This document shows, in pieces, positions 1 through 64,000 of a stretch of 64,000 nt of DNA (position 1 is the stretch's first letter; every line of letters starts with the position of its first letter). This DNA is from Tabrizicola flagellatus (lineage in GTDB: Bacteria; Pseudomonadota; Alphaproteobacteria; Rhodobacterales; Rhodobacteraceae), in the NCBI RefSeq assembly GCF_008271465.1, contig NZ_VMDU01000004.1:124001-188000 (forward strand), read 5' to 3'. The translations under genes were made by a program, and so were the position numbers. The notes under the pieces were generated by a model. It ran no database searches. It was not told the DNA's origin and saw only the letters and a list, made by a program, of their open reading frames with translations.

Positions 1-572
1 TGGCGAACCGGGTCGTCGACGGCGTTACCGTCAAGCGCAACTTCTTCGTGCCGCACCTGAAGGCCAACGCTGTCCGCAGGACAACCGACCCCAACCGCCC
101 GGAAGGCAACGGCAACACTGGCGGCGACGTCGCCGGCGCCTGCGATCCGCGGGCCTGGATCGCGCCCACCGGCGGTGCGCCGCAATGGCCGGGCAGCGGT
201 GTCGTCCGTCGCCTCGACTGGTCCGAAGTCTGGCGCTACGCCACCGTGGACTGGGTGATCGAGCAGCTCTTCATGCGCTCGAACGTCACCGGCGCCACCA
301 ACTACAACACCGTCTACAACACCATGGTCGGCGACTGGATGAACGGCACGGCCAACATGGACGCCCTGCTGGCCCAGAACTGCACCGCGGCCAAGAACGC
401 AGGCGTCGAGATCTTCGGTATCGTGTTGGGCGACGACGTGACCCCGGGCCCGATCCAGAACTGCTCGTCCCCCGGGACCGGCTATTTCTACTGGGTCAAG
501 AACGCCGACGACCTGAACGCCGCCTTCGAACAGATCGCCGTGCTGATCTCCGAACTGAGGCTTACGCAATGA
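1..572 (+). CDS. TadG-like pilus assembly protein, C-terminal part (5' end outside window)
   Basis: The frame is open from the first bases of the window (first full codon at 3) to TGA at 570-572, giving 189 residues of a longer protein. The last 100 residues look like the end of a von Willebrand factor A fold: an alternating hydrophobic strand GVEIFGIVLGDD, a Cys pair as in TadG-type proteins, and the closing ADDLNAAFEQIAVLISELRL, the usual last helix of TadG-like vWA domains. TadG proteins are anchored envelope components of Tad/Flp pili. The stop overlaps the ATG of the next gene by 3 bases, which implies translational coupling to two TadE-like genes. The N-terminal pseudopilin-type anchor cannot be checked because it lies upstream. 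Family call is good; exact role is inferred. Confidence 0.72.
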   Translation, partial: ANRVVDGVTVKRNFFVPHLKANAVRRTTDPNRPEGNGNTGGDVAGACDPRAWIAPTGGAPQWPGSGVVRRLDWSEVWRYATVDWVIEQLFMRSNVTGATNYNTVYNTMVGDWMNGTANMDALLAQNCTAAKNAGVEIFGIVLGDDVTPGPIQNCSSPGTGYFYWVKNADDLNAAFEQIAVLISELRLTQ

Positions 573-1114
573 CCAGTTTCCGTCGCTTCCTGAAAGACGA
601 GTCCGGGACGGCGACGATCGAGTTCCTGTTCGTGTTCCCGATCGTGTTCCTGGTCTTCACCGCCTCGTTCGAAAGCAGCATGTACATGGCGCGTTATGTC
701 ATGTTCGAACGTGGCGTGGACGAGGTCATCCGCCAGATCCGGCTGGGCGACCTGCGCAACGTCACGCATCAGACCCTGAAGCAGCGGATCTGCGAAAGCG
801 GGATCATGACCGATTCCCTGACGACCTGCATGAACCGGATGCGGATCTGGATGCAGCCGGTCAACACCGCCAGCTTCGCGATGACCGCGCCGCCGGTCAC
901 CTGCGTTGACAAGGCCAGCGAAGTGAACACCGACGAGCCGCCGGCAAACGAATTCGCCTACGGCACCGACAACGACATCATGCTGCTGCGCATCTGCCTG
1001 AAGGAATGGCCGATGTTCCCGACCTCGGCGGTCAGCGTGAAGATGCCGCCCCAGCCTGACGGATCCGTCGCGATGATCGTGACCTCCGTCTTCGTGAACG
1101 AACCGGGGGCGTGA
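569..1114 (+). CDS. TadE-like minor pseudopilin 1
   Basis: This is a 181-residue protein. Residues 1-40 hold a type IVb prepilin-like leader: a basic start (MTSFRRFLKDESG), a Gly at the expected prepilin peptidase site, then TATIEF with the canonical Glu5, followed by a hydrophobic helix (LFVFPIVFLVFTASF). The rest is a periplasmic domain with several Cys. TadE-type minor pilins are processed by the TadV/CpaA peptidase and help start or stabilise Flp pilus assembly. The ATG at 569 overlaps the TGA of the TadG-like gene, and the next TadE-like gene starts 4 bases after this stop, so the three genes form one operon. The processing peptidase is probably the one at 59423-59920. Confidence 0.8.
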   Translation: MTSFRRFLKDESGTATIEFLFVFPIVFLVFTASFESSMYMARYVMFERGVDEVIRQIRLGDLRNVTHQTLKQRICESGIMTDSLTTCMNRMRIWMQPVNTASFAMTAPPVTCVDKASEVNTDEPPANEFAYGTDNDIMLLRICLKEWPMFPTSAVSVKMPPQPDGSVAMIVTSVFVNEPGA

Positions 1115-1118
1115 CGTG

Positions 1119-1727
1119 ATGAGAAGCCTCAAGCACCGTTTCCGCAGCTTCCTTCGCGACGAGGACGGTCTGATCCTCGCCGAGGGCCTTCTGATGCTGC
1201 CGCTCGTGGTCTGGGCGCTGGTGGCGATGTTCATCTACTGGGACGTGTTCCGGACGATCAACGTCACCCAGAAGGCCGCCTACGGCGTCGCCGACCTCCT
1301 GTCGCGGCAGAGGGACACGATCTCGACCGATTTCGCGAACGGCTTGCAGAACGTGATGGACTTCCTCACGCCCGGCGGCCACCCGGTCAAGATACGCATC
1401 ACCAGCCTCGAATGTCAGGGTGCGAGCGGCGGCGGCTGCACGGCGACCGATGGCAACTACCGGCTCCTGTTCTCCTTCTCGCCGGGCGGCAAGGTGCCGC
1501 CGCTGACCGAGGCCGATATCCAGTCCTGGAAGGCCAGCAAGATCCCCATCCTGAACAACCAGGAAAGCGTGTTCGTGGTCGAGACGTCGGTGGAGTTCAA
1601 GGCCCAGTTGCAGACCGCGATCGCGGGTTTCATGGTCGGCGTCGAAGACGCCACCTACGGCCAGTTCATCGTGACCAAGCCACGCCATCGCCGGCTCTGC
1701 CTCCAGGGCACCACGACCTGCAACTGA
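1119..1727 (+). CDS. TadE-like minor pseudopilin 2
   Basis: This is a 202-residue protein, or 203 if the GTG at 1116 is used. The N-terminus has the same design as its upstream neighbour: basic segment RSLKHRFRSFLRDEDG, a Gly before the putative cleavage site, then LILAEG with Glu at position 5, and a hydrophobic helix (LLMLPLVVWALVAMFIYW). The C-terminal domain is soluble and contains a Cys pair around CQGASGGGC and another Cys pair at the extreme C-terminus. It is the last gene of the TadG-TadE-TadE operon, starting 4 bases after the previous stop. The similarity of the N-termini, and the absence of any other recognisable domain, make a minor pilin the best call. Confidence 0.75.
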   Translation: MRSLKHRFRSFLRDEDGLILAEGLLMLPLVVWALVAMFIYWDVFRTINVTQKAAYGVADLLSRQRDTISTDFANGLQNVMDFLTPGGHPVKIRITSLECQGASGGGCTATDGNYRLLFSFSPGGKVPPLTEADIQSWKASKIPILNNQESVFVVETSVEFKAQLQTAIAGFMVGVEDATYGQFIVTKPRHRRLCLQGTTTCN

Positions 1728-1813
1728 ACCTGGGCGCGAACCGCGGACAGCGGCAGCGGCTTTCCCCCGGCGGTAAGCCCGGCTAATCTTGCCGGGACTT
1801 CACCGGGGTGACC

Positions 1814-2050
1814 ATGCGAACGCCTGCCCTTTGCCTTGCCGTGCTCGGCGCGCTTGCCGCCTGCGCCCCTTTCCCCGAGCTTGACGCTCTCGGCCCCGAC
1901 ACCGCGCCGCCGCCGCGGCTGCTGCCGATCGAGAGCCTGATCGGTCAGGCTGAGGTCACCGCCGAAGATCCCGGCCCGGCACTTTCCGCCCGGGCCGCCC
2001 GGCTCAAGGCGCGCGCCGCCGCGATCGAGGCCACGCCGCCCGCATCGTGA
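1814..2050 (+). CDS. Small putative lipoprotein
   Basis: This 78-residue ORF has a lipoprotein signal: MRTPALCLAVLGALAACAPF with a lipobox-like LAAC, so Cys would be residue 17 of the precursor. The mature part is Pro/Ala rich and ends in a short charged helix (ARAARLKARAAAIEA). I recognise no family. An in-frame GTG at 1808 is an alternative start; the ATG at 1814 gives the cleaner signal peptide. It stands alone between the tadE genes and hom. Small outer-membrane lipoproteins of this kind are common in Rhodobacterales and usually remain of unknown function. Confidence 0.6.
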   Translation: MRTPALCLAVLGALAACAPFPELDALGPDTAPPPRLLPIESLIGQAEVTAEDPGPALSARAARLKARAAAIEATPPAS

Positions 2051-2114
2051 CGGCGTTGCACCCCGCCCGGCTTCCGGCTAACAGACAGCTGCCCCAACTG
2101 CCGAAGGTTCCCCG

Positions 2115-3404
2115 ATGCCTGCTGCCCCCTTGCGCCTTGGCCTTGCCGGTCTCGGAACCGTCGGCATCGGCGTGGTGAAGATCGTCCAGGCCCATGCCGA
2201 CCTGATCGCCGCCCGCGCAGGCCGTCCCGTGGTCATCACCGCCGTCTCCGCCCGCGACCGCGCGAAGAACCGCGACGCCGACCTGTCCGGCTATGCCTGG
2301 GAAACCGATCCCGTGGCGCTGGCCCGCCGCCCCGACATCGATGTCTTCGTCGAGGTGATGGGCGGCCATGAAGGTCCGGCGAAAGCCGCGACCGAGGCCG
2401 CGCTTGCCGCAGGCAAGCATGTCGTCACCGCCAACAAGGCGCTTCTCGCTCACCACGGACAGGCGCTGGCCGAAGCCGCCGAGGCCGCCGGCCTCGCCCT
2501 GCGGTTCGAGGCCGCCGTCGCGGGCGGCATCCCCGTCATCAAGGCCCTGACCGAGGGGCTCGCCGGCAACCGCATCAAGCGGGTGATGGGCGTGATGAAC
2601 GGCTCCTGCAACTATATCCTGACCCGGATGCAGGCCGAGAACCTGCCCTACGAGACCGTGTTCGAGGAAGCCCGCCAGCTTGGCTATCTCGAGGCGGACC
2701 CGAATCTCGACGTGGGCGGAATCGACGCGGGCCACAAGCTGTCGCTCCTCGCCGCCATCGCCTTCGGCACCCGCGTCGCCTTCGACGCCGTGGAACTGGA
2801 AGGCATCGGCAATGTCTCGATCGACGACATCCGGCTCGCCGAGGACATGGGCTATCGCATCAAGCTGCTGGGCGTGGCGCAGATGACCGGCCGGGGGCTG
2901 GAACAGCGCATGACCCCCTGCCTCGTGCCGGCCGACAGCCCCTTGGGCCAGTTGCAGGGCGGCACCAACATGGTCGTCCTCGAAGGCGACAGCGTGGGCC
3001 AGATCGTCCTGCGCGGCCCCGGCGCCGGGATGGGGCCGACCGCCTCGGCCGTCATGGCCGATGTCATCGACATCGCGCGCGGCTTCCGTCTGCCCACCTT
3101 CGGCCAGCCTGCGAGCAGCCTGACCGCCGCGCAACCCGCCCGCGCCGCGACGCCCGCGCCCTATTACCTGCGCATGACGCTGCTCGACAAACCCGGCGCC
3201 CTGGCCAAGATCGCCACCTGCCTCGGCGATGCCGGCGTCTCGATCGACCAGATGCGCCAGTACGGCCATCAGGGCGCCAATGCCCCCGTGCTGATCGTCA
3301 CCCACAAGGCCGCCCCCGACGACGTGGCCCACGCCATGACCCGCTTCGCCGCGACCGGGGTCCTGGTGGGCAAGCCCGTGGCGATCCGCATCGAGGAAGT
3401 CTGA
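2115..3404 (+). CDS. hom: Homoserine dehydrogenase
   Basis: A 429-residue protein that reduces aspartate-4-semialdehyde to homoserine with NAD(P)H, the branch step to threonine, methionine and isoleucine. An N-terminal Rossmann motif is visible (GLAGLGTVGIGVV, residues 8-20), then the catalytic domain with the NKALLA segment and the family signature around NGSCNYILTRM, and a C-terminal ACT domain from about residue 350 (YYLRMTLLDKPGALAKIA) that usually confers threonine feedback inhibition. The length is normal for the long ACT-containing form. It starts with ATG after a GAAGGTTCCCC leader and is followed 71 bases later by glpX; this gene pair is familiar in Rhodobacterales. Confidence 0.96.
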   Translation: MPAAPLRLGLAGLGTVGIGVVKIVQAHADLIAARAGRPVVITAVSARDRAKNRDADLSGYAWETDPVALARRPDIDVFVEVMGGHEGPAKAATEAALAAGKHVVTANKALLAHHGQALAEAAEAAGLALRFEAAVAGGIPVIKALTEGLAGNRIKRVMGVMNGSCNYILTRMQAENLPYETVFEEARQLGYLEADPNLDVGGIDAGHKLSLLAAIAFGTRVAFDAVELEGIGNVSIDDIRLAEDMGYRIKLLGVAQMTGRGLEQRMTPCLVPADSPLGQLQGGTNMVVLEGDSVGQIVLRGPGAGMGPTASAVMADVIDIARGFRLPTFGQPASSLTAAQPARAATPAPYYLRMTLLDKPGALAKIATCLGDAGVSIDQMRQYGHQGANAPVLIVTHKAAPDDVAHAMTRFAATGVLVGKPVAIRIEEV

Positions 3405-3475
3405 CCCGTTAGCGCCACCACGCTTGCCGCGCCGCAAACCCCCGGCTACACGGGGAAAAACGCGCGAGGGACCAG

Positions 3476-4441
3476 ATGTCTGACAAGCTGCAATTCCAGG
3501 ACCGGCTCCTGTCCCTTGGCCTTGCCCGCGTGTCCGAGGCCGCCGCCCTCGCCTCGGCCCGCTTCATCGGCCGCGGCGACGAGAAGGCCGCCGACCAGGC
3601 CGCCGTCAACGCCATGCGCGACCAGCTGAACCTTCTCGACATCAAGGGCGTCGTCGTCATCGGCGAGGGCGAGCGCGACGAAGCACCGATGCTCTACATC
3701 GGCGAGGAGGTAGGCTCGGGCAACGGCCCGGCAGTGGACATCGCGCTCGACCCGCTGGAAGGCACGACGCTCACCGCCAAGGACATGCCGAACGCCCTGA
3801 CCGTGATCGCAATGGCCCCGCGAGGCACGCTTCTGCACGCCCCCGACGTCTACATGGACAAGCTCGCCATCGGTCCCGGCCACAAGCCCGGCACGGTGAC
3901 GCTGGCCATGTCGCCCTCCGAACGGGTCTCGGCGCTCGCGGCCGCCAAGGGCTGCTCGACCGAGCACATAACCGTCTGCATCCTCGACCGTCCCCGGCAC
4001 GAGGACCTGATCGCCGAGGTCCGCTCCACCGGCGCGGCGATCCGGCTGATCACCGACGGCGACGTGGCCGGCGTCATGCACTGCGCCGAGCCGGACATCA
4101 CCGGCATCGACATGTACATGGGCTCGGGCGGCGCGCCGGAAGGGGTGCTCGCCGCCGCCGCGCTGAAATGCATGGGCGGGCAGTTCTTCGGCAAGCTTCT
4201 GTTCCGCAACGAAGATGAGAAGGCCCGCGCCAGGAAGGCCGGCATCACCAACTTCGACCGCGTCTATACCCGCGACGACCTGGTGAAATCCGACGTGATC
4301 TTCGCAGCGACCGGGGTCACGAACGGCTCGCTCCTCGCCGGCATCAAGCGCGATCCGGGCTGGGTGACGCTCGAGACGATCCTGATGCGTTCCAAGACCG
4401 GCTCGGTCCGGCGGATGACCTACAAGACCCCGGTCCGGTGA
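3476..4441 (+). CDS. glpX: Class II fructose-1,6-bisphosphatase
   Basis: A 321-residue GlpX-type fructose-1,6-bisphosphatase that removes the C1 phosphate of FBP (in some bacteria also acting on sedoheptulose-1,7-bisphosphate) for gluconeogenesis and, in autotrophs, the Calvin cycle. The metal-binding signatures are present: GEGERDEAPML at about residues 63-73 and DPLEGTT at 92-98. The C-terminal substrate-binding segment with TGVTNGSLL is intact and the length is typical. A weak Shine-Dalgarno (GCGAGGGACC) precedes the ATG. The gene lies directly downstream of hom on the same strand. Confidence 0.95.
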   Translation: MSDKLQFQDRLLSLGLARVSEAAALASARFIGRGDEKAADQAAVNAMRDQLNLLDIKGVVVIGEGERDEAPMLYIGEEVGSGNGPAVDIALDPLEGTTLTAKDMPNALTVIAMAPRGTLLHAPDVYMDKLAIGPGHKPGTVTLAMSPSERVSALAAAKGCSTEHITVCILDRPRHEDLIAEVRSTGAAIRLITDGDVAGVMHCAEPDITGIDMYMGSGGAPEGVLAAAALKCMGGQFFGKLLFRNEDEKARARKAGITNFDRVYTRDDLVKSDVIFAATGVTNGSLLAGIKRDPGWVTLETILMRSKTGSVRRMTYKTPVR

Positions 4442-4454
4442 CCGGCGGCACGGG

Positions 4455-5369
4455 TCACTCCGCCTGAAGGTCTGCCTCGGCCTTTGCCCTGGCGGCCAGG
4501 AAGGCGACGAAGGTCTTGACCCGCGCCGCGATCAGCCGGTTGTCGGGATAGACGGCATGCAGCGGCACCGGCCTGCCCTGCCAGTCCGGCAGCACCGGCG
4601 TCAGCCGCCCCTCGCGCAGGTCATGGCCGATGATGAAGGCCGGCAGCTGCACCACGCCCGCCCCCTCCAGCGCCGCGGTGCGCAGCGCCCAGCCGTCCGA
4701 CAGCTCCAGCCGGGGCGTGACCGGCACGTCCACCCGCTCCGCCTGCCGCAGGAAGGTCCAGCTGCGCCCTTGCCTGAGACCGGAAAAGTGCAGCAGGTCA
4801 TGGTCCGCAAGATCCATCGGCGCCTGCGGGATCCCGCGCCGCGCCAGATAGTCGGCCCGCGCGCAGGCGATCAGCCGCGACTGGCCGATCGGGCGGGTGA
4901 TCAGGTTCTCTTCCACGACCAGCGTGCCCCGGATCGCCAGGTCGAACCGGCTTTCGATCAGGTTGCGCGGAGCGTTCGACAGTTCCATCTCGATCGAGAT
5001 GCCCGGATGCCCGGCCAGGAACTCGGCCACCCAGGGCACCAGGAAGCGCATCGCCAGATCGGGCGGCGCGGTCACGCGCAACCGGCCCTCGGGCACGGTC
5101 TGCTCGGCCCGCGCGGCGCGCTCGGCCTCGACCACACGGCCCGGCAGGTCGGCCAGCCGCTCGCGATAGGCCAGACCCGCGGGCGTCAGCCGCAGGCTGC
5201 GCGTCGAGCGGTGCAGAAGCCGCACCCCCAGCCGCGCCTCCAGATCGGCGACCTGGGCGCTGACCGTCGCCCGGGTCAGGCCCAGCGCCGCTGCCGCATC
5301 GGTAAAGCTTTCATGCTCGGCCACCGCCAGGAAGGCCGCCAGACCGTGCAGGGGATCCACCGTCTTCAT
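4455..5369 (-). CDS. LysR-family transcriptional regulator
   Basis: A 304-residue LysR-type regulator. Residues 5-65 form the winged helix-turn-helix (LAAFLAVAEHESFTDAAAAL, then LTRATVSAQVADLE), and the rest is a periplasmic-binding-protein-like effector domain (residues 90-295). I chose the ATG at 5369, which starts five residues before the HTH; upstream in-frame starts would add unconserved residues. The gene is divergent from a cupin gene at 5488, with 118 bases between them, the usual arrangement for a LysR protein controlling its neighbour. The effector is unknown. Confidence 0.88.
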   Translation of the reverse strand: MKTVDPLHGLAAFLAVAEHESFTDAAAALGLTRATVSAQVADLEARLGVRLLHRSTRSLRLTPAGLAYRERLADLPGRVVEAERAARAEQTVPEGRLRVTAPPDLAMRFLVPWVAEFLAGHPGISIEMELSNAPRNLIESRFDLAIRGTLVVEENLITRPIGQSRLIACARADYLARRGIPQAPMDLADHDLLHFSGLRQGRSWTFLRQAERVDVPVTPRLELSDGWALRTAALEGAGVVQLPAFIIGHDLREGRLTPVLPDWQGRPVPLHAVYPDNRLIAARVKTFVAFLAARAKAEADLQAE

Positions 5370-5487
5370 TCGTGCGATCATCCAGACAATGCTGCAAGGT
5401 CCGGGCGATTTATCCCGGCCGTCGATTGGCCCTATACCGCACCCGGCAAAGCGATTTCGCAACGGTTATTTCATCAGGAGACAGAAG

Positions 5488-5946
5488 ATGACCACTTTCG
5501 ACCAGGCTGCCTTTTCCCTTCCCGGCGCAGGGGCCGAGGCCCTCGCCTTCGGGCGCCACATCATCCGCATTTCCGCGGACCAGACCGGCGGGAACCTCGG
5601 GTGTTTCGAATCCGAGGTTCCCGCGGGCGAAGGCACGCCCCTGCATGTCCATGAAAAGGAAGACGAATTCTTCCGCGTTCTCGAAGGCCGCTTCGCCTTC
5701 TGGTGCAACGGCGCCCGGGTCGAGCTGACCGAGGGCGGGGTGATCTGCGTGCCCCGCGGCGCCGAGCATCGCTTTCAGAACATCGGGGCCTCGCTGGGGC
5801 GGCTCATGGTGATCGTGACCCCCGGCGGTTTCGAGGGTTTCTTCCCCGCCGCCGCGCGCGAGCCCGACGCCGACATGGACCGCATCTGTCGGATCGGCGA
5901 ACAGTTCAACCTGCGCTTCATCCTCGACGCGGCCGTGGCCGCCTGA
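5488..5946 (+). CDS. Cupin-domain protein
   Basis: A 152-residue single-domain cupin. The first cupin motif is visible as GEGTPLHVHEKEDEFFRVLEG (residues about 49-69; HVH, then the Glu metal ligand), and the second as VPRGAEHRFQN, which supplies the third His. This suggests a bound metal ion and a small-molecule enzyme or binding role; the substrate cannot be told. The start is ATG at 5488 with a good Shine-Dalgarno (CAGGAGA) 8 bases upstream; a longer in-frame ORF begins at 5389 but lacks support. It is divergent from the LysR gene and followed by a terminator hairpin at 5964. Confidence 0.85.
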   Translation: MTTFDQAAFSLPGAGAEALAFGRHIIRISADQTGGNLGCFESEVPAGEGTPLHVHEKEDEFFRVLEGRFAFWCNGARVELTEGGVICVPRGAEHRFQNIGASLGRLMVIVTPGGFEGFFPAAAREPDADMDRICRIGEQFNLRFILDAAVAA

Positions 5947-5963
5947 TCCCCCCTTGCTCCCCC

Positions 5964-5992
5964 GGCGCCCGGCCCTCCCCGGGCGCCCCTTT
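5964..5992 (+). terminator. Intrinsic terminator after the cupin gene
   Basis: GGCGCCCGG (5964-5972) pairs perfectly with CCGGGCGCC (5979-5987) around a 6-base loop, followed by CCTTTG. The U-tract is short, so termination may be partial, but the stem is strong and sits 18 bases after the cupin stop and 20 bases before the cytochrome c start. Confidence 0.6.
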
Positions 5993-6006
5993 GCACGGAG
6001 ACCCGA

Positions 6007-6483
6007 ATGACCCGCCTTTCCCCCCTGCTTTTCGCCCTGCTGCCCACCCTCGCCCAGGCGCAGGACATCGACCACGGCCGCTATCTCGTGACTGTCATGG
6101 GCTGCACCGACTGCCACACGCCGGGCCATTTCCTCGGCCAGCCCGACATGGCCCGCTTCCTCGGCGGGTCCGACGTCGGGTTCGAGATCCCCGGCCTCGG
6201 CACCTTTCACGGGCCGAACCTGACCCCCGACCCGACAGGCCTCGGCGGGTGGAGCGAGGCCGAGATCGCCACCGCCATCCGCACCGGGGTCCGCCCCGAT
6301 GGCCGGCAGCTGGCCCCCGCGATGCCCTGGATGAACTATGCGGCGCTGACCGACCGGGACGCCTCCGACATCGCCGCCTTCCTGAAGACCCTGTCGCCCG
6401 TTGCGAACGATGTCCCCGGCCCCTTCGCCCCGGGCGAGGCGACGGGCAACTTCGTGTTGCGCGTGGTCCCGCCCGCGCCCTGA
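6007..6483 (+). CDS. Secreted mono-heme c-type cytochrome
   Basis: A 158-residue protein with a Sec signal peptide (cleavage after LAQAQ, about residue 19) and one heme c site CTDCH at residues 35-39. The probable axial Met is in APAMPWMNY. The ending DASDIAAFLKTL is the C-terminal helix typical of class I cytochrome c domains of the dehydrogenase-linked type. It would carry electrons in the periplasm, often for an alcohol, sorbosone or aldose dehydrogenase, but no such enzyme is adjacent. Shine-Dalgarno CACGGAGA precedes the ATG. It may share control with the cupin gene 60 bases upstream. Confidence 0.88.
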   Translation: MTRLSPLLFALLPTLAQAQDIDHGRYLVTVMGCTDCHTPGHFLGQPDMARFLGGSDVGFEIPGLGTFHGPNLTPDPTGLGGWSEAEIATAIRTGVRPDGRQLAPAMPWMNYAALTDRDASDIAAFLKTLSPVANDVPGPFAPGEATGNFVLRVVPPAP

Positions 6484-6640
6484 CCGGCGCGGGGTCTCGG
6501 GACCGGCGCGGCGATCCTGGTTGCCGGGCGGTAAATGTCCACGGCCAACCACCTGATTTCAAGGGACGCACCCTGGCTGTCCCGCGTGGGCAGCCAAAGC
6601 GCCCTTGCGCCGCGCCGCCCTTTCCGGCACCCCTTGCCGC

Positions 6641-8380
6641 ATGACCGCCTTCCTGAACGTCACCGCCTCGCTGACCGGGCGCCGCTGGATCGGCCCCGAC
6701 CCGGCCGCCGACCGTCTGGCCGAGGGCATGGCCCAGACAACCAGCCTGCCCCTGCCCCTCTGCCGCATCCTCGCCGCCCGGGGCGTGGCCCCCGAGGACG
6801 CTCCGGCCTTCCTCTCTCCGACGCTCCGCGACCTGATGCCCGACCCGCTGTCCCTGAAGGACATGGGCACCGCCGCCGACCGCCTCGTGCGCGCGGTGAA
6901 CCGGCGCGACCGGATCGCCGTCTTCGCCGACTACGACGTGGACGGCGGCGCCTCGGCCGCGCTTCTTCTCACCTGGCTTCGCGCCTTCGGGATCGAGGCG
7001 ACGCTTTACATCCCCGACCGCATCGACGAGGGCTACGGCCCCAACGTCCCCGCCATGACCAGCCTCGCCGCCGCGCACGACCTGATCCTCTGCGTCGATT
7101 GCGGCACGCTCAGTCACGAGCCCGTCGCGGCGGCGAAAGGGGCGGATGTGGTGATCCTCGACCACCACCTCGCGCTGGAGACGCTGCCCCGGGCGCTGGC
7201 CGTGGTGAACCCCAACCGCCAGGACGAGGACGGCACCCTCGCCCATCTCTGCGCCGCCGGGGTGGTCTTCCTCCTCCTCGTCGAGGCCAACCGCCGCCTG
7301 CGTGCCGCGGGCCGGCAGGGTCCCGACCTGATGGCGATGCTCGACCTCGTGGCGCTGGCGACGGTTGCGGACGTGGCACCCCTGGTCGGCCTCAACCGCG
7401 CCTTCGTGCGCCAGGGGCTCAAGGTCATGGCCCGCCGCGACCGCCCCGGCCTGCGCGCGCTGGCCGATGTCGCCCGCATGGACCAGGCTCCCACTCCCTA
7501 CGCGCTCGGCTTCCTCCTCGGCCCGCGCGTCAACGCTGGCGGGCGGATCGGCCAGGCCGACCTCGGCGCGCGGCTCCTGGCCACCGCCGACGAGATGGAG
7601 GCCGCCCGCCTGGCCGCCCTCCTCGACCAGCTGAACACCGACCGCCGCGAGATCACCGAGGCCGTCCGCGCCGAGGCCCTCGCCCAGGCCGAATCGCGCG
7701 GGCTCGACGCACCGCTCGTCTGGGCGGCCGCTGACGGCTGGCACCCCGGCGTCGTCGGCATCGTCGCCGCCCGGCTGAAAGAGGCCGCGAACCGCCCCGC
7801 GGTCGTGATCGGCTTCGAGGGCGACGAGGGCAAGGGCTCGGCCCGGTCCGTCCCCGGTGTCGATCTGGGCGCGGCGATCCAGCGGCTCGCGGCCGAAGGC
7901 ATGATCGTCAAGGGCGGCGGGCACAAGATGGCCGCGGGCCTCTCGCTGACGCGCGCGCAACTCGAACCCGCCATGGCGCGTCTGTCCGAGCTTCTCGCCC
8001 GCCAGGGGGCCGGCGCCGGCGGCCCGCGGGACCTGCGGATCGACAGCCTGTTGATGACCGCCGCCGCGACCGTGGCCCTGGTGGAAGAGATCGAGAACGC
8101 CGGCCCCTTCGGCGCCGCCGCCCCCGCTCCGCGCTTTGCCTTCGCCTCGGCCCAGGTCAGCGCGCGCCGGATCGGCGACAACCACCTGAAGCTCAGCGTC
8201 AGCGACGGCTCGGGCCCCGCGCTCGACGCCATCGCCTTCGGTGCCTTCGACGGCCCGCTCGGCCCGGCACTGGAAAACCCCGGCCACCGCCGCTTTCACC
8301 TGGCCGGAAAGCTGGAGCTGAACCACTGGAACGGCCGAACCCGGGTGCAACTGCGTCTCGACGACGCCGCGGTTGCCTGA
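6641..8380 (+). CDS. recJ: Single-stranded-DNA exonuclease RecJ
   Basis: A 579-residue 5'-3' ssDNA exonuclease used in recombination and mismatch/base-excision repair. The DHH phosphoesterase core is clear: FADYDVDGGASAALLL (first Asp motif, about residues 91-106), CVDCGT, VILDHHLALE (DHH motif), and the DHHA1 motif KGGGHKMAAGL near residue 425. The C-terminal OB-like domain ends with the family-typical NHWNGRTRVQLRLDD. I chose ATG at 6641; a TTG 36 bases upstream is possible. recJ is followed by a tRNA-Glu gene. Confidence 0.95.
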   Translation: MTAFLNVTASLTGRRWIGPDPAADRLAEGMAQTTSLPLPLCRILAARGVAPEDAPAFLSPTLRDLMPDPLSLKDMGTAADRLVRAVNRRDRIAVFADYDVDGGASAALLLTWLRAFGIEATLYIPDRIDEGYGPNVPAMTSLAAAHDLILCVDCGTLSHEPVAAAKGADVVILDHHLALETLPRALAVVNPNRQDEDGTLAHLCAAGVVFLLLVEANRRLRAAGRQGPDLMAMLDLVALATVADVAPLVGLNRAFVRQGLKVMARRDRPGLRALADVARMDQAPTPYALGFLLGPRVNAGGRIGQADLGARLLATADEMEAARLAALLDQLNTDRREITEAVRAEALAQAESRGLDAPLVWAAADGWHPGVVGIVAARLKEAANRPAVVIGFEGDEGKGSARSVPGVDLGAAIQRLAAEGMIVKGGGHKMAAGLSLTRAQLEPAMARLSELLARQGAGAGGPRDLRIDSLLMTAAATVALVEEIENAGPFGAAAPAPRFAFASAQVSARRIGDNHLKLSVSDGSGPALDAIAFGAFDGPLGPALENPGHRRFHLAGKLELNHWNGRTRVQLRLDDAAVA

Positions 8381-8449
8381 GACGGAAACCCGCAAGATTC
8401 CGCTTGCAGAAGCCCTGCGCCCGATTTAGACACCGCCCACCGACAGCGC

Positions 8450-8524
8450 GGCCCGTTCGTCTATCGGTTAGGACACCAGGTTTTCAACCTGGGAAGAGGG
8501 GTTCGACTCCCCTACGGGCTGCCA
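8450..8524 (+). tRNA. tRNA-Glu (TTC anticodon), copy 1
   Basis: A full cloverleaf can be drawn: acceptor GGCCCGT (8450-8456) with ACGGGCT (8514-8520, one G-U pair), anticodon stem CCAGG/CCTGG with loop TTTTCAA giving anticodon TTC, T-arm GAGGGGTTCGACTCCCC, discriminator G and an encoded CCA (8522-8524). It lies 69 bases after recJ. An identical copy lies at 9474-9548. Confidence 0.97.
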
Positions 8525-8629
8525 CATCACCAACATGTCAGACCCTGCGAAGTGGCAATCACGCCAGCGTGCTTGATTGTTTCGGCTCGTTGAATAGACT
8601 GCCAAAAATTACCAGCACAGGTGCCCGAC

Positions 8630-9430
8630 GTGAAGCTGTTTTCCCTGACTGCCATTGCCCTGATCACATTTTCGCTGCCCTACGCTGCCGAGGCTGCCCG
8701 GTGCAGCGACACCGGCGGCGAATATGAGGCCTGGAAGGCCGAAATGGCGGCCGAGGCCAAGGCGGAGGGGGTCGGCAAGCGCGGCATCGACGCCCTGATG
8801 GCGACCTCCTATTCCAAGGCCACGATCGGGGCGGACCGCAACCAGAAAAGCTTCAAGTACAGCCTCGACAAGTTCCTGAGCGTCCGCGGCGCCGACACGA
8901 TCGTCAAGCAGGGCCGCAGCCGCAAGGCCAAGAACGCCGGCTTCTACCAGAGCCTCGAAGCTGCCTACGGCGTGCCCGCCGGGGTGCTGATCGCGATTCA
9001 CGGGATGGAGACCGGCTTCGGCGGCTTCATGGGCGACACCAATGTCGTCTCGGCCATCGCCACGCTGACCTACGATTGCCGCCGCTCCGACTTCTTCCGC
9101 CCGCATCTGATCGGGGCGCTCAAGATGGTGGACAAGGGCATGATCTCGGCCAAGACCATCGGGGCCAAGCACGGCGAGCTTGGCCATACCCAGTTCCTGC
9201 CCGGCAATGCCTACAAGTATGGCGTGGACGGCAACGGCGACGGCCGGGTGGACCTGTACAACCAGGCCGACGCACTGGCCACCACCGCCAACTACCTGCG
9301 CCAGAAGGGCTGGAAACCCGGCCAGGGCTATCAGGAAGGCGAGCCGAACTTTGCCGTGATCAAGGAATGGAACGCCGCCAAGGTCTATCAGCAGGCCATT
9401 GCCATCATGGGCGCGCAGATCGACGGCTGA
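8630..9430 (+). CDS. Lytic murein transglycosylase, MltB family (SLT_2)
   Basis: A 266-residue protein with a signal peptide (MKLFSLTAIALITFSLPYAAEA) and an MltB/SLT_2 domain. It cleaves the MurNAc-GlcNAc bond of peptidoglycan to give 1,6-anhydro products in the periplasm. The catalytic Glu is in HGMETGFG (about residue 127), the substrate groove motif HTQFLPGNAYKYGVDG follows, and DGNGDGRVDL is the EF-hand-like calcium site known from MltB. The GTG at 8630 gives the cleanest signal peptide and has AGG 8 bases upstream; GTG at 8621 is an alternative. The gene sits alone between two identical tRNA-Glu genes. Confidence 0.9.
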   Translation: MKLFSLTAIALITFSLPYAAEAARCSDTGGEYEAWKAEMAAEAKAEGVGKRGIDALMATSYSKATIGADRNQKSFKYSLDKFLSVRGADTIVKQGRSRKAKNAGFYQSLEAAYGVPAGVLIAIHGMETGFGGFMGDTNVVSAIATLTYDCRRSDFFRPHLIGALKMVDKGMISAKTIGAKHGELGHTQFLPGNAYKYGVDGNGDGRVDLYNQADALATTANYLRQKGWKPGQGYQEGEPNFAVIKEWNAAKVYQQAIAIMGAQIDG

Positions 9431-9473
9431 CCCCTTGCACTCCCCCGCGCCGGCGGCTATCTGGCGCGCCAGT

Positions 9474-9548
9474 GGCCCGTTCGTCTATCGGTTAGGACAC
9501 CAGGTTTTCAACCTGGGAAGAGGGGTTCGACTCCCCTACGGGCTGCCA
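9474..9548 (+). tRNA. tRNA-Glu (TTC anticodon), copy 2
   Basis: This copy is base-for-base identical to the tRNA at 8450-8524, including the encoded CCA (9546-9548). Acceptor GGCCCGT starts at 9474, and the anticodon loop TTTTCAA gives TTC. The flanks differ from copy 1 almost immediately, so only the tRNA itself is duplicated. Confidence 0.97.
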
Positions 9549-9637
9549 CTTCCGTTACAACCCGCCTACGGCCATGTGACTGGATTTTCCGGCCGGCCCG
9601 GCTCTTATGCGTGCGACACCGCAACCCGAGGCCCCCG

Positions 9638-10852
9638 ATGCTGCGCATCCTGACCACCCTTCTCCTGCTCTCGTCCGCCGCCCTGGCCGACACCGCCGAT
9701 GGCGAGGCGCTGAAGGCCATGTCCTGGGACGAGATCGAGGCCCAGGCCCGCGGCGGCACCGTCAACTGGTTCATGTGGGGCGGGTCGGACCAGATCAACG
9801 CCTATGTCTCGGGCTATGTCGCGGACCGGCTGAAGGCCGAACACGACATCACCCTGAACCGCGTGCCGATCACAGACGCGGCCGAGATCGTCAACCTCAT
9901 CCTCTCCGAGAAGGAGGCCGGCGTCACCGATGCGGGCAGCGTCGATCTCATCTGGATCAACGGCGAGAACTTCCGCTCGATGAAGCAGGGGGGCCTCGCC
10001 TTCTGCGGCCATGCCGAGCTTCTGCCCAACAATGCGCTGGTCGATTGGGACAATCCCGCCATCGCCAATGATTTCGGCGTGCCGGTGGACGGCTGCGAGG
10101 TGCCCTGGAACACCGTCCAGTTCGCCTTTGCCCATGACAGCGCCGTGGTCCCCGAACCGCCCGCCGACATGGCCGCGCTTCTCGACTGGATCCGCGCCCA
10201 TCCCGGCCGCTTCACCTATCCCGCGCCGCCCGACTTCACCGGCTCGGCCTTCCTGCGCCATGTCTTCATCCACGCCGCCGGCGGCCCCGACCGCCTGATC
10301 GGCCCCTTCGATCCCGCCACCTTCGACGAGGTCTCGGCCCGGACCTGGGAGATCCTGAACGAAATCGAGCCCTTCCTCTGGCGCGCGGGGCAGACTTATC
10401 CGACGACGGTCACCCAGCTGAACGAGCTTTTCGCCAATGGCGAGGTGGATTTCAGCTTCAACTACGATCCCGCGCAGTTCGGCCTGGCGGTGCAGGCGGG
10501 GACCTGGCCTCAGACGACGCGCTCCTTCGGGCTGGCCTCGGGGACGATCGGCAACACCAACTACACGCTGATCCCGTTCAACTCGCCGAGCAAGGCGGCG
10601 GCGATGGTGGTGCAGAACCTGCTTCTGTCCGGCGAGGCGCAGCTGGAGAAAGCCAAGACCGAGGTCTGGGGCGCCGCGCCCGCGATCGTTGTCGCGCGCA
10701 CCTCGCCCGAGGTGCAGGCCGGTTTCGCCGCGATCGAGGGACATCCCTCGGTCGTGCCGGCCGCCGACCTCGCCAAGGCCGCGCTGCCGGAATTGCAGGC
10801 CGACTGGCTCGAGGCGCTGGAGAAGGGCTGGGCGGAGAACGTCGGCAACTGA
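9638..10852 (+). CDS. ABC transporter substrate-binding protein, YnjB-like
   Basis: A 404-residue exported solute-binding protein (signal peptide MLRILTTLLLLSSAALA). The mature N-terminus GTVNWFMWGGSDQINAYVSGYV and the segment DLIWINGENF match the YnjB group of the YnjBCD importers, whose substrate is not firmly established. It is followed by two permease genes and an ATPase gene on the same strand, a complete importer. The ATG at 9638 was chosen because it begins the signal peptide; the longer in-frame ORF from 9611 overlaps tRNA flank sequence. A 130-base GC-rich gap separates it from the first permease. Confidence 0.88.
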   Translation: MLRILTTLLLLSSAALADTADGEALKAMSWDEIEAQARGGTVNWFMWGGSDQINAYVSGYVADRLKAEHDITLNRVPITDAAEIVNLILSEKEAGVTDAGSVDLIWINGENFRSMKQGGLAFCGHAELLPNNALVDWDNPAIANDFGVPVDGCEVPWNTVQFAFAHDSAVVPEPPADMAALLDWIRAHPGRFTYPAPPDFTGSAFLRHVFIHAAGGPDRLIGPFDPATFDEVSARTWEILNEIEPFLWRAGQTYPTTVTQLNELFANGEVDFSFNYDPAQFGLAVQAGTWPQTTRSFGLASGTIGNTNYTLIPFNSPSKAAAMVVQNLLLSGEAQLEKAKTEVWGAAPAIVVARTSPEVQAGFAAIEGHPSVVPAADLAKAALPELQADWLEALEKGWAENVGN

Positions 10853-10982
10853 CGGCCGCTCCTCCTGCGCCTCTGGCGCGTCGTCGCCCGCGCGAGGACA
10901 AGCCGCAGGCGCGGGACGAGCCGCCCGCTTGCCCGCCGCCCCGCCCTGACGCAAGCTGCCGCGACCCTTCGAGAGGCCCCGC

Positions 10983-11846
10983 TTGACCGACCGCACCCGC
11001 ACCGCCCTGCTCCTTCTTCCCGCGCTTCTGGTGCTGGGCGGGCTGTTCCTGACCGGGCTTGGCCTGACGCTCCTGCGTTCCTTCCGCTATCTCCCCGCGC
11101 TGGGGATGACCGACCCCGACCTCGCCGCTTATGCCGCGATCCTGGCCTCGCCCGGCTTTCTCGCCTCGCTCGGCCTCTCGCTCTGGATCGCCACCGCTTC
11201 GACGCTCCTCTCCGCCCTCCTCGCGCTTGGCGCCGCACTTCTCCTGCGGCAGAGCTTCCCCGGCCGCGCCCTCATCAGCTTCCTCGTCCAGCTGAACCTG
11301 ACCGTCCCGCATGTGGTGGGCGCCATCGGCATCCTCTACCTCCTGTCGCAATCCGGCGCCTTCGCCCGGCTTGCCCATGCCGGCGGGCTGATCGCCGGGC
11401 CGGCGGACTTTCCGGCGCTGGTGAACGACCCCTTCGCCATCGGCATCATCCTGCTCTACGTCTGGAAAGAGGTGCCCTTCATCACGCTGATCCTGCTCGC
11501 CAACCTGCAAACCCTTGGCGAGGATCACGAATCTGTCGCCCGCTCGCTCGGCGCGACCCGCTGGCAGGCCTTCCGCCATGTCCTCTTGCCGATGCTGGCG
11601 CCCGGCCTCGCCGCCGCCTCGGCGCTGGTCTTCGCCTTCGCCTTCGGCGCCTACGAGGTGCCGCTGGTCCTCGGCCAGCACGCGCCCAAGGCGCTGCCGG
11701 TGCTCGCCTGGCAGGCCTGGACGGACACCGACCTGACCCTGCGGCCCGAGGCCATGGCCATGGCCATCGTCATCGCCGCGATCGGCCTTGCGCTCTTGGC
11801 CCTCGTCGCGCGGGGCCTGCGGCAGGGGGGGCACGATGCGCGCTGA
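10983..11846 (+). CDS. ABC transporter permease 1, YnjC-like N-terminal half
   Basis: A 287-residue inner-membrane permease with about six hydrophobic segments. The binding-protein-dependent transport (BPD) EAA loop is visible as SVARSLGATRWQAFRHVLLP at about residues 182-201, the site that docks the ATPase. The start is TTG at 10983, with GAGAGG upstream and no better in-frame ATG near the first membrane segment. In E. coli YnjC is one double-length protein; here the two halves are separate genes. Its last 11 bases overlap the next permease. Confidence 0.86.
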   Translation: MTDRTRTALLLLPALLVLGGLFLTGLGLTLLRSFRYLPALGMTDPDLAAYAAILASPGFLASLGLSLWIATASTLLSALLALGAALLLRQSFPGRALISFLVQLNLTVPHVVGAIGILYLLSQSGAFARLAHAGGLIAGPADFPALVNDPFAIGIILLYVWKEVPFITLILLANLQTLGEDHESVARSLGATRWQAFRHVLLPMLAPGLAAASALVFAFAFGAYEVPLVLGQHAPKALPVLAWQAWTDTDLTLRPEAMAMAIVIAAIGLALLALVARGLRQGGHDAR

Positions 11847-12642
11847 CCGGCTGCGTCTCCTTGCCGGCCTCGCGCTGGCCGGCTTCCTGATCCTGCCGCT
11901 GGTGCCGCTCGCGCTCTGGTCGGTGGCGCAGGGCTGGCGCTTTCCCGCGCTTCTGCCGCAGGCCTGGTCGGGCCGGGCCTGGGCGCATGCGCTCGACCCC
12001 GCGTCGGGAGTGCTGGCAAGCCTCGCCCTGACCACGCTGATCGCGCTCGCCACCACGCTCCTCGCCGCGCTCGTCGGCGTGCCGGCCGGCCGGGCGCTGG
12101 GGCTCTACCGCTTCCGCGGCAAGGGCATCGTCACGCTGCTCCTCCTCGCCCCCGCCGTCCTGCCCTCCATCGCCGTGGTCTTCGGCCTGCACGGCCTGTT
12201 CCTCCGCCTCGGGCTGACCGGCACGGTCGCGGGCGTGATCCTCGCCCACCTGATCCCGGTCCTGCCCTACATGACCCTGGTCATGGCCGCGGTCTTCTCG
12301 CGCCTCGACCCCGACCTCGAGGCCCAGGCCCGCACCCTCGGCGCCACGCCCTTCCGGGCGTTCCGCGCCGTGACCCTGCCCGCGATCCTGCCCGGCCTCC
12401 TGACCGCCAGCCTCTTCGCCTTCCTCGTCTCCTGGTCGCAATACCTGCTGACGCTCGCCATCGGCGGCGGCAGGGTGCAGACGCTCCCGCTTCTCCTTTT
12501 CAGCTTCTCCAGCGCCGGACGGAACGACATCGCCGGCGCCATCGCGCTGCTTTACATCCTGCCGGGGGTTCTGGTCCTGATCCTGACCGCCCGCCAGGTG
12601 ACCGGCCGCGGTGCGGCGCTGACCCAGGGCCTGCGGCCATGA
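11836..12642 (+). CDS. ABC transporter permease 2, YnjC-like C-terminal half
   Basis: A 268-residue integral membrane permease with about six membrane segments and an EAA loop (EAQARTLGATPFRAFRAVTL, about residues 163-182). The ATG at 11836 overlaps the end of permease 1 by 11 bases, and the stop overlaps the ATPase start by 4 bases (ATGA), so the three proteins are translationally coupled. Together with permease 1 it forms the heterodimeric channel of the importer. Confidence 0.88.
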   Translation: MRADRLRLLAGLALAGFLILPLVPLALWSVAQGWRFPALLPQAWSGRAWAHALDPASGVLASLALTTLIALATTLLAALVGVPAGRALGLYRFRGKGIVTLLLLAPAVLPSIAVVFGLHGLFLRLGLTGTVAGVILAHLIPVLPYMTLVMAAVFSRLDPDLEAQARTLGATPFRAFRAVTLPAILPGLLTASLFAFLVSWSQYLLTLAIGGGRVQTLPLLLFSFSSAGRNDIAGAIALLYILPGVLVLILTARQVTGRGAALTQGLRP

Positions 12643-13697
12643 CCCGGCTGACGCTCGCAGGGCTGGCCAAGACCTACGCCCGCAGCGGCCCGGCCACGCT
12701 GCACGGGCTGGACCTGACCGTGGAAAGCGGCAGCCTGACCGCGCTCCTCGGCCCGTCCGGGTCGGGCAAGACCACGACGATGAAGCTGATCGCCGGCCTG
12801 ATCGCCCCCGATGCCGGCGACATCCGGCTGGACGACCGTTCGATCCGCGACCTGCCGCCGGAACGGCGCGGGGTGGCGATGGTGTTCCAGAACCCGCTCC
12901 TCTTCCCGCATCTGACGGTGGCGGGAAACGTTGGCTTCGGCCTGCGCATGCGCGGGCTGCCGCCCGACCGGATTTCCGCCGAGGTTGCCGCGATGCTGGC
13001 CCGCGTCCGCCTGTCGGACCTCGCCGACCGCAGGCCCGCACAACTGTCCGGCGGCCAGGCCCAGCGCGTCGCGCTGGCCCGGGCGCTGGTCCTGCGACCC
13101 GCGGTGCTGCTCCTCGACGAACCGCTCTCCAGCCTCGACGCCACCTTGCGCGACGAGATGCGCGGCCTGATCCGCGACCTCCAGCGCGAGACCGGGATCA
13201 CCACCCTCGTCGTCACCCACGACCAGGCCGAGGCGGTGGCGCTTGCCGACCGCATCGCGCTTCTGCTTGACGGCCGGCTCGCCCAGCACGGACCACCCGA
13301 GGCCCTCTACAGCCGCCCTGCCTCCGAGGCGGTGGCGCGCTTCTTCGGCGGGGTGAACTTCCTTCCCGGCAGCGTCCGCGAAGGCCGGTTCGACTGTGCG
13401 CTCGGGGCGCTGGAACTGGCCTTCGCGGCCGCAGAGGGCCCGGGCCTCCTGACGATCCGGCCCGAAGCGATCCGGCTTGGCCCCGGCCCGAACCAGCGGG
13501 GCGCAGAGGTCCGCGCGGCAACCTTCCTTGGCACCCAGACCCGGATCGACCTGACCGTGCAGGGCGTGGCGCTAGAGGCTCTCGTCGCTCCCGATGCCGG
13601 CCGCGCCCTCTCCCCCGGATCAAGGGTGCCGATCTCCTTGCCCCCGGCTGCGCTGTGGGTCGTGCCCCGGGGACGGGCGGCAACCGGCGGGGAGTGA
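12639..13697 (+). CDS. ABC transporter ATP-binding protein, YnjD-like
   Basis: A 352-residue ATPase that powers the importer. Visible motifs: Walker A GPSGSGKTTT (about residues 40-49), Q-loop VFQNPLLFPH, signature LSGGQAQRVALARAL, Walker B VLLLDEPLSSLD, and switch His VVTHDQAEAVALADR. From about residue 240 there is a regulatory C-terminal extension of TOBE/MOI type, as in putrescine/iron-type importers. It overlaps the permease by 4 bases. Iron, thiamine or polyamine substrates cannot be told apart from sequence alone. Confidence 0.92.
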   Translation: MTRLTLAGLAKTYARSGPATLHGLDLTVESGSLTALLGPSGSGKTTTMKLIAGLIAPDAGDIRLDDRSIRDLPPERRGVAMVFQNPLLFPHLTVAGNVGFGLRMRGLPPDRISAEVAAMLARVRLSDLADRRPAQLSGGQAQRVALARALVLRPAVLLLDEPLSSLDATLRDEMRGLIRDLQRETGITTLVVTHDQAEAVALADRIALLLDGRLAQHGPPEALYSRPASEAVARFFGGVNFLPGSVREGRFDCALGALELAFAAAEGPGLLTIRPEAIRLGPGPNQRGAEVRAATFLGTQTRIDLTVQGVALEALVAPDAGRALSPGSRVPISLPPAALWVVPRGRAATGGE

Positions 13698-13701
13698 CGC
13701 C

Positions 13702-14688
13702 TCAGTCTGCCAGGACAGCCCGCCCCCGGCCCGCGTGTTTCGCCGCATAGAGCGCGCGATCCGCGGCGGCGCTCACCTGTGCGGCTTCGGCGGAGGGACA
13801 GTTCGCCGACCGGACGATGCCGATACTGGCCGAAACCCGGATGGCATGACCCGCGAATTCCATCGGTTCGCCCACCCGCGCGATGATCCGATTGGCAATG
13901 GCCTTCAGCGTCGCCGCCTCCGAACGCCCCGCGACGATCAGCACGAACTCGTCGCCGCCGATCCGCGCGGCGCAGTCCTCGGACCGCAGCTGATCGCGCA
14001 GGATCCGGCCCACGCGTTCCAGGACGAAATCCCCCGCCGCATGGCCCAGCGTGTCGTTGACCGCCTTGAAATGGTCGAGGTCCATGTGCATCAGGCCGAA
14101 ATTCGACCGCGCAGCGCACAGGCGGTCGAGGATCAGATCGACCGCCCGGCGGTTGCGCAGACCGGTCAGGGGGTCGGTCATCGCCTCTTCCTCGGCCGCG
14201 ATCCGGGCGCCTTCCAGCCGCAGGTTCAGCCCCTTCAGCTCGCGCGTGACGGCGGAAGTGGCCTCGGCCAGGAACAGGACTTCCGTCGCCATGTCGGTGG
14301 CCGCGAAATCCGCATCGGTCAGACCGTGGTCGCGCACCGCACCGACCGGATCGACAAAGGTCAGGTTCAACAGGATCCGGCCGTCCCAGGGCAGGCTCTG
14401 GCCATGGCCGCGCAGACCGCAGCGCCTTTCCGTCCTGGTCCATAGCCGGAACCGATGCCCGGCCCGTTCCAGAACCTCGTGCACGGTCACCGCGCCACCG
14501 GGCGAGCGCACCTCGAACATCTCCTCGAACGGGGTGCCGAGCCTCGCCTTGTCCTGCAGGACCTGCGCCAGCGTCGGGCCGACGCTCTGGGCGCAGCCAT
14601 CCGCCCCCAGCAGAAGATGCATGGGCATGAACCGCGCCAGCGTGATGCTGTCGATCTTCAGTCGCGCACCGGTCAAGTCGCGCCGCAT
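13702..14688 (-). CDS. HNOBA-GGDEF diguanylate cyclase
   Basis: A 328-residue protein predicted to make cyclic-di-GMP. Residues about 10-150 match the H-NOX-associated (HNOBA, PAS-like) domain: the start KIDSITLARFMPMHLLL and the block WDGRILLNLTFVDP followed by GLTDADFAATD are typical. A helical linker follows, then a GGDEF domain (about 165-325) with DPLTGLRNRR, MDLDHFKAVNDTLGH and the intact active site GGDEF. The inhibitory I-site RSED lies exactly five residues before GGDEF, so product inhibition is expected. It starts 3 bases after the H-NOX-like gene, so the two are one operon; in other bacteria such pairs form an NO-sensing complex. Confidence 0.88.
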   Translation of the reverse strand: MRRDLTGARLKIDSITLARFMPMHLLLGADGCAQSVGPTLAQVLQDKARLGTPFEEMFEVRSPGGAVTVHEVLERAGHRFRLWTRTERRCGLRGHGQSLPWDGRILLNLTFVDPVGAVRDHGLTDADFAATDMATEVLFLAEATSAVTRELKGLNLRLEGARIAAEEEAMTDPLTGLRNRRAVDLILDRLCAARSNFGLMHMDLDHFKAVNDTLGHAAGDFVLERVGRILRDQLRSEDCAARIGGDEFVLIVAGRSEAATLKAIANRIIARVGEPMEFAGHAIRVSASIGIVRSANCPSAEAAQVSAAADRALYAAKHAGRGRAVLAD

Positions 14689-14691
14689 CGC

Positions 14692-15267
14692 TCAGCGCCC
14701 CGGGAAGGCCAGGTCGAAGGCACGGGCGCGCGAGTGCCGGCTGTCAAGCACCGAGATCGTGACGACCTCGTCCTTGCCGGCCTCGATCAGGCACAGGGCC
14801 CCGTAGTCGTCTGCCATGGCCATCAGCATGCCGGCCAGCACGCGCGGCATCCCCTTCAGCTTCGACCGGCAACGCAGCTCGAACCGGTCGGGACCCACCT
14901 CGCTCAGCAGGATTTCGGGCGGATCCAGATCCGGAAGCGCCAGGCGCGCACGGCCCGGCAGTTCCTCCAGCGAATGCAGGAAGTCGCTGAACGAGACCCC
15001 GCCAAAGCGCAAGAGCCTGCGAACCCCTTCATGCGCGGGGCTCGTCACCAGATAGGTTCCGACATCCTCCCAGATCGCATGGACAGGGCGGCCCAGCACC
15101 TCTGCGGCGGTCTCTGCGATCCGGTCGGCAAGGCCCGGCGGATAGCGCAGCATCGGCTCGAACGTCGGGCCCGGTTGACCGGCAGCATCGCAGATGTCCT
15201 TCCAGCGGGCCTCACCGAAGGTATCCAGTACATAGTTCTGCACGGATCGCAGCAAGAGCGCATCCAT
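14692..15267 (-). CDS. H-NOX-like (HNOB) sensor protein lacking the canonical heme ligand
   Basis: A 191-residue stand-alone H-NOX fold protein. The start MDALLLRSVQNYVLDTFGEARW matches the conserved N-terminus of H-NOX proteins over its first 22 residues, and IWEDVGTYL, FLHSLEEL and DPPEI align with later family blocks. In canonical members the proximal heme His follows the FL..LD..H helix; here the equivalent stretch reads FLHSLEELPGR, with Pro or Gly at that place. The propionate-binding YxSxR motif reads CRSKL. Heme binding is therefore doubtful, although a His lies about six residues earlier. I chose ATG at 15267 rather than 15309 because it starts the family N-terminus. It is the upstream partner of the HNOBA-GGDEF gene. 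Confidence 0.8.
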   Translation of the reverse strand: MDALLLRSVQNYVLDTFGEARWKDICDAAGQPGPTFEPMLRYPPGLADRIAETAAEVLGRPVHAIWEDVGTYLVTSPAHEGVRRLLRFGGVSFSDFLHSLEELPGRARLALPDLDPPEILLSEVGPDRFELRCRSKLKGMPRVLAGMLMAMADDYGALCLIEAGKDEVVTISVLDSRHSRARAFDLAFPGR

Positions 15268-15338
15268 TCCCGACCTCGCAGACGGATTCGCAGCCACAGT
15301 AGCGCGCATGTCTTAACGGAACCTCCATCCGCGCCGGG

Positions 15339-17069
15339 TCACGGCTGAATCATCAACCCTGTCTCGCCGGTGCCGAGCTGGTTCAGCAGGGCCGGCGTCA
15401 CGGGCGGAGGACTGTCCTGGTAGGCCCGCATCAGATCGGCCGCCTCGGTTGCGCTGAAGTAGCCACCGTCCGGACGAGACACGCCACGCTGCACCACCCG
15501 CCCGTCGGGGCCGAGGTGCAGCCCCAGGATCTCGACATAGTCGGTGCCGCGCCGCAGGAACAGCACCGCCTCCTCGCCGGGCAGCACGGGCATCAGGTCC
15601 GCCACGACCATCAGACACGCCGGACCTGCCGGGTCGGATGCGGCGGCACAGACCTGGTTCCAGTCCCGCAGCATGTAGGCCTCGGCCGCGTCGAGGAACG
15701 TGTCCCGTGTGCCCGTGGCCGTGGCCGGCTGCACCTGCAGCGCCGCCGCCACCGCCGCGCGCAGGGTGTCCTGCTCTGCCTCGTCGGGCCCCAGCGTCTC
15801 GCCGGTCAAGAGCCGGGCAAGCATCTCCTGCCCCGGTTCCTTCGCCTTCGCTTCCAGCACCGCCACAGCCTCGGCACCCGGCTTGCCCCAGCCGCGCATG
15901 GCCTGGACATCCAGCGCCTCGACCGGGGTCCGACCGTCAAGAAACCGCGCCAGCTGGCTTTGCGCCGAGATGCGCTCGGCGTTCAGGATCGGGGTCAGCC
16001 ACAGCGCCGCCAGCGCGATGACCACCAGCGCCATCCTGATGTTGCCCTGCCGGATCCGCTCCATCCACGGCCCGCCGCGCAGCACGGCCTGGGCATAGAC
16101 CAGGCCATAGGCAACCCCGAGGCCGGCGACCAGCGCCACGAAGACCCGGTCGGGCGACCAGCCATGCTCTGCCACCCGCAGCCGGATCGCCCACAGTGCA
16201 AGGCCGGCCAGGACCGGCAGGATGATCGCCATGGCCTGCGCCGAACGGCGCAGCACCGGGCTTCCGGCCGCCTCCTCGTCCGACTGGTCGACCGCGATCG
16301 AGACCAGCGCGATGCCGCCGCCCACCAGCGTCAGGAGCAGCAGCGCCGGAGAGAGATCGCCGGCCAGCCCCGACAGACCCCGGAACGGCAGGGCGACCAG
16401 GAAGACCACCATAACCGCCAGCACGACCGGCAGGAACAGCCGGAACAGGCGCAGCACCACATAGGGCGACAACAGGTCGGCAAGATCATGGATCACCGCC
16501 ATGCCCAGCCCCAGCACCGCGCCGCTCACCACCATGACAACAAGCTCCTGGCGCAGCAGCGAGCCGATAACGTTGATCCCCACGATCCGCAGGACCTCGT
16601 TCGACAGGTAGATCACCAGCCAGACCAGCCCGGTGAACGCCACCGCGGCGGCAAAACGCAAAACCACCGACCAGGCTTCCAGGAACAGCGCCGGGTAGTC
16701 ACGCCAGCCCGTCCTGGCGGCTGCGATCAGGAACGGAACCGGCAGGCCTGCCACCGTCAATGCCGCAAGCACCGGCAGCCCGCCGCGCAGGAACTCGTCC
16801 GGGGTCGCATAGCGTAGCATGCTCAGCGCCAGAAGCCCCGCAAGCACGACCGCCAGCCCCGTGGCGCGCGGCAGGGCCCGTCCCAGGCCAAGCGGCCCGG
16901 CCATGCCGAGAAGCGCTGCGAACAGCGTCATCAGGGCGCCGATCAGGATCAGCGCGGGGTAATCCCCGATCCAGCCCCGCCCCGCCGCCTTTGCCGCCGC
17001 CCAGAGAAGCGCCCCGCCAAGGGCGCCCGCCACGGCAAGCTGCAACCGCGCCGCAATCTGCCCTGTCAT
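15339..17069 (-). CDS. DUF4153-domain membrane protein
   Basis: A 576-residue protein whose first ~390 residues hold about ten hydrophobic membrane segments, matching DUF4153. The conserved-looking core includes FLEAWSVVLRFAAAVAFTGL and the aspartate-containing DQSDEEAAGS loop. The final ~190 residues are soluble and contain a Cys-bearing stretch. The function of the family is unknown. ATG at 17069 has AGGAGG six bases upstream and is preferred over the in-frame start at 17084. It is monocistronic, oriented toward the H-NOX operon. Confidence 0.8.
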   Translation of the reverse strand: MTGQIAARLQLAVAGALGGALLWAAAKAAGRGWIGDYPALILIGALMTLFAALLGMAGPLGLGRALPRATGLAVVLAGLLALSMLRYATPDEFLRGGLPVLAALTVAGLPVPFLIAAARTGWRDYPALFLEAWSVVLRFAAAVAFTGLVWLVIYLSNEVLRIVGINVIGSLLRQELVVMVVSGAVLGLGMAVIHDLADLLSPYVVLRLFRLFLPVVLAVMVVFLVALPFRGLSGLAGDLSPALLLLTLVGGGIALVSIAVDQSDEEAAGSPVLRRSAQAMAIILPVLAGLALWAIRLRVAEHGWSPDRVFVALVAGLGVAYGLVYAQAVLRGGPWMERIRQGNIRMALVVIALAALWLTPILNAERISAQSQLARFLDGRTPVEALDVQAMRGWGKPGAEAVAVLEAKAKEPGQEMLARLLTGETLGPDEAEQDTLRAAVAAALQVQPATATGTRDTFLDAAEAYMLRDWNQVCAAASDPAGPACLMVVADLMPVLPGEEAVLFLRRGTDYVEILGLHLGPDGRVVQRGVSRPDGGYFSATEAADLMRAYQDSPPPVTPALLNQLGTGETGLMIQP

Positions 17070-17212
17070 CCGCACCTCCTGCATCCTGCCGCCGGTTATT
17101 GGCTCCGGCCTTGGGGCGGCATAGTCAGGATTTCCGTCCGGTTGCCAAGCCCCTTGCCGGGGTGCAGGCTGGCCTGCCTGCGGTCAGAGGCCGTGGATCC
17201 CGTTCCGAAGAT

Positions 17213-17227
17213 GCTCCCGCCGGGGGC
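17213..17227 (-). terminator. Hairpin of the CTCCCGCCGG type after the cytochrome c gene
   Basis: On the minus strand GCCCCC and GGGAGC pair around GGC with one mismatch, followed by ATCTTC. The element lies 81 bases past the cytochrome c stop. It shares the core CTCCCGCCGG with a second copy near 20742, which suggests a recurrent terminator-like element. The rest of the 17070-17307 gap shows no credible gene. Confidence 0.45.
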
Positions 17228-17307
17228 TTCCGCCAGAGACCTCGGACCCTGCCGCGCGACGCGGCGGTTCCGCCGGCCGGGGAGCCGTCTCGCGAGGCGC
17301 CGCCGTC

Positions 17308-17700
17308 TCACTCCTGCAAGGTCTTCAGATACTCGGCGATCTGCACCAGCCGCACCGGCGTCGGCGTGGCGATGCCGTCGCCGCCGTCATAGGGCACCAG
17401 CTCCCCCTGCAACAGCGGCCCGAACTGCGGCATCGGCGAGGCGCCGTTCCGCCCGCCCGTGTAACCCCAGATCTTCGCCATCACCCGGGTGCCCGGAAAC
17501 GCCCCGCCACTGCGGGCCGCGATCCGCGTCAGGTCCGCCGGCTTGCGGTCCAGCCCCGCGGCCGCCGGCCCGTCTCCCTTGCCGCCCGCCCCATGACAGG
17601 CCGCGCAATAGGTCGCGAAATCCTCGGCCCCGGTCGGAACCCGCTCCTTTTCGACGCAGGCCGCCAGACCCAGCGCCGCCACCAGCAGAACAAGCCGCAT
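17308..17700 (-). CDS. Lipoprotein c-type cytochrome
   Basis: A 130-residue protein with a lipoprotein signal (MRLVLLVAALGLAACVEK, lipobox LAAC) and one heme c motif CAACH at residues 32-36. The axial Met is likely the one in ASPMPQFGP. The C-terminal VRLVQIAEYLKTLQE is the final helix of a class I cytochrome c. It would be a membrane-tethered periplasmic electron carrier. It lies upstream of the lolCD operon's 3' end on the same strand but is separated by 56 bases and is functionally unrelated. Confidence 0.88.
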   Translation of the reverse strand: MRLVLLVAALGLAACVEKERVPTGAEDFATYCAACHGAGGKGDGPAAAGLDRKPADLTRIAARSGGAFPGTRVMAKIWGYTGGRNGASPMPQFGPLLQGELVPYDGGDGIATPTPVRLVQIAEYLKTLQE

Positions 17701-17756
17701 GCTTTCCTCCCTCGCTCGCCGGCAGCCTCGCTGGGCGCGTGCCCGGCTGCCTTGAT

Positions 17757-18431
17757 TCAGGTCACCCTGCCGCCCGCCAGCCGCACCACCCGGTCCATCC
17801 GCGCGGCAAGCTCCAGATTGTGCGTGGCGATCAGCGCCGACAGGCCCGTCTGCCGCACCAGATCCATCAAGACCCCGAACACCTGGTCCGAGGTCGCCGG
17901 ATCCAGGTTCCCCGTCGGCTCGTCGGCCAGAAGCAGCTTCGGCGCATTGGCCAGCGCCCGGCAGAAGGCCACCCGCTGCTGCTCGCCTCCCGACAAGGCC
18001 GCCGGCCGATGTCCGGCCCGCGCCCCCACGCCGACCTTTTCCAGAAGCTCGCGCGCCCGCGCCTCGGCCGCGGCCCTGGCCACCCCGTTCGCCAGCTGCG
18101 GGATCACCACGTTCTCCAGCGCCGAAAACTCCGGCAACAGGTGGTGGAACTGGTAGATGAACCCCACCTCGCCCCGCCGCGCCTCGGTCCGCGCCCGGTC
18201 GGACAGGCCCCCCATCTCGCGCCCGTCCAGCCGCACCCGGCCCTCGTCCGGCACGTCCAGAAGCCCCGCGATGTGCAAGAGCGTCGATTTCCCCGCCCCC
18301 GAAGGCGCGACCAGCGCCACCACCTCGCCCGGCGCCACCGCCAGGTCCACCCCGCGCAGCACGATGACCTCGGAGGGCTTGCCCCGGTTGTAGCCCTTGG
18401 TGATCCCCTCCAGCCGCAGCATCTCACTCAT
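17757..18431 (-). CDS. lolD: Lipoprotein-releasing system ATP-binding protein LolD
   Basis: A 224-residue ABC ATPase that drives release of outer-membrane lipoproteins from the inner membrane. Motifs: Walker [13 protein letters not shown] (about residues 43-54), the LolD-group segment [18 protein letters not shown], signature [15 protein letters not shown], Walker [13 protein letters not shown], and the switch His region ATHNLELA. Its ATG overlaps the end of the permease gene by 8 bases. Length and motifs are typical of LolD. Confidence 0.92.
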
Positions 18432-19710
18432 AGCGCAGCGCCTCCACCGGGTTCATCCGCGCCGCCCGCCGCGCGGGCAGAAGCGTGACCACGAAGGACA
18501 GGCCCAGGGACAGCGCCACCGCCGCCAGCACGTCCTTCAGTTGCAACTTCGCCGGCAGCGAATAGATGCCCCGGATCGAGGGATCCCAGACCTCGGCCCC
18601 GTTCAGCCAGTTGATGAAGCTCATGATCTGGTCGATGTTCAGCGCGGTGACGCAGCCCAGCACCACCCCCGCGATGGTCCCGATCACCCCGGTGAAGGCC
18701 CCGCAGATGAAGAACACCCGCAGGACCGAACCTTCCGTCAGCCCCATGGTTCGCAGGATACCGATGTCGCGGCCCTTGTTCTTCACCAGCATGATCAGCC
18801 CCGAGACGATGTTCATCGTGGCGATCAGCACCAGGACCGACAGGATCACGAACATCACGTTGTCCTCGATGTCGAGCGCCCGCAGGAACGCCCCCGAACT
18901 GTCCTTCCAGGTCCACAGCATCGCCGCCGGCCCCGCCGCCTCCAGGATCGCCGGGCCATAGCTCTCGATCGCGTCCGGGTTCTCGACCATGACCTCGATC
19001 TCGTCCGCGCGCCCCTCCTTGTTGAAGAAGCTCTGCGCCTCGGCGAAGGGCATGTAGATGCGCGTCGTGTCGATGTCATAGCGGCCGGCGGTGAAGATGT
19101 AGACGACCTCGTAGGCATTGACCCGCGGCGTCGTCCCCATCGCGGTCCGCACGCCCGAGGGCGAGATCAGCCGCACCCGGTCGCCCACGGTGACGCCCAG
19201 CTCGCGCGCGATTCCGGAGCCCATGGCGATGCCCTCGGGATAGCGCGCCAGGTCGCCGATGGCGCCCGACCCGGCCCCGATGCGCGGGATCGCGGCGAAA
19301 TCCTCGGGCAGCATGCCATAGACCTCGGCCCCGGTGGTGTCCTCGCCGTCCGAGACCATCAGCTTGCCCTTGATCAGCGGCGCCGCCCGCGTCACCCCAG
19401 GCACCTTCGCGATCGCCGCCGCCATCGCGTCGGGCTGGACAAAGCCGCGGATCAGTTGCCCGTCCTCGCCCACCACGCCCGACGAATAGACCGTCACATG
19501 CGCGTTCGCGCCCAGGATCGTATCGACGAACTCCGCCCGGAACCCCGCCCTGACCGCCAGAGTCAGGATCAGCGCAAAGACCGCCAGCGTGATGCCGATC
19601 AGGCTGATCCAGGTCATCACGCTGACCCCGCCCTCGGCGCGCCGCGCGCGCAGATAGCGCCAGGCGATCATGAATTCAAAGCCCGAGAAGGGCGCCGTGC
19701 TCTGTGCCAT
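18424..19710 (-). CDS. Lipoprotein-releasing system permease LolC/LolE
   Basis: A 428-residue inner-membrane protein of the MacB/FtsX superfamily. The start [21 protein letters not shown] followed by the first membrane segment ([20 protein letters not shown]) is the standard N-terminus of LolC/E. A large periplasmic domain (about residues 60-280) precedes three C-terminal membrane helices, ending [19 protein letters not shown], the family's conserved C-terminus. A single LolC/E-type permease with LolD probably forms a homodimeric LolF-like system, common in alphaproteobacteria. ATG at 19710 was chosen; the upstream extension is low-complexity and unconserved. Confidence 0.9.
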
Positions 19711-19835
19711 CTGCCTTTTCGCCCGGTCCGGGTCATCGTTGAGGTGCCCGGCAACCTGCGGGACAGGGGCGGAAAGGTCAAGGCAGGCCCCGCTACGGCG
19801 CCGGTTTCCGGCCGGCCAGCGCGGGCTTTCCTTTT

Positions 19836-19870
19836 TCAACATTTCGTTATATAAATGATTCGTTAAATAG
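19836..19870 (+). promoter_or_regulatory. AT-rich promoter/operator region of the arsR-type gene
   Basis: A sharp AT-rich island lies in otherwise GC-rich DNA just before the ArsR ATG. It holds two direct copies of TTCGTTA (19843-19849 and 19859-19865, 16 bases apart) and an inverted repeat CATTT-N8-AAATG (19840-19857). ArsR proteins usually bind such short imperfect palindromes over their own promoter, so autorepression is likely. This is inference from layout. Confidence 0.5.
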
Positions 19871-19880
19871 AAAGGCTCCG

Positions 19881-20231
19881 ATGCCCGACCTCGACGCCCC
19901 CTTCGCGGCCCTCGCCGACCCGACCCGCCGCGCCATCCTGGCCCGGCTGGCAATGGGCGAGGCCACGGTCCAGGACCTCGCCCGCCCCTTCGCCATCTCG
20001 CAGCCCGCCATCAGCCGCCACCTGAAGGTGCTGGAAGACGCCGGCCTGATCGAGACGCGCATCGCCGGCACCGCCCGCCCCCGACGCCTGAAACCCGACG
20101 CGATGGCGCAGCTCTGGCACTGGCTCGGCCAGTATCGCGCGCTCTGGGAAGATCGGTTCCAGCGCCTCGATACCCTGCTCGACAGCCTGCCACAGCCCGA
20201 CGAAACCCCTGCGAAAGGAACAGCCGAATGA
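19881..20231 (+). CDS. ArsR-family transcriptional regulator
   Basis: A 116-residue winged-helix protein. The recognition region AMGEATVQDLARPFAISQPAISRHLKVLEDAGLI runs over about residues 23-56 (AISQPAISRHLKVLE is the recognition helix and its flank) and matches the ArsR subgroup coupled to SRPBCC proteins. No Cys metal-sensing motif is present, so this is not a metal sensor in the classic sense. The stop overlaps the ATG of the SRPBCC gene by 4 bases (ATGA), which indicates a co-translated pair. Confidence 0.9.
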   Translation: MPDLDAPFAALADPTRRAILARLAMGEATVQDLARPFAISQPAISRHLKVLEDAGLIETRIAGTARPRRLKPDAMAQLWHWLGQYRALWEDRFQRLDTLLDSLPQPDETPAKGTAE

Positions 20232-20674
20232 CCCCCGACACCCGCCTTGCGCTGGAGGAAGAGACCGACATCGTCCTCCGCCGCAGCTTCGCGCATCCCC
20301 CCGCGACGGTCTGGCGCGCGCTGACGGAACCCGCCCTGATCCGCCGATGGCTCTCGCCCGACCTGACCGGCTGCCGGATGGACGCCCGACCCGGCGGCAG
20401 CTTCCGCTACGACTGGCCCGAATTCTTCTTCTCCGGCCCCGTCCTCGAAGCCGACCCGCCGCACCGCATGGTCCATGTCGAACATTTCAACGGCGACACC
20501 AGCCGCGGCCCGACCGTCACCACCACCCTTGCGCCAGAAGCCTCGGGAACCAGGATGACCGTCACTCTCCGCTACCCCGACGCCGCCGCCCGGGCCGAGG
20601 CCATCGCACAGGGCTTCACCGACGGCCTCGCCGAGGTCTACGCCCGCATCGAGGACCTGACCTTCCCCGCCTGA
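20228..20674 (+). CDS. SRPBCC/AHSA1-domain protein
   Basis: A 148-residue protein of the START/Bet v1-like SRPBCC superfamily, AHSA1 group. The N-terminal FAHPPATVWRALTEPALIRRWL and the later block MTVTLRYPDAAARAEAIAQGF with its C-terminal helix are the family hallmarks. Such proteins bind a hydrophobic small molecule; the ligand is unknown. Pairing with an ArsR regulator as an overlapping two-gene operon is a widespread arrangement. Confidence 0.88.
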   Translation: MTPDTRLALEEETDIVLRRSFAHPPATVWRALTEPALIRRWLSPDLTGCRMDARPGGSFRYDWPEFFFSGPVLEADPPHRMVHVEHFNGDTSRGPTVTTTLAPEASGTRMTVTLRYPDAAARAEAIAQGFTDGLAEVYARIEDLTFPA

Positions 20675-20741
20675 CCGCCAGCCGCCCCCGCCCTTCCGGC
20701 ACCCCGGAAGGCTCGCCCCATCCCTTGCCCTTTTCCCAAAT

Positions 20742-20755
20742 ACTCCCGCCGGAGG
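20742..20755 (-). terminator. Minus-strand terminator-like element after the mttB-like gene
   Basis: Read on the minus strand, GCCTCCGGCGGGAG is followed by TATTTGGG: a short CTCC/GGAG stem plus a T-rich tail. It shares its core with 17213-17227. It is about 250 bases downstream of the MttB-like stop, the only minus-strand transcript approaching it. Confidence 0.45.
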
Positions 20756-20865
20756 CACCCGAGCCGGTTGGCCGGAACGGCCAGAGGCGAGACAACAGGC
20801 TTGCGCCGCAGGCGCACCCTTCCGCCGCCGCCTGCCCCGCACCGGACCTCGACCGTCAGGACGCC

Positions 20866-20890
20866 TCCCCTCCCCCTCGTGGGGAGGGGA
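20866..20890. repeat. C/G-rich perfect hairpin, dispersed-repeat-like
   Basis: TCCCCTCCCC (20866-20875) pairs perfectly with GGGGAGGGGA (20881-20890) around CTCGT. A G-rich run follows (TGGGGATGGGGGGG to 20904). Elements like this are commonly scattered in intergenic DNA of alphaproteobacteria; whether this one is multicopy cannot be seen in this window. Confidence 0.5.
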
Positions 20891-21005
20891 TGGGGATGGG
20901 GGGGCACCCGGGATGGCCCCGGATCACATGGTTGACAAATCCCTGACGTCCGCGGCCAAGTCCTTGTTTCCAAAAGACCATCCGCGTTTGTCCACCGTGG
21001 ACACC

Positions 21006-22562
21006 TCAGAAATCGGTGGGCGCGCCCCCCTCCTGCTTCCGCCGCGCCACGAACCGCAGCAACTCCTCCAGCCGGTCCCCCGGCATCTCGGGCGCCTCGA
21101 ACTCGGCCAGGATCTGCTTGTAGATCCGGTGCGCCCGCTCCACCGTCCAGACCGCCCCATCGGCCTGCCACGCCTCATAGTTCCGCCAGTCCGATACGAA
21201 GGGGGCGTAGAAGGCGTGCTGATAGCGGTCCTGGGTGTGCTGGATGCCGAAGTAATGCCCGCCCGGCCCGACCTCGCGGATCGCCTCGAAGGCCAGGTCC
21301 TCGTCCCGCGTAGCGAAGGTCGCCTCCTCGAAATAGCGCTGGATCATCTGCAGGACCTCGCAGTCCATGATGAACTTCTCCGGGCTCGCGATCAGCCCCC
21401 CCTCCAGCCAGCCCGCCGCGTGATAGACCATGTTGGTCCGGCTCTGGACCGCCGACCAAAGGCTGTTCGAGGTCTCCCACATCGCCTGCCCGTCCGGCAC
21501 GTTCGCCGCACAGACCCCCGACGCCCGCATCGGCACGCCGTAGAACCGCACCAGCTGCCCCGTCATCTGCGTGGCCCGCATGTATTCCGGCGTGCCAAAG
21601 GCCGGCGCGCCCGACTTCATGTCGACGTTCGAGGTGAAGGTACCGATCGCCACCGGACAGCCCGGCGCGATGTATTCGAGTAGAGCGATCGCCGCCAAAG
21701 CCTCGGCGATCGACAGCGCGACCGCCCCCGCCATGGTGACCGGCGCCATGGCCCCGGCCAGGGTGAAGGGCGTCACCACGACCGGCTGCCCGCGCCGCGC
21801 CAGCCGCATGGCGCCGTCCAGCATCGGATAGTCGTGCTTCAGCGGGCTGACCGAGTTGATGTTGGTGTACATCCGCGGCTTCGCCTGGAATTCGCTCTCC
21901 GTAAGGCCCCCCGCGATGCGGACCATCTCCATCACGTCCTCGACCCGCTCGGCCCCGAGGCTGTAGGCATGGACGACCTTGTCGGTCAGCGTCAGCTTTT
22001 CATACAGGCAGTCGAGGTGCCGGACCGAGGCATGGATGTCCACCGGCTCCACCGGATAGCCGCCCGCGATGTGGATGCAGTTGAAATACTGCGTCAGCTT
22101 CATGAATTCCTTGAACGTCTCGAAGTCGCCCGACCGCTTGCCGCGCTCCATGTCCCAGGCGTTCGGCGGGGAACTCACGTTCACGAACAGCATGTGCCTG
22201 CCGCCCATGATAAGTTCCCGCTCGGGGTTGCGAGGCGTGATGGTGAAGGTCTCGGGCGCGCGGGCGACCATCTCCATCACGAAATCCTCGTCCATCCGGA
22301 CGTTGGTCCCGTTCACGATGCAGCCCGCCTTGCGCAGATGCTCGACGGCCTCGGGGTTCAGGAACTCGATCCCGATGTCGCACAGGATCCGCATGGCGGT
22401 CTTGTGGATCCGCTGCACCCCCTCGGCATCCAGCGGTTCGACCGGAGCGTCCGGGTTGACCGGGATCCGCCAAGGCATCTGATCGATCACCGCGGTCCCG
22501 GCACGGACCTTCATCCCGGCCCGGCCCCCGGCACGCTTCCTGCGGACTGGTTCATCGGTCAT
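21006..22562 (-). CDS. Trimethylamine methyltransferase (MttB) superfamily protein, non-pyrrolysine
   Basis: A 518-residue protein matching the MttB superfamily across its length: NPEAVEHLRKAGCIVNGTNV, the central GGYPVEPVDIHASVRHLDCL, and MVYHAAGWLEGGLIASPEKF near the C-terminus. Archaeal MttB uses an amber-encoded pyrrolysine; here the frame runs through with sense codons, so this belongs to the non-pyl group, some of which demethylate quaternary amines such as glycine betaine to a corrinoid protein. No corrinoid protein is adjacent, so the substrate is open. I chose ATG at 22562; the longer ORF to 22730 overlaps the HAD gene. Confidence 0.88.
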   Translation of the reverse strand: MTDEPVRRKRAGGRAGMKVRAGTAVIDQMPWRIPVNPDAPVEPLDAEGVQRIHKTAMRILCDIGIEFLNPEAVEHLRKAGCIVNGTNVRMDEDFVMEMVARAPETFTITPRNPERELIMGGRHMLFVNVSSPPNAWDMERGKRSGDFETFKEFMKLTQYFNCIHIAGGYPVEPVDIHASVRHLDCLYEKLTLTDKVVHAYSLGAERVEDVMEMVRIAGGLTESEFQAKPRMYTNINSVSPLKHDYPMLDGAMRLARRGQPVVVTPFTLAGAMAPVTMAGAVALSIAEALAAIALLEYIAPGCPVAIGTFTSNVDMKSGAPAFGTPEYMRATQMTGQLVRFYGVPMRASGVCAANVPDGQAMWETSNSLWSAVQSRTNMVYHAAGWLEGGLIASPEKFIMDCEVLQMIQRYFEEATFATRDEDLAFEAIREVGPGGHYFGIQHTQDRYQHAFYAPFVSDWRNYEAWQADGAVWTVERAHRIYKQILAEFEAPEMPGDRLEELLRFVARRKQEGGAPTDF

Positions 22563-22632
22563 CGTTGCATCTCCGTTGTGCCTGTCCGAAGATGCGAAAG
22601 CGAAGCGTCGGGCGTTACCGCGTTCGCGACAA

Positions 22633-22647
22633 AAAAGCGTCGCTTTT
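22633..22647 (-). terminator. Possible terminator after the HAD phosphatase gene
   Basis: AAAAGC and GCTTTT pair around a 3-base loop and on the minus strand are followed by further Ts (GCTTTTTTG). It lies 19 bases past the HAD stop. The stem is short (6 bp, only two GC pairs), so efficiency is doubtful. Confidence 0.4.
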
Positions 22648-22665
22648 GCTCTTGGCCCGAGATCG

Positions 22666-23358
22666 TCAGTATCCAAGACCGGCGAGCCAGCCCGGAATCT
22701 CGCCGATATCGCCCAGGACAACGTCGGCATGCGGCGCCAGGTCCTCCCGCCGGGCGATGCCTGTCAGCACCGCGACGGTCCGCATCCCGGCCGCACGCCC
22801 GGCCTCCAGATCGTGCCGGCTGTCGCCCACCATCGCCACCCGCGCGGGCGCGAGGCCAGTGACCCGCGCGAAGGCCAGGCACATTCCGGGTCCCGGCTTG
22901 GCGCCATGACCCGAGTCGTAGCCGGCGATGAAGTCGAAACAGTCGGTGATGCCGTGGTTGGCCAGGTGCTGCCGTGCCGGCACTTCGGAATCGTTCGTCG
23001 CAAGTCCCAGCCGCAAACCCTTGCGACGCAGGCCCTCGAGCAGGGGACGCAAAGGCACCGCCTCGGACATCGGCGCTTGCGCGGCGCTGGCGTCGATGCG
23101 CTCGGTCAGCTCGGCCACCGTCAGACCCGGCAACTCCTTTGCCAGCGCTGCGGCAATGTCGGCGGCCGTCGCGGCGATGACCGGGCTGTCCGGCGCAAAG
23201 CTGCCGGTGGCGCTATCGAAGCCGATGGCCTGTCCCAGCCGCGCCGCGTGACCCGCGTCCCGGGCGATCCGAGCCAGAAAGTCCCCGGCCCAGCGGCCCC
23301 AGCTGACCCGAAAGTCGAACAGGGTTCCGTCCTTGTCGAACAGGAGGCCATCAATCAT
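22666..23358 (-). CDS. HAD-family hydrolase, phosphoglycolate-phosphatase-like
   Basis: A 230-residue haloacid dehalogenase-fold phosphatase. Motif I DKDGTLFDF (Asp nucleophile at residues about 8-10), motif II LATNDSE, motif III Lys within GAKPGPGM, and motif IV MVGDSRHDLEAGRAAG are all present, with a C1-type helical cap between motifs I and II. The resemblance is to Gph-type phosphatases, but the substrate cannot be assigned. Motif I starts KDGTL rather than DGTL after V/I, as is frequent. It follows the DUF3572 gene by 24 bases on the same strand. Confidence 0.88.
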   Translation of the reverse strand: MIDGLLFDKDGTLFDFRVSWGRWAGDFLARIARDAGHAARLGQAIGFDSATGSFAPDSPVIAATAADIAAALAKELPGLTVAELTERIDASAAQAPMSEAVPLRPLLEGLRRKGLRLGLATNDSEVPARQHLANHGITDCFDFIAGYDSGHGAKPGPGMCLAFARVTGLAPARVAMVGDSRHDLEAGRAAGMRTVAVLTGIARREDLAPHADVVLGDIGEIPGWLAGLGY

Positions 23359-23382
23359 CGCGGGTGCATCCAGGATCAAGGG

Positions 23383-23661
23383 TCAGGTCCAGTGCGTCTC
23401 GGCCCCGCCCGGCAAGGCCAGGCGCGCGGCGAGGGGCGCACTGTAGGGATGACCGTGACGGTCGCAGAAGGCAACCACCCAGGCGTCATCCTGCAAGAGG
23501 AAATCCAGCACCGCCCCCTGGAATTCCGGCTCGGCCGCCTGCGCGCGCAGATCGGCCAGCCCGGCGCCGGTCGCGGCCAGAAAGAGGGGAAGGACCTGGT
23601 CCTCGGAGGCGATCCAGGCCAGTGCCTGCAAGGCCAGCACCTGCGCATTCTCCGGCGTCAT
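23383..23661 (-). CDS. DUF3572-family protein
   Basis: A 92-residue protein matching DUF3572: LALQALAWIASEDQVLPLFL, TGAGLADLRAQAAEPEFQGA, VLDFLLQDDAWVVAFC. The family is short, alpha-helical, and largely confined to alphaproteobacteria, with no known function. ATG at 23661 was chosen; a start at 23679 would add six residues. It is divergent from the PleD-like gene and probably co-transcribed with the HAD phosphatase. Confidence 0.85.
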   Translation of the reverse strand: MTPENAQVLALQALAWIASEDQVLPLFLAATGAGLADLRAQAAEPEFQGAVLDFLLQDDAWVVAFCDRHGHPYSAPLAARLALPGGAETHWT

Positions 23662-23700
23662 ACCTGCATGGTCCCCCATCCAACACGCCTCGCGATCATT

Positions 23701-23760
23701 CCCTGGCGTCCGGCTCCGCCAGGGCAGGACCTTACCGGGCGTGTTAAAGGATTTCTTAAC
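23701..23760. promoter_or_regulatory. Divergent promoter region between DUF3572 and pleD-like genes
   Basis: The 153-base divergent gap holds a perfect 8-bp inverted repeat CCCTGGCG/CGCCAGGG (23701-23724, 8-base spacer) and an AT-rich GTTAA-N8-TTAAC palindrome (23743-23760). The second resembles a CtrA half-site pair, but the spacer is 8 rather than 7 bases. I treat it as a candidate regulator site only. Confidence 0.35.
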
Positions 23761-23814
23761 CTTCTTGCACGCAGACTGTCCCGCATCACGGCGATGGACA
23801 AGACGGCAAGGAAG

Positions 23815-25203
23815 ATGAGCGCACGGATTCTCATCGTTGACGATGTGGCCTCGAACCGGATCGTCCAGCAGGCTCGGCTCTCCGCCGCCTTCTACGAGGT
23901 CACGCTTGCCCAGGACGGGGCGACCTGCCTTGCCATGGTGCAGGACCATCGGCCCGACCTGATCCTTCTCGACCTGGGGCTGCCCGACATCTCGGGGCTG
24001 GAGGTGCTGCAACGGCTGCGGCGCGACCCGGCCTGCGGCGACATTCCGGTGATCGCCCTGACGGCAACCGGCACGGCGGCGGAGCGTCTGGCGGCCTTCG
24101 CGGCCGGGGCCGACGACGTGATGGAGCAGCCCGCCAACGAACGCGTGCTTCTGGCGCGGCTGCGCAACCTTCTGCGCCTCAAGGCGGAAAGCGACTTTCC
24201 CGCGCCGGACGCCCTGGCGATGGCAGGGCTGGCCGAGGCTTCTGCCGTCTTCGAACCGCAGGCCACGATCGCCCTGGTCACGCCACAGCACCAGACCGGC
24301 GAAACCCTGCGCGAGGCGCTGGCCGGGCGCCTGCGCGACCGGCTGGTGGTGCTCTCGCGCGGCGAGGCCCTGGCCGAGATCGCCCGGCGCGCCGGACGCG
24401 ATACGCTGCCGGAGGTCTATGTCCTGGAGGACGATGGCCGCAATCCGTCGGCAACGCTGCGGCTTCTGTCGGAGCTGAAAAGCCACCAGGCGACGCGCCA
24501 TGCGGCGGTTTGCGTGGTCGGCCCGGCCGGCGCCGGGGACGAGGCGGCGATGGCCTTCGACCTCGGGGCGGACGATGCCATGGGACCGGGAGTATCCGCC
24601 GAGGAACTGGTGCTGCGCACGCGAGGTCTGTTGCGGCGCAAGCGCCATTCCGACCGGCAGCGCGCCCGGATGCAGGATGGCCTGCGCCTGGCGATGCGCG
24701 ACCCCCTGACCGGGCTTTACAACCGCCGCTTCGCCGCCCCGCAGCTGACCGCCGTGGCCGAGCGGGCGCGGGCAGAGGGAGCGCCCTTCGCGGTCATGGT
24801 GATGGATCTTGATCGCTTCAAGCAGGTCAACGACCTTTACGGCCATGCGGCCGGCGACCAGGTGCTGATCGAGGTCGCACGCCGCCTGACCGCCAACCTG
24901 CGCGACACCGACGTTCTGGCGCGGATCGGCGGCGAGGAGTTCCTCGCCATCCTGCCCCGCACCGGCATGCCCATGGCGCGCGCGGTTGCCGAGCGGCTGT
25001 GCCACGTGATGGACGACGAGCCGATCCGCATCGACTCGGGCGAGGCGTTGCGGGTCACCGTCTCGATCGGCGTCGCGGTCGCAGGGACCGCCGGTCCGGA
25101 CAGTTTCGGGATCGAGGGGCTGGTGGAACAGGCCGACCTCGCGCTCCTGGAATCCAAGGGTGCCGGACGGAACCAGGTGACCTTCCGGCTCAGCGCGGCC
25201 TGA
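23815..25203 (+). CDS. PleD-like response regulator diguanylate cyclase (REC-REC-GGDEF)
   Basis: A 462-residue cyclase arranged like Caulobacter PleD. REC1 (residues 1-120) starts MSARILIVDDVASNR, has phosphoacceptor Asp53 in LLDLGLPD, and activates by dimerisation. REC2 (about 150-275) is degenerate and serves as an adaptor. The GGDEF domain (about 300-462) has DPLTGLYNRR, MDLDRFKQVNDLYGH and active site GGEEF at 372-376, with an intact I-site RDTD at 363-366. It would make cyclic-di-GMP on phosphorylation. An upstream in-frame ATG at 23794 is less likely; AAGGAAG precedes 23815. Confidence 0.92.
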   Translation: MSARILIVDDVASNRIVQQARLSAAFYEVTLAQDGATCLAMVQDHRPDLILLDLGLPDISGLEVLQRLRRDPACGDIPVIALTATGTAAERLAAFAAGADDVMEQPANERVLLARLRNLLRLKAESDFPAPDALAMAGLAEASAVFEPQATIALVTPQHQTGETLREALAGRLRDRLVVLSRGEALAEIARRAGRDTLPEVYVLEDDGRNPSATLRLLSELKSHQATRHAAVCVVGPAGAGDEAAMAFDLGADDAMGPGVSAEELVLRTRGLLRRKRHSDRQRARMQDGLRLAMRDPLTGLYNRRFAAPQLTAVAERARAEGAPFAVMVMDLDRFKQVNDLYGHAAGDQVLIEVARRLTANLRDTDVLARIGGEEFLAILPRTGMPMARAVAERLCHVMDDEPIRIDSGEALRVTVSIGVAVAGTAGPDSFGIEGLVEQADLALLESKGAGRNQVTFRLSAA

Positions 25204-25213
25204 CCGTCGCCGC

Positions 25214-25729
25214 TCAGGGCTTCGGCAGGCGCTGGATCCCGCGTTCCAGCCGGTCGGCAAAGGCCCGGCGTTCCTCGACCGTCATCTCGACAAGGCGCTT
25301 CTCGATCAGGCTGCGGCCCATTTCCAGCCGCTCGGCGTTGCGCCTCTCGATCGCGGCCAGTGCCGCCTTCAGGCCCTCGGGGTCGAAGGGATCGGCCCGC
25401 AATGCGGCCAGAAGCCCGGTGAACTCGGCACGCGCCGCCTCGCGCGAGGTGCGGAACTCGCCCAGCCGCCCCATGAGGTCGCGGCGCAGCGCGCGGCGGT
25501 CCTTGTCGCTCAGCGCCTCGGTGAAGGGACCGAAGGACAGATCGCGCGGCATGCCCTTGCGCGGCCCGTCGCCCAGCCAGGCGCCCAGAGCCAGCCCCGC
25601 CACGGCCAGGTTCAGCGCGACCGAGACGGCCAGCGCCAGCTTCAGCCAGCGCGAGCCGCCGGAGCCGGGCGGCTCGGGCGGCTGCGGCGGCGTCGAAAGC
25701 TCTTGGGTGGGGCCTGGTTGCTCGGTCAT
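25214..25729 (-). CDS. Periplasmic Spy/CpxP-like (heavy-metal-sensor family) protein
   Basis: A 171-residue protein with a Pro-rich cytoplasmic start, one membrane segment (about 28-50) and a helical periplasmic domain. The domain contains two LTxxQ-like helical repeats in altered form (FTEALSDKDRRALRRDL and MTVEERRAFADRLERG), which fits the metal_resist/CpxP-Spy family of envelope stress chaperones or sensors. It closes an operon of sigma factor and small membrane protein, 5 bases after that gene, so a role in regulating or responding to the sigma factor is likely but unproven. Confidence 0.78.
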   Translation of the reverse strand: MTEQPGPTQELSTPPQPPEPPGSGGSRWLKLALAVSVALNLAVAGLALGAWLGDGPRKGMPRDLSFGPFTEALSDKDRRALRRDLMGRLGEFRTSREAARAEFTGLLAALRADPFDPEGLKAALAAIERRNAERLEMGRSLIEKRLVEMTVEERRAFADRLERGIQRLPKP

Positions 25730-25734
25730 CGCGG

Positions 25735-26088
25735 TCAGCCTTCGGTCGTCAGGAAATCGGCATCGGGGAAGAATTCCGCCGCATCGACGGTGGATCCTGT
25801 CAGGTAATCAAGGGTCGTCGGGCTGAGATAGCCCAGCGCCAGCCCGAATATCGCGGCGCTGCCCAGGCCGGCCAGCACCGGCCCCCCGCCGATCGCGGCG
25901 GCGATCCGGGCCAGCAGCCCCGGGCGCGTACGGGCGGGACCGGGCCTCAGCGTGGCCGGTGCCGGCTGCAGCGCCAGCGCATCGGCCAAGACCCGCTCCA
26001 TCAGCGCGTCCGTGGGCCGGACGGGTGCGGACGCCGCCGCCGAAAGCAGACGGTCCAGATCATCATCCTGCATGTCCGTCATCCTCAT
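25735..26088 (-). CDS. Small single-pass membrane protein, possible anti-sigma factor
   Basis: A 117-residue protein with a cytoplasmic N-terminus (MQDDDLDRLLSAAAS), one hydrophobic segment (about residues 70-90, GGGPVLAGLGSAAIFGLALG) and a short acidic tail. No family motif such as a zinc-binding HxxxCxxC is visible. The position, overlapping the sigma gene by 26 bases and followed by a Spy-like gene, is that of an anti-sigma factor, which I infer. ATG at 26088 has AAGGAGG nine bases upstream; ATG at 26082 and 26073 are alternatives. Confidence 0.65.
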   Translation of the reverse strand: MRMTDMQDDDLDRLLSAAASAPVRPTDALMERVLADALALQPAPATLRPGPARTRPGLLARIAAAIGGGPVLAGLGSAAIFGLALGYLSPTTLDYLTGSTVDAAEFFPDADFLTTEG

Positions 26089-26665
26089 AGCCAAGGGCCT
26101 CCTTCCGGCCCGATAGTGCCGCCGACAGCGCGCGCTTGCCGCGTGCCGTCAGGCTTTCCACCGCCTCGACCCCGATCTCCATGATCGCCGCGATCTCGGG
26201 GTTGGTCATCCCTTCGAGGTGCCGCAGCACCACCGCCTGCCTTTGCCGGTCGGGAAGCTCGGCCAGCGCCGCCTCCAGCGCCTGCATCCGCCCGGCTTCC
26301 TGCAAGCGGCCTTCCGCGTTGGGGGAGGCATCGGCAACCTCGGGTGCATCCTCCAGCGCCGTCTGCCGCCTGCGACCCCGCGCCCTCTGGCGGTCGATGC
26401 ACAGATTGGTGGCGACCCGGTAAGCCCAGGTCGTCACCCGAGTCTCGCCTTGCCGCCACTGGGGGGCGACCTTCCACAGGCGCAGCATGGTCTCCTGCGC
26501 CACGTCCTCGGCCTCGGCCCGGTCTCCGGACAGAAGCCGGGCTGCATAGGCCAGGACGCGCGGGGTTATGCGCCGGGTGAGGGCAAGTGCTGCGTGGCGG
26601 TCTCCATTGGCATAGAGCACCATCAGCGCCTCGTCCGAGAGCTCACCGCCTGCATCGAAGGCCAT
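26063..26665 (-). CDS. ECF-type RNA polymerase sigma factor
   Basis: A 200-residue sigma-70 family factor of the extracytoplasmic-function type. Region 2 spans about 25-95 (ARLLSGDRAEAEDVAQETMLRLWK, then TWAYRVATNLCIDRQRAR) and region 4 about 130-185 (ALAELPDRQRQAVVLRHLEG, then NPEIAAIMEIGVEAVESLTARGKRAL). Regions 1.1 and 3 are absent as expected. ATG at 26665 has AGG six bases upstream. It overlaps the candidate anti-sigma gene by 26 bases, implying coupled synthesis. Confidence 0.92.
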   Translation of the reverse strand: MAFDAGGELSDEALMVLYANGDRHAALALTRRITPRVLAYAARLLSGDRAEAEDVAQETMLRLWKVAPQWRQGETRVTTWAYRVATNLCIDRQRARGRRRQTALEDAPEVADASPNAEGRLQEAGRMQALEAALAELPDRQRQAVVLRHLEGMTNPEIAAIMEIGVEAVESLTARGKRALSAALSGRKEALGYEDDGHAG

Positions 26666-26713
26666 TGTCATCCTGCGTCTGGTCTAACCCGGCACCTGTC
26701 GCGGGGAAAGGCG

Positions 26714-27235
26714 TCAGTTGTCGGTGCCGCCCATCATGTGGCGGCGCCCTTCCCGGCGCTTGCCGACCTTCTCGGCTGCGGCCTGCGCTTCCTCCTTCGA
26801 GATCGCGCCGTCATTGTCGGTGTCGATCCGGGCGAAGTTCGCCGACAGCGGACCCTCGCGCATCTCGTCGGCAGAGAGCGATCCGTTGCCGTCCGCGTCC
26901 ATGTTCTCGATCATCCGGGAGGCCCGGCGTGCCATCATCTGATTGAGCATCTGCGCCTGAAGCTCCTCGGAGCCAAGCTGACCGTCGCCGTTGGTGTCGG
27001 CGGCGGCAAACTCGGCCACCCGGTGCGCGGCGATCTCGTCCTGGGTGATCTTGCCGTCCTTGTTCGCGTCAATGGCGTCGAACATCTCCAGCATCATGGC
27101 GCCCCGGCCGCCGGGTCCACCCATGCCGCCGATTCCGCCCATTCCGCCCATGCCACGGTCTGCCAGGGCTGCCGAAGCCGCCAAGGCACCGGTCAGGGCC
27201 AGAAGTGCGAAAGTGGTCTTGCGCGCTGCGTTCAT
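26714..27235 (-). CDS. Secreted EF-hand calcium-binding protein
   Basis: A 173-residue exported protein (signal peptide to about residue 25, cleavage near SAALA). A Gly/Met-rich stretch (GMGGMGGIGGMGG) follows, then four EF-hand loops: DANKDGKITQDE, DTNGDGQLGSEE, DADGNGSLSADE and DTDNDGAISKEE. The loops carry the D-x-D/N-x-D/N-G pattern of calcium sites. Ca2+ buffering or sensing in the periplasm is likely. ATG at 27235 was chosen because it begins the signal peptide; the gene lies 48 bases upstream of the ECF sigma gene on the same strand. Confidence 0.88.
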   Translation of the reverse strand: MNAARKTTFALLALTGALAASAALADRGMGGMGGIGGMGGPGGRGAMMLEMFDAIDANKDGKITQDEIAAHRVAEFAAADTNGDGQLGSEELQAQMLNQMMARRASRMIENMDADGNGSLSADEMREGPLSANFARIDTDNDGAISKEEAQAAAEKVGKRREGRRHMMGGTDN

Positions 27236-27435
27236 CTGATCATCTCCTGCCTCGGGGCCGCCTGTCGGCCCCTTCTGCACAGTCACACGGCAAGACTTCG
27301 CCATTCCGTCGCGGGAAGTCGCGGGAATATGCGACACGCGGACACAGGACCGACCTTTCCCCTGTGAAGCATCCGCGCAGGGCGCTATTGTCCACCGCAC
27401 CCGGCCACCCCGCCCGGGAGCCGAGGACCGCACTC

Positions 27436-27834
27436 ATGACAATGACCGAAACCAGCACGCCCGAAGACCGCCCGTTGAAACCCGCGCTCCTGCGCGGATG
27501 GCGCCGCCGCTGCCCGAACTGCGGCGCGGGGCCGATGCTGCGCGGCTATCTCAAGGTGCGCGATGCCTGCCCGGTCTGCGGCGAGGAACTGCACCACCAC
27601 CGCGCCGATGACGGCCCTGCCTATCTGACCATCCTGATCGTCGGCCACCTGCTGGCACCGATCCTGCTGTTCACCTACACCAAGTGGCGGCCCGAGCCGC
27701 TGGTGCTGGCGGTCGGTTTCACCATCGGCACGGTGGCCCTGTCGCTCTACCTGCTGCCCCGCCTCAAGGGTGTGCTGGTGGCACTGCAATGGGCCAACCG
27801 CATGCACGGCTTCGGCGCGGCCCCGCATGACTGA
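27436..27834 (+). CDS. DUF983-family membrane protein
   Basis: A 132-residue protein. The N-terminal half carries a zinc-ribbon-like CPNCG (about 27-31) and CPVCG (about 48-52), then a conserved-looking HHHRADDGPAYL segment; two hydrophobic helices follow (LTILIVGHLLAPILLF and LVLAVGFTIGTVALSLYL). DUF983 proteins are small inner-membrane proteins, often near cytochrome oxidase genes, function unknown. ATG at 27436 was chosen over in-frame upstream codons. Its stop overlaps the NUDIX gene's ATG region by 8 bases. Confidence 0.88.
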   Translation: MTMTETSTPEDRPLKPALLRGWRRRCPNCGAGPMLRGYLKVRDACPVCGEELHHHRADDGPAYLTILIVGHLLAPILLFTYTKWRPEPLVLAVGFTIGTVALSLYLLPRLKGVLVALQWANRMHGFGAAPHD

Positions 27835-28437
27835 ACCGATTCGCCCGGCGGCGACAGTCGTCCTCTGGCGCGACAGCAGCGACGGACCGCAGGTGCTGAT
27901 GGGCCAGCGCGGCGAAGGCGCCGTGTTCATGCCGTCGAAATTCGTTTTCCCCGGCGGTCGCGTCGATCCCGAGGATCTCCCTTCCGCAGGCCAGGGGTTC
28001 CTGTCGCCCGATAGCGTCAGAAGGCTGAGCCAGATGGTTCCCGAGGACGCCCCCCCCCGCCCGGCGCCATCGTCGCGGCCGCCCTGCGCGAGCTGACCGA
28101 GGAAACCGGCCTGAACCTGGCCGCGTTGGACCGCCCCTCGCTGCGCTTCGTCTTCCGCGCGATCACACCGCCGGGCCGCAGCCGCCGGTTCGACGCGCGC
28201 TTCCTTGTGGCCCATGCCGAAGGGCCGGAGGGCGACGGCGACGACTTCTCCGCCGCCTCCGGCGAGCTGTCTCACCTGCGCTGGCTGCCCCTGCCGCAGG
28301 CGCGCGCACTGGACCTGCCCTTCATCACCGAGGTCGTGCTGGCCGAGGTCGCGGCGCTAGTGGCGGGCGGTGACCAGCCCGGCGTGCCGTTCTTCGACAA
28401 TTCCGGCGCCACCCCGCAGTTCCGCCGCCTCGTCTGA
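27827..28437 (+). pseudogene. NUDIX hydrolase interrupted by a -1 shift in a poly-C tract
   Basis: The first part (ATG 27827) encodes TEPIRPAATVVLWRD and FVFPGGRVDPED in one frame, and the Nudix box GAIVAAALRELTEETGL continues in another frame to 28437. The break lies in a run of nine Cs (28050-28058); adding one C restores a single ~200-residue frame reading DAPPPPGAIVAAALRELTEETGL. As written the product would stop after about 90 residues, before the metal-binding REL-EE core. The restored protein resembles NUDT7/8/19-like CoA or nucleotide diphosphatases with an insertion in the Nudix box. Causes could be sequencing error in the homopolymer, a real mutation, or phase variation. Confidence 0.85.
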
Positions 28438-29349
28438 GCCCATCGCGCCCTTGTAGACCGGCCAGATCGGGTGCGGGACCGGGTCCTTCGCCTTGAACAG
28501 GTAGCGGCGGATGATCTCGGCATAGTTGCGATAGACGTAGGCCTCGTTCCGGCGCTGGTAGTGCTCCTTCCGCGCGGCATAGAGGCTGGGCAGCCGATAC
28601 CACGGCACCGAAGGGTGCATGTGGTGGACCACATGGAAATTGTTGTTCAGGAACAGAAGGCTCAGCGGGCCCCGGCTTTCGATGATGACCGTGCGCGCCC
28701 GCGCCGCCTCGTGCGCGCGGTGCTCCAGGAAGGTGCGGATCTTCAGCAGCGCGGTCCCGATGTAGGCGGCCAGCAGATAGGCCCAGACCGGCATCTGCCC
28801 CACCGCCCGGAGCCAGCCGATGACCAGCGCCAGCCCCGGCAGGTGCAGCGCCCAGGCCAGGATCACCCGCCGGTCGCCCTTCAGCGCCAGACGCAGATCC
28901 TGCGCCAGGAAGACCGCCGTGCCGACCAGCGGCCCGATCAGAACCCGCCCCGCCAGCGTGTTGTTCGCCCGGAGGATCAGCTGCGCCGCGCGCGGCAACC
29001 GCGCCCAGACCGCGGGATCGAGGTAGTTCGACTCCGGATCGTCGTAAGGATCGGTCAGCGCCGCGTCGTTGTGATGCTGAAGGTGGGTATCCTTGAACCG
29101 CAGGTAGGGAATGACCAGCCCCGTGGCAGGAAAGACCAGCGCCTCGGACAGAAGCTGCGACCGGAACGGATGGCCATGCAGCACCTCGTGCGCCAACGAC
29201 GACAGCTGAGCGATGGCGATGCCGGTGACCAGCAGGGCCAGGACGGGCGACAATGGCCAGAGAAGCGTGGTTCCCGCCGCCCAGAGGGCATAGGTCGCGA
29301 CAAACAGGATCACGGTCGGCCATTCTGTGGCCCGGGTCGCGGTGGGCAC
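28357..29349 (-). CDS. Membrane fatty acid desaturase
   Basis: A 330-residue membrane-bound fatty-acid desaturase. The three His clusters that bind the di-iron centre are present: HEVLHGH (residues 54-60), HLQHH (89-93) and HVVHHMH (about 238-244). Hydrophobic segments precede and separate them. The enzyme would insert a double bond in an acyl chain, or act on a related lipid; the exact substrate is not evident. Its 3' end overlaps the NUDIX gene's 3' end by 81 bases, the two being convergent. It is divergent from an XRE regulator. Confidence 0.9.
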   Translation of the reverse strand: MPTATRATEWPTVILFVATYALWAAGTTLLWPLSPVLALLVTGIAIAQLSSLAHEVLHGHPFRSQLLSEALVFPATGLVIPYLRFKDTHLQHHNDAALTDPYDDPESNYLDPAVWARLPRAAQLILRANNTLAGRVLIGPLVGTAVFLAQDLRLALKGDRRVILAWALHLPGLALVIGWLRAVGQMPVWAYLLAAYIGTALLKIRTFLEHRAHEAARARTVIIESRGPLSLLFLNNNFHVVHHMHPSVPWYRLPSLYAARKEHYQRRNEAYVYRNYAEIIRRYLFKAKDPVPHPIWPVYKGAMGSDEAAELRGGAGIVEERHAGLVTARH

Positions 29350-29364
29350 GGCGGTCCTCGGCTA

Positions 29365-29387
29365 GGTAACGTCCATGTGACGCTAAC
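29365..29387. promoter_or_regulatory. Imperfect palindrome between desaturase and XRE genes
   Basis: GGTAACGTC (29365-29373) and GACGCTAAC (29379-29387) form an inverted repeat with 7 of 9 matches around CATGT. The site lies 16 bases upstream of the desaturase start, in the 108-base divergent gap. It is a candidate operator for the neighbouring XRE protein. The gap also contains ACGACAT twice (29431-29437 and 29451-29457), exactly 20 bases apart. Confidence 0.45.
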
Positions 29388-29457
29388 GTTTTCACCATCT
29401 GCCGTGAATTCGGAGTATCGTCAACTTCATACGACATCTGTTTTGGAAACACGACAT

Positions 29458-30315
29458 ATGCTGGAAAAAGTCGACAAACGCGACCGCGCGGCCCAGTTCC
29501 GCACTCGCCTGGCCGAGGCGATGGCGGCCCGGGGGATCACCCAGGCGGAACTGGCGCGGCAGACGGGGGCGGACCGCTCGACGATCTCGGCGCTGTTGCA
29601 ACCGGGAAAGCGGCTGCCCAATGCGCAGCTTGCGGCCGACTGTGCCCGCGCCCTGGGGATCAGCGCCGACTGGCTTCTTGGCTTGTCCGGGCGCCCGGAA
29701 CCCATCGCGGACCTGCTCGCCGCATCGCTGACCCTGACCGAGGCGCCGCGGGCGCTGATCGACGAACGCATCTTCGCGTGGCACCAGGAGGCGGCGGGCT
29801 ACAAGATCCGCCATGTCCCCGCGACCCTGCCCGACATGCTCAAGACCCGCGCCGTGGTCGAATGGGAATACGAGCCGCAGCTCGGCCGCACGGCGGAACA
29901 GGCCATCGGCGCCTTCGAGGACCGCCTGCGCTGGATGCGCGCATCGGGGTCGGATTACGAGATCGCGCTGCCCCTGCACGAGCTGACAGCCTTCGCCACC
30001 GCGACGGGCTATTACGAGGGACTTCCAGCCGAGCATCGGCGGGCGCAGCTTGTCCACCTGATGACGCTGTGCGACCAGCTTTATCCGTCGCTGCGCGTCT
30101 GCCTCTTCGACGCGCGCCGGCTTTTCTCGGCACCCGTGACGATCTTCGGGCCGCTGCTGGCGGTGATCTACCTCGGCCGCCATTATCTCGCCTTCCGCGA
30201 CAGCGCGCGGATCGAGACGATCACCCAGCATTTCGACTTTCTGGTGCGCGAGGCGGCGGTCGGCGCCCGGGACATGGGTGGTCATTTGCGGAAACTTCTC
30301 GAGCGGGTCCGCTGA
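29458..30315 (+). CDS. XRE-family transcriptional regulator
   Basis: A 285-residue protein. The N-terminal helix-turn-helix of the Cro/CI type covers about residues 13-70 (MAARGITQAELARQTGADRSTISALLQPGKRLP). The remaining ~210 residues are a C-terminal domain of unknown fold, without Cys ligand motif or recognisable sensor. The ATG at 29458 follows one of two ACGACAT repeats. Divergent position suggests it controls the desaturase; the lipid link is inferred from context only. Confidence 0.86.
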   Translation: MLEKVDKRDRAAQFRTRLAEAMAARGITQAELARQTGADRSTISALLQPGKRLPNAQLAADCARALGISADWLLGLSGRPEPIADLLAASLTLTEAPRALIDERIFAWHQEAAGYKIRHVPATLPDMLKTRAVVEWEYEPQLGRTAEQAIGAFEDRLRWMRASGSDYEIALPLHELTAFATATGYYEGLPAEHRRAQLVHLMTLCDQLYPSLRVCLFDARRLFSAPVTIFGPLLAVIYLGRHYLAFRDSARIETITQHFDFLVREAAVGARDMGGHLRKLLERVR

Positions 30316-30320
30316 CTGCT

Positions 30321-30392
30321 CCTCGGCCGACTTCGTTGCCTCGTCGCGGAGGTCCGCCCGGCGAGGAGGGGCGCAGCGACCGACGAGCGGTG
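30321..30392. repeat. GC-rich hairpin element in a convergent gap, copy A
   Basis: The 78-base gap between the XRE gene and the lipocalin gene (convergent) contains CCTCG and CGAGG complementary arms, with GCGAGGAG at 30361-30368 and CGACGAGCGG at 30381-30390. The same two words with the same 20-base spacing occur at 61351 and 61371, also in a convergent gap. A bidirectional terminator or dispersed repeat is likely. Confidence 0.45.
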
Positions 30393-30393
30393 C

Positions 30394-30885
30394 CTAGAGT
30401 GCCGTCAACGCCGCCGTGCGATAGCCGTTGAAATCGAAGATCTCGCGCGCGGCCTTAAGGCGGTCGGCCGGAATGGCGCCCCGGTCGAGCAGCATGCCGA
30501 ACCGTCCCGAGGGCGTGCCGATCGCCAGGGTCCGATAGCCGGTATCCACCCAGAGGATCCACCACTCCTCGCCCCCGACCCGGATCCGGCCCGGCCCGGT
30601 GACCGGGGCGAGGCCCGACACCTTCTGCGCCGTCCCGGCCAGGCAAAGCGTCCCGTCCAGGCGCAGGCCGGCCGTCTCGGGCGTGATGGTCACCGACCCC
30701 GCCCCACAGGCCGATCCCTCGGGCTGGAACGTCGCCACCTGCCGCCAGGTGCCGGCGACCTGGGCGGGCTGGAAGGCCGCCGCGGACCAGATCGGCGCCT
30801 CTGCGGCGCGAAAGGCGGTCGGTGCCGGCGCCCTTGCGACACAGGCCGCCAGCACCAGCGCGAAGGCAAGGCTCAATCGAGACAC
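30394..30885 (-). CDS. Lipocalin-family lipoprotein
   Basis: A 163-residue lipoprotein (lipobox LVLAAC; Cys at about residue 15) with lipocalin features: the GxW signature in VAGTWRQVATFQ, a calyx Cys pair, and WWILWVDTGYRTLAIGTPSGRFGMLLDR, which matches the strand pair before the final helix in Blc-type lipocalins. Blc-like proteins bind lysophospholipids at the outer membrane. The stop lies 8 bases downstream of the convergent hairpin region. It overlaps the upstream gene by 13 bases, so it is the second gene of a two-lipoprotein operon. Confidence 0.82.
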   Translation of the reverse strand: MSRLSLAFALVLAACVARAPAPTAFRAAEAPIWSAAAFQPAQVAGTWRQVATFQPEGSACGAGSVTITPETAGLRLDGTLCLAGTAQKVSGLAPVTGPGRIRVGGEEWWILWVDTGYRTLAIGTPSGRFGMLLDRGAIPADRLKAAREIFDFNGYRTAALTAL

Positions 30886-31445
30886 AGGGTCACCCGCGCG
30901 CCGTTGTCCTGGAAGATCTCGTTGCAGCCATACATCGGCTTGAACGGCGAACAGGTGCCGGACCTGGCCAGGCAGACCCCCTCACACTGGCTTTCCCGCT
31001 CGCAGCGCTTGCCGGAATCCTTCGTCGGCCGCACGCAGGCGCGTTTCTCGCCCGATCCGATCTTGTACCAGGCACCGCCCTTCTTCTCGCAGGCGATCTG
31101 CGCCTCGGACTTGGCCGGCAACGCGGGGGCGACCGGCTCTGGCTGCGGCGCGGGTGCCGGCTCCGCCATTGCCGCCGCAGGTGCCGGAGCCGCCGCATCA
31201 GCCGGGGCGACCGCCGGGCCCGGCGCAGCGGCCTGCGTGCCGGTGCCGGTGGCAGTCGTTGCGGCCGCGCCCCCCGCCGCCGGCGGGGCGTCCAGCGCCT
31301 TGACCTCGATCGGGTCGCCGGTCACGGCATTGGCCGTCACGTCCTGCCCGGCAGCCGCGGGCCCCTTTGCCCCGGTCAGCTGGCACGCGGACAAAAGCGT
31401 CGCGGCACAGACCATCAGAACGGCGAGGGACAGGGGACGCGGCAT
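30873..31445 (-). CDS. Alanine-rich lipoprotein with Cys-rich C-terminal domain
   Basis: A 190-residue lipoprotein: signal MPRPLSLAVLMVCAATLLSACQLTG with lipobox LSAC. A disordered Ala/Pro linker (about residues 30-110) leads to a ~75-residue C-terminal domain with eight Cys, reading CEKKGGAWYKIG, CERESQCEGVC and GTCSPF. Such a compact disulfide-rich domain on a flexible linker would sit in the periplasm or on the outer surface. Its family is not known to me. ATG at 31445 begins the signal; the longer ORF from 31496 is unsupported. It overlaps the lipocalin gene by 13 bases. Confidence 0.72.
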   Translation of the reverse strand: MPRPLSLAVLMVCAATLLSACQLTGAKGPAAAGQDVTANAVTGDPIEVKALDAPPAAGGAAATTATGTGTQAAAPGPAVAPADAAAPAPAAAMAEPAPAPQPEPVAPALPAKSEAQIACEKKGGAWYKIGSGEKRACVRPTKDSGKRCERESQCEGVCLARSGTCSPFKPMYGCNEIFQDNGARVTLCLD

Positions 31446-31502
31446 CGGGATCTCCGGTTCGCGGGAAGAAGTGCCCCGAACCGCCCCGCGCCGCAAGTCC
31501 CG

Positions 31503-32543
31503 TCAGTAGGGTGCGGGGTGGGCCCGGTGGGTTTCCGCTATCTCGTCCATCACCTCTCGCGACAATGTGACCGCAGCCGCGCCGATATTGGTGCGCAGCT
31601 GGTCCAGCGTCGTCGCCCCGATGATCGGGATCGTGGTGAAGGGCCGCGTCCGGCAGAAGGCAATCGCCATCTGGCAGGGGTCGAGCCCATGCCGCGCCGC
31701 GATCCCCAGATAGGCCGCCACCGCCGGAAACACCCGCGGCGTGATCCGCCCCGACAGGTCCGGGTTCAGGCTGCGGCGCGAGCCGTCGGGGATCACGTCC
31801 CCGGCATATTTGCCCGACAGGAGCCCCGTGGCCAGGGGCGAGAAGGCAAGAAGCGGCATGTCCTCGACGATGGACAGTTCCGCCCAGTCGGTGTCGAACT
31901 GCCGGCACAGCAGGGAATATTCGTTCTGCACCGTGGCCATGCGCGGCAGGCCCAGCGTGTCGGCCAGGTGCAGCCAGCGCGCCGCGCCCCAGACGGTCTC
32001 GTTCGACAGGCCGAAGGCGCGGACCTTGCCCTCTGCCACCAGCGCCTGTGCCGTAGTCAGGAAGTCGGTCATCTGCGCCGTCTCGGCGACCTTGTCGATT
32101 CCGGTCGGCGCATAGCTCCAGGACTGGCGGAAGTGATAGCTGCCCCGGTTCGGCCAGTGCAGCTGGTAAAGGTCGATGTAGTCGGTCTGCAGGCGGCGGA
32201 GGCTCGCCTCGCAGGCCGCGCGCAGCGTGGCGCCGGTGGTGGGCTCTCCCGGACGGATGATCTGGCCCTTGCCGGCGACCTTGGTCGCGATCACCAGCCG
32301 GTCGCGGCCGCCCCGGCTGGCCAGCCAGCTGCCGATGATCTCCTCGGTCCGGCCCACGGTTTCGGCCCGGACCGGGTTCACCGGATACATCTCGGCCGTG
32401 TCCCAGAAGGTCACGCCATGGTCCACCGCCATGTCGGCCTGGGCATGCCCCTCGGCCTCGGTGTTCTGGGTGCCCCAGGTCATGGTGCCGAGGCACAGTT
32501 CGGAAACGGTCAGGCCGGTCTTGCCCAGGGTCAGCTTCTGCAT
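31503..32543 (-). CDS. Aldo/keto reductase, Tas-like
   Basis: A 346-residue aldo/keto reductase. Catalytic tetrad segments are visible: Asp in FWDTAEMYPVNP with Tyr, Lys in VIATKVAGK, and His in LYQLHWPNR. NADPH-binding C-terminal residues occur in IPIIGATTLDQLRTNI. The N-terminus MQKLTLGKTGLTVSELCLGTMTWG is typical of the Tas/YghZ group. Substrate unknown. ATG at 32543 was chosen; an upstream extension to 32588 lacks conservation. It is divergent from the imuA-like gene. Confidence 0.9.
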   Translation of the reverse strand: MQKLTLGKTGLTVSELCLGTMTWGTQNTEAEGHAQADMAVDHGVTFWDTAEMYPVNPVRAETVGRTEEIIGSWLASRGGRDRLVIATKVAGKGQIIRPGEPTTGATLRAACEASLRRLQTDYIDLYQLHWPNRGSYHFRQSWSYAPTGIDKVAETAQMTDFLTTAQALVAEGKVRAFGLSNETVWGAARWLHLADTLGLPRMATVQNEYSLLCRQFDTDWAELSIVEDMPLLAFSPLATGLLSGKYAGDVIPDGSRRSLNPDLSGRITPRVFPAVAAYLGIAARHGLDPCQMAIAFCRTRPFTTIPIIGATTLDQLRTNIGAAAVTLSREVMDEIAETHRAHPAPY

Positions 32544-32610
32544 CGGGGGATTCCTTTTCGTTGCCACAAGGCTAGGGCGGTTCGGCAACAGGGCAAAGGC
32601 CCGGACTTGA

Positions 32611-32625
32611 GAACATTACGCGAAC
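32611..32625 (+). promoter_or_regulatory. LexA box (GAAC-N7-GAAC)
   Basis: GAAC (32611-32614) and GAAC (32622-32625) are separated by exactly seven bases. This direct-repeat form, equal to GTTC-N7-GTTC on the other strand, is the SOS operator of alphaproteobacterial LexA. It lies 16 bases before the ATG of the imuA-like gene, where bound LexA would block transcription. Confidence 0.8.
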
Positions 32626-32641
32626 ATTCTACCTTTTCCGC

Positions 32642-33280
32642 ATGAGTCTGCCCATCCAGCACCAGGCCGCCGATCCGGCCCGCGACCTGCACCCCCTGTT
32701 CGGCGCGCTGACCCTGCGCCGGGGCCGGGTGCATGAGCTGTGCGGGCCCTCGCGGATCCAGCTGGCCGCGCGGATCGTGGGCAAGACCCGGGGTCCCGTG
32801 GTCTGGATCCGCCCCGGCTGGCTGCCCGAACGGCTGAACGCGGCCGGGTTGCAGCCGCTGGCCGATCCGGCCCGGCTGATCCTGGTGCAGGCCGACCGGG
32901 ACGAGGGCCTGCTCTGGGCCGCGGAAGAGGCGCTGCGCTCGGGCGCCGCCCCGCTGGTCGTGGCCGAACTCCTGGCACCCCCCGCCCTGACCCCCACCCG
33001 CCGCCTGCACCTGGCCGCCGGGGCCGGATCCGAGGCCGCCCGGCGCGAGGGGGGGCCGGCACCGCTGGGCCTGATCCTCCTGCCCGGCCGGGGCGGGGCG
33101 CAGGGGGTGGAAAGCCGCTGGCACATGGCCCCCGCCCCCAGCCGCGCGCTTCTGTGGTGGGAGGAGGACAGCTTCACCCTCACCCGCCTGCGCGCCCGTC
33201 TCCTGCCGCCCGCCAGCTGGTCGCTGCGCCTCGGCCCCGGCAGCGAAACGCTGGAGCCCAGCCCCCTGGCAGAGGTCTGA
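32642..33280 (+). CDS. ImuA-like (RecA/SulA-like fold) SOS mutagenesis protein
   Basis: A 212-residue protein resembling ImuA: RVHELCGPSRIQLAARIV, VVWIRPGWLPERLNAAGLQP and DEGLLWAAEEALRSGAAPLVVAEL are the recognisable family blocks, followed by ESRWHMAPAPSRAL. ImuA normally acts with ImuB and DnaE2 in error-prone translesion synthesis, encoded together as imuA-imuB-dnaE2. Neither partner is here; the next gene is an SDR. A textbook LexA box lies immediately upstream, so SOS induction is very likely. It has no Walker A motif, as usual for ImuA. Confidence 0.82.
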   Translation: MSLPIQHQAADPARDLHPLFGALTLRRGRVHELCGPSRIQLAARIVGKTRGPVVWIRPGWLPERLNAAGLQPLADPARLILVQADRDEGLLWAAEEALRSGAAPLVVAELLAPPALTPTRRLHLAAGAGSEAARREGGPAPLGLILLPGRGGAQGVESRWHMAPAPSRALLWWEEDSFTLTRLRARLLPPASWSLRLGPGSETLEPSPLAEV

Positions 33281-33394
33281 TCCCCGGTCCTCGCGGAACC
33301 CGCGCCATGCGCGCGCAGGCCTGACACGGATCAGGGACCGACCGGGCCATCCATGCCATCCTCCCCGCATCCCAGACAGAACGGAGGACCGACC

Positions 33395-34147
33395 ATGGAC
33401 ATCACCTTCCCCGGCAAGACCGCCCTCGTCACCGGCGCGGGCTCGGGCATCGGCGAGGCCATCGCCAGGGGCCTTGCCGCCAGCGGCGCCCGGGTCCTCG
33501 TCCAGGACCTGAACCGCGACGCCGCCCAGCGTGTCGCCGAAGCCATCGCCCAGGCCGGCGGACAGGCGCGCGCCACGGGCGGCGACGTGGCCGATGCGCC
33601 CACCGTCGAAGGCCTTGTCGCCGAAGCCGTCGCCTGGGGCGGCGGCCTGCAGCTTCTGGTCAACAACGCCGGGATCGGCGGCCCGCTCCTGCCCACCGGG
33701 GAATACCCCCTCGACGGCTGGCACCGGGTGCTGGACGTGAACCTCAACGGCGTCTTCTACGGCATGCGCTACGCCATCCCCCGGATGCTCGAGGCCGGCG
33801 GCGGGGCCATCGTCAACATCGCCTCGATCCTGGGCTCCGTCGGTTTCGCCAATGCCTCGGCCTACACGGCGGCCAAGCACGCCCTCCTTGGCCTGACCCG
33901 CGCCGCCGCGCTGGAATATTCGGCCCGGGGCATCCGCGTGAACGCGATCGGTCCGGCCTTCATCGACACGCCCCTTCTCGGCGCGCTGCCACCCAGCGCG
34001 AAAGAGGCGCTGGTCGGCGCCCATCCCATCGGCCGCCTCGGCCGCCCGGAAGAGGTGGCGGATCTCACGCAGTACCTCTTGTCCGACCGTGCGAGCTTCA
34101 TCACCGGCAGCTATCATCTGGTGGACGGCGGCTACTGCGCCCAATGA
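33395..34147 (+). CDS. SDR-family oxidoreductase
   Basis: A 250-residue short-chain dehydrogenase/reductase. Motifs: Rossmann TGAGSGIG (residues about 12-19), NNAG, active-site Ser in NIASILGS, YTAAK with the catalytic Tyr and Lys, and IGPAFIDTPLL after the active site. The C-terminal SDRASFITGSYHLVDGGY is standard. Acts on an alcohol or ketone; substrate not evident. Start ATG 33395 has a good Shine-Dalgarno (ACGGAGGA). Confidence 0.92.
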   Translation: MDITFPGKTALVTGAGSGIGEAIARGLAASGARVLVQDLNRDAAQRVAEAIAQAGGQARATGGDVADAPTVEGLVAEAVAWGGGLQLLVNNAGIGGPLLPTGEYPLDGWHRVLDVNLNGVFYGMRYAIPRMLEAGGGAIVNIASILGSVGFANASAYTAAKHALLGLTRAAALEYSARGIRVNAIGPAFIDTPLLGALPPSAKEALVGAHPIGRLGRPEEVADLTQYLLSDRASFITGSYHLVDGGYCAQ

Positions 34148-34230
34148 CGCCGACAAGGCTGCGCACGACAGGTTGAATAGGCCGATCCCCCTCTGGTGCT
34201 AGCATCGAACTGAGCACCGGGGGGATATCC

Positions 34231-34800
34231 ATGCGCCGCCTTGCACTCGTCGCCCTGATCGCCCTCGGGCTTGCCCCGGCGCTTCAGGCAGGGACCGTCG
34301 CCTACAGGATGGACCCCGCCGCCTCGACCGTCGCCTTCGAGACCGACTTCGGCCCGGACCTCATCACCGGCTCCATCCCGCTCGAAAGGGCCGATCTCAG
34401 GCTCGACTTCGCCAATGTCAGGAACTGCACAGTGGATGTGGCCCTCGACGTGACGGGCGCACAGGCGAGCTTTCCCTTCGCCGCCCAGGCCCTGAAGGGG
34501 TCAAAGGTGCTGGACGCGCGGGCGCATCCCCGGATGACCTTCACCTCGACCTCGGTCAAGGGCGCCGGCGACGCGGCCGAGGTCACCGGCGACCTGACCA
34601 TCCGCGGGGTGACGAAGCGGGTCACGCTGCAGGCCCGCCTGTCCCGCCCGAAGGGCAGCGCGCCGGACGCACTGGACCATCTGACCGTCAGGCTGTCCGG
34701 CAAGGTCAACCGCTCGGACTTCGGCGCGACGGGCTGGTCGGACATGGTGGGCGACGAGGTGCGCATCCTCATCACCGCCCGCATCGACGCCCAGGGCTGA
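34231..34800 (+). CDS. YceI-family periplasmic protein
   Basis: A 189-residue protein with a cleavable signal peptide (LGLAPALQAG, about residue 21) and a YceI lipocalin-like fold: DPAASTVAFETDFGPD, HPRMTFTSTSV and GDLTIRGVTKRVTLQARL are the typical blocks. YceI proteins bind long isoprenoid chains such as ubiquinone precursors. It sits 1 base upstream of a cytochrome b561 gene, the classical YceI-YceJ pairing. Confidence 0.92.
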   Translation: MRRLALVALIALGLAPALQAGTVAYRMDPAASTVAFETDFGPDLITGSIPLERADLRLDFANVRNCTVDVALDVTGAQASFPFAAQALKGSKVLDARAHPRMTFTSTSVKGAGDAAEVTGDLTIRGVTKRVTLQARLSRPKGSAPDALDHLTVRLSGKVNRSDFGATGWSDMVGDEVRILITARIDAQG

Positions 34801-34801
34801 C

Positions 34802-35341
34802 ATGCTGAAGAACGGCCCCGCCGAGTTCGGCCTTGTCACCCGGGTCCTGCACTGGGGGACGATGCTTCTGGTCATCGCCCAGCTTGCGCTTGGCCTGCGC
34901 ATCGCCGATCTGGAACCCGGCCTGTCCACGCTCTGGCTTTACGGCCTGCACAAGACGCTGGGCTTCGCCGTCCTCGCCCTGATCCTTGCCCGCATCGGCT
35001 GGCATCTCGTCAGCCCGCCGCCCCCGCCGCTCGGCCCGCGCGGGCCCGCCTTCTGGGCCGCCCGCGCCGCGCACTGGGCGATCTACGCCCTTCTCCTTGC
35101 CATCCCGCTGACCGGCTGGGCCGGCAGTTCCGCCACAGGCATCGACGTGATGATCGCCGACCGCTGGACCGTCCCCGCCCTCGTCGAACCCTCCGAAGCC
35201 GCCGAGGCCTTCTGGTTCCGCCTGCACGACATCCTGACGAAACTCCTGATGGCCTTTGTCACGATCCACATGCTCGGCGCCTTCAGGCGCGAGATGGCGG
35301 GCGACGGCACCCTGACCCGCATGCTGAAGGGTCGGGCCTGA
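34802..35341 (+). CDS. Cytochrome b561, YceJ-like
   Basis: A 179-residue four-helix membrane cytochrome b. Heme-ligating His candidates lie in VLHWGTML (about residue 17), [27 protein letters not shown] and TIHMLGAF. The first helix ([17 protein letters not shown]) and the [10 protein letters not shown] block are characteristic of the b561 family. It would move electrons between the quinone pool and periplasmic partners, probably with the adjacent YceI protein. Starts 1 base after the yceI stop. Confidence 0.92.
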
Positions 35342-35342
35342 C

Positions 35343-35371
35343 CCCAAGAATTTTCGCCGAAAATTCTTGGG
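35343..35371. repeat. 29-base perfect palindrome with 13-bp stem
   Basis: CCCAAGAATTTTC (35343-35355) pairs perfectly with GAAAATTCTTGGG (35359-35371) around GCC, starting 1 base after the cytochrome b561 stop. It is AT-rich in the middle of GC-rich DNA and has no U-tail. It could be a terminator, a protein-binding site, or a member of a dispersed palindromic family. Confidence 0.6.
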
Positions 35372-35438
35372 CGCCCCACCGCTGGCCCTTTGCGCCCGGT
35401 TGCGATACATCAGCGCCGGACTCAAGGAAGGCGCAGAC

Positions 35439-37157
35439 ATGGCACGCATCCTCATCACTTCGGCCATTCCCTACATCAACGGCATCAAGCATCTGGGCAA
35501 CCTCGTCGGCTCCCAGTTGCCCGCCGACCTTTTCGCCCGCTTCAACCGGGCGATGGGGCACGAGGTCATGTTCATCTGCGCCACCGACGAACACGGCACC
35601 CCGGCGGAACTCGCCGCCGCCAAGGCCGGGAAACCGGTCGAGGAATATTGCGCCGAGATGCACGAGGTGCAGAAGAAGCTGGCCGAAGGCTTCCGCCTGT
35701 CGTTCGACCATTTCGGCCGGTCATCCAGCCAGCGCAACCATCGCCTTACCCAGCATTTCGCGGGCAAGCTGGCCGAGAACGGCTTCATTGAGGAAGTGGT
35801 GGAAAAGCAGATATTTTCCATCGACGACAACCGCTTCCTGCCCGACCGCTACATCACCGGCACCTGCCCGAACTGCGGTTATGAGGCCGCCCGCGGCGAC
35901 CAGTGCGAGAACTGCACCAAGCAGCTCGATCCCACCGACCTCATCAACCCGCGCTCCTCGATCTCGGGCTCCACCAACCTGGAAGTCCGCGAGACAAAGC
36001 ACCTCTACCTCAAGCAGCGCGCGCTGAAGGACAAGCTCGAGGCCTGGATCGACAGCAAGACCGACTGGCCGATCCTGACCACCTCGATTGCGAAGAAGTG
36101 GCTCAACGACGGCGACGGCTTGCAGGATCGCGGCATCACCCGCGACCTCTACTGGGGCATCCCGGTCAGGAAGGGCGACCAGCCCTGGCCCGGGATGGAG
36201 GGCAAGGTCTTCTACGTCTGGTTCGACGCCCCCATCGAGTACATCGCCGGCACCGCTGAATGGGCCGATGCGCACGGGCTGGACGATGCCGCCTGGGAAC
36301 GCTGGTGGCGCACCGACAAGGGGGCGTCCGACGTGATCTATTACCAGTTCATGGGCAAGGACAACGTGCCCTTCCACACCCTGTCCTTCCCCGCCACGAT
36401 CCTCGGCTCGGGCGAGCCGTGGAAGCTGGTCGATTATCTCAAGTCCTTCAACTACCTCAACTATGACGGCGGCCAGTTCTCGACCTCCCAGGGCCGCGGC
36501 GTGTTCATGGACCAGGCGCTGTCGATCCTGCCCGCCGATTACTGGCGCTGGTGGCTTCTGTCGCATGCGCCGGAATCCTCGGATAGCGAATTCACCTGGG
36601 AAAACTTCCAGACCAGCGTGAACAAGGATCTTGCCGATGTGCTCGGCAACCTTGTCTCGCGCGTCACCAAGTTCGCCGTCTCGAAATTTGGCAACGAAGT
36701 GCCGGCGGGGGGCCAGTTCGGCCCGCTCGAGACCGCGCTGATCGCCGATCTCGGTGCGCGGATCGCCGACTACACCCGCTTCATGCAGGAGATGGAGGTG
36801 CGCAAGGCCGCCGCCGAGTTGCGCGCGATCTGGGTCATCGGCAACGAATACCTGCAATCGGCCGCGCCCTGGTCGGTGGTCAAGACCGACCCGGACCAGG
36901 CCCAGGCCATCGTCCGCCTGGCGCTGAACCTGATCCGGGTCTATGCCGTGCTCTCGGCGCCCTTCATCCCCGACGCCGCCGCGACGATGATGCAGGCCGT
37001 GGGGTCCGAGGACTGGACCTGGCCGGAAGACACCTCGACCGCGATGCGGACCCTGGCTCCCGGCCATGCCTTCACCGTGCCCGAGAACCTCTTCCGCAAG
37101 ATCACCGACGAGGAGCGCGCCGACTGGCAGGCGCGCTTCTCCGGCATCCGCGCCTGA
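35439..37157 (+). CDS. metG: Methionyl-tRNA synthetase
   Basis: A 572-residue class I aminoacyl-tRNA synthetase. The HIGH-type motif is HLGN (residues 18-21, in [13 protein letters not shown]), a zinc knuckle [17 protein letters not shown] lies near residue 143, and the KMSKS-equivalent loop is FSTSQGRG (about 345-352). The anticodon domain closes the chain. ATG at 35439 was chosen; the longer ORF from 35367 runs through the palindrome. A terminator hairpin follows at 37200. Confidence 0.96.
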
Positions 37158-37199
37158 GGTCGCGCCGCAGGGCAGAACAGATTTCGTTCGCACCCGCAG

Positions 37200-37237
37200 A
37201 AACCGCCATCTGACGGGCGGTTTTCCGCCTTTGGCGG
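37200..37237 (+). terminator. Intrinsic terminator of metG
   Basis: AAACCGCC (37200-37207) pairs with GGCGGTTT (37216-37223) around an 8-base loop and continues into TTT. A second small stem CCGCC-TTT-GGCGG follows at 37225-37237. It lies about 43 bases after the metG stop, before the promoter region of the small membrane protein. Confidence 0.6.
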
Positions 37238-37380
37238 CCAGATCAGGGACAGAATTCCGCCGAGCCCGAAAACTTAGGGCGCCACACCACACGCCATGGT
37301 GGTATTGTTTCCACATCGGACCCGACTCGCTGCCCGATCGGACCGCTGCCAGACTGTCTGCCCAGTCAAGGAGAGCCGAG

Positions 37381-37536
37381 ATGACACAAGTTCTGCCGAC
37401 GCGAAGGCGTCCCGCCAGAAACTATGCCGCCGTTGCCCTGTTCCTTGCCGTGTATGTGGGTGTCCTGGTCTTCGTTTTCGCGCCCAAGGACATCTTCGCC
37501 GTCCAGTCCCCGACCGCCCTTCTGCACACCGAGTAG
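37381..37536 (+). CDS. Small single-pass membrane protein (51 residues)
   Basis: A 51-residue ORF with ATG at 37381 and a good Shine-Dalgarno (AAGGAGA, nine bases upstream). It has a basic N-terminus (LPTRRRPARNYAAV), one hydrophobic helix (VALFLAVYVGVLVFVFA, residues about 18-34) and a short polar C-terminus. No family is recognised. It is preceded by 223 bases holding the metG terminator and likely its own promoter. The next gene ends 5 bases away on the other strand. Confidence 0.6.
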   Translation: MTQVLPTRRRPARNYAAVALFLAVYVGVLVFVFAPKDIFAVQSPTALLHTE

Positions 37537-37541
37537 CGCCC

Positions 37542-38750
37542 TCAGATCACCGCCGCCTCGACCATCGCCCGTCCTTCGGCGATGCGGTCATAGTGGAACG
37601 GCCGCAGGTCCAGCGCACGGTAGTCCCCATGCAGGATCCACTCGGCCGTCGCCCGCCCCATGGCGGGCGACTGTTGCAGGCCGTGGCCGGAAAAGCCGTT
37701 CAGGAACAGGAAGTTCGTCACCTCAGGGTGCGGCCCGGTGATCGCGTTCTGGTCCAGAAGGTTGTAGTCGTACTGCCCGGCCCATTCGTTGACCACCTTC
37801 ACCGCCTCGAACGCCGGGATCCGGGTAGCGATGGCGGGCCAGATGTGATCCAGCCACAGATCGGGGTCCATGGTGAAGTCGTCGAAATCCACCGCCGGGT
37901 CCACCTCGGCATGGCCGCCCGCCATGTAGGTGCCGCCCCCCACCTCGCGCACGAAGGCGCCCGTGGGGTCGATGGTCAAGGGCAAGGGCCGGTCCAGCGG
38001 TCGTTCCGCCTGGAGCACCCAGTTGAACCGCTTGCGCGGCTCGATCGGGATCGCGATCCCCGCCATGGCCGCGACCTTGGCCCCGCGCGTCCCCGCGGCA
38101 TTGACCACCATCCCGCAACCGACCCGGCGCCCCGAGGCCAGCCGCACCCCCGTTATCCGCGCGCCCGAAACGTCCAGCCCCGTCACCTCGTCGGCCAGAT
38201 ACTCCACCCCCCGCTCGCGCGCCTTGCGGCGGAACCAGTCGAAGACGGTGTAGCCGTCGAAATAGCCCTCGTCCCGCGTGTTCAGGCTGCCGAGGACCAG
38301 ATCGTCCACCGTCATGAACGGGAATTCCGCCGCGATCTGATCCCTTGACAGCAGCCGCGTCCCCGCCCCCGCTGCTGCCTGAACCGCCTGATTGGTGCGC
38401 AGCACGCGGGCGAACTCCTCGCTGTCGGCCAGGTAGAGATAGCCGAAGTTCTGGATCTTCAGCTCCGGCACCCGCTCGTCGCCCCCCATCCGCGCGCGCA
38501 AGGACTGCACGAACTCGGCCCCGAACTGCGAGATGCGGATGTTCAGCTCGGTGGAAAACTGCTGGCGGATGCAGGAAAAGCTCAGCGCCGTCGCCGCCTT
38601 CGCATAGCTGGGGTCGCGTTCGATCACCAGCACGCGACCGGGAAAGCCCAGCTCGGTCAGCCACCAGGCGGTGGAAGATCCCATGATCGCCCCGCCGATG
38701 ATGACCACGTCATAACTGTCATGCCTCGGTTCCGTCCGAAATCCCTGCAT
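37542..38750 (-). CDS. FAD-dependent oxidoreductase (DAO family)
   Basis: A 402-residue D-amino-acid-oxidase/sarcosine-oxidase-like protein. The dinucleotide-binding motif is DVVIIGGAIMGSSTAWWLTE (residues about 14-33), the GG-doublet with ATALSFSCIRQQFS follows, and LNGFSGHGLQQSPAMGRATAEW is the C-terminal FAD contact. It would oxidise a small amine or N-methyl amino acid, but substrate is not evident. Starts at ATG 38750; no cofactor-partner gene is adjacent. Confidence 0.9.
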   Translation of the reverse strand: MQGFRTEPRHDSYDVVIIGGAIMGSSTAWWLTELGFPGRVLVIERDPSYAKAATALSFSCIRQQFSTELNIRISQFGAEFVQSLRARMGGDERVPELKIQNFGYLYLADSEEFARVLRTNQAVQAAAGAGTRLLSRDQIAAEFPFMTVDDLVLGSLNTRDEGYFDGYTVFDWFRRKARERGVEYLADEVTGLDVSGARITGVRLASGRRVGCGMVVNAAGTRGAKVAAMAGIAIPIEPRKRFNWVLQAERPLDRPLPLTIDPTGAFVREVGGGTYMAGGHAEVDPAVDFDDFTMDPDLWLDHIWPAIATRIPAFEAVKVVNEWAGQYDYNLLDQNAITGPHPEVTNFLFLNGFSGHGLQQSPAMGRATAEWILHGDYRALDLRPFHYDRIAEGRAMVEAAVI

Positions 38751-38813
38751 CTTCGCCCGCCTTTCGCCCTGGCGTCTGGTCTAGCGCAGGGCGCAGGCGG
38801 GGTAAATCCGCCG

Positions 38814-39314
38814 TCAGCCGGGGCCGGGCGGGACATCGACCGAGGGAAGCCAGGGCTTGATGTCCAGAAGAGGCGTGCCGTCGAAGGCATCCAGCGCATC
38901 GACGGTCAGGACGCCCGCCCCGACATCGATGTCCAGAATCCGCACCACCCCGATCGCGACCGGATTCGGCCGGCTGGGCGCGCGCAGCGCGAAGACCCCC
39001 GTCGGCTCTGCCCGATGGTCGGGATGCAGCACGATGCGGTCGCGCCGCGCCCCGCCCGTCCAGTAAAGCAGGATCACCGCCTGCCCCGCCGTCAGACCGG
39101 CCAGACCGGGACGGAACGGCGGGTCGATCTCCACCCTGAACTCCCCGCCCGCCTCCCGCGCCGCGCGCAGGTTCTTCGGGCAGTTGCCGCGCGACCAGGG
39201 GCTGCGCAGCCGGCCGATGAAGCCCAGCCGCGCGTCATCGGCTGCAAGCGCCGGGTCGAAGCCCAGCGCAACCTCGCCCGGCCGCGCGGGCCGATCCGCA
39301 GGGGTGTCAGTCAT
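38814..39314 (-). CDS. trmO: tRNA (N6-threonylcarbamoyladenosine37-N6)-methyltransferase TrmO
   Basis: A 166-residue protein of the TrmO/TsaA (YaeB) family, which methylates N6 of t6A37 in some tRNAs with S-adenosylmethionine. The family block is TGVFALRAPSRPNPVAIGVVRI (residues about 113-134), after GFIGRLRSPWSRGNCPKNL near residue 38. ATG at 39314 has GGAGG eight bases upstream and is preferred over 39332. Confidence 0.9.
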   Translation of the reverse strand: MTDTPADRPARPGEVALGFDPALAADDARLGFIGRLRSPWSRGNCPKNLRAAREAGGEFRVEIDPPFRPGLAGLTAGQAVILLYWTGGARRDRIVLHPDHRAEPTGVFALRAPSRPNPVAIGVVRILDIDVGAGVLTVDALDAFDGTPLLDIKPWLPSVDVPPGPG

Positions 39315-39372
39315 TCCGGGGGCCTCCGCCATCCTGCCGCATGCTGCGGCGCAAAAGCCCCCGGCGCAAGGC

Positions 39373-39876
39373 TCAGCCGCCCGAACCGTGGCCCATCTGC
39401 GAATGGTCCATGCCGGACTGCCCCATGTCGCCCATGCCCATCGGCGCCTCGATCTGGAACTCGACCTCGACCGGGCCGGCCTTCTCGAAGATCAGCGTGG
39501 CCTTGCGCATCTCGCCTTCGGTCAGGTTTTCCTTCAGCCCCATGAACATGACATGATAGCCGCCGCGCTCCAGGTTCACGGTCTGCCCGGGCGGGATCTC
39601 GATGAACTCGACATGGGTCATGGTGCCGACGCCATTCGCATCGACCTTGCTTTCGTGCACTTCCGACTTCATCGCCATGTCGGATTCGACGCCGATCAGC
39701 CGGTCGGCCTCGGTGCCGTTGTTGACGATCGCCATGAAGCCGCCGGCCGCCTTGGCGCTGGCGGCGGGCTGGGGAATGTAGGGGTGGATGATCTGCAGAT
39801 CGCCCGCCGTGATCTCATGGGCCAGGACGGGGGCAGCCAGGACAAGAGCGGCGACAAGGGACAGGATAGGTTTCAT
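39373..39876 (-). CDS. PCu(A)C-type periplasmic copper chaperone
   Basis: A 167-residue protein with a signal peptide (VLAAPVLAHE). The PCuAC copper motif H-(M)x10-M-x21-H-x-M can be traced: His in SEVHESKV, Met in GVGTMTHV, and HVMFMGLK. The C-terminus ends in a Met/His-rich tail (MGMGDMGQSGMDHSQMGHG) that could bind copper too. It would deliver Cu(I) to cytochrome oxidase or buffer periplasmic copper. Downstream of the PepSY gene on the same strand. Confidence 0.92.
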   Translation of the reverse strand: MKPILSLVAALVLAAPVLAHEITAGDLQIIHPYIPQPAASAKAAGGFMAIVNNGTEADRLIGVESDMAMKSEVHESKVDANGVGTMTHVEFIEIPPGQTVNLERGGYHVMFMGLKENLTEGEMRKATLIFEKAGPVEVEFQIEAPMGMGDMGQSGMDHSQMGHGSGG

Positions 39877-39994
39877 GGTGTTCTCTCCGGTTTGAAAGGG
39901 AAAAGGGGCCCTGCGCGGCGCGCGGCCGCGCAGGGCCAGTTCCGGCCCGAGAGGGATCGCGGGACGCCTCCCGCGGCTCGGGCCACGGGATGCA

Positions 39995-41374
39995 TCAGCC
40001 CACCATCCGCTTCAGGGGCGGCAGGGCGGACAGGACCGCGAGGTCCAGCAGGATGACCGCCAGCAGCGTCAGCCCCAGCATCGGGAAGGCCAGCGCCAGG
40101 GCGAGCGTGACCAGAAGCGCGCCCTTGGCATAGGGAATCTCCGCCGGCCGCGGCGGCGCGCCCAGCCGGACGCCCGCCGGCCTGCGCTTGAGCCACATCA
40201 CCAGCCCCGAGACCGAGACCAGGATCAACGCCAGGCAGAAGGCCGTGTTCAGCGCCAGGTTCCAGGCGCCCAGGTCGCCCTCGTGGAAGGCGATGCCCCA
40301 GGCCATGGCCTTGGCATAGGCCGAATAGTCCGCATAGCGCACATCCGCCAGGACATTGCCGGTGTAACGGTCGATATGGATCGTCCGGTCGGCCGAGGGA
40401 TCGGGGCCGTCGTTCGACATGCTGTCATGGCTTATGGTCCAGACGCCCGTCTCGCCGTCCGGCAGGTTCAGCTGGTAGCGCCGGTCGAAGCCCAGGCTGT
40501 CGGCAAAGGCCGTCACGCTGTCGATGGTGACGGGCCCGACGATCGCCGCCGTCCCGGCCAGACTGCCCGAGGCCGGCAGCGGCGTCTGCTCCAGCGTCCA
40601 GGGCACCTCCCTGGCCGCGCCGTGGTTCAGGCTGGCGTGCGTGGCATCCGACAGGGGCGCCTCCCATTTCTCGGCGGGAAAGGTGTTCCAGGCCTGCACG
40701 AACTTGCCGCCCCAGATGCCGGCCCAGCTCAGGCCCGAGACCAGGAAGACCACGAGGATCAGGCTGATCCACAGCCCGACCGCCCCGTGCAGCGCCTTCC
40801 AGAAGCCGCGTCCGCCCTCGCGCCGCGGGGTCAGCGCCTGCCGCCATCCTGCGCCGTTGCGGGGCCAGTGCAGGTAGAGGCCGGTCGCGATCAGCAACAG
40901 GCCAAGGCTCGCCGCCGCCTCGATCAGCCGGTCGCCCAGATCGCCGATCAGCAGCGTGCCGTGGATGTCGCTGGCCAGGTCGTACCAGCCGGCCCAGGGG
41001 AAGGTCTCGACCACCTCGCCGGTATAGGGGTTCAGCGTGACGCCGGTCCTTTCGTCTCCGCTGGCCACGGCGAAGGCGGCCACCCGGTCGGGGCCCATCG
41101 GCGCGATGTACTGCACGGCATGGGCGCCCGGCACGGCGGCCTCTGCCGCGACCTGCAACTGGCTGACCGGCAGCGGCGCGGCGCCCGGCTGGATGCGGGC
41201 ACGCTTGCCGTGGAGTTCGCTGGTGGAGCTGATCCAGAGCATGACGAGGCCGGTCACGGCCAGCATCAGCAGGAAGGGGATGACATAGAGACCGGCGTAG
41301 AAATGCCAGCGCCAGACGGCGAAATAGAGCCGGTTCACGGGCCGCGCGCTGTCGGTGTCGGAAGCTGTGGACAT
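39995..41374 (-). CDS. PepSY-associated transmembrane protein
   Basis: A 459-residue inner-membrane protein with four or more helices, including RWHFYAGLYVIPFLLMLAVTGL near the N-terminus, the signature start of PepSY-TM proteins. PepSY domains lie in the periplasmic loops (GVTLNPYTGEVVETFPWAGWY and RTIHIDRYTGNVLADV). Members are often linked to siderophore or copper metabolism as membrane reductases. ATG at 41374 was chosen over an upstream in-frame start. Grouped with PCuAC and a DUF2946-like gene. Confidence 0.9.
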   Translation of the reverse strand: MSTASDTDSARPVNRLYFAVWRWHFYAGLYVIPFLLMLAVTGLVMLWISSTSELHGKRARIQPGAAPLPVSQLQVAAEAAVPGAHAVQYIAPMGPDRVAAFAVASGDERTGVTLNPYTGEVVETFPWAGWYDLASDIHGTLLIGDLGDRLIEAAASLGLLLIATGLYLHWPRNGAGWRQALTPRREGGRGFWKALHGAVGLWISLILVVFLVSGLSWAGIWGGKFVQAWNTFPAEKWEAPLSDATHASLNHGAAREVPWTLEQTPLPASGSLAGTAAIVGPVTIDSVTAFADSLGFDRRYQLNLPDGETGVWTISHDSMSNDGPDPSADRTIHIDRYTGNVLADVRYADYSAYAKAMAWGIAFHEGDLGAWNLALNTAFCLALILVSVSGLVMWLKRRPAGVRLGAPPRPAEIPYAKGALLVTLALALAFPMLGLTLLAVILLDLAVLSALPPLKRMVG

Positions 41375-41468
41375 GGGTCTGCCTTTGCAATGCGTGAAGG
41401 TACCGCGGGGCCGCAGGGGCCTCGCGGGCGGCACGGAAAGGCGGCGTGGGGAAGGCCGGACGCCGCGC

Positions 41469-41834
41469 TCAGGCGACGGGCGGGCCCTGGGGTCGGTGCG
41501 CCGGGTCGCGCGCCCGGGTCAGGGCACGGGTTTCCAGCGGGGCGATGACCGCGGCGTGGAAGGCCAGTTCCAGGTCGATCCGCATCTGCGCCGGGGGCGG
41601 CAGGTCGGCCGATCCGGCGATCTGGCAGGCGAGGCAATGCGGATCGCGCGCGCCGTCCCCGTCCAGGTCGTCGGCGCAGAAGTCGGCCGGCGTCGCGCCG
41701 TTGGCGATCAGGAAGGCCAGAGCCTCGTCCGAGGGGGCGGGCATGCGATGCGCGAACCCGGTCGCCACGAGGGCCACCGTGACCAGGGCAAGCAGCACCA
41801 TGCGGTGCGCGCGGATCAGCGTCTGCGCCAGCAT
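41469..41834 (-). CDS. DUF2946-like small membrane protein
   Basis: A 121-residue protein with an N-terminal signal or membrane segment (MVLLALVTVALVATGF) and a middle CADDLDGDGARDPHCLACQIAG, which carries a CxxC. DUF2946-type proteins with this pattern are found beside copper genes and are thought to act in copper handling; the assignment here rests on the motif and the neighbours. ATG at 41834 was chosen; the longer ORF to 41957 would overlap oxyR. Confidence 0.6.
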   Translation of the reverse strand: MLAQTLIRAHRMVLLALVTVALVATGFAHRMPAPSDEALAFLIANGATPADFCADDLDGDGARDPHCLACQIAGSADLPPPAQMRIDLELAFHAAVIAPLETRALTRARDPAHRPQGPPVA

Positions 41835-41865
41835 GGCCCCGTCATGACTCAGCGAGCGGACGTCG

Positions 41866-42816
41866 TCAATCGGTCCCGCGCGCTTCGGCTGCGACCGTTT
41901 GATGCGGCATGGCTTCCGACCGCAATCCCGCCGCGAGGCCCTCGGCAAGGTCCACATAGCGGTCGGACAAAGGGTTCGACCGCCGCCAGACCAGCCCGAT
42001 CCGCCGCCCGGGACGCGGCTCGGGAAGGCGGTGCAGCACCACCGGCGCCGAGCGGCCCTCGACCTCGGCCGCCATTTCCGGGATCAGTGTCACCCCGATA
42101 CCCGCCCCCACCATCTGCACCAGCGTGGACAGCGAGGATCCCTCCATGATCTCGCCCGCCCTCTCGCCCGGCCCGCCCGGCGCCAGCTTGCAGACCGCGA
42201 TCGCCTGGTCCCGGAAGCAATGCCCCTCCTCCAGCAGCAGGAGCGGCGCCTGCGGCAGTTCGGTCAGGGGCGGGACCGGCAGACCCGCCGCCGCGGCATG
42301 GCGCACCAGCAGGAATTCCTCGTCGAACAGCGCATGTTCCACCAGCGACGGCTCCGACACCGGCAGCGCCAGCATCGCCAGGTCCAGCCGGCCCTCGTGC
42401 AGGTCGCGCACCAGCTTGGGCGTCACCGCCTCGCGCGGGCGCAGGTCGATGTCGGGAAAGCGGCCGGCCAGCTCGCGCATCAGCCGGGGCAGGAGATAGG
42501 GCGCCACCGTGGGAATCACCCCCAGCCGCAGCCGCCCCGACAGCGGCCCCGTCGCGGCCCGGGCCAGCGACGCCAGTTCGTCCACCGAGCGCAGCACGTC
42601 CCGCGCCCGCAGCGCGAAATCCTCGCCCAGCCGGGTCAGCGTGATCTGCCGCGCCCCCCGCTCCACCAGCGGCGCGCCAAGGATTTCCTCCAGCTCCTTG
42701 ACCTGCAGCGACAACGCGGGCTGCGAGATCGCCGAGGCCTCCGCCGCCCGCCCGAAATGCCGATGCCGGGCCAGCGCGTCGAAATAGCGCAAATGCTTCA
42801 TGGTGATCTTTGTCAT
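41866..42816 (-). CDS. oxyR: Hydrogen-peroxide-responsive LysR regulator OxyR
   Basis: A 316-residue LysR-type protein. The HTH lies in residues 6-65 (FDALARHRHFGRAAEA, ISQPALSLQVKELE), and the redox pair is Cys200 and Cys209 in EEGHCFRDQAIAVC, matching Cys199/Cys208 of E. coli OxyR. The disulfide formed by H2O2 activates it. It is divergent from katG, the classic target, with a 163-base gap containing a palindrome likely to be its binding site. Confidence 0.95.
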   Translation of the reverse strand: MTKITMKHLRYFDALARHRHFGRAAEASAISQPALSLQVKELEEILGAPLVERGARQITLTRLGEDFALRARDVLRSVDELASLARAATGPLSGRLRLGVIPTVAPYLLPRLMRELAGRFPDIDLRPREAVTPKLVRDLHEGRLDLAMLALPVSEPSLVEHALFDEEFLLVRHAAAAGLPVPPLTELPQAPLLLLEEGHCFRDQAIAVCKLAPGGPGERAGEIMEGSSLSTLVQMVGAGIGVTLIPEMAAEVEGRSAPVVLHRLPEPRPGRRIGLVWRRSNPLSDRYVDLAEGLAAGLRSEAMPHQTVAAEARGTD

Positions 42817-42836
42817 ATGTTTTGCATATCGCCTCG

Positions 42837-42858
42837 ATAGGAAAATGAAAATTCCTAT
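42837..42858. promoter_or_regulatory. Putative OxyR binding palindrome between oxyR and katG
   Basis: ATAGGAA (42837-42843) and TTCCTAT (42852-42858) form a perfect inverted repeat with an 8-base spacer, just 20 bases upstream of oxyR. The ATAG and CTAT words match OxyR half-site elements. It would serve oxyR autorepression and katG activation. Confidence 0.6.
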
Positions 42859-42955
42859 TATCAGTCATGAGTGCTACCGATGAGACATGAACGAAGCGCG
42901 GCGAGTCGTTGCCCGGTCGGGTCCGATCGGGTCGGTCGCAGCGTTTTAAGCCTGA

Positions 42956-45148
<2,193 letters not shown>

Positions 45149-45167
45149 TCCGGAATCCCGAAACGGC

Positions 45168-45200
45168 AACGGCCCGGCGGATTGCCGGGCCGTTCGCTTT
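45168..45200. terminator. Strong terminator between katG and tRNA-Leu
   Basis: AACGGCCCGGC (45168-45178) pairs perfectly with GCCGGGCCGTT (45184-45194) around GGATT, followed by CGCTTTT. It ends the katG transcript and may also act on the converging tRNA transcript. Confidence 0.75.
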
Positions 45201-45203
45201 TGC

Positions 45204-45289
45204 TGGTGCCCGCGGCCGGACTCGAACCGGCACGGCCTTGCAGCCAGGGGATTTTAAGTCCCCGGTGTCTACCATTCCACCACGCGGGC
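45204..45289 (-). tRNA. tRNA-Leu (TAA anticodon)
   Basis: On the minus strand the acceptor GCCCGCG (45289-45283) pairs with CGCGGGC (45214-45208), discriminator A at 45207 and encoded CCA at 45206-45204. The anticodon stem GGGGA/TCCCC carries loop CTTAAAA, anticodon TAA. A long variable arm and T-arm GCCGGTTCGAGTCCGGC are present, typical of leucine tRNAs. It converges on katG. Confidence 0.96.
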
Positions 45290-45349
45290 GGCGCGGGCGA
45301 CCTTAACCCCATACCGCACAAAGGGGAATCGCCTTCTGGCCTGCCGGCC

Positions 45350-45910
45350 TCACTTGCCGGTCGGACTTGTCGCCGACAGCAGCCAGCCCACCAGCTCGAA
45401 GCTGTTCCTGACCCCGGCCTTGCGGATCATGTTCGCCCGGTGCACCTCGACCGTGCGGTGCGAGGATCCCAGGGCCTGGGCGATCTCTTTCGAGGTGAAG
45501 CCGTTCACAAGATACCGGGCAATCCGCCTTTCCGTCTGCGTCAGTTGGCCCGCGCCCCCGACCGCCGCCTCCAGCGGCCTATAGGTCCAGACAGCCAGCC
45601 GCTGCGGATCCTCGGGATCCAGCGCCGCGCCGTGTCCCTCCATCCAGACCACCTGCCCATCCTTGCGCCGCATGAAGCGTTCGTCGCGATAGACCCGGCT
45701 TTCCAGCATCGCCCTCCGCGCGCGTTCGCCGATCACCTCATAGTCGGTCTCGGTAGGATACAGCAGCCGGATCGACTGCCCTTCCAGATCGCGCGGCGTC
45801 CAGCCGAACACGGCCTCCACCCGGAGGGAGGCCCGCAGGATCACCCGATCCGCCAGGATCAGAGTTGCGTCCGGGCCCTGTTGAAAGGCCAGACGCTCAT
45901 AGTCACGCAT
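45350..45910 (-). CDS. PAS-LuxR transcriptional regulator
   Basis: A 186-residue protein. Residues about 5-110 form a PAS domain (FGWTPRDLEGQSIRLLYPTE, RFMRRKDGQVVWMEGHGAAL), and residues 120-180 a LuxR-type HTH (LTQTERRIARYLVNGFTSKEIA, then SSHRTVEVHRANMIRKAGV). No receiver domain is present, so a small molecule or redox state bound by PAS may be the input. It is divergent from scoAB with 110 bases between and is the likely regulator of that operon. Confidence 0.88.
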   Translation of the reverse strand: MRDYERLAFQQGPDATLILADRVILRASLRVEAVFGWTPRDLEGQSIRLLYPTETDYEVIGERARRAMLESRVYRDERFMRRKDGQVVWMEGHGAALDPEDPQRLAVWTYRPLEAAVGGAGQLTQTERRIARYLVNGFTSKEIAQALGSSHRTVEVHRANMIRKAGVRNSFELVGWLLSATSPTGK

Positions 45911-46020
45911 CGCCGCCCTCTACGTAGATTCCTACGTATTCTTACGGATGGTGGCCCCCTTCGCAATCTTTCAGGATCGCGGCAGTCCGATCTCCCCTTG
46001 CGGACACGGGAGGAACCAGA

Positions 46021-46725
46021 ATGAACAAGGTCTATCCGAGCGCCGCCGCCGCCCTCGACGGGCTTCTGCACGATGGCATGCTGATCGCCAGCGGTGGCTT
46101 CGGCCTCTGCGGCATCCCCGAACTGCTGATCGCCGCGATCCGCGACAGCGGCGTGAAGGGCCTGACCGTCGCCTCGAACAACGCAGGCGTCGATGGCTTC
46201 GGCCTCGGCGTCCTGCTGGAAACCCGGCAGATCAAGAAGATGATCTCGTCCTATGTGGGCGAGAACGCCGAATTCATGCGCCAGTATCTCTCGGGCGAAC
46301 TTGAGCTGGAATTCAACCCGCAAGGCACCCTGGCCGAGCGGATGCGGGCGGGCGGCGCGGGAATTCCCGGCTTCTACACCGCGACCGGCGTCGGCACGGT
46401 CATCGCCGAGGGCAAGGAGCACCACGAATTCGACGGCAAGACCTACATCCTCGAACGCGGAATCGTGGCCGATCTGTCGATCGTGAAGGCGTGGAAGGCA
46501 GACCCCTCGGGCAACCTCGTGTTCCGCAAGACGGCGCGCAACTTCAACGTCCCCGCCGCCACCTGCGGCCGTGTCTGTGTCGCCGAGGTCGAGGAGATCG
46601 TGCCGCTCGGCAGCCTCGATCCCGATCACATCCACCTGCCGGGGATCTACGTTCACCGGATCATCTCCGGCCCGCATGAAAAGCGGATCGAGAACCGCAC
46701 CGTTCGCAAGAAGGAGGCCGTGTGA
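46021..46725 (+). CDS. scoA: 3-oxoacid CoA-transferase subunit A
   Basis: A 234-residue alpha subunit of a succinyl-CoA:3-oxoacid CoA-transferase, which activates acetoacetate with succinyl-CoA for ketone-body use. The start [21 protein letters not shown] and the segment [20 protein letters not shown] match ScoA/AtoD-type subunits. ATG at 46021 follows a GGAGGA Shine-Dalgarno. Coupled to subunit B by a TGATG junction. Confidence 0.94.
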
Positions 46726-47369
46726 TGGCCGAGGCAACCAAAGGCTGGGACCGCAATGGCATGGCCGCACGCGCGGCGCAGGAACTGCGTGACGGCATGT
46801 ATGTGAACCTCGGGATCGGGATCCCGACCCTGGTGGCGAACTACATCCCCGAAGGCGTGAACGTGACCCTGCAGTCCGAAAACGGGATGCTTGGCATGGG
46901 CCCCTTCCCCTACGAGGGCGAGGAAGACCCAGACCTCATCAACGCCGGAAAGCAGACGATCACCGAACTGCCGCAGACCGCCTATTTCGATTCGGCGACC
47001 TCTTTCGCCATGATCCGCGGCGGCAAGATCGCCATGGCGATCCTCGGCGCGATGGAAGTGGCCGAAAACGGCGACCTGGCGAACTGGATGATTCCGGGGA
47101 AGCTCGTCAAGGGCATGGGCGGGGCGATGGACCTGGTCGCGGGCGTCGGCCGCGTGGTCGTCGTCATGGACCACACCTCCAAGCACGGCGAGTCCAAGGT
47201 CTTGAAATCCTGCACGCTTCCCCTGACGGGCAAGGGCGTGGTGGACCGCATCATCACCAACCTGGGCGTGCTGGATGTGGGGCACAAGGGGCTGCACATC
47301 GTCGAGCTTGCCCCGGGCGTCACGGAAGAGGAACTCCGCGCCGCCACCGAGGCGACCATCGTCGGCTGA
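46725..47369 (+). CDS. scoB: 3-oxoacid CoA-transferase subunit B
   Basis: A 214-residue beta subunit. The catalytic Glu is in [12 protein letters not shown] (the SENG motif, about residue 50), which forms the CoA thioester. [21 protein letters not shown] is the usual C-terminal block. ATG at 46725 overlaps the scoA stop (TGATG), with AAGGAGG ten bases upstream; GTG at 46722 is less likely. The two subunits form the active heterotetramer. Confidence 0.94.
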
Positions 47370-47390
47370 TCGCTCTGGCAGTTGCAGGAC

Positions 47391-47415
47391 CGGGGCGCGG
47401 CTCGTGCGCGCCCCG
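47391..47415. terminator. Bidirectional terminator candidate between scoB and the lytic transglycosylase
   Basis: CGGGGCGCG (47391-47399) pairs perfectly with CGCGCCCCG (47407-47415) around a 7-base loop. It lies midway in the 49-base gap between two converging stops. There is no U-tract, so function as a terminator is inferred from position. Confidence 0.5.
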
Positions 47416-47418
47416 ACC

Positions 47419-48273
47419 CTACAGCCCGGCCATGTCGGTGCGGAAGATGCAGGGGTCGGTGACCAGCATCGGCGGGCTGACGCACAGCCCCTGCGCCACC
47501 TGCCAGGCCGCGAGCACCTTGGGCACATAGTCCCGCGTCTCGGCATAGGGCGGGACACCGCCGTTGGCGCGCACCGCCCCTTCGCCGGCATTGTAGGCCG
47601 CCAAGGCAAGGACCGGATCGTAGTCGAACTCCTTCAGCAGCCAGTCCAGATAGGCCACCCCGCCCCTGATGTTCTGCACTGGATCGGTGGAGTCCTTCAC
47701 GCCGAAGCGTTCGGCCGTGGCGGGGATCAACTGCATCAGGCCGACCGCCCCCGCATGGCTGACCGCGTCGGCATTGCCTGCGCTTTCGATGCCGATCACC
47801 GCCAGCACCAGGGCCGGCGAAACCTTCGTGTCCAGCGTCGCGCGCAGGATGTCCTTGCCGTATTCCTTGGACACCTCCTGCAAGTGCTGCAGCCGCGGCG
47901 CACGGACCGTCTCGCCGCCTGGCCCCTGCGACAGCGACGCCAGGGCCAGCTCGAATCGGTCTGCCCTGTCGTTGATTCCGGCGGGAACCTTGTCCCAGTA
48001 CCAGGCATAGGACGAAGCCGGCGCCGGGCCGGGTTCGATATCTGATCGCTCGACGGGCGGATCTTCCTCCACGCGGCGCACGGGGTTAGGTTCCACCTTC
48101 GGCAGGGCCGCAAGATATCGGGCCTGCTCCTCCGGATCGATCTGCACGGTGATGCGCTTGCCCGGCACGGCATCGCTCACCTTCACCCGCTTGAACGTGT
48201 AGTCGTCCGCCTGCGCCGCGCAGCTCAGGGCCGTGCAGAGAATCGCGGCGATTCCCGGTCTTGTCATCGGCAT
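47419..48273 (-). CDS. Lytic transglycosylase (SLT family) next to the Tad locus
   Basis: A 284-residue exported SLT-type lytic transglycosylase (signal MPMTRPGIAAILCTALSCAAQA). The catalytic Glu is in VIGIESAGNADAVS and the groove motif is GAVGLMQLIPATAERFGV, with AAYNAGEGAV near the C-terminus, all characteristic of family 1 goose-type/SLT enzymes. It would open peptidoglycan for envelope machines; its position head-to-head with flp suggests a Tad-pilus role, which I infer. ATG at 48273 was chosen; a second ATG lies at 48267. Confidence 0.9.
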   Translation of the reverse strand: MPMTRPGIAAILCTALSCAAQADDYTFKRVKVSDAVPGKRITVQIDPEEQARYLAALPKVEPNPVRRVEEDPPVERSDIEPGPAPASSYAWYWDKVPAGINDRADRFELALASLSQGPGGETVRAPRLQHLQEVSKEYGKDILRATLDTKVSPALVLAVIGIESAGNADAVSHAGAVGLMQLIPATAERFGVKDSTDPVQNIRGGVAYLDWLLKEFDYDPVLALAAYNAGEGAVRANGGVPPYAETRDYVPKVLAAWQVAQGLCVSPPMLVTDPCIFRTDMAGL

Positions 48274-48619
48274 GGTCGGGGCCTGCTCGCCTCGTTGTTT
48301 TGCCGGCAGAATCGCAGCATCGGGCGGGTCTGGCCAGAACTTTTCCCGACCAATCATGGCAATTCTGCCCGATTTGACCGAAAAACCACGCCCTAGCATG
48401 CAAAGGTGAACAGACTGCTAAGAATTTTTTTGTTTAATTTCAGGATCTTGCGCAGAAACCGGCAGAAATCTTCACATGACCGAAATTCTGCTGATCTCGT
48501 CCAAACTGCTGCCATTTTTGGGGGGCTATATCAGGTCATACCGAACGACGACGCCGCAGGATGCAGCAAACTCGAAGCGGTTGACGTAACAGTAGACACC
48601 TTAGCAAAGGACCAGACAA
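48274..48619. promoter_or_regulatory. 346-base divergent region upstream of flp1, with AT-rich promoter
   Basis: No gene is credible here. The middle (48421-48460) contains an AT-rich stretch, AATTTTTTTGTTTAATTT, unusual for this genome and likely to hold promoters for the transglycosylase and for flp1. From 48536 to 48619 lies an 84-base flp leader starting TCATACCGAACG, mirrored before flp2. Confidence 0.5.
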
Positions 48620-48835
48620 ATGACCAAGTTCTCCGCTTTCCTGAAAGACGAAGCCGGCGCCGTGACCGTTGACTGGGTGGTTCTGACCGCCGCCGTCGTG
48701 GGCCTCGGCCTCCTGATCTTCTCGTGGGTCCGCCCGGCCGTGTCGAACCTGGCCGAAGCGATCAACACCGAGCTCGGCAACGCTCAGGAAACCATGACCA
48801 GCAGCGGCGCTGGCGCTGGCAGCGGCACCCCCTGA
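48620..48835 (+). CDS. Flp-type IVb pilin 1
   Basis: A 71-residue major pilin of the Tad system. The leader MTKFSAFLKDEAG ends at the prepilin peptidase Gly; the mature part AVTVDWVVLTAAVVGLGLLIF is the pilin helix. Position 5 is Asp and position 6 Trp instead of the canonical Glu-Tyr. The C-terminus is Ser/Gly rich. The next gene, 446 bases on, encodes a near-identical pilin. A strong terminator follows directly. Confidence 0.93.
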   Translation: MTKFSAFLKDEAGAVTVDWVVLTAAVVGLGLLIFSWVRPAVSNLAEAINTELGNAQETMTSSGAGAGSGTP

Positions 48836-48858
48836 TCGCTGAATTCCGCTGGAATGCT

Positions 48859-48896
48859 GGCCGCGCTTCGGAAGAAGCGCGGCCTTTTCCTTTTTT
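48859..48896 (+). terminator. Intrinsic terminator after flp1
   Basis: GGCCGCGCTTC (48859-48869) pairs perfectly with GAAGCGCGGCC (48874-48884) around GGAA, followed by TTTTCCTTTTTT: a canonical, strong terminator 24 bases after the flp1 stop. Confidence 0.9.
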
Positions 48897-49197
48897 CGCC
48901 GGATGCAAGGGCAGTCGCCGTTCAGGCACGCCGCACAAGCCGGGTCCGTCCTCACCCACCGCGCCCTGCCCGAGTTGCGGGTTGAACATGCGCAGGACTG
49001 TCAACGCGGCTGCTTTGCAACTCGCCCGAGGCCAGCATGCGCACGGTGAAGCTGCGTCCGCGCAGATCCGGGCGACACTGATGCGGGATTTGCCGGGCCA
49101 TGCCGACGCCTGCCTGAAACCCCGCGAACTTTTCGCGTCGGCCCAGAAATAGCACATGCAGTCCAAACTCTTGCCATGATTGACCCGCCAAATGGCT
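48897..49197. other. Intergenic spacer between flp1 and flp2, no confident gene
   Basis: This stretch joins the flp1 terminator to the flp2 leader. The only sizeable plus-strand ORF (ATG 48988 to 49152, 54 residues) lacks a Shine-Dalgarno and any family resemblance. I see nothing else supportable. Confidence 0.5.
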
Positions 49198-49281
49198 TCA
49201 TACCGAACGGCGGAGGCAACAGCGAAAGCCACGAACGGAACGGTTGAGACACAGATGCATGCCTTAGAAAGGGACAAGACG

Positions 49282-49491
49282 ATGACCAAGTTTTCCGCCT
49301 TCCTGAAAGACGAATCCGGTGCCGTGACCGTTGACTGGGTTGTTCTGACCGCCGCCGTCGTGGGCCTCGGCCTCCTGATCTTCTCCTGGGTCCGCCCGGC
49401 CGTGTCGAACCTGGCCGAAGCCATCAGCACCGAACTCGGCAACGCCGAGGCGTGCATGACCGCAGACAACGCTCTCGGCTGCACCCAGTAA
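49282..49491 (+). CDS. Flp-type IVb pilin 2
   Basis: A 69-residue pilin identical to pilin 1 from residue 14 to about 48 except one Asn-to-Ser change, with leader MTKFSAFLKDESG and mature start AVTVDWVVL (Asp5-Trp6). The C-terminus differs and contains two Cys (EACMTADNALGCTQ), which could form a disulfide not possible in pilin 1. ATG at 49282; upstream in-frame starts are in the leader. Followed by its own terminator. Confidence 0.93.
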   Translation: MTKFSAFLKDESGAVTVDWVVLTAAVVGLGLLIFSWVRPAVSNLAEAISTELGNAEACMTADNALGCTQ

Positions 49492-49510
49492 GTCTTTCCG
49501 CACATCGCTC

Positions 49511-49545
49511 GGGCCGCGCCTCGTCCAGGCGCGGCCTTTCTGTTG
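49511..49545 (+). terminator. Intrinsic terminator after flp2
   Basis: GGCCGCGCC (49512-49520) pairs perfectly with GGCGCGGCC (49528-49536) around a 7-base loop, followed by TTTCTGTTG. It lies 20 bases after the flp2 stop. Confidence 0.85.
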
Positions 49546-49871
49546 TCAGGCCGCAGCATCCGGAGCCGCTGGAAACAGTAGGACACCCATCGCGGTATTG
49601 ATGCCCGAACAATGCTAAATTTTCGCCGCATTCAACGGTCAAGGTCACACAGGAGACTTCTTGGCCAGGGAAATGGAATCAGGCAGATGACGGCCGATCG
49701 GCAATGCGGCACACCGCCGAGCACTGTCAGCAAGGCATGGCATGACCGCGCCGCCTCCATTCGGGTCGCGGGTGCCGGACCCGTGTCTTGCCGGGTTGGG
49801 CCCGCCACCGTAACAGCCTTGTGTGCCGCCGCAGATGACCTGCGGTCGCGCCCAGAACACCAGAGGTAGAA
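49546..49871. promoter_or_regulatory. 326-base region upstream of cpaB
   Basis: No confident gene lies here. A possible promoter area is around 49605-49660 (AATGCTAAATTTTCG, then an AT-richer stretch). Small ORFs in both strands lack start signals. The region presumably drives cpaB independently because flp2 has its own terminator. Confidence 0.4.
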
Positions 49872-50732
49872 ATGAGAGCAGTATTCGCGTTGGTCCTTGT
49901 CGTCGGCATGGCTCTGGCCGGCGTGGCGGTCTACATGATCCAGGGCTATATGGCCGATCTTGAAGCCGCCCTGCGGAAGGAGCAGGCCTTCAACGCCAAA
50001 GCCGGCAAGCTGGTCGAGGTCTTTGTCTTCGCCAAGCCCAAGAAATACGGCGACCCGCTGGCCGAGGACGATGTCGTCGCCATCTACTGGCCGGAGAAGA
50101 GCCTGCCTGAGACGATCTTCCGCGACAAGGCCGTGCTTTTCCCCGAGAACGCCAAGGGCCCTCGCTACATCATGCGCTCGACCGAGGCCTTCGAGCCGGT
50201 CCTCGCAAGCCGCGTCACCGAGCCGGGAGAGCTGGCGAACCTGACCTCCAAGCTGGAGAAGGGCAAGCGCGCCTTCGCGATCAAGGTCGGGACCAATTCG
50301 GGGATCTCGAACTTCGTGAAGCCTGACGACTACATCGACATCCTGTGGACCGGCAACGTCCCGGGTGTCGAAGGCGGCATCACCCGCCAGATCGAAAGCG
50401 CGGTCCTGGTGATCGCGGTGGACAATGCCATCAACGAGGGGCAGGTGACCTCGGACACTGTTGCCCAGACGGTCACAGTCGCCGCGACCCCGGAACAGGT
50501 TGCGCGTCTTGCTCAGGCCCAGGCGACCGGACGACTGACCCTGTCGCTTGCGCGAGATGCCAGCGAAACCGTTGAGGGAACTGTGGAAACCAACACCAAG
50601 GCCATGCTCGGGATCGTCGAGGAAGTTGTTGCCCCCGAGGTTGTCGAGCCTGAAGTCAAGAAGTGCTACGCCAAGCAGCGCAGCGGCGGCCAGGTGATCG
50701 AAACCGATATCGAGATCCCCTGCTCGAACTAG
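49872..50732 (+). CDS. cpaB: Flp pilus assembly protein CpaB/RcpC
   Basis: A 286-residue periplasmic protein with an N-terminal signal/anchor (RAVFALVLVVGMALAGVAVYMI). The SAF-like domain (about 40-110, YGDPLAEDDVVAIYWPEKSLP) and RcpC domain (about 115-235) match CpaB. It stabilises the secretin and pilus base. Shine-Dalgarno AGAGG-type precedes the ATG. A terminator hairpin follows at 50756, separating it from the secretin gene. Confidence 0.93.
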   Translation: MRAVFALVLVVGMALAGVAVYMIQGYMADLEAALRKEQAFNAKAGKLVEVFVFAKPKKYGDPLAEDDVVAIYWPEKSLPETIFRDKAVLFPENAKGPRYIMRSTEAFEPVLASRVTEPGELANLTSKLEKGKRAFAIKVGTNSGISNFVKPDDYIDILWTGNVPGVEGGITRQIESAVLVIAVDNAINEGQVTSDTVAQTVTVAATPEQVARLAQAQATGRLTLSLARDASETVEGTVETNTKAMLGIVEEVVAPEVVEPEVKKCYAKQRSGGQVIETDIEIPCSN

Positions 50733-50755
50733 CGCGGGGACCGATCGGAAAGCAG

Positions 50756-50797
50756 GGGCGCGGCCACATGATCTGGGGCCGCGCCCTTTCCATTTTT
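50756..50797 (+). terminator. Intrinsic terminator between cpaB and cpaC
   Basis: GGGCGCGGCC (50756-50765) pairs perfectly with GGCCGCGCCC (50777-50786) around an 11-base loop, followed by TTTCCATTTTT. A strong terminator within the pilus gene order. Confidence 0.85.
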
Positions 50798-50943
50798 CAA
50801 TCCGTTGCGACCTGTTGCAGTTTGCCCACATCAAGAACATCGCTCAAATCATTGATTCTTGCAAAAAAGCCGGCTTGTGGCATGCTGCCTGCACACAAGG
50901 GCGTTCAAGACCCAAACGAGGCGTGGTCGAAAGGGCAGATCAC

Positions 50944-52335
50944 ATGAACATGAAACGACTCCTGGTTGCAGGCTATCTTGGTGCGTGTCTCGCATCGACG
51001 GCGCTGACGCCGGTCTCGGCCGAAGTCCTGCGCGTGATGCAGGGTCAGGCTTCCAACGCACTCAACGTTCCGATGAACCGGGCCGTTGTCGTCGAAAGCG
51101 ACGTTCCCTTCGCGGAACTGTCGATCGCAAACCCCGGCATCGCCGACATCTCGACGCTGTCCGACAAGTCGATCTACGTCCTCGGCAAGGCCCCCGGGCG
51201 CACCACGCTCACGCTTTTGTCGCCGGATGGGCAACTGATCTCCAACGTCGATGTCCACGTCACCCCCGACATCGCCGAATTCAAGGAGCGGCTGCAACAG
51301 ATCCTCCCGGGCGAGAACATCGAGGTCCGCACCGCCAATGACGGCATCGTGCTGTCGGGCCAGGTCTCCTCGACCGCCAAGCTCGACCGGGCGCTCGATC
51401 TTGCCAACCGCTACGCGCCTGACCGGGTGTCGAACCTGATGGTGGTCGGCGGCACGCAACAGGTCATGCTGAAGGTCCGCTTCGCCGAAGTGAACCGGAC
51501 CGTCTCGAAGAACCTGTCCTCGTCGCTTGCCATTCGCGACGGCGGAAGCCTGCGCGGCGAAACCGGCACCTATCTCGGAACCGGCAACAGCATCGGCGGC
51601 GCGCTGAGCCTGCGCGAGAACGTCGCGGGCGGTATCGCCTTCGGTGGCGGGATCGGCGGCCTAGAATTCGAGGTCCTGCTCGAGGCGCTGGAATCCAAGG
51701 GCATGGTCCGCACACTGGCGGAACCCAACCTCACCGCGCTGTCCGGCCAGGAAGCCAAGTTCCTCGCCGGCGGCGAATACCCGGTTCCGGTGGCGCAGGA
51801 CAACAACGCGGTAACGGTCGAGTTCAAGCCCTTCGGTGTGGAACTGAACTTCACCCCGGTGGTCGTTGATCAGGACATCATCAACCTCTCGATCAGCGCC
51901 GCGGTATCCTCGATCGACCCGGCCAACGGTATCACGGTGTCCGGTTTCAACATCGACGCCTTCAAGCGGCGCGAAACCTCCACCACGGTGGAAATGCGCG
52001 ACGGCGAAAGCTTTGCAATCGCAGGCCTGCTGCAGGACGACTTCCGCGACCTGAACACCCAGTTGCCGTGGATCGGCGACGTTCCGATCCTTGGCGCGCT
52101 GTTCCGCTCGTCGGAATACCAGCGGGCGCAGACCGAACTGGTCATCATCGTCACGCCGCATCTCGTCAGCCCGGTGGCCGGTGCCGCCCTGGCGCTGCCG
52201 ACCGACCGGGTCCGCATCCCGACCGAACGCGAACTGTTCCTGTTCGGTGATGTGGCGAAGGGGCCGAAGCGCGGTGCCGCTGCCGAAGTGGCTCGGCAGG
52301 ATTTCAGCTCGTCCTACGGCTATGTGATGGAGTAA
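50944..52335 (+). CDS. cpaC: Outer-membrane secretin CpaC/RcpA
   Basis: A 463-residue secretin forming the pilus outer-membrane channel. After a signal peptide (about 1-25) come a BON-like and N-domain region (VVVESDVPFAELSIANPGIAD and LQQILPGENIEVRTANDG), then the secretin core (from about 200) with VRTLAEPNLTALSGQEAKFLAGGEYPVP and WIGDVPILGALFRSSEYQRAQTELVIIVTPHLV, the family signature. ATG at 50944, with ATG 50950 as an alternative. The region before it, after the cpaB terminator, must hold a promoter. Confidence 0.94.
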   Translation: MNMKRLLVAGYLGACLASTALTPVSAEVLRVMQGQASNALNVPMNRAVVVESDVPFAELSIANPGIADISTLSDKSIYVLGKAPGRTTLTLLSPDGQLISNVDVHVTPDIAEFKERLQQILPGENIEVRTANDGIVLSGQVSSTAKLDRALDLANRYAPDRVSNLMVVGGTQQVMLKVRFAEVNRTVSKNLSSSLAIRDGGSLRGETGTYLGTGNSIGGALSLRENVAGGIAFGGGIGGLEFEVLLEALESKGMVRTLAEPNLTALSGQEAKFLAGGEYPVPVAQDNNAVTVEFKPFGVELNFTPVVVDQDIINLSISAAVSSIDPANGITVSGFNIDAFKRRETSTTVEMRDGESFAIAGLLQDDFRDLNTQLPWIGDVPILGALFRSSEYQRAQTELVIIVTPHLVSPVAGAALALPTDRVRIPTERELFLFGDVAKGPKRGAAAEVARQDFSSSYGYVME

Positions 52336-52339
52336 GGCG

Positions 52340-52996
52340 ATGACCGGCATGCTTCCCAAACTCCTCGCCACCTCGGCACTTCTTGCCCTCACCGCCTGCG
52401 GCGAGTCCTCGGTTTCCTGGGACCGCGAGCTTGGCTCGGAGGTCGACAAGGGCCAGTTCGGCAACGCGACGATGAACAACACGCTCCTCCAGACCGGAGA
52501 GCTTACCTACACCGTCGCCCTCGCCGAACGCTTTGCCGCCGAGGTTCCGGACACGATCACCTTCGCCTTCGACAGTGCGCAGCTGACCCCCGAGGCGATG
52601 GATATCCTGCGCAAGCAGGCGAACTTCATCCGCCAGTTCCCGGAGGTCCGCTTCCGTGTCTTCGGTCACACCGACAAGGTCGGCTCCAATGCCTACAACC
52701 AGCGCCTCGGCCTGCGCCGGGCGCAGGCCGCGGTGGCCTACCTGGTCTCGCAAGGCATCAGCCGCTCGCGCCTCGAGGCCGTCGTCTCCTACGGCGAGAC
52801 CCGGCCGCTGATCGCGACGAACCAGGCCGAGGTGCGCAACCGCCGCACCGTGACCGAGGTCTCGGGCTTCGTGAGTTCGCATCCCCTGGTGCTGAACGGC
52901 AAGTATGCCGAGGTCATCTGGCGCGAATATGTGACCAGCGCCACGCGCCCGCATACAACCACAACTGCCGACGCAACGGGCCAGGGTGGCGGCTGA
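52340..52996 (+). CDS. OmpA-family lipoprotein in the Tad locus
   Basis: A 218-residue lipoprotein (lipobox LTAC, Cys about residue 20). An OmpA-like peptidoglycan-binding domain covers about 65-185: ITFAFDSAQLTPEAM, VFGHTDKVGSNAYNQRLGLRRA, then EVRNRRTV. It would tether the outer-membrane secretin or pilus base to peptidoglycan. It takes the place where CpaD is usually encoded and starts 5 bases after the cpaC stop. Confidence 0.88.
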   Translation: MTGMLPKLLATSALLALTACGESSVSWDRELGSEVDKGQFGNATMNNTLLQTGELTYTVALAERFAAEVPDTITFAFDSAQLTPEAMDILRKQANFIRQFPEVRFRVFGHTDKVGSNAYNQRLGLRRAQAAVAYLVSQGISRSRLEAVVSYGETRPLIATNQAEVRNRRTVTEVSGFVSSHPLVLNGKYAEVIWREYVTSATRPHTTTTADATGQGGG

Positions 52997-53023
52997 CAAA
53001 TCCGCCGCAGGATCACCTGACAG

Positions 53024-53056
53024 GAGGCCGGGCCATGTGCCCGGCCTCTTCGTTTC
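53024..53056 (+). terminator. Intrinsic terminator after the OmpA-family gene
   Basis: GAGGCCGGGC (53024-53033) pairs with GCCCGGCCTC (53039-53048) around CATGT, followed by TTCGTTTCC. It lies 28 bases after the stop, before the 246-base gap preceding cpaE. Confidence 0.75.
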
Positions 53057-53242
53057 CATAATCGTGATAATCCCAGAAACAGGCCCTTTTAGCCCAAATA
53101 TCGCCACCATTCTTGAACAAGGTCACCCAGATAGGATGAGTTCCGGGGTCCGTTGTTCCACAGGTCGAAAGCCTCTCTGCCGCCAAGCTAACTACCTGAA
53201 ATTTTTGTTCAAAAGCCCCGCACCAAAAGGACCAGACGCGAG

Positions 53243-54502
53243 ATGACGAGCAAAGCCACAGTTCAGAGCGATCCTGCACCGATCCTCGCCTGCACGATTT
53301 CGCGCGATGTGCAGCGATTCGATCTGCTGATCGACGACATGGAAGCCGAACTGGGCGAGGCCTGGGGAGACCTCAATTTCGAGGACGCTCTGGTCTTTCT
53401 CAAGCAGCCCGACAGCACCGGGATGCAGTTCGTCGCCATTGCCGTCGACAGCGAGGACGAATCCGAACTGTCAAAGATGAACGACGTCATCAAGGCGGCC
53501 AAGGCCAAGAAGATCAAGGTTCTCCTGATCGCCAACCAGGTCAGCCCTTCGGTCCTGCACCAGATGCTCAAGCTCGGGGCCGACGACTTCGTGCCCTACC
53601 CGCTGCCCGAAGGGGCGTTGCACGACGCCATCGAACGTCTGCGCAAACCGGATCCGGTGTTGCCCGACGGGTACGATCCGGTGACCGGCACCTTCAACCC
53701 GGTGTTCAAGGCCCGCGGCGACCGCAACGGCGTGATCCTTCCCGTGCACGGCATGGCAGGCGGCGTGGGCGCCACGACATTCGCGGCCAACCTGGCCTGG
53801 GAGCTCTGCCTGATCCCCGAAGCCGAAGGCATGCGGGTCTGCGTGATCGACCTCGACCTGCAATTCGGCTCGGTCGCCACCTATCTCGACCTCCCCCGCA
53901 AGGAGGCCGTGCTCGAGATCCTGACCGACACCGCGGCCATCGATGCCGACGCGCTGATGAAGTCGATGCTGACCTTCAACGAGAAGCTGCACGTCTTCAC
54001 CGCGCCGGCCGACATGCTGCCGCTCGAGATGATAACCCCGGAAGACATCGGCCGCATCCTCGACACCGCCCAGGCCAACTTCGACTTCGTCATCGTCGAC
54101 ATGCCGACGACCGTCGTCGCCTGGACCGAGGCGGTGCTGACGCGCGCGCATGTCTATTTCGCGCTTCTCGAACTCGACCTGCGCTCGGCCCAGAACATCC
54201 TCCGCTTCATCCGGGCGCTCAAGGCCGAGGCGCTGCCGCATGACAAGGTGCGCTACGTCCTGAACCGGGCGCCGAAATTCACCGACCTCTCGGCCAAGGC
54301 GCGGGTCAAGCGGATGGCCGAAAGCCTTGACATCGACATCGAAGTGCAGCTGCCCGATGGCGGCGAACAGGTGACGCAAGCCAACGACCACGGCCTGCCC
54401 ATCGCCGAAAGCGCGAACAAGAACATCCTGCGCAAGGAACTGCAAAAGCTCGCCAAGTCCTTGTACGACCTGAACAAATCTGCCGAAACCGCAAAAGCCT
54501 GA
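53243..54502 (+). CDS. cpaE: Pilus localisation ATPase-like protein CpaE/TadZ
   Basis: A 419-residue MinD/ParA-like protein. An N-terminal receiver-like domain (about 10-130) precedes a ParA-type domain whose P-loop is unusual: HGMAGGVGATTFAANL, lacking both lysines of the deviant Walker A. FVIVDMPTTVVAWTEAVLTRA and the CVIDLDLQFGSVATYL region are the usual CpaE/TadZ blocks. It positions the secretion apparatus at the pole. A 246-base gap with a possible promoter precedes it. Confidence 0.92.
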   Translation: MTSKATVQSDPAPILACTISRDVQRFDLLIDDMEAELGEAWGDLNFEDALVFLKQPDSTGMQFVAIAVDSEDESELSKMNDVIKAAKAKKIKVLLIANQVSPSVLHQMLKLGADDFVPYPLPEGALHDAIERLRKPDPVLPDGYDPVTGTFNPVFKARGDRNGVILPVHGMAGGVGATTFAANLAWELCLIPEAEGMRVCVIDLDLQFGSVATYLDLPRKEAVLEILTDTAAIDADALMKSMLTFNEKLHVFTAPADMLPLEMITPEDIGRILDTAQANFDFVIVDMPTTVVAWTEAVLTRAHVYFALLELDLRSAQNILRFIRALKAEALPHDKVRYVLNRAPKFTDLSAKARVKRMAESLDIDIEVQLPDGGEQVTQANDHGLPIAESANKNILRKELQKLAKSLYDLNKSAETAKA

Positions 54503-54519
54503 TCTAGGGGGAACAGTCC

Positions 54520-55968
54520 GTGTTCAGTCGGTTCAAGAAAGATACTCCCGCCGGTTCCACCCCTTCCACCGGGGGGCTGGCGCCCGTCAGCCAGGTTGCC
54601 GACAAGGCTCCCTTTGCAGCTGCGGCCCGCACCGCACAGCAGCCCGTGGTCCAGCAGCGTGCCGCGGCCGAGGCCATGGCCGCCGACAAGGAGAAGAAGC
54701 GCAAGGAGCGCCTGACCGAACTGAAGGTCGAAATCCACAAGCGCCTGCTCGAGGACCTGAACCTCTCGGCCATCGAATCGGCGACCGAGCAGTCGCTCAG
54801 GGGCGAAATCGCGGCTCTGACCAACGAGGCGCTGGACGACATGTCCGTCGCGTTGAACAAGGAAGACCGCCTCGCCCTGACGCAAGAGCTCTACGACGAG
54901 GTCATGGGTCTCGGTCCGCTGGAGCCGCTGCTCAAGGACGAGACGATCAGCGATATCCTGGTCAACGGTCCGAAGCGCATCTTCGTCGAACGCGCCGGCA
55001 AGCTGCAACTGTCGGATGTCACCTTCCGCGACGAGCGCCACCTTCTGCGGATCATCGACAAGATCGTGTCCGCCGTGGGTCGCCGCGTCGACGAATCGAA
55101 CCCCTACTGCGACGCCCGTCTTGCCGACGGCAGCCGCTTCAACTGCATGATCCCGCCGATCGCCGTGGACGGCTCGCTCGTCTCGATCCGGAAATTCAAG
55201 AAGGACAAGCTGAAGATCGAGGACCTGGTCCGCTTCGGCGCCTTCACCGAGGAAATGGCCGCCTACCTCCAGGCCGCAGTGTCCTGCCGGCTGAACATCA
55301 TCGTCTCGGGCGGCACGGGTTCGGGCAAGACGACCACGCTCAACGCGCTGTCGTCCTTCATCGACAACCACGAGCGCGTGCTGACCATCGAGGACACGGC
55401 CGAACTTCAGCTGCAACAGGTCCATGTGGGCCGGATGGAAAGCCGTCCGGCCAACGTCGAGGGCAAGGGCGCGGTGACCCAGCGCGACTGTCTGCGCAAC
55501 GCCCTTCGTATGCGTCCCGACCGCATCATCGTGGGGGAAACCCGGGGCGAGGAAGTCATCGACATGCTTCAGGCCATGAACACCGGCCACGACGGATCCA
55601 TGACCACGATCCACGCCAACAACCCGCGCGACGCGATCTCGCGTCTGGAAAACATGGTCGCCATGGCCGGGATCGAGATGCCGCTCAAGGCCGTCCGCAG
55701 CCAGATCGCCTCGGCCGTCAACCTGATCGTGCAGGCCAGCCGCCTGCAGGACGGGACGCGCCGCATGACCTCGGTGACCGAAATCACCGGCATGGAAGGC
55801 GAAGTCATCTCGATGCAGGAAGTCTTCCGCTTCGAGCGTCTGGGGGTCGAGCCCTCGGGCAAGATCATCGGCCGCTTCAATGCAACCGGCATCCGTTCGG
55901 CCTACTCCGACCGCTTCCGCCAGTGGGGATTCGACCTGCCGGCCTCCATCTACGAACCGATCGCCTGA
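54520..55968 (+). CDS. cpaF: Pilus secretion ATPase CpaF/TadA
   Basis: A 482-residue type II/IV secretion ATPase. Walker [13 protein letters not shown] (about 265-276), the Asp box around [11 protein letters not shown], Walker [21 protein letters not shown] and the His box [19 protein letters not shown] are complete. It powers Flp pilus extension and retraction. The start is GTG at 54520 (MFSRFKK), 17 bases after cpaE. Confidence 0.95.
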
Positions 55969-55973
55969 CCGCC

Positions 55974-56942
55974 ATGCAAATCAGCGCAGCACCCCTGATC
56001 TACCTGATGATCTTCGTTGCGGTCGTCGTGATCGTCAACGGCATCTACCTGATTGTCTTCGGAAAATCGGTCAGCCTCAACAGTCGCGTCAGCCGCCGGC
56101 TTGCGCTTCTGGAAAAGAACGCGAACCGCGAACAGGTGCTGGAACAGCTCCGCAAGGAGATGAACCAGCACCTGAACGCGCGCAACATTCCGCTCTACTC
56201 CATGCTGGCCAAGAAGGCGCAGCGGGCGAACATCGCCTTCTCTCCCCAGGCGCTGATCGGGATCATGGCGGCCTTGTCGGTCTTTGCCTTCCTGATGCTC
56301 TCCGCCTTCACCGCCGCCGAATTCGGCCTGCGTCTGGTGCTGGGCATCGCGATGGGCGTGGGCGGGGTTTTCTTCTGGGTCAACCGGACGGCGAAGAAGC
56401 GGATGAGCCTTCTGGAAGAACAGCTGCCCGATTCCATCGAACTGATGGTTCGCAGCTTGCGCGTCGGCCATCCGTTCTCGACCGCCATCAGCATTGTGGC
56501 CAAGGAGATCCCTGATCCGCTCGGCTCCGAGTTCGGCGTGATCGCGGACGAGGCCGCCTATGGCCGCGACGTGGCCGAATCGCTCAAGGCCTTCGCCGAG
56601 CGGATGGACAGCCAGGACCTGCGCTTCCTTGCGGTCGCCGTGTCGATCCAGCAGCAGTCGGGCGGCAACCTTGCCGAGATCCTCGAAGGCCTTTCCAAGG
56701 TGGTCCGCGCCCGCTTCAAGCTGTTCCGCCGCGTCCGCGCCATCACGGCCGAGGCGAAGTGGTCGGGCATGTTCCTGTCGGGCTTCCCCATCGTCGCGCT
56801 GATCATGATCAACGTGGTGCAACCCGACTACTACGACGAGGTGAAGGGCACCTCGGCCTATATCCCCGCGGCGCTTTTCGTCGTCACCTTCCTCATCATC
56901 AACATCATCTACATGAAGGTGATGACCAACATCAAAGTGTAG
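55974..56942 (+). CDS. tadB: Pilus inner-membrane platform protein TadB
   Basis: A 322-residue T2SF-domain membrane protein. N-terminal helix YLMIFVAVVVIVNGIYLIVF, middle helices, and the T2SF stretch QLPDSIELMVRSLRVGHPFSTAISIVAKEIPDPLGSEFG (about 147-185), then two C-terminal helices. With TadC it forms the platform on which CpaF acts. ATG at 55974, 5 bases after cpaF. Confidence 0.94.
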   Translation: MQISAAPLIYLMIFVAVVVIVNGIYLIVFGKSVSLNSRVSRRLALLEKNANREQVLEQLRKEMNQHLNARNIPLYSMLAKKAQRANIAFSPQALIGIMAALSVFAFLMLSAFTAAEFGLRLVLGIAMGVGGVFFWVNRTAKKRMSLLEEQLPDSIELMVRSLRVGHPFSTAISIVAKEIPDPLGSEFGVIADEAAYGRDVAESLKAFAERMDSQDLRFLAVAVSIQQQSGGNLAEILEGLSKVVRARFKLFRRVRAITAEAKWSGMFLSGFPIVALIMINVVQPDYYDEVKGTSAYIPAALFVVTFLIINIIYMKVMTNIKV

Positions 56943-56951
56943 GTCTGGACC

Positions 56952-57935
56952 ATGGAATTCCTCTCGAACCTCATGTCCGGCATCACCGAGCGTTTCGGGC
57001 CAATGGCCCCGCTGCTTGCCGTCGGGCTGCTCGGTTTCCTCCTTGTGCTGCTGGCCCTGCCGGTGGTGATGAAACGGCAGCGCGACCGCTTTCGCGAGCT
57101 GAAGGAACAGGCGCCGACCAGCGCCAAGGACAAGAAGCGCGCGCTGCGCAAGACCGAGCGCGTGGACAAGCTGGAGAAGTTCGCCCATTTCCTCGAACCG
57201 CAGAAGAAAGAGGAACTGTCAGCGGCCAAGCTGACGATGCTGCGGGCGGGCTATACCGGCAAGAACTCGGTCCGGATGTTCCACGCGATCCAGTTCCTCC
57301 TGGCCATCCTTTTCCTGGTCGTTGGCCTGATCGTCGCGCTCGTCAAGTCGATGTCGCAGGAGATGTCTGGCGTCGACCTGATCCTGCACAGCATCCTGCC
57401 CTGCGCCATCGGCTACTACCTGCCGCGCTACTGGGTGAACAAGCGCGTCAAGCAGCGCCAGAACGAGATCATCGAGGGCTTCCCCGATGCGCTCGACCTG
57501 ATGCTGGTCTGCGTCGAGGCCGGTCAGTCGCTGGACCAGTCGATCATCCGCGTCGGCAAGGAAAGCCGGGCGGGCTACCCGGCCCTGGCAGACGAATTCG
57601 AGATGGTCGCGCAAGAGGTCAAGGCCGGCAAGGAACGCATCGCGGTGCTGAAGGACATGGCCGAACGTGTGGGCGTGCCCGACGTGGCCTCCTTCGTGAC
57701 GACGATCATCCAGTCGGCCACCTTCGGCACCTCGATCGCCGACGCGCTGCGGGTCTATTCCGCCGACATGCGCGACAAGCGCATCATGCGGGCCGAGGAA
57801 AAGGCCAACATGTTGCCGACGAAACTGACCCTCGGCACAATGCTGTTTACAGTTCCGCCGCTTCTGGTCATTCTGATCGGGCCTTCCGTTTACGGGATGG
57901 TGACAATGCTGACCCAACTCGCGGGCGGCCTCTAG
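56952..57935 (+). CDS. tadC: Pilus inner-membrane platform protein TadC
   Basis: A 327-residue T2SF-domain membrane protein with the same layout as TadB: N-terminal helix (PLLAVGLLGFLLVLLALPVVM), a T2SF core IIEGFPDALDLMLVCVEAGQSLDQSIIRV, and C-terminal helices. Starts 9 bases after tadB, so co-translated. Confidence 0.94.
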   Translation: MEFLSNLMSGITERFGPMAPLLAVGLLGFLLVLLALPVVMKRQRDRFRELKEQAPTSAKDKKRALRKTERVDKLEKFAHFLEPQKKEELSAAKLTMLRAGYTGKNSVRMFHAIQFLLAILFLVVGLIVALVKSMSQEMSGVDLILHSILPCAIGYYLPRYWVNKRVKQRQNEIIEGFPDALDLMLVCVEAGQSLDQSIIRVGKESRAGYPALADEFEMVAQEVKAGKERIAVLKDMAERVGVPDVASFVTTIIQSATFGTSIADALRVYSADMRDKRIMRAEEKANMLPTKLTLGTMLFTVPPLLVILIGPSVYGMVTMLTQLAGGL

Positions 57936-57953
57936 GACCGAGCGGTATGTGAC

Positions 57954-58514
57954 TTGCGCAAGGCAGTCGTCCTGACACTGTGTTCTGCGCTTCTCCTGGC
58001 CGGCTGCGTGCCGGCCAGCGGCGTTTCCCGGAACAATCCCTATGGCGTGGATGCCCGGGGCGAAGCCGTGGACGGCATGACCGTCGGCCACCGGCTTATG
58101 GAAGCGGGCGAGCACGAGCTGGCGCTGAAGGCCTATCTTCGCGCCGCATCCGAGACCGGGATCAACGCGGATGTGCTGTCGTCGATCGGTTCGGCCAACC
58201 TGGCGCTCGGGCGGCTCGGCCAGGCCGAGAAGATGCTGAAGCGTGCGCTGGAGCTCGATCCGAATTTCGTCCCCGCCGTGAACAATCTGGGCGTGGTGAA
58301 GATGGAGCAGGGCCAGACCGGCGAGGCGCGGATCCTTTTCCAGCGCGCCTTTGCGCTGGATAGTGGCGAAACGGACTCGATCCGGGAAAATCTGATGCTC
58401 GCTATCGCGCAAAGCGAGGCGAACGTGTATGATCCTCAACAAGAAGAACAAAACGGCGGGTTCCGTCTGGTCCGGCAGGAAAAGGGCAAGTACGTCCTTC
58501 TCTCCGATCTCTAG
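57954..58514 (+). CDS. TPR lipoprotein of the Tad locus (TadD-like 1)
   Basis: A 186-residue lipoprotein: MRKAVVLTLCSALLLAGCVP with lipobox LAGC, starting at TTG 57954. TPR units lie at about 45-135 (AGEHELALKAYLRAASETG, LGRLGQAEKMLKRALELDPNFVPAVNNLG). It resembles the TadD/pilotin-like TPR components that assist secretin assembly. Starts 18 bases after tadC. Confidence 0.86.
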   Translation: MRKAVVLTLCSALLLAGCVPASGVSRNNPYGVDARGEAVDGMTVGHRLMEAGEHELALKAYLRAASETGINADVLSSIGSANLALGRLGQAEKMLKRALELDPNFVPAVNNLGVVKMEQGQTGEARILFQRAFALDSGETDSIRENLMLAIAQSEANVYDPQQEEQNGGFRLVRQEKGKYVLLSDL

Positions 58515-58565
58515 GCGGCGACACGTCCAAGACGATACGGGCAGTCAACAAAAAGGACGCTGAAG

Positions 58566-59423
58566 ATGCGCCATCCGGCTTTCGTAGTGCTGTGCCTTGG
58601 CGGTGCAGTCGCCTTGTCAGCCTGTCAGAAGAGCTCTGACGCACAGGTCCAACGGGCACTCAAGGACGTGAACGTCATTGACGAAACCAACCTCAACGAC
58701 GTGATGATGACGGTGGCCGACCCGAACGAGGCGGTCGCCTATTTCACCCGCGCCCTGCAGCAGAACCCCGACCGCATCGACCTGATGCGCGGCCTGGCCC
58801 GCTCGCTGACCCGGGCGCAGAAGCCGACCGAGGCGGCGCAGGTCTGGCGCCAGGCCGTCGCGCACAAGGATGCGACCCCGGAGGACCGGGTCATGCTGGC
58901 CGACGCGCTGATCCGGTCGAACCAGTGGCCCGAGGCCAAGGCCGAACTGAACCAGATCCCGCCGACGCACGAAACCTTCGACCGCTACCGGCTGGAGGCG
59001 ATGATCGCCGACAGCGACAAGAACTGGAAGAAGGCCGACAGCTTCTACGAGACCGCCGCCGGCCTGACCACGACGCCTGCCGGGGTGCTGAACAACTGGG
59101 GCTTCTCCAAGCTCACCCGCGGCGACGCGGCCGGGGCCGAGAAGCTGTTCACCGAGGCGCTGACCTACGATCCGAACCTCTTCACCGCGAAGAACAACCT
59201 CGTCCTCGCTCGGGCGGCCCAGCGCAAGTACGATCTGCCGGTGGTGCGCATGACCCAGGTCGAACGGGCCGAGCTTCTGTATTCCATGGCGCTTGCCGCC
59301 ATCAAGCAGGGCGACGTCTCGGTCGGGAAAAGCCTGCTGAACCAGGCGATCGAGACGCACCCGCAGCATTTCGAAGCCGCGGTGCGCAGCCTGCAAGCTC
59401 TTGATGCGAATGTGAAAACCTGA
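58566..59423 (+). CDS. tadD: TPR lipoprotein TadD
   Basis: A 285-residue lipoprotein (lipobox LSAC in AVALSACQKSS) with several TPR units from about residue 50 (DPNEAVAYFTRALQQNPDRIDLMRGLARSLTRAQKPTEAA). TadD supports secretin assembly in the outer membrane. The stop TGA overlaps the ATG of the peptidase gene by 1 base (TGATG). Confidence 0.9.
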   Translation: MRHPAFVVLCLGGAVALSACQKSSDAQVQRALKDVNVIDETNLNDVMMTVADPNEAVAYFTRALQQNPDRIDLMRGLARSLTRAQKPTEAAQVWRQAVAHKDATPEDRVMLADALIRSNQWPEAKAELNQIPPTHETFDRYRLEAMIADSDKNWKKADSFYETAAGLTTTPAGVLNNWGFSKLTRGDAAGAEKLFTEALTYDPNLFTAKNNLVLARAAQRKYDLPVVRMTQVERAELLYSMALAAIKQGDVSVGKSLLNQAIETHPQHFEAAVRSLQALDANVKT

Positions 59424-59920
59424 TGCTAGAGCCGACCGGTGCGATGATCCTCCTTGTTCCCGTGCTGCCCATCGCGATCTGGGCGGCTCTGTCGGACCTG
59501 AAACGGATGAAGATCCCAAATGCCTCCGTCCTGGCCATGGCGGCGGTCTGGCCGCTGCTCGGCTGGTATGTGTCGCCGACGCTGACCGTCTGGGCCTGGG
59601 GCTTCGCGCTGATGGCGATCGTGTTCGTCGCGGGCTTCCTGATGTATCTGACCGGCACCTTCGGGGCCGGCGACGCCAAGTTCGCCGCTGCCATGGCCGG
59701 CATCTTCGTGGGCGGCAGTATCGGCGAGATCCTCCTCATCATCTTCCTCTGCATGGTCGGCGCGCTGGTCGTCCACAGGCTGTTGCGCAGCATCCCTCTG
59801 GTGCGCAACGCAACGCCGGACTGGGAAAGCTGGACCAGACGGCGCTACTTCCCCTTCGGTCTGGCACTGTCCGCGATCGTCATCGTCTATCTTCTTGCCG
59901 CCATCTGGCCACAGGGCTGA
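59423..59920 (+). CDS. cpaA: Prepilin peptidase TadV/CpaA
   Basis: A 165-residue membrane aspartic peptidase. Catalytic Asp residues lie in ALSDLKRMKIPN (about residue 24) and in TGTFGAGDAKFAAA (about residue 82), matching the GxGD pepsin-like family. It cuts Flp and TadE-type pre-pilins. TGATG overlap with tadD. Confidence 0.93.
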   Translation: MLEPTGAMILLVPVLPIAIWAALSDLKRMKIPNASVLAMAAVWPLLGWYVSPTLTVWAWGFALMAIVFVAGFLMYLTGTFGAGDAKFAAAMAGIFVGGSIGEILLIIFLCMVGALVVHRLLRSIPLVRNATPDWESWTRRRYFPFGLALSAIVIVYLLAAIWPQG

Positions 59921-59982
59921 CACAAGTCACGTTTACGACTCAATGCGCAAACCTGCGCTAGATTGTCCACGGAGCTTGCCCT

Positions 59983-61299
59983 ATGAACGCTGAGGCCCCG
60001 GTGTCGGGCGTGCAACCGCCGCCCTCCCCTCGTACGCTGGAAGATACCGGCCTGTCGATCATCACGATGCGCGACATCCTGTTGAAGACGATGTTCCGCA
60101 CCAACCAGTCGCAGGTCACGGCCCTGGCCAAGATCATCTGCCTGCCCGTGCCGCTGACCCAGGAACTGGTGGACCTCGCCCGCTCGCAGAAGCTTCTGAC
60201 GGCGATGGGCACGCTGCATGCCACGGCCGGCAACGAGATGGGATACGAGCTGACCGACGCCGGAAAGGCGCGCGCCCTGGATGCCCTGTCGCAATCGGAA
60301 TACTACGGCGCGATGCCGGTGCCGCTCGACCAGTATTCGGTGCAGGTCAAGCGCCAGTCGGTCCGCGACATCCGGCTGAACCGCGAACAGCTTCTGTCCG
60401 GCATGGGCCATCTCATCCTGCCGCCCGACCTGATCGACAACCTGGGCCCGGCCGTGACCTCGGGCCGCTCGATCCTTCTCTACGGCCCGCCCGGCAACGG
60501 CAAGTCCTCGATCTCGCACGGCATCCGCGCCGCCCTTGGCGACAAGGTCTATGTGCCCCGTGCCATCGAATATTCCGGCCAGATCATCAGCGTCTATGAC
60601 CCGATCGTGCACTCGGCCGCCGAGATGGCCGTGGACGACCCGAACTCGCTTCGGCGCACCTCGAACCGCTTCGACAACCGCTATGTCTATTGCGAGCGCC
60701 CCTCGGTCATCACCGGCGGCGAACTGTCGCTCGACATGCTGGACCTCGCCTACAACCCCACCGCACGGACCTATCAGGCGCCGCTGCAGCTCAAGGCCAC
60801 TGGCGGCATCTTCATCATCGACGACCTCGGCCGCCAGGCAGAGCCGCCGCAGAAGATCGTCAACCGCTGGATCGTGCCGCTGGAGGAATCTCGCGATATC
60901 CTCGCGCTGCAGTCGGGCGAGAAGTTCACCGTGCCCTTCGACACGCTGGTCATCTTCTCGACCAACTTCCACCCCAACCAGATCTTCGACGGCGCGGCGC
61001 TGCGGCGGATCTTCTTCAAGATCAAGATCGACGGGCCGAGCCAGGAGAACTTCCTGAAGATCTTCGCCATGGTGGCGCGCAAGAAGAAGATGCCCCTCGA
61101 CGAAACCGCGCTGATGCACCTGATGAAGGTCAAGTTCCCGACGATCCAGAACAACTACGCGAACTACCAGCCCGTCTTCCTGATCGACCAGATGATCGCG
61201 GTCTGCGAATTCGAGAACATCCCCTATCAGATGACCCCGGAACTGATCGACCGCGCCTGGGCCAACATGTTCGTCCGCCAGGAAGACATCGCGCACTGA
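59983..61299 (+). CDS. AAA-family ATPase of the Tad locus
   Basis: A 438-residue ATPase. After an N-terminal ~110-residue helical region, the AAA core shows Walker A YGPPGNGKSS (about 166-175), Walker B IFIIDD, sensor-1 IFSTNFHPN and the arginine-finger-like LRRIFFKIK. It resembles AAA ATPases encoded next to Tad clusters in Rhodobacterales, with unknown action; canonical Tad systems lack it. It lies 62 bases after the peptidase gene on the same strand, so it is likely the operon's last gene. Confidence 0.85.
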   Translation: MNAEAPVSGVQPPPSPRTLEDTGLSIITMRDILLKTMFRTNQSQVTALAKIICLPVPLTQELVDLARSQKLLTAMGTLHATAGNEMGYELTDAGKARALDALSQSEYYGAMPVPLDQYSVQVKRQSVRDIRLNREQLLSGMGHLILPPDLIDNLGPAVTSGRSILLYGPPGNGKSSISHGIRAALGDKVYVPRAIEYSGQIISVYDPIVHSAAEMAVDDPNSLRRTSNRFDNRYVYCERPSVITGGELSLDMLDLAYNPTARTYQAPLQLKATGGIFIIDDLGRQAEPPQKIVNRWIVPLEESRDILALQSGEKFTVPFDTLVIFSTNFHPNQIFDGAALRRIFFKIKIDGPSQENFLKIFAMVARKKKMPLDETALMHLMKVKFPTIQNNYANYQPVFLIDQMIAVCEFENIPYQMTPELIDRAWANMFVRQEDIAH

Positions 61300-61325
61300 C
61301 CCGGTCCCTCGTAGTTCGACGTCGT

Positions 61326-61380
61326 TCGACTTCGTCTCCTCCTCGGCCCAGCGAGGAGTGACGAAGTCATCGACGAGCGG
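61326..61380. repeat. Imperfect hairpin element in a convergent gap, copy B
   Basis: Arms GACTTCGTC and GACGAAGTC, and inner arms CTCCTCG and CGAGGAG, form a long hairpin across 61328-61367, with CGTCG/CGACG extending it. Words GCGAGGAG (61351-61358) and CGACGAGCGG (61371-61380) repeat the spacing seen at 30361/30381. It fills the gap between converging genes and could be a bidirectional terminator. Confidence 0.55.
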
Positions 61381-61926
61381 TCACGCAAAGACCGTGACGC
61401 CCCGTTCCGTCACCACAGCATCCAGGCGCTGGTCGAACTCGTCCGTCGGCACCGCGTCCACCTCCTGCGCCGCGAAGGCGAACCCCACCGCCAGCACGGG
61501 CCCCCGCGACCGCAAGAGCTGCAGCGTCCGGTCATAGAAGCCCCCGCCATAGCCCAGCCGATAGCCGCGCCGGTCCCAGGCCAGAAGCGGCACGATCAGC
61601 ACCTCGGGTTCAACCCAGGCACCCTCCTCGGGGATCATTGCCTTGAAGGCGCCTTCCACCAGCCGACACCCCGGCGTCCATTCCCGGAACCGCAACGGTG
61701 CGGCCCTTGCGACGATCACCGGCACGCCTACCGGCCCCTGATGCGCCGCCATCGCCGGCAGGGGGTCGATCTCGGTCCGCATCGGCATGTATCCCGACAG
61801 GACCTTGCCCCGATGCTTCGAGAGAAGATCCGCAAGGATTTCTGCCGCCTGCCCCTGCCCTGCCGCAAAGGCCTCGGCCCTGCGGGCAAAGGCCGCCGCC
61901 CGCGCCGCCGCCTTGACATCGCTCAT
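61381..61926 (-). CDS. 5-formyltetrahydrofolate cyclo-ligase
   Basis: A 181-residue enzyme that converts 5-formyl-THF to 5,10-methenyl-THF with ATP. The ATP-binding signature is GYRLGYGGGFYDRTL (about 122-136); an N-terminal basic helix and the MPMRTEIDPLP block are also conserved. It overlaps the mgtE gene's stop by 4 bases (ATGA), so the two form an operon. Confidence 0.92.
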   Translation of the reverse strand: MSDVKAAARAAAFARRAEAFAAGQGQAAEILADLLSKHRGKVLSGYMPMRTEIDPLPAMAAHQGPVGVPVIVARAAPLRFREWTPGCRLVEGAFKAMIPEEGAWVEPEVLIVPLLAWDRRGYRLGYGGGFYDRTLQLLRSRGPVLAVGFAFAAQEVDAVPTDEFDQRLDAVVTERGVTVFA

Positions 61927-63293
61927 AACAGCATCACCGTCGCGAGGCCCAGGAAGGCAAAGAATCCCATCACATCCGTCAGGGTGGTCACGAATGTCCC
62001 CGAGGCCAGAGCCGGATCCATCCCCAGCCGGGTCAGCGTCAGGGGCACCAGCACGCCGCCCAGCGCCGCGACGATCTGATTCACGATCATGGCCATCGCC
62101 AGCACCAGCCCCAGATGCCAGTCCCCGAAGATCAGCGTCCCCGCCACGCCCAGAATCAGCGCCAGGCCGACGCCGTTCAGGATTCCGGCCCCGAGCTCGC
62201 GCCAGACCACGCGCGCGGCGTTGGCCTGGGTCAGGTCGCGCGTGGCCAGCGCCCGGACCGCCACTGCCAGCGACTGGGTGCCCGCGATCCCGCCCGTGGA
62301 CGCCACGATGGGCATCAGCGCCGCCAGCGCCACCAGCGCCGCGATCGTCGCCTCGAACCGGCTGATCACCAACGCCGACAGCGAGGCGGTAGCGAGGTTC
62401 ACCACCAGCCAGGGCAGGCGCTGCCGTGCCGTCTCGAACGCCCCGTCGTTCACGCTCGCCTCGTCGCCCACCCCGGCCAGGCGCAGCATGTCCTCCTCGT
62501 GTTCTTCGTCCAGCACGTTCATCGCATCGTCGATGGTGATGACCCCGACCAGCCGGCCCGAGGCATCCACCACCGGACAGGAGATCAGGTGATACTGGTT
62601 GAAGATGTAGGCCACGTCCGCTTCCGGGTCGGTGGCCTCGATGGTGCGGAAACTGTCCTCGGTGATCTCGGCCAGCTTCGCCTCGCGGCCCGAGGACAGG
62701 ATGCGCCCCAGCGTGGCGTAGCCCACCGGCTTCATCCGCGGATCGACCAGGATCACGTGGTAGAACTGATCCGGCAGGTTGTCGGCCTTGCGCAGATAGT
62801 CGATGGTCTCGCCCACGGTCCAGTGTTCGGGGGCCACCACCACCTCGCGCTGCATCAGACGGCCGGCGGAATACTCCGGATAGGACATCGCCTGCTCGAC
62901 CGCCACGCGGTCGGCATCCTCCAGCGCGTCGAGGATCACCTCCTGCTGCGGCTGGTCAAGATCCTCCAGCAGGTCCACGACATCGTCGGTTTCCAGATCG
63001 CGCACCGCCTCGACAAGGACTTCGCGTGGCAGGGCCTCGACCACCTCCTCGCGGATGTCCTCGCTGATCTCGGAGAGGATCTCGCCGTCGATCTCGTGCG
63101 ACCACAGCGCCAGCAGAGCCTTGCGGTCGGCCGGTCCGATCTGTTCCAGCAGGTCGGCGATGTCGGCGGCATGCAGCGGCTCCAGCAGCGCATCGACGGC
63201 CTCGCGGTTGCCCGCCTCGACCGCCTCCAGCACCGCATCGATGCGCGCCTGGTCCAGCACCTCTTCCTCGGTCTCGGCCAGATCTTCCGCCAT
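61923..63293 (-). CDS. mgtE: Magnesium transporter MgtE
   Basis: A 456-residue Mg2+ channel. An N-terminal acidic superhelical domain (about 20-135), two CBS domains (about 140-265, GYATLGRILSSGREAKLAEI and ISCPVVDASGRLVGVITIDDAMNVL) and a five-helix pore domain (PIVASTGGIAGTQSLAVAVRAL, and LASGTFVTTLTDVMGFFAFLGLA with the pore Asp). ATG at 63293 was chosen over 63359. Confidence 0.94.
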   Translation of the reverse strand: MAEDLAETEEEVLDQARIDAVLEAVEAGNREAVDALLEPLHAADIADLLEQIGPADRKALLALWSHEIDGEILSEISEDIREEVVEALPREVLVEAVRDLETDDVVDLLEDLDQPQQEVILDALEDADRVAVEQAMSYPEYSAGRLMQREVVVAPEHWTVGETIDYLRKADNLPDQFYHVILVDPRMKPVGYATLGRILSSGREAKLAEITEDSFRTIEATDPEADVAYIFNQYHLISCPVVDASGRLVGVITIDDAMNVLDEEHEEDMLRLAGVGDEASVNDGAFETARQRLPWLVVNLATASLSALVISRFEATIAALVALAALMPIVASTGGIAGTQSLAVAVRALATRDLTQANAARVVWRELGAGILNGVGLALILGVAGTLIFGDWHLGLVLAMAMIVNQIVAALGGVLVPLTLTRLGMDPALASGTFVTTLTDVMGFFAFLGLATVMLL

Positions 63294-63415
63294 GCTTCCC
63301 CCGTCCGATTGCCGCGTCCCCGGCGAAAACAGTTTCGCCGAAACCGAAGCAGCGGGCAAATTTACCCCGGACCGGAATGCCCTTAGTCTGCTGGCGTGGC
63401 AAGGGGATAACGTCC

Positions 63416-64000
63416 ATGGATCTACTGATCGGCCAGGTCATCCGCTTCGAGGGCGACCCGTTCCGCGACGGCATCGAGGCCGCGCGCCATCACCGCCGGG
63501 GCGCGGTCGCGGTGGATGGGGGCCGCATCGTCGCCGTGGGCGAGGCCGATGACCTGCGCGCCCGCTACCCGCAGGCGCAACGGCATGACCACGGCGACCG
63601 GCTGATCTCGGCCGGGTTCATCGACGCCCATGTCCACTATCCCCAGACGGCGATCATCGCCTCGTGGGGCAAGCGGCTGATCGACTGGCTGAACAGCTAC
63701 ACCTTCCCCGAAGAGATGCGCTTTGCCGATCCCGCCTATGCGCAAGAGATCGCGAACCGCTACCTCGACCTGGTTCTGGCGTGCGGGACCACTACCGTCT
63801 GCTCCTACGCCACGATCCACCCCGCCAGCGTGGATGCCTTCTTCACCGCGGCGCGGGCGCGCGGCCTGCGGGCCTTTGCCGGCAAGACCTGCATGGATCG
63901 CAACGCGCCAGAGAGCCTGCGCGACACGGCGCAATCGGCCTACGACGACTCGAAACGCCTGCTGGAGAAATGGCACGGGGTGGACCGCCTGTCCTATGTC
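63416..64000 (+). CDS. guaD: Guanine deaminase, 5' part (continues past window end)
   Basis: The first 195 residues of a guanine deaminase (guanine to xanthine). The amidohydrolase metal motif HVHYPQT (about 73-79) lies in SAGFIDAHVHYPQTAIIASW; RLIDWLNSYTFPEEMRFAD is a family signature. The frame is still open at 64000 with no stop. Confidence 0.9.
   Translation, partial: MDLLIGQVIRFEGDPFRDGIEAARHHRRGAVAVDGGRIVAVGEADDLRARYPQAQRHDHGDRLISAGFIDAHVHYPQTAIIASWGKRLIDWLNSYTFPEEMRFADPAYAQEIANRYLDLVLACGTTTVCSYATIHPASVDAFFTAARARGLRAFAGKTCMDRNAPESLRDTAQSAYDDSKRLLEKWHGVDRLSYV

Follow-up and report, generated by a model that had tools for sequence, protein, structure and literature searches.

The window analysed here, a stretch of 64,000 nucleotides from Tabrizicola flagellatus, carries on its minus strand an hnoX-like gene (14692–15267) encoding an HNOB/H-NOX domain protein of 191 residues that lacks the proximal histidine. 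Three bases (14689–14691) separate its stop codon from the start of a partner diguanylate cyclase (DGC; minus strand, 13702–14688), a 328-residue protein with a PAS/HNOBA-like domain, a long helix and a GGDEF domain. The start codon of the hnoX-like gene, an ATG at 15267, agrees with that of its relatives, with a further in-frame ATG upstream at 15309 that would extend the protein by 14 residues. Upstream on the minus strand lies a gene for a 581-residue protein (15339–17084) with no Pfam match above cut-off; a relative of it is present in 37 of 59 related loci, and stands directly upstream in the 12 of these for which the order was read. This set of 59 loci was found with seed peptides including DFLHSLEE, overstates conservation at that place, and was not used for the counts given below.

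The relationship of the protein to H-NOX, claimed in a preliminary description of this DNA, is well founded. It matches Pfam HNOB (PF07700) with 78.7 bits (E = 6e-22), three times the cut-off of 25.5, and is the only such match in the 3.6-Mb genome, its closest named relative being from Rhodobacter calidifons (83% identity), followed by proteins of Tabrizicola and other Rhodobacterales (70–74%). A phmmer search of solved structures returned Nostoc H-NOX Alr2278 as the top match (E = 1.1e-14), with the alignment spanning residues 4–152 and interrupted just once, by a gap of one residue following residue 33 and well away from the ligand helix, such that residues 34–152 align without gaps. The AlphaFold2 model (mean pLDDT 86.6, pTM 0.84, 35 alignment rows) has one unbroken helix at residues 93–110 spanning the ligand site, and Foldseek places it closest to 2o09, the structure of Nostoc Alr2278 (TM 0.78/0.81). 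The window protein is thus predicted to keep the H-NOX fold.

The ligand column and the heme motifs

In the phmmer alignment Nostoc HARVGLSFP lies on PGRARLALP of the window protein, placing the proximal heme-ligand histidine on Pro104 (codon CCG, minus strand, 14956–14958), and Nostoc YQSTR lies on CRSKL (residues 133–137, minus strand, 14857–14871), which replaces YxSxR, the heme-propionate motif. The assignment of Pro104 to the ligand column is based on gapless sequence alignment within a matching predicted fold. The window protein therefore has neither the proximal histidine nor the YxSxR motif of heme-binding, NO/O2-sensing H-NOX, as the preliminary description had observed, and retains their conserved proline as Pro117 (minus strand, 14917–14919), the equivalent of Pro115 in the Tt protein.

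Of the 394 genomes of the bacterial family, nearly all of different genera, 296 have a match to PF07700. The sample used for counting comprises the non-canonical matches in genomes G032–G220, about one per genus; by hand count, 131 of these genomes have an HNOB match and 127 of the 131 carry a gene of the window's clade, making the clade type the commoner H-NOX of the family. The 133 sample loci divide into 128 of the clade and 5 canonical ones, and removal of the second piece of one broken gene (L171) and of a fragment (L167) left 126 genes from 126 genomes; L168, L170 and L198 were also left out of the trees, and L169 and L215 additionally of the conservation table, which holds 121 rows from the clade and 34 distinct rows from canonical loci. 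The profile by which loci were sorted into the clade included one canonical row (L091) when it was built; this row and its twin L271 lie outside the sample. In a class-wide sample of 385 genomes, four contained strong clade members (>250 bits), all of them belonging to the same family and one being the genome of the window, with weaker matches (53–103 bits) in six further genomes, five of them from other families.

Across the 126 clade genes the ligand column holds proline in 93, histidine in 9 and another residue in 24 (Asn 5, Gln 4, Ala 3, Arg 3, Thr 2, Gly 2, Ser 2, Asp 1, Glu 1, Lys 1). All 30 loci from the window's genus carry Pro104, so the substitution is no chance event. YxSxR is found at the motif position in none of the 126, the histidine-bearing genes included, and two clade genes have the pattern at another place, close to where the open frame ends, whereas Pro117 is kept in 126/126. 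The canonical H-NOX loci of the same family (38, of which 34 are distinct) retain the histidine in 37 of 38 and YxSxR in 35 of 38. One locus of canonical type (L224; G117:C4:117000-120900) has glutamine replacing the proximal histidine beside an intact YxSxR (YHSDR), in a genome that also carries a Pro-type gene (L225) of the class described below as Group 5.

The preliminary description proposed that the histidine of FLHSL (His98; minus strand, 14974–14976) might serve as ligand instead, a suggestion that is not credible. When the protein is aligned with H-NOX structures and relatives, it is Pro104 that falls at the ligand column, six residues from His98 on the one predicted helix, a spacing that would probably also turn His98 away from the ligand face. 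Although well kept in the window's genus (26/30), His98 is present in only 71 of the 126 clade genes (55 of the 93 with Pro104), and 51 of the 126 have neither His98 nor His104. Furthermore, column 98 is charged in 32 of the 38 canonical loci (Glu 22, Asp 6, Lys 2, Arg 2), which suggests a surface position. His2 and His76 were likewise considered as general substitutes and rejected, being common in the clade (107/126 and 85/126) and replaced in the window's genus, where position 2 is Asp in 30/30 loci and His76 remains in 1/30. Cys133 is present in 66 of the 126 clade genes and in all 30 loci of the genus.

Constraint, the partner cyclase and the history of the ligand residue

The hnoX-like gene is under purifying selection, with a dN/dS of 0.22 to its nearest copy and a median of 0.26 over 169 pairs within the genus, and is carried by 30 of the 32 genomes of the genus, among them all 23 of at least 90% completeness and at most 5% contamination. 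Residues E67, D68, R83, R84, R87, A152 and D153 are near invariant in the clade and variable in canonical H-NOX, while W22, E37, G90, R106 and Y155 are near invariant in the clade and mostly replaced by another residue in canonical H-NOX. By conservation within the clade the ligand column comes only 88th among 175 columns, with F96, L97, S99, L100, L103 and R106 near invariant around it.

The partner DGC reads RSED-5-GGDEF, comprising an RxxD I-site (residues 235–238, minus strand, 13975–13986) and a GGDEF active-site motif (residues 244–248, minus strand, 13945–13959), so that the intact cyclase noted in the preliminary description 3 bases from the hnoX-like gene is indeed present. Its further designation as an HNOBA-GGDEF protein holds in part. 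The GGDEF domain scores 137.9 bits against Pfam, and the HNOBA match, at 21.7 bits, falls under the cut-off of 23.4, though an HNOBA match at E ≤ 0.1 is obtained in 37 of 39 aligned partners (best 6.7e-13). GGDEF is matched in 39/39 of these, with the GGDEF motif and both defining residues of RxxD invariant in all rows. The model of the partner (pLDDT 90.0, pTM 0.57) has, at residues 24–111, strands and helices arranged in a PAS-like way, then a long helix at 134–169 and the GGDEF domain, with a PAS-GGDEF-EAL protein as the best PDB match by E-value.

A DGC follows the hnoX gene in 125 of the 126 clade loci, the remaining one (L230) being cut off by the fetched stretch; 110 were scored by a distance rule and 15 were read from overlapping frames, in which the DGC frame overlaps that of hnoX and continues for ~1 kb beyond it. 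All 110 rule-scored DGCs have GGDEF and match a profile of the N-terminal part, and 108 of the 110 have RxxD five residues upstream of GGDEF. At none of the loci are hnoX and the DGC fused into a single frame, and the long frames seen (823, 586 and 496 residues) contain no DGC. One canonical, histidine-bearing H-NOX of the same family (L100) has a DGC-like gene directly downstream, and is the sole match to this DGC among the 38 canonical loci, many of which are short.

Histidine at the ligand column is scattered over the clade tree, with the fewest changes between His and not-His being 12 and 11 on two FastTree trees of weak support (on one of them, 10 of the 134 inner branches are starred), such that a better tree might need fewer. 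Histidine in the canonical outgroup rows favours repeated loss, the trees themselves being compatible with either direction of change. To examine correlates, four histidine-bearing genes from outside were added to the nine of the family sample. Of these 13, 12 have Ser8, compared with 31 of the 124 remaining genes (p = 2.8e-6, one of 865 tests), and Ser8 is also present in 26 of the 30 loci of the window's Pro-type genus, which speaks against it as a mark of the His-type. Trp135 is found in 6/13 against 6/124, and Trp or His at this position in 10/13 against 10/124 (two rows summed), with the Trp135 covariation reduced to 2 independent pairs on supported branches, in a region where the alignment is gapped. 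With kinship uncontrolled, the covariation of Ser8 and Trp/His135 with the ligand histidine may be regarded as a lead.

Denitrification was considered as a reason for histidine retention and rejected, nitrite reductase being present in 8 of 13 His-type and 40 of 107 non-His genomes (Fisher p = 0.13). Nitrite reductase was scored as NirK (TIGR02376) or cytochrome d1 (PF02239) at E ≤ 1e-30, the second of which also catches NirS relatives and so makes the nirS count generous, and ten of 117 non-His genomes were left out (nine of 73–84% completeness, and G067, in which the gene is broken). The genome of the window has no match to NirK or cytochrome d1 at E ≤ 1e-30.

Relation to published H-NOX systems

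The preliminary description implied that the altered protein was new. The same loss has in fact been published for Paracoccus and Rhodobacter, Kumar and Spiro (2017) having described the H-NOX of P. denitrificans, like that of R. sphaeroides, as lacking the axial histidine (PMC5588039), and Lee-Lopez and Yukl (2022) having defined "Group 5" H-NOX from the P. denitrificans protein Pden_3719 (PMC8738867). Group 5 is reported to have <10% histidine and mostly proline at the ligand position and no conserved cysteine, with what it senses openly called unanswered (PMC8738867). Our sample, with 9 histidines and 93 prolines in 126 genes, agrees with this picture of the ligand position. On its sequence the window protein is an example of this group, given Pro104, the proline-rich column of the clade, and the adjacent GGDEF gene both in the window and in nearly all sampled loci. 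Beyond the passages of those papers available to us, our sample adds the loss of YxSxR and the retention of Pro117 in 126/126, the scatter of histidine, and the neighbouring DGC in 125/126.

The H-NOX of P. denitrificans, read here from strain HAMBI_2443 rather than the strain of the mutant study and taken as the same gene as Pden_3719, resembles the window protein in its proline at the ligand column, its adjacent GGDEF gene and 35% identity over 187 residues, and differs in beginning MHGLIN where the window protein begins MDALLL, and from the window's genus in the His98 (26/30) and Cys133 (30/30) kept there. The hnoX mutant of P. denitrificans is reported to lack BapA, form less biofilm and grow poorly when attached, whereas a dgcAB mutant overproduces BapA and biofilm (PMC5588039). 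Their suggestion is that NO causes H-NOX to inhibit DgcA, with NO also acting independently of H-NOX and DgcA (PMC5588039). Deletion of hnox in P. denitrificans is further reported to alter central carbon metabolism, c-di-GMP having been beyond detection in that group's attempt to test the model (PMC12582929).

Control by NO has been described for Dinoroseobacter shibae, where NO-bound H-NOX inhibits Dgc1 (Bedrunka 2018, as cited in PMC7232146 and PMC8846402), and in L. pneumophila, S. woodyi and D. shibae the NO-bound form is reported to make the DGC less active (PMC8846402). The D. shibae genome of our sample (G066) was recognised by a contig identical to plasmid NC_009955.1 over 3,000 bases. 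Its single HNOB protein (Dshi_2815; 219.8 bits to the clade profile) belongs to the window's clade, has the same adjacent DGC and likewise lacks YxSxR, with CIWHR at that position in strain DFL12 (L123). In contrast to the window protein, it keeps histidine at the ligand column (DLHDRARLA), and its reported NO control of the cyclase should therefore not be carried over to Pro-type proteins. Neither this contrast between the D. shibae histidine and the P. denitrificans proline nor a group-wide loss of YxSxR was found stated in the literature searched, which included few subscription papers.

Nostoc Alr2278 (2o09) shares with the window protein the fold, the gapless alignment over the ligand helix and the proline equivalent to Tt Pro115, and differs in having both the proximal histidine and YxSxR. 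The H-NOX domain of the soluble guanylate cyclase alpha subunit is a natural heme-free H-NOX. It resembles the window protein as a heme-free H-NOX fold kept as the regulatory part of a nucleotide cyclase, and differs in being covalently part of a cGMP cyclase; chain A of 8hbe, which is this subunit, is a weak Foldseek match to our model (E = 4.7e-4). Heme-independent control has also been proposed for the redox-sensing, heme-free H-NOX of V. cholerae, which in contrast uses a Cys-zinc site and keeps the histidine, Group 5 having no conserved cysteine as published (PMC8738867).

Possible roles of the Pro-type protein

With both heme motifs lost, the gene under selection, the fold predicted to be intact, and a cyclase with complete motifs encoded in the same operon, the reading we favour, with a probability of just under one half, is that a Group 5 H-NOX fold no longer holding heme in the classical manner has been kept as a dedicated regulatory subunit restraining the HNOBA/PAS-GGDEF cyclase of the next gene. 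Rupture of the iron–histidine bond frees the ligand helix of an H-NOX. In ordinary H-NOX, activation is considered to require this rupture when NO binds (PMC12329717). The Pro-type protein cannot form such a bond and would, on the simplest reading, have its helix permanently in a released-like state, probably without stoichiometric heme. It would most likely dock on the PAS/HNOBA domain of the cyclase through its conserved helices and hold the cyclase down, as the NO-bound protein does in ordinary systems, acting as a standing brake or a differently gated subunit, with c-di-GMP output set by the level of the subunit or by a signal other than NO-heme. We infer the inhibitory sign, with which the phenotypes of the Paracoccus mutants agree (PMC5588039). 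An altered or heme-free sensor controlling c-di-GMP, as first suggested in the preliminary description, is therefore the natural reading of the fold, the two lost motifs and the adjoining cyclase, once the His98 ligand and the claim of novelty are set aside. Against this restraining role, Kumar and Spiro still propose that NO acts through the H-NOX (PMC5588039), and the literature searched contained no assay of cofactor, partner binding or cyclase activity for a Pro-type protein.

The best placed of the alternatives, though it appears unlikely, is that the protein still binds heme, either unligated or held by some other residue, and detects NO by forming a five-coordinate nitrosyl. In principle the pocket could hold heme without the histidine, and the equivalent of Pro115 in every sampled gene may mean that the pocket, in a model that keeps the H-NOX fold, is still used. 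A solved Fe(II)CO structure of the Shewanella H103G H-NOX indicates that a protein of this kind can be made to hold heme without its histidine, and a few clade members do keep the residue, including D. shibae with its reported NO-dependent inhibition of Dgc1 (PMC8846402, PMC7232146). Against retained heme stand the absence of YxSxR in addition to the histidine and the lack of a conserved alternative, with His98 at 71/126, neither His98 nor His104 in 51/126, and His2, present in 107/126, replaced by Asp throughout the window's genus. Moreover, within the literature searched, NO control in the clade is reported, at second hand, only for a histidine-bearing member.

Less probable again is that the emptied pocket binds some other small molecule, such as another tetrapyrrole, cobalamin, a lipid or a metabolite, and signals its presence to the cyclase. 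Strong conservation of the protein alongside release of the ligand column would fit such a change, as would the altered central carbon metabolism of the P. denitrificans hnox deletion (PMC12582929), whereas the best-kept His/Cys column of the clade is that same His2, and its replacement in the window's genus leaves no residue that could be a general new ligand. It is very improbable that the gene is the decaying remnant of an NO sensor, as the dN/dS of about 0.22–0.26, the presence of the gene in 30 of 32 genus genomes with all 23 good ones included, the many invariant residues and the knockout phenotype in Paracoccus (PMC5588039) outweigh the scattered residues at the ligand column and two apparently broken copies, one with two overlapping partial matches (L169/L171; G067:C34:227479-227944) and one with an in-frame TAA stop (L215; G207:C2:234643-235104).

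Returning to the restrained cyclase, a broader and more tentative proposal, which we would put well short of probable, is that within one family a gas-sensor domain has been turned many times into a heme-independent cyclase subunit, with the presumed partner-facing residues fixed and the ligand residue free to vary. The histidine-bearing minority, with Ser8 and Trp/His135, may still sense NO, and the Pro-type would answer another, non-NO signal.

The observation of the preliminary description is thus confirmed and its interpretation plausible, in a class that is already known, large and found throughout one bacterial family, and the interest that remains lies in what Group 5 senses. In the clade and the literature searched, calling these proteins NO sensors rests on the histidine-bearing exception. 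The family holds natural histidine and proline versions of the same operon, making the dependence of this regulation on heme directly testable.
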